Of a DNA stretch of 37,570 nt, positions 1-37,570 are shown piece after piece. The DNA comes from a virus. A program made the translations under genes and the position numbers. The notes beneath the pieces are model-generated. The model had not been told where the DNA came from. It saw only the letters and a program-made list of their open reading frames with translations, and did no database searches. The stretch is taken from positions 1 through 37,570 of the IMG/VR virus record IMGVR_UViG_3300001419_000016. One strand, 5' to 3'. Positions within the stretch are counted from its first letter, which is position 1, and the number at the start of each line of letters is the position of its first letter.

Positions 1-1
1 G

Positions 2-391
2 GTATATGACGCAACAGCCAACACGGCTGGCTCATGGAGTACATTACTTGATGGGCTAACGTCGGGCAGTGTTTCAACTTCTGGCGCAGAAGATAACTCA
101 ACTAATAAATTTCTAGCCATGGATTTAGAGATCAAAGTTGTTGCAGGCGCAAGCCATACGAGTGGTACGTTAGATGTATATCTTGTGCGTTCAGCGGACA
201 ACAGCGATTTTTCAAGCGATCCATTATTTTTAACCAGCGTGACATTAACACAATCAGCAACATCAACAAAAGTCATTCGTGTTGATCAACTTCCGAAGTA
301 TTTTAAATTTTATGTTGATAATAATTCAAATGACGCACTGGGCACAGGTAGCGCATTAGTTTACTACGGCGTGGATTTAAGCAATGCCTAA
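2..391 (+). CDS. Virion structural protein, 5'-truncated by the window edge
   Basis: The frame is open from base 2, upstream of the first ATG at 119, so this is the C-terminal 129 residues of a gene that starts outside the window. The visible part is rich in Ser, Thr, Ala and Val (segments such as TLTQSATSTKVIRVDQLPKYF), typical of a beta-rich phage tail or decoration protein. It ends inside the start of the next gene (stop 389-391, next ATG 384), which suggests translational coupling. No family is recognised with certainty. Base composition here is much richer in GC than the rest of the window (30 G+C in bases 1-60), shared with the first half of the next gene. Confidence 0.6.
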   Translation, partial: VYDATANTAGSWSTLLDGLTSGSVSTSGAEDNSTNKFLAMDLEIKVVAGASHTSGTLDVYLVRSADNSDFSSDPLFLTSVTLTQSATSTKVIRVDQLPKYFKFYVDNNSNDALGTGSALVYYGVDLSNA

Positions 392-2090
392 TAAGCCTAT
401 TGGCCAAGTAGAAATTGATTGGGGTCATCCTTTAGCGGAGGGGCTAAGGGGGTGTTATCTATTTAATGACACTTATGATTTAGTCAGTCACGAAAAAGTG
501 ACTTTAAGAGGGGATTCGATATTAGATGGCACTGGTAATTTAGTTGTAGATTCTTCGCTGTCATTTCCAATCAATGACGGTGCATATACATCAACTAAAA
601 GTGTGCATAATGGCGAGCTATCTGTAGTAGCAGATATAACTTTAAGATCATCAGGACTAAATCAACAAATATATTCTGCTGACAGCAATGACTCCAACAA
701 AAGGGAATGGCAATTTAGAATATCAGGCACTAATAATGTTCAGTTTATACCGTTTGTCAATAATTCTAATGATCCTGCAACAGGATCAACAGCATTAACC
801 GTAGGCAACAGGTACACAGTCGGCTGCACACACAATAAAACATTAAGTACAAATAATGTAGTTGTGTATTTAAACGGTATGCAAGATGGCGTGGATACTA
901 ACCCCGGCAGCTTAGATGATGATGGGGCATTGAAATGTATCGGCATACGAACCAAAACAATCACACCAACAATATTTACAGAGGCCGCATCGCATAAGTT
1001 TAATTATATTTATCATTGGGATAGAGCCTTATCAGCAGAAGAAATCCAATCACTACACCAAGACCCCTATCAATTCCTAAAGCCCGTAAAGACCGTACAA
1101 GAGCAAGCTTATGCAGCGTTGTTTAGTGCGGCTGCTGGTAGCGGAGCTGTCACAGGCACAAGTGCGGTTATTGTAGATGACGTAACAATCAACGCTACAG
1201 GTATTATTATAAAGACAGGTACAGCAAATGTTACAGTTGAAAATGTCATTGTAGAAATAACTGGAGTAGTTAGTAGTGTTATCACTGGTAATGTATCCGT
1301 AACAGTTCAAGATGTAACGGTATCTGCGATAGCAGAAAGAGAAATAGTAGGTACTGCAAATACAATAACTGAATTAGTTACAACCATAATAGTTGCAGAG
1401 CGAGAGGTAACAGGCACATCAGCATACACTATTGAAGATGTATCTGTTTCCGCATCAGGTTACAGAGAAATAAAAGGTGACTCCGTAAGTGTAGTTGATA
1501 CAGTTACCTTATCAGCAACTGGTAGTCGTATAATAACAGGTGTTGCAAATGGTATTATTGAAGATATAGCTGTATCTGTACTTGGTAGTATATTAGGTGA
1601 AATAACAGGTATCGCTAATATATTAACAGAAGATGTAACGGTTTCTGCAACTGGTATAAGAGAAATAACTGGTATAATATCCAGTGATATTGATGATGTA
1701 ACAGTAACTGCTATAGGTGTATTAGGTAACATTGTAACTGGAACCATTGATGCTACCATTACAGATATAAATATATCAGCAGTTGGAACACGAATAGTAA
1801 CAGGTAATTCAGTAGTAACCATTGAAGGTATCACAACAGGGATTACAGCAAATAGAATTATTGTTGGTTCATCTATAATAACAGTTGAGGATGTTACTGT
1901 AACAGGATACGAACATACTTTAATTATAGCAGATGCAAGATTACTTAGTCTTAGCGGTAGAAATAATACATTTAATTTAATTGGTAGAAATAATACATTT
2001 AATTTAGATAGTAGAGATGGAAATGTTACTTTATTATCAAGTAATAGGAACTTAATAAAAATTAATAGGAGTAATAAATTATGGCTATAA
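384..2090 (+). CDS. LamG-like tail/appendage protein with C-terminal tandem repeats
   Basis: A 568-residue protein. Residues about 10-235 look like a concanavalin A/LamG jelly-roll as found in phage tail and fibre proteins: an early 'W..PLA.GL.GCYLFND' segment, central beta strands, and the usual closing motif 'YHWDRALSAEEIQSLHQDPYQ'. Residues about 255-511 are twelve degenerate 21-residue repeats (separate entry). The last 50 residues hold a duplicated GRNNTFNL. Such proteins usually bind glycans or decorate the tail, so host-surface binding is an inference. The N-terminal half is GC-rich with codons such as GGC, GCG and ACG; by the 3' end the gene has the AT-rich composition of the rest of the phage. 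The start overlaps the upstream gene by 8 bases and has no clear Shine-Dalgarno sequence. Confidence 0.7.
   Translation: MPNKPIGQVEIDWGHPLAEGLRGCYLFNDTYDLVSHEKVTLRGDSILDGTGNLVVDSSLSFPINDGAYTSTKSVHNGELSVVADITLRSSGLNQQIYSADSNDSNKREWQFRISGTNNVQFIPFVNNSNDPATGSTALTVGNRYTVGCTHNKTLSTNNVVVYLNGMQDGVDTNPGSLDDDGALKCIGIRTKTITPTIFTEAASHKFNYIYHWDRALSAEEIQSLHQDPYQFLKPVKTVQEQAYAALFSAAAGSGAVTGTSAVIVDDVTINATGIIIKTGTANVTVENVIVEITGVVSSVITGNVSVTVQDVTVSAIAEREIVGTANTITELVTTIIVAEREVTGTSAYTIEDVSVSASGYREIKGDSVSVVDTVTLSATGSRIITGVANGIIEDIAVSVLGSILGEITGIANILTEDVTVSATGIREITGIISSDIDDVTVTAIGVLGNIVTGTIDATITDINISAVGTRIVTGNSVVTIEGITTGITANRIIVGSSIITVEDVTVTGYEHTLIIADARLLSLSGRNNTFNLIGRNNTFNLDSRDGNVTLLSSNRNLIKINRSNKLWL
1146..1919 (+). 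repeat. Twelve degenerate tandem repeats of about 63 bp (21 aa)
   Basis: The encoded protein repeats a unit close to 'ITGTAxxTIEDVTVSATGxRE' (x variable). Most units are 21 residues; units 7 and 9 carry two extra residues (GSILGE, GVLGNI) before the next ITG/VTG. Fixed positions are the opening [IV]-x-G, a central [DE]-[DV]-[VI]-x-[VI] and a Gly near the end, which suggests stacked beta hairpins or a beta-solenoid stalk. The DNA of neighbouring copies has diverged, so the repeats are old and kept by selection at protein level rather than recently amplified. Confidence 0.85.
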
Positions 2091-2458
2091 CACGTTCAAC
2101 AGCCTCTAAAAATGCAGCAGTAAATGCTGTAGTAGATTTAATTGATGTAGGTACAACAAATGCAACAGGCAGACTAATTATTATGACATCTGGTGATGTT
2201 GAAGTTGCAACATTAAATATGAGTAATCCTGCTTTTGGTGCATCAGTAGCAGGAGTAGCAACTGCATCAGCAATAACCAGTGATACATCAGCTACAGGTG
2301 GTACAGCAGCATTATTTAAAGTGGTTGACAGAGATGAAACTGAGGTATTTAGAGGTACAGTGGGTATGGTAGGTGCAGATTTGAATTTGTCTTCTTTGGA
2401 AATAGGTGCAGGAGATACTGTTTCAGTAGCTAGTTTCACTTATACATCAGGCGCATAA
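2081..2458 (+). CDS. Small phage virion protein (MAITRSTA-type)
   Basis: A 125-residue protein beginning MAITRSTASKNAAVNAVVD and containing 'SNPAFGASVAGVATA..ITSDTSATGG' and 'EVFRGTVG'. I recognise this pattern from small conserved proteins in the tail or head-decoration clusters of many tailed phages, usually annotated as hypothetical or structural. The fold is probably all-beta, since Ser/Thr/Ala/Gly/Val dominate. It has a good ribosome binding site (AGGAG about 8 bases before ATG) and overlaps the end of the upstream gene by 10 bases. A virion role is inferred from family resemblance and neighbours; the exact role is unknown. Confidence 0.7.
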   Translation: MAITRSTASKNAAVNAVVDLIDVGTTNATGRLIIMTSGDVEVATLNMSNPAFGASVAGVATASAITSDTSATGGTAALFKVVDRDETEVFRGTVGMVGADLNLSSLEIGAGDTVSVASFTYTSGA

Positions 2459-2564
2459 TTATGTTTATAAAAAGTAATTATATGCCAAGAGTTGTAATAA
2501 GACTTATATTAAAAAATAAAGATACTCCTTTTTATTTAGTATAAAATAAGATAGGAAATAGATT

Positions 2565-2873
2565 ATGAGAATGTATAAACCATACACTTCTAAAGATGGA
2601 CAACATTTTGCTGATGCTGATGTTGGAGATAATGTATATTATTCTGTGGATGTAACAAATGTTCTTTTACATCCATCGGCAGTAGTGGATAATGTGTCTT
2701 GGGTATTACCTACTGGTTTAGAAAGTGAAGATACTTATATTGAAGATAATATAGCTTACTGTAAAATAAAATGTAAGCAGTCAGGAACTTTTAGTATAAA
2801 AATAGGTGTTACTTCTAGGTATAATACTAAATCAGCTACAGATGTTTCTGTAGTGTTTTTAACAGTATATTAA
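2565..2873 (+). CDS. Small beta-rich virion protein, paralogue of the 4740 gene
   Basis: A 102-residue protein with 'YTSKDGQHFADADVGDNVYY', a central 'VSWVLPTGLES' and a C-terminal 'SGTFSIKIGVTS'. The same features in the same order occur in the protein at 4740-5051 (DGIHWPDAFVGEDAFYSIDF, ATWELPEGITS, AGTYEIICSITS), so the two are paralogues. The spacing and pattern suggest a single immunoglobulin-like beta sandwich. The ribosome binding site is AGGAAA ahead of ATG; a second ATG two codons in is also possible. It sits in the tail/appendage cluster, so a virion role is likely, function unknown. Confidence 0.65.
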   Translation: MRMYKPYTSKDGQHFADADVGDNVYYSVDVTNVLLHPSAVVDNVSWVLPTGLESEDTYIEDNIAYCKIKCKQSGTFSIKIGVTSRYNTKSATDVSVVFLTVY

Positions 2874-2885
2874 TAGGAATATGTG

Positions 2886-3719
2886 ATGCTAGCTAATTGG
2901 ATTAAACAAAATGTTACTACAGTAGGTATAGGAGCAATTATCCTTTCTACTCCAAAAGATGGATTTACAGGCATAAGCAATGCATATTCAGATGGAGATA
3001 AGATATTTTATTCATTAGTTGATGGTAATAATAGAGAGTCTGGTATAGGTACCTATATTTCAGCTAGTAATACTATTACTAGAGATACTATATTTGAAAC
3101 CATAATAGATGGTATTTATTCTAATAATACTCCTAGTGCTATTTATTTATCAGGTACTGCGTTATTAATGGTTACTCCTACAACACAAAGTCTTACTACA
3201 CATATTCCTGTATGGAAAGATACAGTAGGAATAATTACTGCTCCAAACACCGCAGGGACTGCGGTTATTACCGGAGGAGTTACTTCATTCGTATTTGATA
3301 GTACTGTAGAAGAATCTATTGGAGTTATATTTAATATAGGACATGATATTGATGTTGGTTCTTATTTATATCCTTTAATTCATTGGAGTCCTAGTGACGC
3401 TACAGTTGGTACTGTTAGATGGGGCATAGAGTACACTATGGCTACTCCTAATACTCAAACATTTAATTCTTCTTCTACTATTTATTTAGAAGATGCTGCT
3501 CAAGAAATAGATAGTAGACATCAAATTGTAGAGGTAAATGATATTAATAAAATAGCTGCACCTATACCTGATACTCTTATCATTGCTAGAATATTTAGAG
3601 ATGCTACTCATACAAATGATACTTATGGTGCAGATGCATATTTTCATCTTGCTAAATTACATTATCAAAGTACTTATTTAGGAACTCCTAATAAGACTTC
3701 TGATTACTATACTTGGTAA
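2886..3719 (+). CDS. Phage tail/virion structural protein
   Basis: A 277-residue protein. The N-terminal third (GAIILSTPKDGFTGISNAY, 'SLVDGNNRESGIGTYISASN', 'ITRDTIFETI') follows a pattern seen in many phage tail-associated proteins, where 'GxGTYxxxxxTITRDT' is recurrent. The C-terminal part (PLIHWSPSDATVGTVRWGIE) is a second beta-rich module. I chose ATG 2886 rather than the in-frame GTG at 2883, because AGGAAT at 2875-2880 lies at normal distance from it. No enzymatic motif is visible. A short hairpin with GC-rich codons (3249-3265) lies in the middle of the gene. Confidence 0.65.
   Translation: MLANWIKQNVTTVGIGAIILSTPKDGFTGISNAYSDGDKIFYSLVDGNNRESGIGTYISASNTITRDTIFETIIDGIYSNNTPSAIYLSGTALLMVTPTTQSLTTHIPVWKDTVGIITAPNTAGTAVITGGVTSFVFDSTVEESIGVIFNIGHDIDVGSYLYPLIHWSPSDATVGTVRWGIEYTMATPNTQTFNSSSTIYLEDAAQEIDSRHQIVEVNDINKIAAPIPDTLIIARIFRDATHTNDTYGADAYFHLAKLHYQSTYLGTPNKTSDYYTW
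3249..3265. other. Perfect 7-bp hairpin with GGA loop inside a structural gene
   Basis: The + strand reads ACCGCAG-GGA-CTGCGGT, a perfect GC-rich 7-bp stem closing a three-base loop, in a local run of GC-rich codons (AAC ACC GCA GGG ACT GCG) that stands out in an AT-rich gene. It shares the core GCA-S-GGA-S-TGC with the hairpin at 36491-36507. The shape matches N4 vRNAP promoters (5-7 bp stem, 3-base loop with central purine). As such a promoter it would drive leftward transcription, antisense to the gene, so function is uncertain. Confidence 0.35.
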
Positions 3720-3725
3720 ATAGAT

Positions 3726-4253
3726 ATGGCATTTGGTATTGAAGCATTAGGATCATCTTCAGTAGGAAATAGTACTACTGAAGGGTTAATGAATGTAACT
3801 AAAGAATGTATTATTAAATATAATGTTCTTAATGCTGTATCAGAAAATAATTTTAAAAATAGATGGAGAATACTTAATAATATAGTTAAAGAATATATTA
3901 ATAATTATCATATATTAAGTAATATAAATAGTGAATTTATTAATAGTTATATTATTCTTAATGAAACAGTAAATAAACAATTGGTTATAAACTATAATAT
4001 ATATAATAATGTTACATATAGTTTTATTAGTAGATCAGTAATAACTGAGCCTATTAATCCTTATTCTTTTAATATTAATTATTTTATATATAGTTCTGTA
4101 GGTAATAAACCTGTTACTATTAATTGGGAATTAAGAAATGATATTACTATATTCTTTGATATAGATTGGGAATTAGAGAGTAATACTACAATAACTACTG
4201 CTCCATATGAATATGTATATCCAGTTCTAGATAGAACTTTTTATTTAAAATAA
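3726..4253 (+). CDS. Asn/Ile/Tyr-rich repeat protein, probably virion-associated
   Basis: A 175-residue protein. Residues about 30-105 are built from a repeat of about 14-15 residues with the pattern [RNS]-Y-x-I-L-N-x-[VI]-x-x-x-[FY]-I-N. Examples are RWRILNNIVKEYIN, NYHILSNINSEFIN and NYNIYNNVTYSFIS. The C-terminal third has two copies of a 'INWELRNDI..FF'/'DIDWELESNT' element. Alternating hydrophobic and polar residues suggest short stacked beta strands. It lies in the tail cluster, 6 bases after the upstream stop, with a weak ribosome binding site. I do not recognise a named family; a structural role is inferred from position. Confidence 0.55.
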   Translation: MAFGIEALGSSSVGNSTTEGLMNVTKECIIKYNVLNAVSENNFKNRWRILNNIVKEYINNYHILSNINSEFINSYIILNETVNKQLVINYNIYNNVTYSFISRSVITEPINPYSFNINYFIYSSVGNKPVTINWELRNDITIFFDIDWELESNTTITTAPYEYVYPVLDRTFYLK

Positions 4254-4263
4254 GGAAAGAATA

Positions 4264-4743
4264 ATGGCAATTACTTCAGATGATATTAAACTTTATGCAT
4301 CAAATAATGGTTTAGGTGGTTCAATTACAGCAACTGAACTTGTATCTAATACTCTTCATAATTTGTTTGATGCTATTGGTAGTGATGAAGCTGTATTAGG
4401 AGATACAGAATATAGATGTATATATGTTAAAAATACTCATACTACCCTTACATTATATAATGCGTCTATGAGTATTACAGCAGCTACTATAGCTCCTGAA
4501 ACTACTCTTTCTATTGGAGTAGGAACAAGTGCTATAAATGGTACTGAGCAGTCAGTAAATAATGAAACAACTGCTCCTACAGGAATTGCATTTGAATCAA
4601 ATGTAGATACTCCAATATCATTAGGAGATTTACCTCCTTTAGGTACTAAAGCAGTATGGTTAAAAAGAGAAGTTACTGCAGGAGCTGCAGCATTAAGTAA
4701 TGATACGTCTACTATTAGTGTATCTGGAGATACAGCAGGATGA
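4264..4743 (+). CDS. Conserved phage virion protein (GDTEYRCIYVKN type)
   Basis: A 159-residue protein with 'LHNLFDAIGSDEAVLGDTEY', 'RCIYVKNTHTTLTL', 'TTLSIGVGTSAINGTEQSV', 'NETTAPTGI' and 'ISLGDLPPLGTKAVWLKREV'. This string of motifs is familiar from a widespread family of tailed-phage virion proteins of unknown exact role. It is probably a beta sandwich. The ribosome binding site AAGGAAAG precedes ATG 4264. The stop overlaps the next start (ATGA at 4740-4743), so the paralogue downstream is probably translated by coupling. Confidence 0.7.
   Translation: MAITSDDIKLYASNNGLGGSITATELVSNTLHNLFDAIGSDEAVLGDTEYRCIYVKNTHTTLTLYNASMSITAATIAPETTLSIGVGTSAINGTEQSVNNETTAPTGIAFESNVDTPISLGDLPPLGTKAVWLKREVTAGAAALSNDTSTISVSGDTAG
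4676..4690. other. 6-bp hairpin with GAG loop
   Basis: The + strand reads CTGCAG-GAG-CTGCAG: a 6-bp stem with a three-purine loop, inside the end of the preceding structural gene. It resembles the two GGA-loop hairpins (GCAG stem core) but has a different loop and could be a by-product of Ala/Gly codons (GCA GGA GCT GCA GCA). Listed as a weak member of the set. Confidence 0.2.
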
Positions 4744-5051
4744 AAATAAAAAGGTATACCTATACTGCTACTGACGGTATTCATTGGCCTGATGCATTTG
4801 TAGGGGAAGATGCTTTTTATTCTATTGATTTTACTAATTGGTTAAGTAAAACCAATGATGAAGTGTTAACTGCTACTTGGGAATTACCTGAAGGGATTAC
4901 TTCATTTGAGAATTTTATATCTAATAATAAAGCTATTATTAAATTGAATACTCAAATAGCAGGTACATATGAAATAATATGCTCTATTACTAGTACAGAT
5001 GTATCTAGGACACAGACTACTATTATTCCTATGATGTTAAAAGTTATCTAA
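4740..5051 (+). CDS. Small beta-rich virion protein, paralogue of the 2565 gene
   Basis: A 103-residue protein with 'YTATDGIHWPDAFVGEDAFY', 'ATWELPEGITSFENFISNNK' and 'AGTYEIICSITS'. These segments line up with the protein at 2565-2873 over its whole length. It is probably a single Ig-like domain. The start codon overlaps the preceding stop (ATGA). It lies directly before the portal gene. The pair probably arose by duplication, with three unrelated genes now between the copies. Confidence 0.65.
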   Translation: MKIKRYTYTATDGIHWPDAFVGEDAFYSIDFTNWLSKTNDEVLTATWELPEGITSFENFISNNKAIIKLNTQIAGTYEIICSITSTDVSRTQTTIIPMMLKVI

Positions 5052-5056
5052 TAAAC

Positions 5057-8000
5057 ATGGAACCAAATATGGAAGATAATGATATAACCATTGAAGATAC
5101 TAAACTAGATGATCTAAATGAATTAAATCCATTTAAGGAAGAAGATAGTAAATTAACTTCATGGAAAAATCCTCCTAAAACAAGTGATTTAAAACAAGAT
5201 TTAGAAGATGCTAGAAGTATTCATGATACACATGTTACTAAGGTTAATACTTGGTTAGATAATTTAAATATTACTGGCTCAGCTAAAATACCTGAAGTTA
5301 AAGGTAGGTCTTCTGTAGTCCCTAGACTTATTAGAAAACAGGCAGAATGGAGATACGCCTCATTAAGTGAGCCTTTTTTAAGTACAGATGATGTATTTAA
5401 TATTGATCCAGTATCATACGAAGATAAAGAAGCTGCAGCACAAAATGCTCTAGTTCTTAATAACCAATTTAATACTAAATTAAATAAAGTAAAATTTATT
5501 GATGAATATATACGTACTGCTGTTGATGAAGGTTCAGTAGTTGTAAGAGTAGGATGGGATTTTGAAGAAGAAGAAATAGAGGTAGAAGTTCCTCAATATG
5601 CAATGGTTCCTATACAAGACCCCTTAAAAGCGCAGGAAATGCTTTCTCAGGGCATTTCTCCTATAGAAAGGGTGCAAGTAGGGGTTACTATAGAAAAACA
5701 GCTCAGAACCGTTAAAAACCAGCCTACATTAGATATATGCAATTATAATGATGTAATTATAGACCCAACCTGTAATGGTGATATTTCTAAAGCTAGTTTT
5801 ATTATATATAGATTTGATACTTCTTTATCTGAATTAGAGAAAGATGGTAAGTATTCAAATTTAGATAAAATAAATATAGATAATAATAGTATCCTTAATG
5901 AACCTGATTCAGCATTAAGTAATAATTCATCTAATACCTCTTTTAATTTTAAAGATAAACCTCGTAAGAAATTTACTGCATATGAGTATTGGGGATATTG
6001 GGATATAGATGGAACAGGAATAGTTAAACCTATTGTTGCTACCTTTGTTGGAGATACTTTTATTCGTTTGGAGGAGAATCCTTTTCCTGATAAAAAATTA
6101 CCATTTGTCTTAGCGCAATATTTACCTGTAAGAGGAAGTATATACGGAGAGCCTGATGGTGAATTATTATTAGATAACCAAAAAATAATAGGTGCTGTGA
6201 CCAGAGGTATGATAGATATTATGGGTCGTAGTGCTAATGGACAAATGGGTATCCGTAAAGATGCATTAGACTTAACTAATAAAAGAAGATTTGAAAATAA
6301 TGAGGATTATGAATTTAATGCTAGTGTAGACCCTAGACAAGGTTTCTATATGCATACATATCCTGAGATACCTCAGTCTGCTCAAATAATGCTTAATATG
6401 CAAAATGCTGAAGCAGAAAGTCTCACAGGCGTTAAAGCATTTTCTAGTGGAATATCAGGACAAGCATTAGGAAATATGCTTGATATTAATACTCCTATTC
6501 CTATGTCTAATGGTACTTTTAAGACTATGGGAGAGATAGTAGATGGTGATACTATTATTGCATCTAATGGGGGATTTACTAATGTAGTTAAAGCACATGC
6601 TATTAAATACCCTAAAGCAGCTTTTGATATCACATTTAGCAATGGAGCTACTATTAAGTCAGGCATTGAGCATTTATGGACTGTAAAAGTTACAGGTACT
6701 AATCGTAAACTTAGAGAATGGCATACTGTAGATACGGCTACTCTAGCAGATTACTTTAATAAATATTCCGATAGAGATAATTGTAATATCTATATTCCTA
6801 GATTGCATCGTCCTAGAACTACTAAAACTAATGTTCCTATAGACCCCTATACATTAGGAGTATGGTTAGGAGATAGTAATTCTTATGGAGCTAGATTTAC
6901 TACAGAAGATATTGAAATATTGGATAGAATTAATCAAGCAGGATATGCATCTTCAGAAGGAAATTCTCAAAATTCAGGTAATGCTATCAATTATGATATT
7001 ATGGATAGTTCAGGTAATATTAAAGATAGTAAAACAGGTCAATACTTACCTAATGAAAATACTTTACATACAAAGTTACGTAACCATAATTTTCTTAAAA
7101 GATATGGTGGAGAAAAGCATATTCCTGAAGAATATTTTGAAGCTGACTACTATATAAAATTAGATCTTTTACGTGGACTAATGGATACTGGTGGATATGC
7201 TCATTCAGGGGCTTTTAATATATTTTATCAAAAAGAGAGTAGATTAAAAGATGATGTAATTAGATTATTATACTCTATGGGAACTATTCCTAAAATTAGT
7301 AAGTATTTATCTGTTAATGAATTAAATTTACGTAAATCTAAATATAAAAATAATTTAGATATTAAAGCTAATACTCCAATATATGAGATTGGATTTACTT
7401 TATCAGATAACCCATTCTATTTATCTAGAAAAGCTAGTAAATATAAGTCTCCTAAACATAATAATACCTATCGTATTACCAATATTGTTAAGACAGATAA
7501 GGTACTAATGCGTTGTTTAACTGTAGATAGTGCAGATAAATTATACGCTGTAGGCAAAGAGTTTACTTTAACACATAATACTGCTACAGGTATTAGAAGT
7601 GCTTTAGATGCTACAAGTAAAAGAGAATTAGGTATTTTACGTAGACTAGGTGAAGGCATTATTCAAATAGGAAGAAAGATTATTAGTATGAATGCTCTTT
7701 TTCTTTCTGAAGAAGAAGTAATAAGAATTACTAATGAAGAATTTATCACTATAAGAAGGGATGATTTATCAGGTAATTTTGATTTGAAATTATCTATAAG
7801 TACTGCAGAAGCTGATAATGAAAAAGCTCAAGAACTTGCCTTTATGCTGCAGACTATGGGTAATAATATGGATCCTTCTATGAGCCAGATGATATTAGCA
7901 GATATAGCTAAACTTAGGAAAATGCCTACTCTTGCTAAGAAGATATTGGATTATCAACCTCAGCCTGATCCAATGATAGAAAAACAGAAAGAATTAGAGT

Positions 8001-8269
8001 TAGCTTTACTGAATGCTCAAGTACAAAATGAAATTGCTAAAGGTAAAGAAAACTTTATAGATGTTGAGCTTAAGAAAGCTAAAGTACAGTCTGAATTGGC
8101 TAAAGCTAAATTAGCTAAGTCAAATGCTGATATGGTTGATTTAGACTTCTTAGAGAAAGAATCAGGTAAATCTCATGAGAGAGATTTATTAAAGAGCCAA
8201 CAAAAATATGATAATGATTTACTAAAAGAAAGAGTTAAACAATTAAATAGTAAATCTAATAGTAATTAA
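5057..8269 (+). CDS. Portal protein precursor interrupted by an intein (N4 gp59-like position)
   Basis: A 1070-residue precursor; removal of the 368-residue intein (residues 474-841) leaves about 702 residues, a normal size for N4-type portals. Portal features in the exteins are 'VPRLIRKQAEWRYASLSEPF' near residue 90, 'NDVIIDPTCNGDI' near 233, 'KLPFVLAQYLPVRGSIYGEP' near 350, and the conserved 'SGISGQALGN'/'TATGIRSALDATSKRE' segment that the intein splits. The C-terminus (about 960-1060) is a long charged helix. The portal forms the dodecameric ring at the head vertex through which DNA enters and leaves. The start at 5057 has little Shine-Dalgarno signal; an ATG at 5069, preceded by GGAAC, is an alternative. 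Neighbours (small portal-adjacent gene, scaffold, capsid) support the call. Confidence 0.88.
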   Translation: MEPNMEDNDITIEDTKLDDLNELNPFKEEDSKLTSWKNPPKTSDLKQDLEDARSIHDTHVTKVNTWLDNLNITGSAKIPEVKGRSSVVPRLIRKQAEWRYASLSEPFLSTDDVFNIDPVSYEDKEAAAQNALVLNNQFNTKLNKVKFIDEYIRTAVDEGSVVVRVGWDFEEEEIEVEVPQYAMVPIQDPLKAQEMLSQGISPIERVQVGVTIEKQLRTVKNQPTLDICNYNDVIIDPTCNGDISKASFIIYRFDTSLSELEKDGKYSNLDKINIDNNSILNEPDSALSNNSSNTSFNFKDKPRKKFTAYEYWGYWDIDGTGIVKPIVATFVGDTFIRLEENPFPDKKLPFVLAQYLPVRGSIYGEPDGELLLDNQKIIGAVTRGMIDIMGRSANGQMGIRKDALDLTNKRRFENNEDYEFNASVDPRQGFYMHTYPEIPQSAQIMLNMQNAEAESLTGVKAFSSGISGQALGNMLDINTPIPMSNGTFKTMGEIVDGDTIIASNGGFTNVVKAHAIKYPKAAFDITFSNGATIKSGIEHLWTVKVTGTNRKLREWHTVDTATLADYFNKYSDRDNCNIYIPRLHRPRTTKTNVPIDPYTLGVWLGDSNSYGARFTTEDIEILDRINQAGYASSEGNSQNSGNAINYDIMDSSGNIKDSKTGQYLPNENTLHTKLRNHNFLKRYGGEKHIPEEYFEADYYIKLDLLRGLMDTGGYAHSGAFNIFYQKESRLKDDVIRLLYSMGTIPKISKYLSVNELNLRKSKYKNNLDIKANTPIYEIGFTLSDNPFYLSRKASKYKSPKHNNTYRITNIVKTDKVLMRCLTVDSADKLYAVGKEFTLTHNTATGIRSALDATSKRELGILRRLGEGIIQIGRKIISMNALFLSEEEVIRITNEEFITIRRDDLSGNFDLKLSISTAEADNEKAQELAFMLQTMGNNMDPSMSQMILADIAKLRKMPTLAKKILDYQPQPDPMIEKQKELELALLNAQVQNEIAKGKENFIDVELKKAKVQSELAKAKLAKSNADMVDLDFLEKESGKSHERDLLKSQQKYDNDLLKERVKQLNSKSNSN
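6476..7579 (+). mobile_element. Class 3-type intein with LAGLIDADG endonuclease, in the portal
   Basis: Intein of 368 residues (precursor 474-841). Block A is MLDINTPIPMSNGTFKTMGE, which begins with Met where ordinary inteins have Cys or Ser. Block B is GIEHLW, with His at intein position 66 and Trp at 68. Block F is MRCLTVDS, with Cys at position 347 in place of the usual Asp. Block G is TLTHN followed by Thr, with Thr at 366, His 367, Asn 368 and Thr as the +1 residue. Trp, Cys and Thr at these places are the signature of class 3 inteins, in which the block F Cys replaces the N-terminal nucleophile. Between B and F lies a two-motif LAGLIDADG endonuclease: LGVWLGDSN (Asp at 133) and LRGLMDTGGY. 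In the second motif Gly (239) stands where the catalytic Asp is expected, so cleavage activity may be lost. Confidence 0.92.
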
Positions 8270-8289
8270 AGTGAATAAAGATTTACAGT

Positions 8290-8357
8290 AGCACTTTTAA
8301 TAGTGTTATTTCTTGTGGTTCGCCACTTAACTTAGAAATCTCGCCTCTTGATAGAGG
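8290..8357 (+). promoter_or_regulatory. Three consecutive small hairpins between portal and next gene
   Basis: The 106-base gap after the portal holds three stem-loops. AGCACT/AGTGTT (8290-8295 with 8302-8307, one G-U) is followed by the U-rich ATTTCTT and could be a weak terminator. GTGG-TTCG-CCAC lies at 8315-8326. CCTCT-TGAT-AGAGG lies at 8344-8357, just before the double Shine-Dalgarno region GGGAGGACACGGAG of the gene at 8376. They may stabilise or process the capsid-gene mRNA or set relative expression of portal and capsid genes; this is inference from the folds only. Confidence 0.4.
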
Positions 8358-8375
8358 GAGGACACGGAGTATATA

Positions 8376-8711
8376 ATGGAAGAAGATTTAGACATAATTG
8401 AGTTAAATATCAATCACGCAAAAGAATCTATTGAAAAAATGGAAGCTTTGCTTAGGTTAACAGATAACAAAGATTTTATTAAAGTAATTAATGAAGGTTA
8501 CTTTGAAAAAGAAGCCAGTAGACTTGTTTTAATGAAAGCAGAGCCAAATATGGCTAGTGCTGAAAACCAAGATATGTTAGATAAAGCTATTATATCTATT
8601 GGACAGTTAAGGCAGTATTTCAGAACAGTTATTCATATGGGTAAGCTATCTATTAAAACTTTAAAAGAAGATCAGCAAACTAGAGAAGAAATGTTAGCTG
8701 AGGGAGTTTAA
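8376..8711 (+). CDS. Portal-adjacent small helical protein (N4 gp58-like position)
   Basis: A 111-residue, mainly helical protein: 'NINHAKESIEKMEALLRL', 'DFIKVINEGYFEKEASRLV', 'ENQDMLDKAIISIGQLRQY'. This pattern (ViNEGYFxxEAxRLV ... l..IgqLRqYf) is familiar from small proteins encoded next to the portal gene in many podo- and siphoviruses. The role is not settled; an assembly or connector role is inferred from its place between portal and scaffold. It has a strong ribosome binding region (GGAGGACACGGAG) ahead of ATG 8376 and ends one base before the next start. Confidence 0.7.
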   Translation: MEEDLDIIELNINHAKESIEKMEALLRLTDNKDFIKVINEGYFEKEASRLVLMKAEPNMASAENQDMLDKAIISIGQLRQYFRTVIHMGKLSIKTLKEDQQTREEMLAEGV

Positions 8712-8712
8712 T

Positions 8713-9828
8713 ATGGATACTGTAACTGAAATAGAAGAGAATGAAACTAACTTATTAGAAATGTCTGATGAAGAATTCCTTAATTCCCCTATTCCAGATA
8801 TGTCTGATAAGACAGAAGAGGATAAAGAAGATTCTGTAGAAGATTCTAATGAAGAAGTAACAGAAGAAGAAGAAGAAGATACAGAAGATAGCTCCAATAC
8901 CGAAAATTATCAGCAAGATACATCTGATGTATCTTCTGAAGAAGAGAAAACTACTCATATCCAAGAAGATAATGAAAAATTACCTAGTAGTGATACTAGC
9001 AATGATATTGATTATAAAAGTGAATATGAGAAGTTATTAGCACCATTTAAAGCTAACAATAGAGAGATGCAAGTTAGTAATGTAGACGAAGCATTATCTT
9101 TAATGAAGATGGGAGCTAATTATAATAAGAAGATGGAGGCATTAAAGCCTAACCTGAAGCTTATTAAAATGTTAGAGAAGAACGGCCTATTAGAAGAAGA
9201 TAAACTTAATTTTCTTATAGATTTGGATAAGAAGAATCCAGAAGCTATAGCTAAGTTTATGGCTGATAGTGGTGTTGATCCTCTAGATATTGATACGGAA
9301 AATAGTACTAATTATACTCCGAATACTTACAATGTTAATGACAAAGAAGTGGAACTGGATGAAGTCCTTGATGAAATTAGGGATAGTCCTTCATTTTCAA
9401 GCACTATCGAAGTTATAGGCAATAAGTGGGATGATAGAAGTAAACAAGTTCTATTAGAGACTCCTCAAATCATTAAGATAATTAATGATCACATGGAAAC
9501 AGGTATCTATAAACAGATTAATGATGTTGTAGAAAAAGAACGCATGTTAGGAAGACTCAGTGGACTATCCGATTTAGAGGCTTACAAAGCAGTTGGGGAT
9601 GCTATACAGGCAAATGGTGGTTTTAATACTCCAAATACCCAGACTGCTAAACAAAATAGAAATATTAGTAGTAGTAATACTGGTAAAGTTAATTCTGAAA
9701 TTAAAAGTAAGAAGAAAGCAGCCAGTAGTACAAAGAGTACTGCTAATAAAACAAATAATACTTCTTTAAATGCTTTATCTTTATCAGATGAAGAATTTGA
9801 GAAATTAACTTTAAGTAAATATTTATAA
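8713..9828 (+). CDS. Scaffold-like capsid assembly protein (N4 gp57-like position)
   Basis: A 371-residue hydrophilic protein directly upstream of the major capsid gene. Residues 1-85 are extremely acidic (runs of Glu and Asp). A middle region with helices follows ('LLAPFKANNREMQVSNVDEA', 'MKMGANYNKKMEALKPNLKL'), a pattern common in phage scaffolding proteins. Residues 315-355 are a Ser/Lys/Asn-rich linker, and the C-terminus is a short helix. The motif SDEEF occurs near both ends (residues about 17-21 and 357-361). Composition, length and position support a scaffold that guides procapsid assembly and is then lost; no protease is seen in the window. GGGAG precedes ATG 8713. Confidence 0.7.
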   Translation: MDTVTEIEENETNLLEMSDEEFLNSPIPDMSDKTEEDKEDSVEDSNEEVTEEEEEDTEDSSNTENYQQDTSDVSSEEEKTTHIQEDNEKLPSSDTSNDIDYKSEYEKLLAPFKANNREMQVSNVDEALSLMKMGANYNKKMEALKPNLKLIKMLEKNGLLEEDKLNFLIDLDKKNPEAIAKFMADSGVDPLDIDTENSTNYTPNTYNVNDKEVELDEVLDEIRDSPSFSSTIEVIGNKWDDRSKQVLLETPQIIKIINDHMETGIYKQINDVVEKERMLGRLSGLSDLEAYKAVGDAIQANGGFNTPNTQTAKQNRNISSSNTGKVNSEIKSKKKAASSTKSTANKTNNTSLNALSLSDEEFEKLTLSKYL

Positions 9829-9842
9829 TATAGGTGATTAAA

Positions 9843-11360
9843 ATGAGTATGATTTATAACGATCCTGTTGGAGGTTCTCCATCTTCAATTGGAAGTCAGA
9901 TTAGAACTGATTTCTTTGATAAAAAAGCATTAGTAGAAGCGGCTAAAGAAGCCTATTTTGGCCAGTTAGCTGATGTAACTAATATGCCTAAGAATATGGG
10001 TAAAACCATTAAAATGTTTCATTATCTTCCTATCTTAGATGATAGAAATATTAATGATCAAGGTATTGATGCAAATGGTGTTGTTGGGCAAGGAGATAAT
10101 AGTACTTCTCAGGCAACTATTGTAGTTACTCCTCCTGATGCATCTGGTACTGCTGGTGCAGGCGAACCTATGTATTTTGTTGGTACTGCAGCATGGGATA
10201 CAGATTTAGCTACTACTAAGGCTGCTGCTTTAGCTGAAGCAAAACAAGCTGTAGTTACTTATCTATTAAGTAGTGTTGTAGGTGCAGGTACTACTAATGA
10301 TTCATATGCTGAATTAAGTGTTACTGGTGCAGGCTCTGCTTATGACTTAGGTTATCGTTTTGCTGCTGCTACTTATACGGCAGATGCAGGTAATTTTTAT
10401 GCTTCATCTAAAGATGTAGGTACCATTAGTGGTAAAATTCCTCCTCTTACTGAAAATGGTGGACGTGTTAACCGTGTAGGTATGAAGCGTATTGAATTAG
10501 AAGGTTCTATTGAGAAATTCGGTTTCTTTGATGAATACACTCAGGAATCTTTGGATTTTGATTCTGATCCAGAATTATTGATGCATATTACTACTGAATC
10601 TGTTAAAGCTGCTAATGAAATTACAGAAGACCAATTACAAATTGATTTGTTAAATGGTGCAGGAGTAATTCGGTATACAGGTAATGCTACTAGTTCTGCT
10701 ACGCTACAAGGTAATGATTTAGCATCTCCATTTGCTGCAGATAATACTAATGATTTAGTTACATATAATGACTTAATTAAGCTTTCTATTGAATTGGATA
10801 ATAACCGTTGTCCTAAGAATACTAAGCTTATTTCTGGTTCTCGTATGATAGATACTAAAGTAATTAATGCTGCTCGTTATATGTATGTTGGTTCTGAGCT
10901 TACTTCTACTATAATGCGTATGACTGACTATCATGGTAATCAGGCATTTATTCCTGTAGCTCAATATGCTTCTGCTGGTAGTGTAGCTAAAGGCGAAATA
11001 GGTGCAGTAGGCGATTTCCGTATTATTGTTGTTCCTGAAATGATGCATTGGGAAGCTGCTGGAGCTACTGTAACTGATCCAGATGGAAGTAATGTATTCC
11101 GTTTTGGTCATGATGGTACTAACTATCGCTTTAATGTTTATCCAATGTTAGTTGTTGGTGATGCTTCATTTACTACTATTGGTTTCCAAACTGATGGTAA
11201 AACAGTGAAGTATAAAATTAATCATAAGAAGCCTGGTGAAACAGTACGTCCTGAAGACCCATATGGTGAAACAGGATTCTATTCAATTAAGTGGTACTAT
11301 GGAACTATGATTAAACGTCCAGAACGTATTGCTATTATCAAGACCATTGCTGAGATTTAA
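9843..11360 (+). CDS. Major capsid protein (N4 gp56-like)
   Basis: 505 residues from ATG 9843; AGGTG 6 bases upstream favours this start over the in-frame GTG at 9834. The segment 'RVNRVGMKRIELEGSIEKFG' then 'FFDEYTQESLDFDSDPELLM' and 'ANEITEDQLQIDLLNGAGVI' matches my memory of N4-type major capsid proteins, as does the late 'DFRIIVVPEMMHWEAAG' and C-terminal 'FYSIKWYYGTMIKRPERIA'. It is expected to form the icosahedral shell with an HK97-type fold. N4's protein is about 400 residues, so this one is about 100 longer. An Ala/Thr/Gly-rich stretch at residues about 80-190, between 'IDANGVVGQGDNSTSQ' and 'GTISGKIPPLTENGGR', probably accounts for the extra length as a surface domain. An intrinsic terminator follows the stop. 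Confidence 0.85.
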   Translation: MSMIYNDPVGGSPSSIGSQIRTDFFDKKALVEAAKEAYFGQLADVTNMPKNMGKTIKMFHYLPILDDRNINDQGIDANGVVGQGDNSTSQATIVVTPPDASGTAGAGEPMYFVGTAAWDTDLATTKAAALAEAKQAVVTYLLSSVVGAGTTNDSYAELSVTGAGSAYDLGYRFAAATYTADAGNFYASSKDVGTISGKIPPLTENGGRVNRVGMKRIELEGSIEKFGFFDEYTQESLDFDSDPELLMHITTESVKAANEITEDQLQIDLLNGAGVIRYTGNATSSATLQGNDLASPFAADNTNDLVTYNDLIKLSIELDNNRCPKNTKLISGSRMIDTKVINAARYMYVGSELTSTIMRMTDYHGNQAFIPVAQYASAGSVAKGEIGAVGDFRIIVVPEMMHWEAAGATVTDPDGSNVFRFGHDGTNYRFNVYPMLVVGDASFTTIGFQTDGKTVKYKINHKKPGETVRPEDPYGETGFYSIKWYYGTMIKRPERIAIIKTIAEI

Positions 11361-11381
11361 TGGTTAAGTACTAAAAAGAGT

Positions 11382-11415
11382 AAAGTCCTTTAATTAGGAC
11401 TTTGCTTTTATTTTT
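11382..11415 (+). terminator. Intrinsic terminator after the major capsid gene
   Basis: AAAGTCCT (11382-11389) pairs perfectly with AGGACTTT (11396-11403) around a six-base loop, followed by GCTTTTATTTTT. The 8-bp stem plus T tract, 21 bases after the capsid stop, is a standard Rho-independent terminator. It would uncouple the highly expressed capsid gene from the five genes and vRNAP downstream. Confidence 0.8.
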
Positions 11416-11460
11416 ATTAAAAGTGGTATCACCCTCTATAAAAAGATAAGGAAGTTTAAA

Positions 11461-12030
11461 ATGAGTAATGAAAATGAAGAAGAAGTAGTATTAGAAGATG
11501 AATTAACAGTTCTTAAAAAGAGAGCTGATTTAATGGGAATCAAGTATAGCCCTAATATTGGCATACAGACTCTTAAAGCAAAGATTAATGATAAGATAGG
11601 GGATAAGTCTACTCAGCCTAAAAAGACTTCAAAAAAGGCTGCTATGACTCTTAAAGAGTATGAAGAATATACTAGAAGAATCTCTTTTAGAGATGCAGGT
11701 AAAAAAGTAAGAGTAAGAATTACTTGTATGAATCCATTAAAGAAGAATTGGGAAGGTGAAATTATCTCAGTTGGTTCAGCTAAATTAGGTACATTTAAAG
11801 AATATGTTCCTTTTAATACAGAATCATGGCATGTATCTAATATTATTTATCAGGAATTAAAAGAAAGAAAATGTTCAATTTTCGTTAATACTAAATTACC
11901 TAGTGGTATGACAGTACGTAAAGCTAAGCAAGTTAATGAGTTCTCTATTGAAAGATTAGACCCATTAAGTAAAGAAGAGTTAAAAGATTTAGCACAACAA
12001 CAAGCTATGTCTGGTAGTATAGATAATTAA
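11461..12030 (+). CDS. Small virion-associated protein with SAP/HeH-like N-terminus (N4 gp55-like position)
   Basis: A 189-residue protein. After an acidic start, residues about 14-47 ('LTVLKKRADLMGIKYSPNIG' then 'IQTLKAKINDKI') have the helix-extension-helix look of SAP/HeH domains, often nucleic-acid binding. A Lys-rich linker and a conserved-looking basic domain follow ('RVRITCMNPLKKNWEGEIIS', 'FNTESWHVSNIIYQELKERK'). It is the first gene after the capsid terminator and has a good ribosome binding site (AAGGAAG). Position matches N4 gp55. The role is unknown; DNA or capsid contact inside the head is a guess from the SAP-like region. Confidence 0.6.
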   Translation: MSNENEEEVVLEDELTVLKKRADLMGIKYSPNIGIQTLKAKINDKIGDKSTQPKKTSKKAAMTLKEYEEYTRRISFRDAGKKVRVRITCMNPLKKNWEGEIISVGSAKLGTFKEYVPFNTESWHVSNIIYQELKERKCSIFVNTKLPSGMTVRKAKQVNEFSIERLDPLSKEELKDLAQQQAMSGSIDN

Positions 12031-12046
12031 AATTTAGGAGTTTTAC

Positions 12047-13234
12047 ATGGCTAAGATATCAGTACAAGATATAACATCTGATTTAGCAAATAATACTGGA
12101 GTATTAGATGAATTAATGTTCTCTTTACAAGAGAAATTAGATACTCAATATGAAAATGGTAGAATTAAGGGATCAGATTATTCTAAAGTATATCTTGGCT
12201 CTGTAGAAGCTGTATTACAACAAAGCATTATATTTTTATTGGGTAAACAGCAAGCAGATAAACAGGCTGAATTACTTTCAGCACAAACAGAAATAGCTTT
12301 AGAGGAAGCTAAATTAATCCCTAAAAAGGGATTACAGATGGATGCTGATATTGCTAAAACAAATGCAGAAATAGCACTAATCCAACAAAATACTTTAAAT
12401 GCAGAAAAAGAAGGAGCTATTTTATCTAGAAATTTAGATAAACTTTCTACAGAAATATCTTTATTAAATGCAGAGATTACTAATAAGAGTATTGAAGGAA
12501 ATTTATTAAGAGAACAAATAGATAAAACTTCTGCTGAGACTAATAGAATAATTGCTGAAACATCTATAATAGGTAAAGAATTAGAAATTAAAGCACAAGA
12601 ATTAATTATTAGACAGAATGAAGCTAAGATTAAGTTATATGAACTTAGTACAGTATTACCTACTGAAAATAGATTAAAAGAAGCTCAAATAAATAAGTTA
12701 GAAAAAGAGTTATTAGTATTAGTAAATCAATCCAGTAAACTTAACCAAGAAACAAATAATCTTAAAGAAGAATTTAAGAATATATCTAAACAAGGAGAAG
12801 TTTTAATTAACCAAGCTTCTAAACTTGAACAAGAAGTAGATAATCTTGAAGAAGAGCTTAAGAATATAACCAAACAAGGTAATGTGATAGATAACCAAGC
12901 AGATAAAATAGAAGAAGAGGCTGAATTACTTAGACATAAGCAATTAATAGAAAGAGCACAAATAGATGATGAGATTACTATTGGGGATAATTATATTCTT
13001 AGAGGAGTTCCTGCATCTGGAATTGCGGCAGGAGTAATAGGTAAGCAGAAAAATTTAATACAAGCACAGACTGATGGATTTACTGATGACGCATTAATTA
13101 AAGCTGCTAAGATTAAAGCAGATGTACTTGCAGCAGGAGCTTCATTAGGAGCATTTACTAGCTTAAGGGTACAAGATTATCCAATTGATTATGGTTCGGA
13201 ATTATCTTCTATGAAAGCTAAATCTGAAGGATAA
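12047..13234 (+). CDS. Long coiled-coil virion protein (N4 gp54-like position)
   Basis: A 395-residue protein. Residues about 65-300 are nearly continuous heptad-type helix rich in Glu, Lys, Gln, Leu and Asn. An internal near-repeat of about 34 residues is visible ('NLKEEFKNISKQGEVLINQA' against 'NLEEELKNITKQGNVIDNQA'). The C-terminus is a compact Ala/Gly-rich domain ending 'LRVQDYPIDYGSELSSMKAK'. AGGAG stands before ATG 12047. By position it corresponds to N4 gp54, which I recall as reported in the tail structure; here it is safest to call it an internal or tail-associated coiled-coil protein. Confidence 0.6.
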   Translation: MAKISVQDITSDLANNTGVLDELMFSLQEKLDTQYENGRIKGSDYSKVYLGSVEAVLQQSIIFLLGKQQADKQAELLSAQTEIALEEAKLIPKKGLQMDADIAKTNAEIALIQQNTLNAEKEGAILSRNLDKLSTEISLLNAEITNKSIEGNLLREQIDKTSAETNRIIAETSIIGKELEIKAQELIIRQNEAKIKLYELSTVLPTENRLKEAQINKLEKELLVLVNQSSKLNQETNNLKEEFKNISKQGEVLINQASKLEQEVDNLEEELKNITKQGNVIDNQADKIEEEAELLRHKQLIERAQIDDEITIGDNYILRGVPASGIAAGVIGKQKNLIQAQTDGFTDDALIKAAKIKADVLAAGASLGAFTSLRVQDYPIDYGSELSSMKAKSEG

Positions 13235-13236
13235 CA

Positions 13237-15681
13237 ATGTTTAGTGGGAAAAAGATTTATACTTCTTCTGTATCTACTCTACCTTTAATGCCAGATGAAA
13301 AGGAGAATAGATTAACGACTGCTGTTTTTATGGCTATCTTTGAAGGAACATCTATTGTAGATAATATTATTCAAGTAGCTAGTTCTGGATTAGGAGTAGA
13401 TATAGATAAGTATATTTCTTATGGTAAGAAAAAGTATATATTTGGTCTTCCTTCTGGAAAATTAACTGAAACAGGTCTTGATAGACATAAATTAAATAAA
13501 TTATTTCAAAGATTAGAAGGAACTTACATTGAACCAGTTAGATACGGTAATGTCCCCTTAGAGCATTATGGAAAGGTATTTTTAAGAGAGAACTTACCTC
13601 CAATATATACAGCTCCTGATGGAGCTAGATATGGCTATGATGGTACTTATTTTGTAGAGCCTTATGTTATTCCTACTCTTCCTCCAAAAGTAAAAGTATG
13701 TACTACGGTAGAGGGAGAAGAAGGGCCAGTGAAGGTATGTACACTTGAACAACCTCCAGCTCCTGATACCATTATTTATAGACACCAGTTTACAGAAACT
13801 ATTTATAGGTATAGGTATGAAACTGTAATCTATTATGGTGATACTTATGGATTTGAGAAAATTACTTATGAAGTACCTAATAGTATTGCTATCTTATATG
13901 ATAGATATAAGATAAATTTAACTAAAGGTACTTCTACTTTCATAAGCAGTGAATCTTATGAAATTCCTCTTGTAGACTTAAATAAAATATACTATTACGG
14001 AGAAGCTATTTTTAATAAAACTCCGGGACAAGTAACTCCTTTTATGTTTGATATTGAAGACCCTCAATATGAAGAATTAAAAGAAGTTGAGGATACTTCT
14101 ATAGATATTGCTCAATTTATGCCTATAGCAGTATTAAAAAAAGATTTTAAAAACGTATCTGATCACGAATATAGCTCTGTAAAAGGGTTATTAGATACTG
14201 TTAATATACCTATTGATGGCATCATAGAACAATTAGATTCTAATGAAGGAGCACAATATATAAAAGGAGCATATGTACTATTTGGTACTAATATGTTTTC
14301 TAAAAATCAATATGATTTAGCTGCTTTATATCAATTTTTTGGTTTATTGGCTGGAGCAACTACTACTAATGCTTATTTTAATGTTCCTAACCATGTAGAA
14401 ATTCCTAATTGTACTGGAGAAGCAAATAGGGATTTTCCAGATTGCATAAATACCCATATGCCTCCTAACATAAATTCTTTATCTAAAGGGGAGCATAGCT
14501 TTACTATAGAAGAGTCTACTTTTAGATTAGATTTAATATATAAAGAAGTATCAGTATCCAGAGAATATGGTAGATACAGTTCTTATGTAAAAGTAGGAGA
14601 TTATGCTAGTGAATGGAAAGCTGCATCTGATCCCTATTATCCAGATGGGAATGTAGGTGCATATTGGAGACCTGATACAGTAACAGTAAATGACGGTTCC
14701 TACACTCTGATATATCAAAATACTGAGGAGTACTATACTAAAATTCATATAGAAGCTCCTTTATATGCATATTCTCTTCTTGCAGGAGAAAGGTATCAAA
14801 CCATATATCACTATATAACTAATGAGCCTGATTATCAGGAAATGATGATTATTCCTCTTAGTATTAAAGCAATAGAATCTTTACCTAAGTTATATAGAGA
14901 AAAAGTATTACAAAGAGCGTTACATTTAGTTATTTATTCACAACAGGTAACTAAATTAAAATGGTATGAGACATCCTTTTTTCTTTTTCTTGTTCAAGCT
15001 ATATTATTAGTAGTTGGTGCTTATCATTTTTATCTTGGTATACAGTCCGCTATGGCAGCAGCAGTTAAAGCAGCTATTACTCAAGTAGGAGTAAATACTA
15101 TTACTGTAGCTACTTTAAAAACAATTGCTTTAAAAGCTGCTGCTTATTACATAGCAGGAGCAGTAATAAAAAGCATTGTTATTAAATTAGCATTAGGATT
15201 TCTAGTAAAAAAATTAGAAGCAGAAGTTGCATTATTAGTTATCTTAGTAGGCTATATTAGTTATACTGGATATACCACAGGTAAAATTGGATTACCTTCT
15301 GTAAAAGAGTTAATGTCTTTTGTAGATATAACTACAGAAGCCGTTAATATAGATACAGCAATTAAGAATGAAGCTATAGCAGATGAGTATGAATCGTGGT
15401 ATAAAACAAATAAAGAGAGACAAGAAGAATTAGATAATGCATATGATATGCTTAATACTAATAATTCTAATATTATAGATTATTTGGATATAACAAGAGT
15501 AACTACTAATATGTTTACCGGAGAAACTGCTAGTCAATTTTATGAGAGAGCATTAACTACAAATCCTGGAGCAATAGCTATACAATCAGTATCAGATTAC
15601 TATGATAATATGTTAAAGTTACCTAAGAACAATATAAGTTTACCTTATATTTCTGACATAGATGATAGATTATTAGTTTAA
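13237..15681 (+). CDS. Large internal virion protein with membrane-active region (N4 gp53-like position)
   Basis: An 814-residue protein. Residues 1-560 are mostly beta and Tyr-rich, with two Cys-containing segments (KVCTTVEGEEGPVKVCTLEQ; IPNCTGEANRDFPDCINTHM). Residues about 576-685 are strongly hydrophobic and Ala-rich ('SFFLFLVQAILLVVGAYHFY', 'AAAYYIAGAVIKSIVIKLAL', 'ALLVILVGYISYTGY') and can form several membrane helices. A charged helical tail follows. A phage structural-block protein with a membrane segment just before the vRNAP gene is a good candidate for an ejection protein that forms a channel through the host envelope for DNA and vRNAP. That role is inferred. It starts 2 bases after the upstream stop, with GAAGGA before ATG. 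Confidence 0.6.
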   Translation: MFSGKKIYTSSVSTLPLMPDEKENRLTTAVFMAIFEGTSIVDNIIQVASSGLGVDIDKYISYGKKKYIFGLPSGKLTETGLDRHKLNKLFQRLEGTYIEPVRYGNVPLEHYGKVFLRENLPPIYTAPDGARYGYDGTYFVEPYVIPTLPPKVKVCTTVEGEEGPVKVCTLEQPPAPDTIIYRHQFTETIYRYRYETVIYYGDTYGFEKITYEVPNSIAILYDRYKINLTKGTSTFISSESYEIPLVDLNKIYYYGEAIFNKTPGQVTPFMFDIEDPQYEELKEVEDTSIDIAQFMPIAVLKKDFKNVSDHEYSSVKGLLDTVNIPIDGIIEQLDSNEGAQYIKGAYVLFGTNMFSKNQYDLAALYQFFGLLAGATTTNAYFNVPNHVEIPNCTGEANRDFPDCINTHMPPNINSLSKGEHSFTIEESTFRLDLIYKEVSVSREYGRYSSYVKVGDYASEWKAASDPYYPDGNVGAYWRPDTVTVNDGSYTLIYQNTEEYYTKIHIEAPLYAYSLLAGERYQTIYHYITNEPDYQEMMIIPLSIKAIESLPKLYREKVLQRALHLVIYSQQVTKLKWYETSFFLFLVQAILLVVGAYHFYLGIQSAMAAAVKAAITQVGVNTITVATLKTIALKAAAYYIAGAVIKSIVIKLALGFLVKKLEAEVALLVILVGYISYTGYTTGKIGLPSVKELMSFVDITTEAVNIDTAIKNEAIADEYESWYKTNKERQEELDNAYDMLNTNNSNIIDYLDITRVTTNMFTGETASQFYERALTTNPGAIAIQSVSDYYDNMLKLPKNNISLPYISDIDDRLLV

Positions 15682-15699
15682 TAAATATAGGAGATAGAT

Positions 15700-16182
15700 A
15701 TGGATAATATAATGAATTATTCCCCTACAAAAAATGTATTAGATGAAGTCTTAGGAATGCAGCAATATGGTATTCCTATGAATTTTACTAATGTTAATCC
15801 ATTAAATTACTTCCCTACAGTAAATACTGGAGTAAATCCCAGTATGCAGTATGGAACTGATTTTTCAGGTTATATGGAAAACTTTAGAGTAAAGCCTCCT
15901 GCAGCAGATACACCTTCTTCTAATTGGTTTGACCCTGAATCCTTAAGAGGCTATGGGTCAATTATGAAAGGAATAGGTGGATTATTTGGAGCATATAATG
16001 GTTATAACCAAAATAAATTAGCTGAAAAACAAGCTAAATATGCTATGGAAATGGGTGATAAAAACTATGCTGCAAGCTTGCTTGCATATAATAATGCTAG
16101 ACAAGATAGAAGAAATATTACTCCTGATGCATGGAAAACTACTTCTGATGAAGAGTTTAAGAAGACTTTACTTAATAATTAA
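15700..16182 (+). CDS. Small internal virion protein (N4 gp52-like position)
   Basis: A 160-residue protein. The N-terminal 90 residues are Asn/Pro/Tyr/Met-rich and probably extended. A Gly/Ala segment follows ('GSIMKGIGGLFGAYNGYNQN'), then a helix ('KLAEKQAKYAMEMGDKNYAA'). Similar short proteins with a glycine-rich 'G..GLFGAYNGYNQNKLAEKQ' stretch are common beside ejection proteins of podoviruses. TAGGAG precedes ATG 15700. The exact function is unknown. Confidence 0.55.
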   Translation: MDNIMNYSPTKNVLDEVLGMQQYGIPMNFTNVNPLNYFPTVNTGVNPSMQYGTDFSGYMENFRVKPPAADTPSSNWFDPESLRGYGSIMKGIGGLFGAYNGYNQNKLAEKQAKYAMEMGDKNYAASLLAYNNARQDRRNITPDAWKTTSDEEFKKTLLNN

Positions 16183-16196
16183 TAGGGTATACCAAT

Positions 16197-17846
16197 ATGG
16201 CTATCTCAAATTTATCTCCTCAATGGAATAATGTAAGTGTAAACTTACCTAGTACATCTTCTCTATACAGTGGTAATAATGCTATTACTTCTGGTATTAG
16301 TAGTATTGCTGATGCGTTTAATAACCAAGCTAAAGTACAGGATATGTACGAAAAGAAAGAGGTAGATAAAAGAACTTTAGACTTTTTAGCTAAACAACGT
16401 CAGATACAAGATGTAGATGCTCTTAAAAACTTTATAAGTCAATATGGTACATCTGATGCTATTGAACAAGAATTTGGTAAAGTAGATTTTAATGAAGTTG
16501 CTAAGGCTCAACAGAGTGCTTTACCTAATCTTCAAAATAGATTAACCAATGAATATAATTATAATCAGTCTCAATTAGAAAGAAGTAGTAAGCCTGTAAT
16601 AGATCAATATAAATTGGCTTTAACTCAAGCTAAAAGTCCAGAAGAGCTAGCTGTTATTAGAGGTAATATTGGTAAAGAAGCTCCTTATATACAGCAGGCA
16701 TTAATGGAGCAAGTAATAGGAAGACAAGATAAAGCTAATATAGCAGGTTTAACAAGTAAAATTTTTAATGGAGAATCTCTTACTCCAGAAGATACAGTTA
16801 ATTTGTCTAATACAGAATTACTTAGTTTACAGAAAGCACAACAAGCTTTTAAAGATGAACAAGCACAAAGAAGTTTAACAAAAAAACAAAATAAATCAAT
16901 TGAATTAGAGTTAGAAAAACAGATTAATGCTAAAGAAAATGAGCCTTTAGTTAATGAGTTTAATACTCTATATAATAGTGCTGTACAATCTAATGATTGG
17001 AGTGCTGTAAACAGCTTTATTGATTCTGTAAAAGACCCTAACTTAAAGAATACATTTTTAGGTAAAACTAATCCTGTACAGTATGAAAGAAATCTAACTG
17101 GTTTAGCTAGACAGATACATAGCGGTAAAGATGTAGATTTAACTGGATTAAATGATTATGAAAAATTACAACTTAGTAACAAGGTATTTGAGTTACAATC
17201 TACAAATGCAGAAAGAACTATTAAAAGTAATGAGTTAAGTACTAGACTTAATACTTCCGAAGAAAAGAAACAATCTACTCAATTATATAATAAGTTAATA
17301 CCTCAAATTACAGAAGTAGCACAAAGTCTTACATTTGAGTCGTTGCCTAGTGTAATACGTGATTTGCAAAATGAGTATCCAAATAATCCTACTTTAGTTA
17401 ATAAAGTAAAGGGTTTTTATGAAAACCAATTAAATTTAAACCCAGTTGATAAAGCAGCATATACAGCTAAAGTAGACCATGAAGCTTTAGTACAAAGGTT
17501 AAATACTACTGCAGGGATGCAAGAATATCTTGAAAAATATGGTGGTAAAGACTTTAGAGAAAGAAAAGATGCAGGAGATATAGGCGTTATTCATGATAAA
17601 ATGAATGAAACTAATACTACTCTTGCTGAAAGAGAATATATCCTTAAACAAATATTATCCACATATGGCGGTGATGCTTGGTTTAAGGTAACTGACAGTG
17701 ATTTAGAAGGTGCTGTAGAAGATGCTATAAGTAGTTATAGGAATAGTGCTAGAAAGGGTACCCAAAATGGTAATAGTAATGCGCCTTCTAATGAACAAAT
17801 AAGACAAATAATGCAAGGTGGTAATACTTTTAAAATTAATCATTAA
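16197..17846 (+). CDS. Helical internal virion protein (N4 gp51-like position)
   Basis: A 549-residue protein, almost entirely helical and polar. It begins 'ISNLSPQWNNVSVNLPSTSS' and then 'ITSGISSIADAFNNQAKVQD', a pattern seen in internal virion proteins where an N-terminal disordered part leads into long helices. Gln, Asn, Lys and Glu dominate, with no membrane segment and no enzymatic motif. It lies directly before the vRNAP gene, as gp51 does in N4. A role as an ejected internal head protein is inferred from position. Confidence 0.6.
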   Translation: MAISNLSPQWNNVSVNLPSTSSLYSGNNAITSGISSIADAFNNQAKVQDMYEKKEVDKRTLDFLAKQRQIQDVDALKNFISQYGTSDAIEQEFGKVDFNEVAKAQQSALPNLQNRLTNEYNYNQSQLERSSKPVIDQYKLALTQAKSPEELAVIRGNIGKEAPYIQQALMEQVIGRQDKANIAGLTSKIFNGESLTPEDTVNLSNTELLSLQKAQQAFKDEQAQRSLTKKQNKSIELELEKQINAKENEPLVNEFNTLYNSAVQSNDWSAVNSFIDSVKDPNLKNTFLGKTNPVQYERNLTGLARQIHSGKDVDLTGLNDYEKLQLSNKVFELQSTNAERTIKSNELSTRLNTSEEKKQSTQLYNKLIPQITEVAQSLTFESLPSVIRDLQNEYPNNPTLVNKVKGFYENQLNLNPVDKAAYTAKVDHEALVQRLNTTAGMQEYLEKYGGKDFRERKDAGDIGVIHDKMNETNTTLAEREYILKQILSTYGGDAWFKVTDSDLEGAVEDAISSYRNSARKGTQNGNSNAPSNEQIRQIMQGGNTFKINH

Positions 17847-17896
17847 GTTACTCTAGAGTAGTTATTTAGATTTTAATTAATTTTTATGGAAAAATT

Positions 17897-20800
17897 ATGG
17901 CAACTCAATTTGAAGACCCTTATGTATCTAAAGCATTAAACCTTGCTATTGCAAAAGCAGAAAAACAAAAGAACTTAGGAAAACTACCTAAACCTGAATT
18001 AAATAATCCATATAGTGTGAAAGAAGCTAGTGGGGATGTTGTTGGTATGTCAGCATTATCAGGTGCTGCTTTATTAGAAGGTTTAGGTAATATCGTACCT
18101 AGTGCATATAATTTTCTTAGTCAAACTGCCCCTAAAGCTATAGAATCTATTCTTCCTTTTGATATTCCCGGCCCTAAAGGATTACCTCCTTCTGATTACT
18201 TTAATATGATTGAACCAACAAAAAAATATGTTGAGGATAATCTATATAGTAATAATCTAATTGGACAACAGCAAAATGTAGCTGAAGGTTCTCAAGCAAG
18301 AAGAGATAGTGAATATCAAAGAGCTAATGAAAATATAAAAGAATCTAATAATGATGCTATTGGTTATTTAAAGACTCAATTACAGAATGCTAAGTTAGCA
18401 GGACAGGATTTAATAGATAATCCTTTGGCTACTACAGCATTAGTAGGAGAGAATGTAGGTCATTTATTTGGCCCTGGATTAGCAGCTAAGGGTTTAAAAT
18501 ATATTGGTAAACCTTCTACTAAAGTAAGTACTAAAGCTGATAAAAATCAATTAGCAGAGTTAGGTGCGGCCACTTATACCGCTTCTGCAGAAGGCGGCGG
18601 AGCCGCTAACCAAGTAGAAAATATTCATAAAGAATCCTTACAGGATTTTTTTGCTAATACAAGCCCTAAATATAATGATTTAGTTAATTTAGGAGTAGCC
18701 CCTGATAGAGCTATCTCTTTATTAAAAGAATTACCAGAGGTACAAGAAAGACTTAAACAAGAAGGTTTAGATGATGCATCACTTGCCAGTACTAAAGCAG
18801 ATGCTGCAGCTAAAGCAGGGTTAGTTGCTGCAGGAATAACTAGAGTATTAGGTACAGGTAAAGCAGAAGCTAAAGGATTTAAAGAAAGAAGTATGGTTAA
18901 AGAAATTCCTGCTCAAACTATTGAAGAAGGAATGCAGGGAGCATCTTCTAGTATTATATCTGAAGCTACTGCTGAAGATGCTGGATATAGTTCAGCTAAA
19001 CCTTTTGTTGATTTAGGTGGAGATGTTGTTACAGAAGCAGTTGCTGGAGCAGGAACTACTATAGCTACTAATCCCCTTAAAACAATTAAAGAAGTAACTT
19101 CTCCTATTAAGAAAGTAAATGATAAATTAAAAGCTAATGATGTAGCTAATAAAATTAGTGAAGAATATAAAAAAGTAAATGGTACCGAACCAACCAAAGA
19201 ACAAAAAGAAGTATTTAAAGCTACTGGTGAGGTAAGAGTTACTTTAGAAAATACTTTAAATAAAGAAGTAAAAGATTTACTTTCTAATCCAAATTCATTA
19301 GTGGATAAGGGTACTATAGAAGATGTAATTGAGTCTTTGGATGTTAGAACAAGAAGTACTCTTAAAGACATCTCAGAAGCTAATAATAAGCCCATAGAGC
19401 AATCTTTAAGAGAAATCTTAAGTATCCCATTAGGTAATAAGAAAGAGGCTCCTAATGCTTCTAATGAGTCTAGTAATACTACAGAAGAAGTAGAAACAGA
19501 AAAAGAAGACCTATTAAAACAGGCTAGAGATTCAGTTACTTTTACAGATGATATAAATACTAATGTAAATAATATTAGAGATAGTTTGGATATAGAAGAC
19601 CCAAACCAAAAAGTTTCATTAATAAATGAACAGATGGATAATATTAAAAATAAGATAAGTGAAATAGCTGAATCTAATTTATCTGAAGAAGAAAAGAAAA
19701 CTCAAATACAAGAACAAGGTAAGTTATTTGAGTATGCTAAGAATGAAAGAAATGCTCTTAAAACAAGTATAGATGCAAATATTAAAGCAGAAGTAAAAGA
19801 TAACTATAAAAATATAAAAGCAAAAGATACATCTTCAGTAGATAAATTATCTAAATTTATTATGGGTAATGAAGAAGATATTACTCCTGAAGTAGAAGAA
19901 AAAGCTAAAGCTCTTATAGCAGATAAAGAAATAGATGAAAGATTTAAGCGTGGATTACAATTTGCTTTGGATATGCGTAAAACTTTAAAAGAGAACAAAG
20001 AAGGTGCTAAAAGTTTAGATCAAGTAAGTAATGATATTTATACAGAAGGTTATAGTGAGTTAGATAAACCAAGTCTTAAAGAATATTTAGAAAGTTCCTA
20101 TGAAGGAATTATCTCTAATGATACAGATAAAGTAATAAATAATATTAGTAATTTAACTAAATTCTTAAAATCTCATCAAACTAAATTAAAAACTATTAAT
20201 GCTGCATTAGCAGAAGCTGCCCTTGAAACAGAAGAAGGTACTAATAAACTATTAGAGCCTCTTACTATAAGATATGGAAATAAAGACAGTGCTACTTTAT
20301 CTATTGAATACGCTGACTTTAAAAATGGTAATTTATATAAAACAATAGAAAAAGAAGAAAAAGCTATTAGAGGTGCATTAGATGTTATTTATAATGGAGC
20401 TAAAGTACTAGATGAAAATATTAAACCTAATACTCCATTAAAAGAAGTAGGTACTATCTTTAAAGATAGAGAGAAAAGAACAGGAGGTATCTCTACTAAA
20501 AAAGGTAGAAATAAAAATGCTAATACATTTAGGAAAGATATAATTCCATTTAAAAAACTATTAGATAATAAAGTAGATACGGAAACTACTGTTCCAATAA
20601 AGAATGAAATTAATGATTTAATATCTAAGTATATAGATGATATTACAGAATATGTAAATACTGGTTCAGTATCCTATAAAGATATAGAACAATTACAAAG
20701 AAAAATACAAAATAAATTAAGTAAATTAAAAGATAAAAAGAATATTAATACTAGTACTAATAATAATGCAACTTCTAGAAAAGAAGCTGTAGCTGTTGTT

Positions 20801-23800
20801 AGTAAGTTTCAATCCAGTGTTATTGCATATATGGATAGAAATGGCTTATTTAAAAATAATAAATTTCCTGAATTAGGAAAACTTACAGGAGGTTTAACTG
20901 CTAGTCTTAAGAGTTATATTACTGGATATAATAAAGATAAGACTCCTACTAAGATAAAGAATCCTAGTATTATATTTAATAATATGGAGTTAGTTAAAAA
21001 AGAATTAGCCAAAATTACTTCTGATCCTGCTAATAAATTACCTTCTTTTGCTTTCTATAATAATACTGGTAGTAATTATATTGCTAATGATGGAAATATT
21101 ATTGAAGTAGGAGATACAGTTTATTTTAGAAAGAAAGTTAAAGTAAATGGAAAAATTACTTATCAAGATTTCCCATATAAGGTTACTGGTTTAACCAAAT
21201 TAAATGATGGTAATACTGCTATTACTTATGATTCTCCTAAAGATGTAAATAACCTTGAAAAGGGTTATACATCTATTACGCGTAAAGTAAAAGAAATAAG
21301 TAGAGTAGAAAAAACTAATCCAATAACTGAAACAATAAATATAGGAGATACTACTTTTACTGTACACACAGTTGATAGGGCTTCTATTAATAATGTTTAT
21401 GGATTACATAATTCAGATTTAAATACTATTTATGTAGCAAAAGATATTTCTAAAGATGAGTTTGTTAATTATGTAACAGCATTAGATCCAAATAATTTAA
21501 ATAAAGCTTCTAAACAGAAGTCAGTTCTAACTGAAATGTTCAAAGAAGAAGGTATAGATTTACCAGGTACTTTATCTTTATTTAATGAAGAAGAGATAAA
21601 AGACTTTATTGTTTCACATGAATTAAGTCATTTGGTTAATAAAGATAAAGATAATTATCAATCAGATAAAAAACAAACTATTGCTACTAAATATAAAGCT
21701 AATGATAAAGATAATAGCTTACTATCTGATAGTGCTCTTAATATAGAAAAAAGAGCTACTTTAGATGTATTTAATGCAATTGGGGTTACACCAGTTAAAT
21801 TAGAAGGAAATACTAGTACTGTTTCTGAATCAGAAATAAAAATAGGAGATACAATTAGCTATGGTAAAAGTAACTTAGAAGGAATTGTATCTACTATTCG
21901 TGATGGTAAAGTATTCTTATTTAAGAAAGGTACTAAAATTGAAGGTAAAAGAGGCATTCTTTTAAAGAATGTTAAGTTAGTTTCTAAAGCTGAAAAAGAG
22001 CCTGTTATTAAGGCTCAGGAGACACGATCTACTAATGCCCCTAGTGATAGTACTCTTAAAAAAGAATCCCTAGAAACCCCTAAAAATAGCCGTAAAGACG
22101 AATTAAAACAAAATATTAATAATAAGCTTGGAGATTTAGCTGATTTAATTAGTGGATTCACTAGAAGTAATATGATGGAACCAGAACAGAAGAAAGCTAT
22201 TAAAGATATTCTTGTTCCACTTATGGCTGATTTAATTGAGTTAGGTGTTCTATCATTTAAAGAAGTTTCTATAGAAGTATATAAAGGTTTAAAGGATAAA
22301 TTACCTAAAGGAGTTAAAGTAGAAGAAGTAATAAATCATAGCGATTTAGCTGGTAATTATATTATTGCTACTAATGGTAGTACTGCAGAAGGTATTACTC
22401 CTCCTAATAAATTATGGGATTCAAATAATTCTATAGAAGAAATACTAAAAGAAGTATATCCAAGCCAAACCAAAGAAGAAAAGAAAGACCTTATAGAAAG
22501 CTTTGAAATTGTTACAGAAGAAGATGTAGTAGATGAAATTAATAATACTGAGCAGGAAGAACAAGCAGAAGAAGTAGTAGTTAAATCTGAATTAACTCTT
22601 GAACAGATTAAGGCAATGCTTTTAGAAGAGATAACCGATACTCTTTCTATTGGAAGAGAGTTACTTAAACTTGATGCAAACACCTTAACAGATGCTCATA
22701 GAATAGCTTTAGGAAATCATGTTCAAGCAGCAGAATTAGCTCAATTTAAAGTTAATTCTGATGGTATTCTTGATGAAGAAAATATTAAGTTATTTAACAA
22801 TGCAGCCATTGGTATTGATACTTTTAAATTAGAATATAGTAATGCTAGATTAATTCCTTTTGGATTAAATTTAAAAGATAAACCATTAAATGATTCTGTA
22901 GTTGCTCAGGATTTATTAGCTTTAACTGTTATGAAACCTGCAACAGAAAAAGGTAAAAAACTTGTAGAAGAATTCTTAAATAGTTTACGTAGTAAGAAAG
23001 CTAATAAAGAACAAGTAGACTTTAAACAAGTTGCTAAAGATATTTTAGATTTATTTGGTAATCCAGAAGTAGGGTATCCTACTATTAGAGATATTGTTAT
23101 TAGCCAATCAGTTAATAATCCAAGGAGTTTATCTAAGAGTGATTTGTACTCTACTATTGCTAATAATAGCCCTGTCAGAGATGATTTAGATAAATTAAAA
23201 TCAGCTAGTAGAACTTTTATTAATAAGAGAAAAATTCCTAAAGGATTATTGGCTCAGATACCTAATCTACTTAGAAGAGTACTTAATCCTTTGTTTAAGG
23301 AACAAATAATAGACCAAGCTAATATTACAGAAGATACTTATAATATTTTATATAATTTTGCTAAACAGGTTAAAGTTATCTCTGATGGTATCCAAGAAAC
23401 AGTGGGGAATGTTAAAAAGAAAAAGGGTTATCATTATTTGGATAATCCATTAACTTTACTTCTTAATAGTGATGGTAAGTTACCTTCTGTAATATCAGAT
23501 GCTATGGCTATCTCTACTTTATCTTGGTTAGTAACTGATGGTAAATATAGTGGTACTAACTTTGATACAGAAATTAATAAAATATTAAATAGGGATAGTA
23601 AAGAAACCATAACTCCAGAGGCTGCTGCTCTACTTAGAACAGTAGGTAAACCTTTACCTCAATTAATTAATAGATTAGGTAATCTAGTAACTAATAGTAT
23701 TAATCTAGGAGTAATTAATGATGCTCCTGAAATGTATAAAGAAAAGTTATCTGCTTCTATTGGTGAACAGATAATAGTTGCTTTAAGTAGTTCAGGTATA

Positions 23801-26800
23801 TTAAAGACTACTAGTTATACTCAAAGATTACTTAATGAAATTCGTACTGAAAATGAAATTAGACAAATTGGTAATTTAGATGCTGACTTAAAATTTGTTA
23901 AATTAAATTTAGTAGAAGTAGAGTCTAATGATTCAGGAGAGAATATCACTTATCAAGTTCCTACTGAACAAGCTAAAGTATTAATGGATATCTATGAGAA
24001 GAATAACTTATTAATTGATTCTCTATTAGGGATAGACAAAGATATTCTTGATGTATCAGAAGAACCAGTAGAAAAAGTTAAAACTAGAGTAGGTAAAATA
24101 GGATTAACTTCTACTCCTAAAGCATTTGCTGAGAATATTAAATCAGGACAATCTAAAGGATTTAAGATAAATAAAGATATGGGGCAATTGTTTTTTGCTC
24201 TGGGTAAAGATACTTTCTTATTAGCTGCTGGATTTAAAACTGATGCAGAAATAGAGAAGGTACCTTTCGATCAAAAAGAAGGGGTAATTGCTAATAATAG
24301 ACAACTAGAACAGCAATATGAACATCTTAAGAATTACATGGAAAGTAATAAAACTAACTTAGATAAGTTAATGTATTTTACTTACAATACATGGAGTAAT
24401 TTTAGAAATGGTATTGCTAATAATACTATTAACTATCAAACCTCTAAATTACAGAGATTTATGCTATCTGGTTCTAATTGGGAAACCAATATTGAAATGG
24501 GCAAAGGGGATACTCTTTTATTATTTAAATCAGCAGTAGCTCAATTATTGGATTATCCAGTAGATAAAAACCGTTTAGAAAAATCTCATGAATACTTTGC
24601 TGAAATAGAGAATAATAAATTATTTAATGATGCTGCAGATATAATTATTAGAATTCAGAATATTAGTAATGATACTGAGGCTACTTTATCCAGTGAAGAG
24701 AAAGCATTAATTGTAAAAGCAACCCATAAAGGTGAAGAGAATATAGGCTCTCTTGCTGCTCTATCTGCATATGCTAGATATAAATATGCTAAAGATAATA
24801 ATGAGAAATCTTTTACTACAGAATTAGGTAAAGAGATAGATGGTGTTACCAATGGTATGTCCAATATCTTATTTGAATTTGCACCTTTTACTGAAAAATA
24901 TAAAAAATTAATGAATGCCGTAGGATTCTATTTTAAAGGTGATACATTTAATTCATACTTAAATTGGAAAGAAATCCCTGGTAATAGGGATTTATACCAA
25001 GCTATGGCAGTAGCTATTACTAAAAGTTTATCTACTGTAGAAACTCAAATGAAAGAGTTAGTAGGAGCTGAAAAGAAAGAAGTAGAAAGAAGCAAGATAT
25101 CCCCTTTAAGAGCTTTCTCTCAATTTACACCTAAAGCTAAAAGAGAACAGGTAAGTAATCAATACACTGAGGAGATAGTAAATAGAAAACTTAGGAATTT
25201 ATCTCTTATTGTTGGTTCATTGGTTGAGTCTGATGGGAGTATCACTAGTGAAGCTAGACAGTTTGCTAAAGACCCTCTTATGACTTATGGATATAATGCG
25301 GGTATGGTTGCTATAGCTAGGGCTAAATCTGCTTTAGTATATGAAGATTTACAGAAAAAAGTAGTTAGTATGGCTATTGAATATAATAGCTTAGTTGAGT
25401 CAGGCCAAACAGAGGAAGCAATACCTTTAGCAAAACAAATTAGAGATTTAGTTATTGCAGTAGAAGATATATCTACTGGATTACCTGTATCTAACGAACA
25501 ATTAGATAATATAAGTAAAAATATAAAAGTAGATGGTAAAAGTTTATTTGTTAAACCAGATGAATTTTATTCAGATATTCTTGAATTAAAGAATAAACCT
25601 AATAAATTTGGTAGGACTTATCGTGCTACTAACATTAGGAATTCAGTTGAAGCTGTATATGGTGCAGCTATGGAATTTGCATTTGAGAATGAATATGAAG
25701 AAGTATCGAATGCTAAGAAAATTCTTGTAGGTACTATGTCTGCATTAAACCATATCTTTAAAGCTAACGAAAGACGTTTATTTAGTGAGTATAAAAAGAA
25801 ACATGGTTCTTTAAATCAGAAAGCTATATCTGAGATACATCAAGATATGCTTAAAAAAGGACATATGGTTACTGTTAAAACTCCTCTATCAGAGTCACAT
25901 GAGGACTCTGCATTAATAGCTAACCAAGTATCCAGAAATAAAAATGATACTAAAGCTAAAGTACATTTAGGAAATAATAAGTTTAAATACCAGCAATTTG
26001 ATGTGGATAATGAAGGTAATATAATAGAGTTAACTAAAGAAACTTCTTCATTAAGTAGTAGTTTAAATACTATGGAATTTTCTGATAGTATTGGTGTTAA
26101 ATCCATTGTTATATTAAATATTCTTTATGATGCTTTTGTACTTAACCCTACTATGGGTAAGCATAATATTATGGATATATTTGATGCTAAATTAGACGGT
26201 ATAGGTAATAGTCTTAATTCGACTGAAACAATGAATACACTTAATTCAGAAAACCATCAGAAATGGAATATAGTAGATGCTGTTAATGATACTCTTTCTA
26301 GATTTGAGGAGATTATAAGTAAAGATAAAAATATCTATAATATAGCAAATGATGCTTATATGAATGAGCAAGTTAATATGGGCATAACGTCTCCTGCTAG
26401 TATTAAGGATACATTTGCTGATTTCAGTTCTATGCGTGAAATGGTTAATGAGAATCTTAAATTAAAGCATAATAATTTAATTGTTAGTGATCAATTCCCT
26501 CAGACTGATAAAACTGCTGCAAGATTTACTTCTAAAACAACAGAAGAAGATATAATTAATGAAGTCAAAAACAATAACCAAGATAAACAAGGTTCTGAAG
26601 CAACAGGAGTATTTAATCCTGATGACTTTACTCATGCTGATAAGTACGATATTACATATGATACTGTATCTGATATATTTGATGATTTAACTAACGTAGG
26701 AAATGTTCATGAATCCTATGAACATAAGAAGAATCTTAAAGATGTAATAAACGGCCTAATTAAGCCTGCTATGGACTCTTTATCTAAGATATCCCTTAAG

Positions 26801-29800
26801 ATTACTGAAGTAAATATTAGCCGTAATAAGGGTTATAGTGGCCCTAATGACGATATCTATATGTATACCTCTGACCAAGGTAAACTTAATATTAGTAATA
26901 CAGAAATGTCTTCTCAGGAAGTATATGTACATGAGATGTTACATAATATTTGGAGAGTAGGTATAAGTAATAATTTAAAGATACAAAATAAATTAGAATA
27001 TTTACTGCAGAAAGCAAAACAACACACCCAACCAATAGACTTACTAAAAAAAGATAGTAATGGTAATGTTATTATACCTATTGGTTCTTCTTATGCAGAA
27101 GAAATGGTAAAAGCTAAGAAGAGATATAACTATATATTTAATAATAAAAAGACTCTTGGGCATTTACATGAGTTTGGTACTATTGCTTTGTCTAATGAGA
27201 CTTTTATGAATCATCTTAAAAGCATAGATGCTAGTAGAGATAAAGTAAAAAGCGGTAGTACTTTATATAGTAAAGTACGTGCTATGTTCCTTAATATTAT
27301 TAATTGGATAAGTGATTTAATTAATAAGAATGCAAATAAAAATGTTCATCAAGCAATTTATGATTTAGCCTCTAATACAACTAAAATTAATAAAGCTGCA
27401 GAAGGTAGAATAGCTGCATACCTTTACTATCAAGATAAATTTAATACTACTATTAGAGATTACTTAAATAGATTTGCATGGCAACCTTATAGTAAAGCAG
27501 CAGAAAAGTTCATATTAAGTAATGGTAAGTTTAGACATAATAAATATGTAAATATAGCAATTACTCCTTTAGCATTACCTTTCTATATTACCTCTGATGC
27601 ATTTAAGAAAGAGTTTAATAAGGTAATGTATAAATCTGGATGGACTAAGGATAATCCTATCTATAAACTTATATATGAAATCTCTGGAGGAAAGGTAAAA
27701 GATGTTCCTATTTTTGATTTAGCTAGAGCAGTTAAACAGCATGTTGAGTCTCAAAGAGAGCATATAAGAAATATATTCACTTCACAGATAACTAATGCGT
27801 TTGATCAAACAAATCCATTAGAAGAAGATAGTTGGCTTAAATTAACTAATGGATTACTTAAAACGGATATATCTAGTATATTTGATCCAAATAATAAAGC
27901 ACAGGCGAATAGAATAATAAAATTATTAAAGAATCCTCATATAGTTAAAGCAGATATTCGTACTATTCAGAATAAAATAAAGAGTAAGTATAAAGCTAAT
28001 TCTTTACTTATAATTCAGCAGGCAGAGTCTCTTGGTCATTTTATGGCTCAAGGTACTGTTGGATTAGAGATGCAATTATTGAATGCACATAAGATAGGTA
28101 TATTACATAATGGACAACCTATACAAGAATTAGAGGATTTAATTGATGAACTTGCTACCTTAGAATCTTTGAGATTTACTGATAAGAGTATTCTTGATGA
28201 TACTGCAGATATCATGAACCATGAATACGCCAGAGATATAGAAGAAGGTGCAGAGAATGGTGTGCAGATGTTATTAAACTTTCATACTATGTTTAAGAAG
28301 GATGCCTTAGAAAGGAATTTTGGTAATAAGAAGCATGGAATGATTAAGGGGTATACTAAAGAGAATTTTGCTAGTCATATTGATTATCAGATAGCTTCTT
28401 TATCAGAAGAAGATAATATGAGAAAGGCAGGATATATTAAGAAAGCTAAATTACCTAGAGCAGTAGGGGACTCTAATATGGGGAGTCCTTCTATGTATAT
28501 CTATGTTAGTAGAGATGGATTACTTAATCCATATATGAATGGCATATTTACTTTGCATAATACTAGAAGTAAAGGAACTAATATTGTAGAGAATAACTTA
28601 AATAATTCGGTAGATAATGTAGGACAAACCAGTAGAGAAGATTTAAATAGATTAACTAAAATGGGTATTGCTTCTTTACGCAAGCAAGCAAAACAAAGAG
28701 TAATAGACTATGATAAAACATATATGATACCTAATTTTGATAACAATGATAATCTAACATCTTTTAGATACATAATGTCTGAAAAGAATAAAGTAGATTT
28801 ATTGGGTAAAAGAGATTTAGCTAATAAGACGTTAGGTAATATGTTTGGAGCTATTCTTGAAAAAGAACGTGGAATTGATTATAACGAAAAAGCACTTAAA
28901 CTTCTTAAAGAAGACTTTGATAAATACTATTCTAATGAACCACATGAATATGTGACTATTAAAAAAGGAATGCCTCAATATGATATGCTTCCTGCTTTAA
29001 CCAGAAACCAAATACAAAAGATTTGGGGAACCAGTACAATTAAAGTAAGACAAGATATTTTTGATACTGTATTTGGTTTCCGTAAGTTATCTTTAGTGGA
29101 TGGAATGGATACATGGTTAAAAGGTAAAAGTAAAAGTGGCACAGGAATTAATCCTACAGCCAAAAGAATAGGGCATATTTCAGGTAAGTTATGGCAAATG
29201 GTAGTAGCCAGAGCAAAAAATGTAACAGTAATTTTAACTCCTGCTGTAGTTATAGCTAATAATTTAAGTAATGTAGTATTATTGGCTACCAGAGGTGTTC
29301 CTCCGCATAAAGTATTGCCTTATATGTATGAAGGGATACAGGCATTAAATACCTATAATAGTTTGAGGGATAAGAGAGATCAATTAGCTAATAGATTAGA
29401 AAGTAATCCTAAAATAGCTAATAGAAAAGCTCTTGAAATTAGGTTAGCTCAATTGAATAGTAGGATAGAAATAAATCCTGTTACTCCTTTATTGGATAAA
29501 GGTGTATTCCAGTCAATAGCTGATGATATATCTCCTGATACTGAGAAATTAGAAGAGTTACTTAATATCACATTTGAAAATGCTAATTTAATTCGTAAAA
29601 AATTGGATAAAAATATTAATCCAAAAGTAAAAGAAACTATTGTGGGTGGGTATAAACAAGTTACTTTATCTCCTGATACAGAAGTAGGTAGTTTCTTAGA
29701 GAAAGTTACTCAATATAGTGATTTTATTGCTAGGTATGCTTTAATTAAGCATTTAACTGAAACTAATAAAGTAAATCAAGATGAAGCTGTTAAGGATGCA

Positions 29801-30115
29801 TTAGAAACTTTCGTAGATTTCAATACATTAACTAGTCCACAACTACAATGGATTAATGATAATGGTATATTAATGTATACTAAGTTTTTCTTTAGAATCC
29901 AAAGAGTAATAGCTAAAGCTTTTATACGTGATCCTGGAAATGTATTAGCTATAGGATTAACTCAACAAGCATTTATGGATGTACCTGATATAGTGGAATC
30001 TAATTTCATAACTAATAATATTATTAAGAGATTAGATGGGCCAATAGATACAGTAAATGATAGGATTAGTGAAGCAGTAGGATTTCATGCATTTAATTGG
30101 GTACCTGGAATGTAA
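17897..30115 (+). CDS. Giant virion RNA polymerase (N4 gp50-like vRNAP) with zincin motifs
   Basis: A 4072-residue protein. A T7-like single-subunit RNA polymerase core lies near residues 2100-2800. 'NFRNGIANNTINYQTSKLQR' (Arg 2170, Gln 2181) corresponds to the DxxGR..NPQ region of T7. Motif A is EIDGVTNGMSN (Asp 2315). Motif B is ARQFAKDPLMTYGYNAG (Arg 2454, Lys 2458, Tyr 2466). Motif C is MDIFDAKLDG (Asp 2763). N4's vRNAP is about 3500 residues, is packaged in the head, enters the cell with the DNA and transcribes early genes from ssDNA hairpins. Outside the core are two zincin-like motifs: HELSH (1241-1245) with Glu 1284 downstream, and HEMLH (3012-3016) with Glu 3092 in LHEFGTIALSN. Two small beta-barrel-like segments start near 1069 and 1313. 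The end is 'EAVGFHAFNWVPGM'. The ribosome binding site is weak (TGGAAAAA). Confidence 0.9.
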   Translation: MATQFEDPYVSKALNLAIAKAEKQKNLGKLPKPELNNPYSVKEASGDVVGMSALSGAALLEGLGNIVPSAYNFLSQTAPKAIESILPFDIPGPKGLPPSDYFNMIEPTKKYVEDNLYSNNLIGQQQNVAEGSQARRDSEYQRANENIKESNNDAIGYLKTQLQNAKLAGQDLIDNPLATTALVGENVGHLFGPGLAAKGLKYIGKPSTKVSTKADKNQLAELGAATYTASAEGGGAANQVENIHKESLQDFFANTSPKYNDLVNLGVAPDRAISLLKELPEVQERLKQEGLDDASLASTKADAAAKAGLVAAGITRVLGTGKAEAKGFKERSMVKEIPAQTIEEGMQGASSSIISEATAEDAGYSSAKPFVDLGGDVVTEAVAGAGTTIATNPLKTIKEVTSPIKKVNDKLKANDVANKISEEYKKVNGTEPTKEQKEVFKATGEVRVTLENTLNKEVKDLLSNPNSLVDKGTIEDVIESLDVRTRSTLKDISEANNKPIEQSLREILSIPLGNKKEAPNASNESSNTTEEVETEKEDLLKQARDSVTFTDDINTNVNNIRDSLDIEDPNQKVSLINEQMDNIKNKISEIAESNLSEEEKKTQIQEQGKLFEYAKNERNALKTSIDANIKAEVKDNYKNIKAKDTSSVDKLSKFIMGNEEDITPEVEEKAKALIADKEIDERFKRGLQFALDMRKTLKENKEGAKSLDQVSNDIYTEGYSELDKPSLKEYLESSYEGIISNDTDKVINNISNLTKFLKSHQTKLKTINAALAEAALETEEGTNKLLEPLTIRYGNKDSATLSIEYADFKNGNLYKTIEKEEKAIRGALDVIYNGAKVLDENIKPNTPLKEVGTIFKDREKRTGGISTKKGRNKNANTFRKDIIPFKKLLDNKVDTETTVPIKNEINDLISKYIDDITEYVNTGSVSYKDIEQLQRKIQNKLSKLKDKKNINTSTNNNATSRKEAVAVVSKFQSSVIAYMDRNGLFKNNKFPELGKLTGGLTASLKSYITGYNKDKTPTKIKNPSIIFNNMELVKKELAKITSDPANKLPSFAFYNNTGSNYIANDGNIIEVGDTVYFRKKVKVNGKITYQDFPYKVTGLTKLNDGNTAITYDSPKDVNNLEKGYTSITRKVKEISRVEKTNPITETINIGDTTFTVHTVDRASINNVYGLHNSDLNTIYVAKDISKDEFVNYVTALDPNNLNKASKQKSVLTEMFKEEGIDLPGTLSLFNEEEIKDFIVSHELSHLVNKDKDNYQSDKKQTIATKYKANDKDNSLLSDSALNIEKRATLDVFNAIGVTPVKLEGNTSTVSESEIKIGDTISYGKSNLEGIVSTIRDGKVFLFKKGTKIEGKRGILLKNVKLVSKAEKEPVIKAQETRSTNAPSDSTLKKESLETPKNSRKDELKQNINNKLGDLADLISGFTRSNMMEPEQKKAIKDILVPLMADLIELGVLSFKEVSIEVYKGLKDKLPKGVKVEEVINHSDLAGNYIIATNGSTAEGITPPNKLWDSNNSIEEILKEVYPSQTKEEKKDLIESFEIVTEEDVVDEINNTEQEEQAEEVVVKSELTLEQIKAMLLEEITDTLSIGRELLKLDANTLTDAHRIALGNHVQAAELAQFKVNSDGILDEENIKLFNNAAIGIDTFKLEYSNARLIPFGLNLKDKPLNDSVVAQDLLALTVMKPATEKGKKLVEEFLNSLRSKKANKEQVDFKQVAKDILDLFGNPEVGYPTIRDIVISQSVNNPRSLSKSDLYSTIANNSPVRDDLDKLKSASRTFINKRKIPKGLLAQIPNLLRRVLNPLFKEQIIDQANITEDTYNILYNFAKQVKVISDGIQETVGNVKKKKGYHYLDNPLTLLLNSDGKLPSVISDAMAISTLSWLVTDGKYSGTNFDTEINKILNRDSKETITPEAAALLRTVGKPLPQLINRLGNLVTNSINLGVINDAPEMYKEKLSASIGEQIIVALSSSGILKTTSYTQRLLNEIRTENEIRQIGNLDADLKFVKLNLVEVESNDSGENITYQVPTEQAKVLMDIYEKNNLLIDSLLGIDKDILDVSEEPVEKVKTRVGKIGLTSTPKAFAENIKSGQSKGFKINKDMGQLFFALGKDTFLLAAGFKTDAEIEKVPFDQKEGVIANNRQLEQQYEHLKNYMESNKTNLDKLMYFTYNTWSNFRNGIANNTINYQTSKLQRFMLSGSNWETNIEMGKGDTLLLFKSAVAQLLDYPVDKNRLEKSHEYFAEIENNKLFNDAADIIIRIQNISNDTEATLSSEEKALIVKATHKGEENIGSLAALSAYARYKYAKDNNEKSFTTELGKEIDGVTNGMSNILFEFAPFTEKYKKLMNAVGFYFKGDTFNSYLNWKEIPGNRDLYQAMAVAITKSLSTVETQMKELVGAEKKEVERSKISPLRAFSQFTPKAKREQVSNQYTEEIVNRKLRNLSLIVGSLVESDGSITSEARQFAKDPLMTYGYNAGMVAIARAKSALVYEDLQKKVVSMAIEYNSLVESGQTEEAIPLAKQIRDLVIAVEDISTGLPVSNEQLDNISKNIKVDGKSLFVKPDEFYSDILELKNKPNKFGRTYRATNIRNSVEAVYGAAMEFAFENEYEEVSNAKKILVGTMSALNHIFKANERRLFSEYKKKHGSLNQKAISEIHQDMLKKGHMVTVKTPLSESHEDSALIANQVSRNKNDTKAKVHLGNNKFKYQQFDVDNEGNIIELTKETSSLSSSLNTMEFSDSIGVKSIVILNILYDAFVLNPTMGKHNIMDIFDAKLDGIGNSLNSTETMNTLNSENHQKWNIVDAVNDTLSRFEEIISKDKNIYNIANDAYMNEQVNMGITSPASIKDTFADFSSMREMVNENLKLKHNNLIVSDQFPQTDKTAARFTSKTTEEDIINEVKNNNQDKQGSEATGVFNPDDFTHADKYDITYDTVSDIFDDLTNVGNVHESYEHKKNLKDVINGLIKPAMDSLSKISLKITEVNISRNKGYSGPNDDIYMYTSDQGKLNISNTEMSSQEVYVHEMLHNIWRVGISNNLKIQNKLEYLLQKAKQHTQPIDLLKKDSNGNVIIPIGSSYAEEMVKAKKRYNYIFNNKKTLGHLHEFGTIALSNETFMNHLKSIDASRDKVKSGSTLYSKVRAMFLNIINWISDLINKNANKNVHQAIYDLASNTTKINKAAEGRIAAYLYYQDKFNTTIRDYLNRFAWQPYSKAAEKFILSNGKFRHNKYVNIAITPLALPFYITSDAFKKEFNKVMYKSGWTKDNPIYKLIYEISGGKVKDVPIFDLARAVKQHVESQREHIRNIFTSQITNAFDQTNPLEEDSWLKLTNGLLKTDISSIFDPNNKAQANRIIKLLKNPHIVKADIRTIQNKIKSKYKANSLLIIQQAESLGHFMAQGTVGLEMQLLNAHKIGILHNGQPIQELEDLIDELATLESLRFTDKSILDDTADIMNHEYARDIEEGAENGVQMLLNFHTMFKKDALERNFGNKKHGMIKGYTKENFASHIDYQIASLSEEDNMRKAGYIKKAKLPRAVGDSNMGSPSMYIYVSRDGLLNPYMNGIFTLHNTRSKGTNIVENNLNNSVDNVGQTSREDLNRLTKMGIASLRKQAKQRVIDYDKTYMIPNFDNNDNLTSFRYIMSEKNKVDLLGKRDLANKTLGNMFGAILEKERGIDYNEKALKLLKEDFDKYYSNEPHEYVTIKKGMPQYDMLPALTRNQIQKIWGTSTIKVRQDIFDTVFGFRKLSLVDGMDTWLKGKSKSGTGINPTAKRIGHISGKLWQMVVARAKNVTVILTPAVVIANNLSNVVLLATRGVPPHKVLPYMYEGIQALNTYNSLRDKRDQLANRLESNPKIANRKALEIRLAQLNSRIEINPVTPLLDKGVFQSIADDISPDTEKLEELLNITFENANLIRKKLDKNINPKVKETIVGGYKQVTLSPDTEVGSFLEKVTQYSDFIARYALIKHLTETNKVNQDEAVKDALETFVDFNTLTSPQLQWINDNGILMYTKFFFRIQRVIAKAFIRDPGNVLAIGLTQQAFMDVPDIVESNFITNNIIKRLDGPIDTVNDRISEAVGFHAFNWVPGM
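18559..18652. repeat. GC-rich nested inverted repeat and terminator-like hairpin within vRNAP gene
   Basis: An outer stem (GTTAG, bulge, CGGC at 18559-18570, with GCCGCTAAC at 18602-18610) encloses an inner stem at 18579-18597 built on the palindrome CTTCTGCAGAAG. It is a GC-rich patch in a very AT-rich gene. Twenty-two bases on, AATCCT-TAC-AGGATT is followed by five T (18633-18652), which looks like a short intrinsic terminator in coding sequence. Function is unknown; both may affect vRNAP expression. Confidence 0.4.
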
Positions 30116-30121
30116 TAAATA

Positions 30122-30141
30122 GGGGGAGTATCACTTCCCCC
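30122..30141. terminator. Hairpin between convergent gene blocks, probable bidirectional terminator
   Basis: GGGGGAG (30122-30128) pairs with TTCCCCC (30135-30141), giving six GC/AT pairs plus a G-U, round a six-base loop. It sits six bases after the vRNAP stop and abuts the stop of the leftward 47-aa gene. The following T tracts are poor on both strands, but the strongly GC stem at the meeting point of two convergent blocks supports a shared terminator. Confidence 0.65.
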
Positions 30142-30285
30142 TTAACACTCTTTATGATCTATTATAATTAGATAGATTATATAGGTTATAAATATATATA
30201 TTAATACTGGACTAATTATTACTAGTAAAGTCCAAATTAATACCCCTATAGTAGAAATAAGTATAGCTATCAGTATATTTTTCAT
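30142..30285 (-). CDS. 47-residue hydrophobic membrane peptide
   Basis: Reading leftward from ATG 30285-30283 to TAA 30144-30142 gives 47 residues. After MKN nearly all are Ile, Leu, Val, Thr, Ser or aromatic (ILIAILISTIGVLIWTLLVI; then SPVLIYIFITYIIYLIII), ending in the charged tail DHKEC. Two membrane helices separated by a Ser-Pro turn are likely. It starts 9 bases after the upstream stop, without a clear Shine-Dalgarno sequence, and ends exactly at the terminator hairpin. It is the last gene of the replication block. A pinholin, small toxin or membrane anchor is possible; none is shown by the sequence. Confidence 0.55.
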   Translation of the reverse strand: MKNILIAILISTIGVLIWTLLVIISPVLIYIFITYIIYLIIIDHKEC

Positions 30286-30294
30286 GATACATAG

Positions 30295-30576
30295 CTATTT
30301 ACCAAATACTAGTTTTGTAGGAGGAGGAGTAGATTCCTCTTTAATTTTTTCTTCCTTTTCTACTTCTAGTTCTTCTGTATTATTTTCTTGTATTGTTTCT
30401 TTTTCTACTTTAGGAGAATTACTAGGACTGATAGATAAAGATGCTCTGAAGCCATTATTACTTCTTCCAGCTACTATATTAATATCAATATCTTTTCCTT
30501 TTAAGGAAAGTCCTTGTTTCTCGACATAATCTGCGAGTCCTTCTTTAATTTCTGTTTCATTTAGTTCTATATCCAT
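30295..30576 (-). CDS. Conserved small phage protein next to resolvase/SSB
   Basis: A 93-residue protein. The N-terminal half ('LNETEIKEGLADYVEKQGLS' followed by 'KGKDIDINIVAGRSNNGFRA') resembles a family of small proteins found beside SSB and replication genes in many phages, where 'AGRxxNGxxAxxxI' is the recurring motif. The C-terminal half is a highly charged Glu-rich tail ending 'PTKLVFGK', similar in style to the end of the SSB-like protein (TKSLFK). AAGGAT precedes ATG 30576. The function is unknown. Confidence 0.65.
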   Translation of the reverse strand: MDIELNETEIKEGLADYVEKQGLSLKGKDIDINIVAGRSNNGFRASLSISPSNSPKVEKETIQENNTEELEVEKEEKIKEESTPPPTKLVFGK

Positions 30577-30585
30577 AATATATCC

Positions 30586-31053
30586 TTATTTATATTTATG
30601 ATAACAATATGTAGCTATACCTAATGCATCACTTCTACCGTCTAATAAGCCTCCTTTAGAGCCATATATAGAAGGATTTACATATAGTGTATTACATATG
30701 GTTGCTACTTCTTTTTTAATGAGTTTACCTTTTGATTTAATTCCAAATGATTTTTGCCATATCTTAGGGTTAACTGTATCTAATGGTAGTTGAAGTGCTT
30801 TAATCACTCCGTGTAGTACACCAGTATTGAACCCAAAGGAAAAATTAGATTTAGCACTAGTACCAAAAATACTATGTACATCTTCTATTAATACTTTTTT
30901 TATAAAGTAATTATTTTTATGTATCTCTAACCAATCAACCATATGATTAATTGGTTTAGAGTTATCTATAAAATCAATAGTAGTTAAATCACCAGATAAA
31001 AGGCATATAGCCCCTTTATTACCGGGGTCTATACCAATGTATGCCTCAGCCAT
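30586..31053 (-). CDS. RuvC-like Holliday junction resolvase
   Basis: A 155-residue protein with the RNase H-fold acidic residues of RuvC-type resolvases: YIGIDPGNKGAI (Asp 9), VLIEDVHS (Glu 57), and LLDGRSDALGIATYC (Asp 138, Asp 142). The segment 'FGFNTGVLHGVIKALQLPL' and 'VNPKIWQKSFGIKSKGKLIK' fits phage members of the family, and the length is typical. It would cut branched intermediates made during recombination or resolve concatemers before packaging. It begins 4 bases after the SSB-like gene stop. Confidence 0.88.
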   Translation of the reverse strand: MAEAYIGIDPGNKGAICLLSGDLTTIDFIDNSKPINHMVDWLEIHKNNYFIKKVLIEDVHSIFGTSAKSNFSFGFNTGVLHGVIKALQLPLDTVNPKIWQKSFGIKSKGKLIKKEVATICNTLYVNPSIYGSKGGLLDGRSDALGIATYCYHKYK

Positions 31054-31057
31054 TTAA

Positions 31058-31804
31058 TTACTTAAATAGGCTTTTTGTAGGCGTAGGAGAGGCATTACCT
31101 GTAGGTAATCCATTAGAAGCTTGTCCTCCTTGTACTGGATTGTATTTATCTTTTAGTGTATCAGTAAATTTTTCATCCCAGCTCTTAATAAAGACAGGTT
31201 CAGTTATTCCTTTTTGGATTTCCTGAGAAGTTAATTGACTATCTGCATTAAATACTTTATTAATATCATTAACAAATCTTTCTTCTGCAGAGTCTACATA
31301 ATTACCACTAGAGTCTTTAACTTGTTTATTAACTCTTTCTTTGATAATACCTAAGATTACCTTTTTACCCATTAATTCCATTACAGCTTGTTTCTTAGAA
31401 GGAGCTTGTTTTTTTAATTCTGGGCTATAGACATTAAATACTTTTTCTTCTAATAAGTCATCTGTAGTGATTTCTGCAATATGTTTACCAGTAGTAAGCA
31501 TTGCTAAAGAATCTGCTTGCAGGAATCCAGGTAAATAGCGTTTTTTACCATCTTTGGTTACATAAAAGTTTTTTGTACCTTTAGCAGTTCCAGAGGTCAT
31601 CCATAGAGTTTGATCTAATATTTCTCCTGAATCTCCCTTAAATGTTAAATACAGACCTAAAGCACCTCCTTTAGATGTATCCAAGTAGGCAGTATCAATA
31701 TTCATTCTATATAGACCTGAATCTAGTACTTTAGAGCCTCCTCCTAGTGTATCTTTTTCTTCTTCAATAGTTTCATCCATTGCTAAGTTTGCTGTTATAC
31801 TCAT
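31058..31804 (-). CDS. SSB-like protein (N4 gp45-like)
   Basis: 248 residues from ATG 31804, which has AAAGGA at good distance; the longer frame from 31867 overlaps the upstream gene and adds 21 unlikely residues. The protein begins MSITANLAMDETIEEEKDTL. It has an OB-fold-like middle ('SGLYRMNIDTAYLDTSKGGA', 'LYLTFKGDSGEI', 'KNFYVTKDGKKRYLPGF') and a disordered Gly/Asn/Pro tail ending TPTKSLFK. Size, architecture and position between a RecA-like ATPase and a resolvase agree with N4 gp45, the phage SSB needed for replication, recombination and late transcription by host polymerase. The usual acidic SSB tip is absent, so partner contacts may differ. Confidence 0.75.
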   Translation of the reverse strand: MSITANLAMDETIEEEKDTLGGGSKVLDSGLYRMNIDTAYLDTSKGGALGLYLTFKGDSGEILDQTLWMTSGTAKGTKNFYVTKDGKKRYLPGFLQADSLAMLTTGKHIAEITTDDLLEEKVFNVYSPELKKQAPSKKQAVMELMGKKVILGIIKERVNKQVKDSSGNYVDSAEERFVNDINKVFNADSQLTSQEIQKGITEPVFIKSWDEKFTDTLKDKYNPVQGGQASNGLPTGNASPTPTKSLFK

Positions 31805-31820
31805 ATTTATTATTTCCTTT

Positions 31821-32543
31821 TTAGTTATAGTAAGTGTGTAATCTGTCAAAAACTTGTTTAATATCATTATTGATATATTTTTCTTGTCGTGACCATAATC
31901 CTTGTTGTGATCTCATTTTTTCTCCTATAGTATTTTTATCAATTCTGGTTTGAAATACATATTTCACTCCATCTTCTCTTTCTTCATCTGAAATAGTTAA
32001 TAAATCATTTTCCCATTTTTCTGCTTCAGAAATACTAATTTTTTTAGTACCTAAGATAGTAGAAAAATCTGCTTCTGCTCCAGTATGGCCTATACTTCCT
32101 TTAATAGGAATTTTAGTTTCCATAATCATTTCTGATTCATTCATGACATCTTTAGCATGGGCTAAAATTACATAATCTTTAGTACCAGATTTAATTGCAT
32201 GGATTAATTGTTTGTAAAAGGATGCGTAGTCTTGCCAAGCTTTCTGTGTATTTCTACTATTTAAAACATATTGTTGTTCTACTTGATCCATAAGAAAAGA
32301 GATAGTATCGAGTACAGCCATATTAATATCTGGGTGTTGTTCAATATCTCCTACCGCATTTAATACATCATATGGATTAACAATATATCTTTCTAATAAT
32401 TTACTCTTAAAAGGTATTTGTTTCATATCAGTATTTAGATATGCAATTTTTTCTTGTTCTTCTAGATTAATTAAAGACCAGCTTTTACCTGTGTTAGGTT
32501 TACCAGTAATTAATACAATATTTTTATTTTCAATACTACTCAT
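31821..32543 (-). CDS. RecA-like P-loop ATPase (Sak4/AAA_24-type)
   Basis: A 240-residue protein with Walker A GKPNTGKS (residues 14-21) and a Walker B-like strand NMAVLDTISF (Asp 79). The motif KDYVILAHAKDVM follows, and then beta strands that end in a short C-terminus. This compact layout is that of phage RecA-like ATPases (AAA_24, often Sak4) that accompany SSB and help strand annealing or recombination. Its place directly before the SSB-like gene supports that. The start overlaps the end of the upstream gene by 8 bases; GAGGTAAC lies upstream of ATG. Confidence 0.8.
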   Translation of the reverse strand: MSSIENKNIVLITGKPNTGKSWSLINLEEQEKIAYLNTDMKQIPFKSKLLERYIVNPYDVLNAVGDIEQHPDINMAVLDTISFLMDQVEQQYVLNSRNTQKAWQDYASFYKQLIHAIKSGTKDYVILAHAKDVMNESEMIMETKIPIKGSIGHTGAEADFSTILGTKKISISEAEKWENDLLTISDEEREDGVKYVFQTRIDKNTIGEKMRSQQGLWSRQEKYINNDIKQVFDRLHTYYN

Positions 32544-32847
32544 TAATAGTTACCTCACATTTAACCTTTAAGTTAAATTCTTCTAAATTGTTCAAGTATT
32601 CAATAGAGGTTATATTTTTATCTGTGTATTCTATAATCATACAGGAATCTTTTGGATTATAATTTACCCATTTAGTTAATGTATCTATCTCTTCTAAAGT
32701 AAAACCTAATACAGAGTTATGCGGTATTATGATAATGATACTTGCATCAGGTGTATCATTGTAATACGCATTTACTTTTATATCTTTTGGTAGTAGATAG
32801 GCTATATCTTTAAATCTATTTTCTTTTATTGCTAGTATTATTTCCAT
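32536..32847 (-). CDS. Hypothetical protein in the replication operon
   Basis: A 103-residue protein, beginning MEIILAIKENRFKDIAYLLP and containing 'ASIIIIIPHNSVLGFTLEEI'. Alternating strands and helices suggest a small alpha/beta fold, with no recognised motif. It lies one base after the primase-like gene and overlaps the ATPase gene by 8 bases, so it is translated as part of the same unit. The function is unknown. Confidence 0.55.
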   Translation of the reverse strand: MEIILAIKENRFKDIAYLLPKDIKVNAYYNDTPDASIIIIIPHNSVLGFTLEEIDTLTKWVNYNPKDSCMIIEYTDKNITSIEYLNNLEEFNLKVKCEVTINE

Positions 32848-32848
32848 A

Positions 32849-34996
32849 TTATATGTCTCTTTTTGCTATTGCTTTAGCTGCTGAAATTAAAATTGTAGAG
32901 TGTATTTCTGCTTCTTCTAATGGTTCTTTAAGTTTTTCATTAAAAGCTAAAACAGAATTCTTTACTCCGTTAAGATCATACCCATTGTCTACTAAAACTA
33001 ATGCGTACTTTATTAATTGGTTACTTCTATTTCCCATATCAGTATTAAGATAGAACCATCTTTCTAGGTTGTCTAATTTAGACGTATCCATTATTAGTTT
33101 TTTCTGCTCTTCTTCTTTTCTGGTATCAGGAATGAATAACATGGCATCTATTAATTCACCATCATTATAATAGTAGTCTCCATTAAATGATTCCCATTTT
33201 CTACTTACATTAGCTGTTTGCTCATCTACAGAGAAAGGTAACCAATTAAATATATTTTTCATAAATTTAGTATATTGAGAGGCATTTAGTTTAACTGTAT
33301 GTGATAGTGGCATTATTACTCTAAACCTATTATGCATTTCTGTATGCCTTTTAGTAGTAGCAAATAATGCTTTATATTCTTTTAATAATAGTTTAGCTGT
33401 ATCTAAACTAATTCCACTATCTACGTCCAATATTACTAAATTAAATCCACTAATTAAATTAGTAGAATTTCTATATCCATCTATAAAATGGTGTGCTGCA
33501 TAATGATAGCCTTCTAAAGTAACTAACTTATGTAGTTCATCAAATTTGGCTACATCATTAATATAATTATAGGTGTAATCTGTACTGTATGAAATAGTTA
33601 ATTTATGCATATCAGTGATTTCCATAGACTCACCTCTTAAGAATTCTATTCCTCCTTCAAATTTCTTTTTAATAATAATATTATTTTTATATCCATATGC
33701 TATAGCTAGATTCATTAAATCTCTTTTCTGAGATTCAGAACCTTTATAAAAAGGTAAATCTTCAATTAAATCTACTTGGGATATATCATAAGGAACTCCT
33801 GCAATATATTTAGCTAATTTTACATAATGTCTATCTCTAGTTAAGATATCATTAAAAGCTTTACCTGAATCTTCTGCTAACTTTATTGCATTATATAGAT
33901 ACTCTTCTGTAATCTCTGAAGCATCATCTATAAAAGCATATGTTCCTGCTAATTTAAGTGCTTTATAGTATCTATGACTGATTTCAGCTTTCTTCATTTC
34001 TTCATGTTCAGCTAATTTATCAGCTTCTTTTTCACACTCTAATTTGTATTCTATTAAGAGTAAGCTTACATCTTTAGAAATAGTAAGAGTTTTATTGAAA
34101 TTAATTGGATTAGCTCTATTACCTAATTTTATGCTTAATTTCTTAATATAATCATTGGTAGTAGTATCTGTCATCATTTCATAGATTTTCTCTGGGGATA
34201 CATTATGAATCTTATCTATAGACTTATGATAACCAAAGAAACACCTTCTAGCGAAACCAGTTTCTAACATACAGTAGAGTTCATCTTCTACTTTACCTCC
34301 ATTTAATAATTTAGCTGGAGTACCAAATAGAAGCATATTAGTGGGAGTCCTTCCATCTATTTCCTCACTTCTTTTATTATCTACTGTATTTTTAATTAAT
34401 TTTTGTTTAATTTTACCTACATCGTATAATTCTAAAAATATATTAAGAACTTCTATATTACTAAGTAAGTTTGAGCCTATTTCATCAATAATTAAGTTAA
34501 CTGCTCCTGCATCAGCCATAAGTAATTTATGTCTCATTTGTTTAACTGCAGCAGTAGTACCACTATCAAATGAAAATACTAGATTACCTTGTAACTCAAA
34601 TTCTTTATCTACTTTTTCTTTAGCATCTTCTAGAGAAATATTATATTTATTAGCTCTTTTTAATGCTAATTTATCTAGATTACTATTGGCTACAGTTTCA
34701 AATGTATAATTAAGGAATTTCTCTTTAAATTCATTTATTACCTGTTCTTCAATAATATTAGTACTAAAGCCTTTACCAAAACCTGAATTAGCTAAATTTA
34801 ATGCATACATAGATACAGGAATTTCTCCTCTATCTGGAGTATTAATATTACATCGCATCATAGAAGCAATAACAGTAAAGTAATAACTAATTAATACTCT
34901 AAAAAATAGTGGACTATTACTTTGAGTCTTTTTTATTAAAATATCTTTTATTTTTTCTACTGGTTCAAAATAATCCATATCTTCATATGCTTTCAT
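32849..34996 (-). CDS. Helicase-like/AEP primase fusion (N4 gp43-like)
   Basis: A 715-residue protein. The N-terminal half resembles DUF3987-type P-loop proteins: ALNLANSGFGKGFST (near residues 65-79) is a Walker A-like loop and MLLFGTPAKLLNGG lies further on. The C-terminal half carries archaeo-eukaryotic primase features: NLVILDVDSG (Asp 524, Asp 526) and, about 30 residues later, TKRHTEMHNRFRVIMPLSH, the DxD and basic/His motifs of AEPs. It would make primers, and perhaps unwind DNA, for the phage DNA polymerase. It fits the primase of N4-like phages in size and neighbourhood. The start overlaps the upstream stop (ATGA). Confidence 0.75.
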   Translation of the reverse strand: MKAYEDMDYFEPVEKIKDILIKKTQSNSPLFFRVLISYYFTVIASMMRCNINTPDRGEIPVSMYALNLANSGFGKGFSTNIIEEQVINEFKEKFLNYTFETVANSNLDKLALKRANKYNISLEDAKEKVDKEFELQGNLVFSFDSGTTAAVKQMRHKLLMADAGAVNLIIDEIGSNLLSNIEVLNIFLELYDVGKIKQKLIKNTVDNKRSEEIDGRTPTNMLLFGTPAKLLNGGKVEDELYCMLETGFARRCFFGYHKSIDKIHNVSPEKIYEMMTDTTTNDYIKKLSIKLGNRANPINFNKTLTISKDVSLLLIEYKLECEKEADKLAEHEEMKKAEISHRYYKALKLAGTYAFIDDASEITEEYLYNAIKLAEDSGKAFNDILTRDRHYVKLAKYIAGVPYDISQVDLIEDLPFYKGSESQKRDLMNLAIAYGYKNNIIIKKKFEGGIEFLRGESMEITDMHKLTISYSTDYTYNYINDVAKFDELHKLVTLEGYHYAAHHFIDGYRNSTNLISGFNLVILDVDSGISLDTAKLLLKEYKALFATTKRHTEMHNRFRVIMPLSHTVKLNASQYTKFMKNIFNWLPFSVDEQTANVSRKWESFNGDYYYNDGELIDAMLFIPDTRKEEEQKKLIMDTSKLDNLERWFYLNTDMGNRSNQLIKYALVLVDNGYDLNGVKNSVLAFNEKLKEPLEEAEIHSTILISAAKAIAKRDI

Positions 34997-35337
34997 ACAT
35001 CCTTTCCTTTAGGTAATTTGTTGTAATCAACCTTTTTATTAAAAACAGAGCAATAAAAATTTCTTGATTTATTAAGTTTTAAATCATTATTAAGTAACTC
35101 AGATAATTCTTTTTGGTTATTACATAGAGTATTTTCTGAATAATATCTTTTACCTGAATTTATCCAAAAGGTATGTTTTAACATTATGTAATCATACATA
35201 CTCTGAGTTAATCTAGTAGAATCTCTTTTCTTTCTTTTTTTAGGTAAATCAGTTTTCTTTGTAAAAAAAGATAAAGCACTATCTATTGCTTTAGGTATAA
35301 GAGAATTTACTGCTGTTCTAAATAATATTTGCATCAT
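34993..35337 (-). CDS. Hypothetical basic protein between nuclease and primase
   Basis: A 114-residue protein, helical at the N-terminus (ILFRTAVNSLIPKAIDSALS), then very basic (KKTDLPKKRKKRDSTRLTQS), then a mixed C-terminus ('DYIMLKHTFWINSGKRYYSE'). It overlaps both neighbours by 4 bases (ATGA junctions), so it is expressed with the nuclease and primase. Its basic patch suggests nucleic-acid contact, but no family is recognised. Confidence 0.55.
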   Translation of the reverse strand: MMQILFRTAVNSLIPKAIDSALSFFTKKTDLPKKRKKRDSTRLTQSMYDYIMLKHTFWINSGKRYYSENTLCNNQKELSELLNNDLKLNKSRNFYCSVFNKKVDYNKLPKGKDV

Positions 35338-36311
35338 ATAATAAGTCTCCCTTTATCAATATATTGTTTAGCTTGAGAGCATGAATTTACTACATTACAG
35401 TATCTGCATCTAGTAGGCTCTCCTTCAACAACTTTTACTATTCCAATATTGTTATCTTGAATTAACTTTGCATATGCTTCACTTGAGCTAGTAAAGTTTT
35501 TAGTAGACCTTGCTGTTTTAGTTGGGTCTTTATAATATTTCCATACAGTAGGCTTTTGCCATAATTCTTCTTCAGTACAGTAAGGTAAATCCTTTTCAGG
35601 AGTATCTTTATACCTAATTATTTCTAAAAGTTTATTTTCAATAAATTGTTCTATTTCAGAAGAACTCATTAAAGGATACTTTTCTTCTATATGTCTGGAT
35701 TGTGGATATGATTTATCTTTTAATGCAGCAGTAGCAGACCAATCAGTAAATAGATATTGAATCTTAATATAATCTTCTTTAACTATTTCTGGGTTAAGCC
35801 ATTTATATATACTACCTTGTTTGATATAGCTATCTACGTTGGATTTATTAATCCAGTTGTATACACTACAAGATTTAAAATCTTCTAATTCTCCATTGAT
35901 TAATATATCAAATTTACCTGATATACTAAATCCAAGTAATTCTTTAAAAGAACGTATTTCCATATAAACAGGTATATCAGTATCTTTTACTTCTTTTGGA
36001 TTAGGGTTAATAACTATATTGTTTATTACCTTTTCAGGATAATTTAGTGCTTTAAGAGTTTCTTTTACTTTATCTAATTCAGTCCAACTACTTTCTATTG
36101 ATGCATGTATAGCTGTACCTAATCTACTAGGCATTAAATCTTTAATATCTAATTCTTTATAGGCATCTGTTCTACTATTTAGAATAAGCATTCTAGTAGG
36201 TTTAAGTATTGAGGTAGCAGATATATGACTTGGATTTGAATTATGGTCATATTCATCTCTAGCTAACCATACAGCTATACTCATAGGTATATTTGTTTTA
36301 TTTACTAACAT
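35334..36311 (-). CDS. PD-(D/E)XK nuclease, RecB/Cas4-like
   Basis: A 325-residue protein. GTAIHASIESSW (His 69) matches the RecB-family 'GxxxHxxxE' helix. GFSISGKFDILINGELEDFK gives the catalytic Asp 135 and the D144-x-K146 pair. Near the C-terminus, RCRYCNVVNSCSQ (Cys 302, 305, 311) resembles the iron-sulphur Cys cluster of Cas4/AddB-type nucleases; a fourth ligand may be the Cys in YCTEEELW. The expected activity is DNA end resection or degradation during replication and recombination. ATG 36311 has AAGGA upstream and overlaps the zinc-ribbon gene by 14 bases. Confidence 0.8.
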   Translation of the reverse strand: MLVNKTNIPMSIAVWLARDEYDHNSNPSHISATSILKPTRMLILNSRTDAYKELDIKDLMPSRLGTAIHASIESSWTELDKVKETLKALNYPEKVINNIVINPNPKEVKDTDIPVYMEIRSFKELLGFSISGKFDILINGELEDFKSCSVYNWINKSNVDSYIKQGSIYKWLNPEIVKEDYIKIQYLFTDWSATAALKDKSYPQSRHIEEKYPLMSSSEIEQFIENKLLEIIRYKDTPEKDLPYCTEEELWQKPTVWKYYKDPTKTARSTKNFTSSSEAYAKLIQDNNIGIVKVVEGEPTRCRYCNVVNSCSQAKQYIDKGRLII

Positions 36312-36459
36312 TTTTTTTATTTTCCTTTTGTTTTTTTATGTAATCAGGCCAATCTATTGGGGAATTACAGTAGGGACAATAATTATCTCTTACGTCTAAC
36401 AATAAATTATTACAACGGTAACAGATAGGAGCATCATCTTTATGTAAATATGGGTACAT
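36298..36459 (-). CDS. 53-residue zinc-ribbon protein
   Basis: This small gene reads leftward from ATG 36459 to TAA 36298. The 53 residues contain two CxxC knuckles, ICYRCNN (Cys 13, 16) and YCPYCNS (Cys 28, 31), 11 residues apart, followed by 'PIDWPDYIKKQKENKK'. This is a zinc ribbon. It has a strong ribosome binding site (GGAGAAAGGA) and overlaps the nuclease gene by 14 bases, both signs of a real gene. It probably binds DNA or a partner in the replication complex. It is the first gene after the hairpin at 36491-36507. Confidence 0.75.
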   Translation of the reverse strand: MYPYLHKDDAPICYRCNNLLLDVRDNYCPYCNSPIDWPDYIKKQKENKKNVSK

Positions 36460-36490
36460 ATCCTTTCTCCTTAATTAATAAAACCAACCT

Positions 36491-36507
36491 AATGCACGGA
36501 GTGCATT
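36491..36507 (-). promoter_or_regulatory. GGA-loop hairpin, candidate vRNAP promoter for leftward genes
   Basis: The + strand, template for leftward transcription, reads AATGCAC-GGA-GTGCATT: a perfect 7-bp stem with a GGA loop. N4 vRNAP promoters are template-strand hairpins of 5-7 bp with a three-base loop whose central purine is -11; I recall the N4 P2 hairpin as having the same GGA loop. With the central G (36499) at -11, +1 falls on template C 36488, 29 bases before the zinc-ribbon ATG. It begins at the last base of the polymerase stop codon, so a role as mRNA 3'-end or processing hairpin is the alternative. Confidence 0.5.
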
Positions 36508-37421
36508 CATAAGGTCTTAATAGAATTTCCTAATTTAAGTATTTCTTCTTTGGATATATCATTAGGTAATATTATTTCATTAGACCAATCTGGATAAAAA
36601 ACACTTAACTCAGCCCCTAATTTAACTTGGCTATGTTTTATTTCAGGTAAGTCTTGCCATTTCATAGATTTAATTAATTCTTTATTTACCCAATAAATTA
36701 CATCTATATCATCTTTAATGATTAAATAGATTGCATCATGTATTTGAGCTATTATTTTTATGTCATATACGAATTTAGAATTATACACCTTATTCATAAA
36801 TTCATTAGCAGCTCTGTTATTTAATAAACCATATGATTGTCCTAAAGCATTACCTACTGTTCTAGACTCAGAACTAGCAGCATATGGGGTATTTTTCTTA
36901 TTAAGAAAGGTTTGTTTAAGAATTGGTGTTCTTAGTTTTAATCCAAAAGCTATTTCTACATATCCTGTTTTAGTTGCTTTCTCTAATTTAGAATTTTTCC
37001 ATGCATCAGATACCCCATATAATTTATGATAATTATTTTCTATTTCTATAGCTTCTTCTTTAGAGAATCCTGAATCCATAAAAGTATGGTAGGTACCTCC
37101 ATATAGAGCAGCAAAAGATATTGTTTTACTTTTTTGTCTAAGCTCAGGATATTTAGTTTTAATAGAATTAATAGAGTTTACGTCATTAGGAATAATATCA
37201 GGCATATATTTACTAAAGTACCCATATGCAGCTAAACAATGGCTATCATAGCCTTCTGTATAGACTTTTAATTTATTAGGGTCTTTGGTAAGCAATGCAT
37301 CAATTCTTGCCTCTAACGCGTTAAAATCAGCTCCTACCATAATCCATGATTTAGGAGCACTAAAACATTTCTTTATTGGTTTAGCATATTTACTTCTTGT
37401 ACTAGGTAAGTTTTGTAAGTT
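36507..37421 (-). CDS. Family A DNA polymerase, C-terminal exon
   Basis: 304 residues of the polymerase (palm and fingers) with all three family A motifs. NLQNLPSTRSK opens the exon and corresponds to the 'NLQNIP' region. Motif A is MVGADFNALEARID (Asp codon at 37328-37326). Motif B is KTISFAALYGGTYHT. Motif C is IAQIHDAIYL (Asp codon 36737-36735). The frame stays open upstream of the first ATG (37340) as far as 37421, where a group I intron begins, so the rest of the gene lies beyond the window. It is the replicative enzyme of the phage (N4 gp39-like position). It ends in TGA at 36509-36507, next to the GGA-loop hairpin. Confidence 0.9.
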   Translation of the reverse strand, partial: NLQNLPSTRSKYAKPIKKCFSAPKSWIMVGADFNALEARIDALLTKDPNKLKVYTEGYDSHCLAAYGYFSKYMPDIIPNDVNSINSIKTKYPELRQKSKTISFAALYGGTYHTFMDSGFSKEEAIEIENNYHKLYGVSDAWKNSKLEKATKTGYVEIAFGLKLRTPILKQTFLNKKNTPYAASSESRTVGNALGQSYGLLNNRAANEFMNKVYNSKFVYDIKIIAQIHDAIYLIIKDDIDVIYWVNKELIKSMKWQDLPEIKHSQVKLGAELSVFYPDWSNEIILPNDISKEEILKLGNSIKTL

Positions 37422-37570
37422 CCTTTGTATTCAGATAAGTTCGTTAAGCTTATCCCGCTAATTAAAGCAGCTATATATCTCTATATAGAGTAGACTATAT
37501 CAACATCCTATAAGGATGCTTGCTGTTTCGAGCTACTTAGCTCTACGTCCTATAACGGACTAGTCGTTAG
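37422..37570 (-). mobile_element. Group I intron (td-like, IA type), 3' part, in the DNA polymerase gene
   Basis: On the minus strand the sequence shows the catalytic 3' core of a group I intron: CTAACGACTA (P7 5' strand GACTA), GTCC/GGAC, AGCTAAGTAGCTCGAAAC, a P8-like hairpin CATCCTTATAGGATG, then GATATAGTC (P7 3' strand TAGTC). A P9-type stem follows, then CGGGATAAGCTTAACGAAC and TTATCTGAATACAAAGG at the 3' end. The order and many bases match my memory of the T4 td intron. The terminal G is 37422 or 37423; exon 2 then reads in frame as NLQNLP of family A polymerases. The 5' part, and any endonuclease gene, are outside the window. Confidence 0.88.

Follow-up and report, generated by a model that had tools for sequence, protein, structure and literature searches.

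A predicted class 3 intein with a probably inactive LAGLIDADG endonuclease domain at a recurrent insertion site in the portal gene of an N4-type phage

Introduction

Class 3 inteins are defined by a Trp in block B, a Cys in block F, and a Thr in block G (WCT), together with a first residue that is neither Cys nor Ser (PMC5050341, PMC7664689), and Cys, His, and Thr make up their catalytic triad (PMC7664689). In phages, inteins have already been found in portal proteins, with six cases, the PORT inteins, in the portals of cluster C1 mycobacteriophages (PMC5050341, Table 1), and an N4-like phage with an intein in the large terminase (TerL) has also been reported (PMC3670811). To these known portal inteins, the locus described here adds what appears, from sequence comparisons, to be a class 3 intein at a recurrent insertion site in an N4-type portal. 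No report of this portal site was found in the titles, abstracts, and passages of the literature on inteins and Schitoviridae, or on inteins, N4-like phages, and portals.

The locus lies in the IMG/VR virus record IMGVR_UViG_3300001419_000016, and the whole analysed stretch of 37,570 nucleotides is referred to as the window. An earlier sequence-only reading of the window had proposed a class 3 intein in the portal gene; the LAGLIDADG domain, its probable inactivation, the recurrence of inteins at the same site, and the position at the channel constriction go beyond that reading.

Results

A single open reading frame (ORF) at 5057–8269 on the plus strand encodes 1070 amino acids and corresponds to a portal protein of the N4/Schitoviridae type with an in-frame interruption. 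The Pfam SU10_portal match spans residues 43–987 of this ORF (E = 3.7e-151), the portal profile phrog_1216 matches it with E = 6e-240, and the portal at its spliced length is homologous over the full length to solved Schitoviridae portals (9d83, E = 5e-253; 9bgm, DEV gp80, E = 2e-239). When the 368 residues of the insert are taken out, a portal of 702 residues is left, which agrees with the arithmetic of the sequence-only reading. The flanks of the insert were contiguous in 79 of 79 informative relatives from IMG/VR, two of which (L034 and L075) read across the junction with 30 residues identical to the joined flanks of the window, and a second set of loci was likewise empty (79 of 79 informative, including L133). 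These empty sites indicate that the segment is an insertion and not normal portal sequence. The insertion that the sequence-only reading had placed at 6476–7579 inside a phage portal is thus confirmed by the open frame, the profile matches, and the alignment with intein-less N4 portals that it had proposed; uninterrupted homologues containing the insert as normal portal sequence, which it had named as contrary evidence, were sought and were absent among the relatives. Among the records of cultured phages, hundreds matched the portal alone and none covered at least 80% of the portal plus insert.

The window as a whole is part of the genome of a phage of the N4/Schitoviridae type. It encodes the portal; tail, capsid, and virion proteins with phrog matches; and, in a reverse-strand block, a primase, an exonuclease, a DNA polymerase, and an SSB. 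An ORF of 4072 residues (17897–30115) stands in place of the giant N4 virion RNA polymerase, an assignment made from position and size alone; it is larger than the schitovirus virion RNA polymerase of ~3,500 residues (PMC12633501). The major head protein ORF (9834–11360) has 508 amino acids against the 356 positions of the phrog_1357 profile, which it matches nearly end to end, so that ~100–150 additional residues lie within or between the conserved parts. Upstream of the portal region, a 568-amino-acid ORF (384–2090) had no PHROGs match. The viral contig L034, which also encodes an N4-type portal, contains a 509-amino-acid ORF (21–1550) that resembles FAD-dependent tryptophan halogenases, with a GGGSSGW motif recognized by eye.

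Table 1. Portal gene and predicted intein features in the window
Feature	Position	Strand	Evidence or remark
Portal N-extein, 473 aa	5057..6475	+	Pfam SU10_portal, phrog_1216; contiguous with C-extein in 79/79 relatives
Predicted class 3 intein, 368 aa	6476..7579	+	Empty sites, allele family, tree, fold match
Intein residue 1, Met; no N-terminal Cys/Ser nucleophile	6476..6478	+	Met in all six same-site inteins
Block B, His66-Leu67-Trp68 (W of WCT)	6671..6679	+	Invariant in 13 aligned inteins
Block C, first LAGLIDADG motif TLGVWLGDSN; catalytic Asp133 (6872-6874) kept	6851..6880	+	Aligned inteins
Block D, KHIP (Lys214-Pro217)	7115..7126	+	Aligned inteins
Block E, second LAGLIDADG motif RGLMDTGGY	7172..7198	+	Codon 7190-7192 GGT = Gly239, Asp in relatives
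Block F, Cys347 (C of WCT, predicted first nucleophile)	7514..7516	+	Invariant in 13 aligned inteins
Block G, Thr366-His367-Asn368 (T of WCT, His, predicted cyclising Asn)	7571..7579	+	Aligned inteins
Portal C-extein, 229 aa + stop	7580..8269	+	First residue Thr+1, aligned to DEV gp80 Thr490

Residues 474–841 of the portal ORF read MLDINTP...HLWTVKV...VLMRCLTVDS...TLTHN, followed by T, and every defining feature of class 3 that can be tested in a sequence is present (Table 1). The first residue, in this copy and in five other full-length inteins at the same site, is Met and thus neither Cys, Ser, nor Thr; Trp68 occupies position 12 of block B, Cys347 position 4 of block F, and Thr366 position 5 of block G, directly before His-Asn; and a nucleophile is available at +1 (Thr, codon ACT at 7580). 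His66 is the predicted base of the catalytic triad. Trp68, Cys347, His367, and Asn368 were invariant in the 13 aligned inteins, and across the six same-site inteins all of the class 3 residues (the non-Cys/Ser residue 1, Trp68, Cys347, and Thr366-His367-Asn368) were invariant, despite an identity to the window copy of only 47–52%, so that chance is not a serious explanation of these marks. The Met start, the Trp in block B, the Cys in block F, the Thr before His-Asn, and the Thr at +1 listed in the sequence-only reading were therefore all found, and its assignment to class 3 is supported both by the full signature and by the solved chains nearest in sequence, which are class 3 DnaB inteins. 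On this evidence, we infer that the element splices.

An AF2 model of the window intein, built from 13 related inteins, had a pLDDT of 84.4 and a pTM of 0.79. Its top matches in the PDB were PI-SceI, TliVMA, PI-PfuI, and class 3 DnaB inteins, pointing to a Hint/intein fold. Searches of Pfam and NCBIfam with the insert alone gave no match above the cut-off; Pfam LAGLIDADG_3 was matched by 12 of the 13 aligned inteins. Blocks C, D, and E could be aligned in the window intein, with two LAGLIDADG motifs, and I-DmoI as well as PI-SceI was among the fold matches, indicating an embedded LAGLIDADG homing-endonuclease domain. Only one of its two catalytic acidic residues is retained: Asp133 is kept in the first motif, and Gly239 replaces Asp in the second. 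The five other full-length portal inteins read MDSDG in block E; in the rest of the alignment this position is Asp, with one exception that has Asn. The second-motif Asp of LAGLIDADG enzymes is a metal-binding catalytic residue. Its replacement by Gly has probably left the window copy unable to cut DNA and thereby to spread, with its splicing residues intact; a single base in a single metagenomic contig underlies the Gly239 codon. According to the idea of a homing cycle, the endonuclease decays and splicing is preserved, since without splicing an essential protein would be lost, and the change from Asp to Gly in the window copy fits this idea.

No relative was found in IMG/VR when the window intein alone was used as the query, because the exact peptide patterns are private to this copy. 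The allele family was instead recovered from IMG/VR with DNA patterns spanning the junctions and then with an alignment of three inteins. The pattern across the N junction identified two further intein-bearing portals (L104 and L105), and in total, full-length inteins occupied exactly the same portal site in five other phages (L104, L105, L107, L108, and L110), with identities to the window copy of 46–51% in the search alignments and 47–52% in the multiple alignment. All five read MLDI...TLTHN and are flanked by the same portal residues. A contig cut at its end (L103) opens with 27 residues that correspond to the C-terminus of an intein in this position, and its +1 residue is Ser. Two other pattern matches (L082 and L102) were chance matches and were discarded. 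In a tree with 26 other phage inteins, the six full-length portal inteins formed one clade (100/100). The repeated occupation of the site, in at least five other phages plus one truncated case, makes it look like a true homing target.

On the portal tree, the carriers were scattered, requiring six state changes, no fewer than with shuffled labels, and at least four of the six were forced by well-supported branches. Two close relatives of the carrier L104 have empty portals, namely, L133 (95% portal identity) and L134 (92%). The scattered carriers and these empty close relatives together indicate that gains, losses, or both have happened often. Amino acid change between the portal inteins was low compared with synonymous change, which was saturated or high. 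Between L104 and L105, the inteins were 76% identical and the exteins 64%; recent horizontal transfer, suggested by intein identity equal to or above extein identity, was set aside because synonymous sites between the inteins are saturated, which makes transfers undatable, and we therefore claim only scattered presence. Mismatches to L104 cluster close to the insertion point, no more than ~28 bases away, on the downstream side in L133 and on the upstream side in L134, and may be traces of homing, escape of the target site, or simply a variable loop. They were not counted as homing tracts, since the loop is variable across the family at large. Most of the distant class 3 relatives, which include inteins in TerL and helicase genes (L083, L084, L089, L111, L116, and L117), lie at GK-T type motifs, and the portal site reads LGN-T; this common G-N/K-T context may hint at the route by which the portal site was first invaded.

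When the window portal is aligned with gp80, the portal of phage DEV, Thr+1 falls opposite Thr490, in a region free of gaps. In DEV, the inner diameter of the portal reaches the lower end of its range, ~26 Å, at T490, the narrowest point (PMC10925440). Once N4 has ejected its DNA, its portal tunnel is narrowed by a tunnel loop that has changed structure (PMC12633501). By this alignment, the intein would sit in the channel-lining (tunnel) loop, at the equivalent of the tightest constriction in a related portal of known structure. An AF2 model of the empty L034 portal placed the site in a predicted loop between helices; its pLDDT was ~40 around the site, and it was used solely for this placement. 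An unspliced portal would consequently carry a 368-residue domain at the constriction and would presumably be unable to assemble or to pass DNA. The view of the sequence-only reading that splicing would have to precede procapsid assembly is strengthened by the alignment of Thr+1 with the narrowest residue of a solved channel.

Discussion

The insert is very probably a class 3 intein that lies in the channel-lining loop of an N4-type portal and contains a homing-endonuclease domain with two LAGLIDADG motifs. In the mechanism that we propose, Cys347 would attack the peptide bond that links portal Asn473 to intein Met1, Thr+1 of the portal would then receive the N-extein, and cyclization of Asn368 would release the intein of 41 kDa, with the flanks joined through a 12-residue junction sequence into a 702-residue portal able to form a 12-mer. 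The endonuclease would once have copied the element into empty portal genes, which agrees with the scattered distribution; with the window endonuclease probably inactive, the intein would now persist by splicing.

The alternative that fares best keeps the same class 3 intein and makes its splicing a regulated switch, in which the unspliced portal would form no open 12-mer, and thiol-dependent excision at Cys347 would time procapsid assembly or answer to the state of the cell. The site at the channel constriction and the conserved amino acid sequence of the element would suit such a role, and class 3 DnaB inteins from mycobacteria are reported to respond to oxidative stress and to zinc (PMC6195587, PMC7360933). 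However, close portals function without the intein, and selfish spread accounts for both the scattered presence and the homing-endonuclease domain, and we regard a switch as unlikely. It is similarly improbable that splicing at the constriction acts as an assembly checkpoint, in which one unspliced subunit would stop DNA translocation or ring closure, excision would license packaging, and the inteins would be kept partly for this purpose. Still less probable is a splicing-dead remnant, or an ordinary portal domain, retained in the virion: the endonuclease motif is already degraded, which speaks for this reading, but all of the splicing residues, like the two junctions, are preserved and recur in five relatives, and retention would put 12 × 368 residues at the channel constriction. 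Splicing by a class 1 or class 2 route, with residue 1 or +1 as the first nucleophile and WCT incidental, is hardly credible, because, although Thr at +1 could serve as a class 2 style nucleophile, residue 1 is Met, the allele family shows no variation in the block F Cys, the Trp, or the block G Thr, and the best solved matches are class 3 DnaB inteins.

With the class 3 intein as the preferred reading, the map of class 3 inteins gains a site outside ATPases and enzymes, in a twelve-subunit structural ring and at a residue matching the narrowest point of the DNA channel. Because a portal functions as a ring of 12 subunits, it becomes possible to measure what share of unspliced subunits a virion will tolerate. 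The stages of a homing cycle are also represented in the set: sites that are empty, inteins in which both endonuclease motifs are intact, and one copy whose endonuclease is apparently dead.

Among the known systems, PI-SceI (the yeast VMA1 intein) has a two-domain fold like that of the model (TM-score 0.62–0.64 on the query), but it is a class 1 intein with Cys1 as its nucleophile and is only 13–14% identical to the window intein. The PORT inteins of mycobacteriophages likewise occupy a phage portal, although that of a myovirus, a likeness that covers the host protein. The N4-like Vibrio phages JA-1 (L088) and 1.245.O (L101) share the N4-type setting and have a class-3-like intein in a packaging protein, TerL, but these inteins lie in another gene, form their own clade (100/100), and are 23–24% identical to the window intein. 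They have no N-terminal nucleophile, a block F Cys, and a THN end, and thus look like class 3. The class 3 large-terminase inteins of Synechococcus phage B23, Rhodobacter phage RcDurkin, Mycobacterium phage LittleE, and Escherichia phage ELT3 are ~30% identical to the window intein over the full length, including the endonuclease domain, and have a THN-T/S end; they often lie at GK-T motifs, and the portal inteins form a separate clade (100/100). The mycobacterial class 3 DnaB inteins (M. smegmatis 6bs8, M. chimaera 6rix/6riy) have in common with the window intein the WCT residues, the absence of an N-terminal nucleophile, and the Hint fold, superposing on the N-terminal 70 residues of the model at ~1.0 Å. 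However, they are endonuclease-free mini-inteins in an ATPase, whereas the window intein carries a LAGLIDADG domain and resides in a structural protein.
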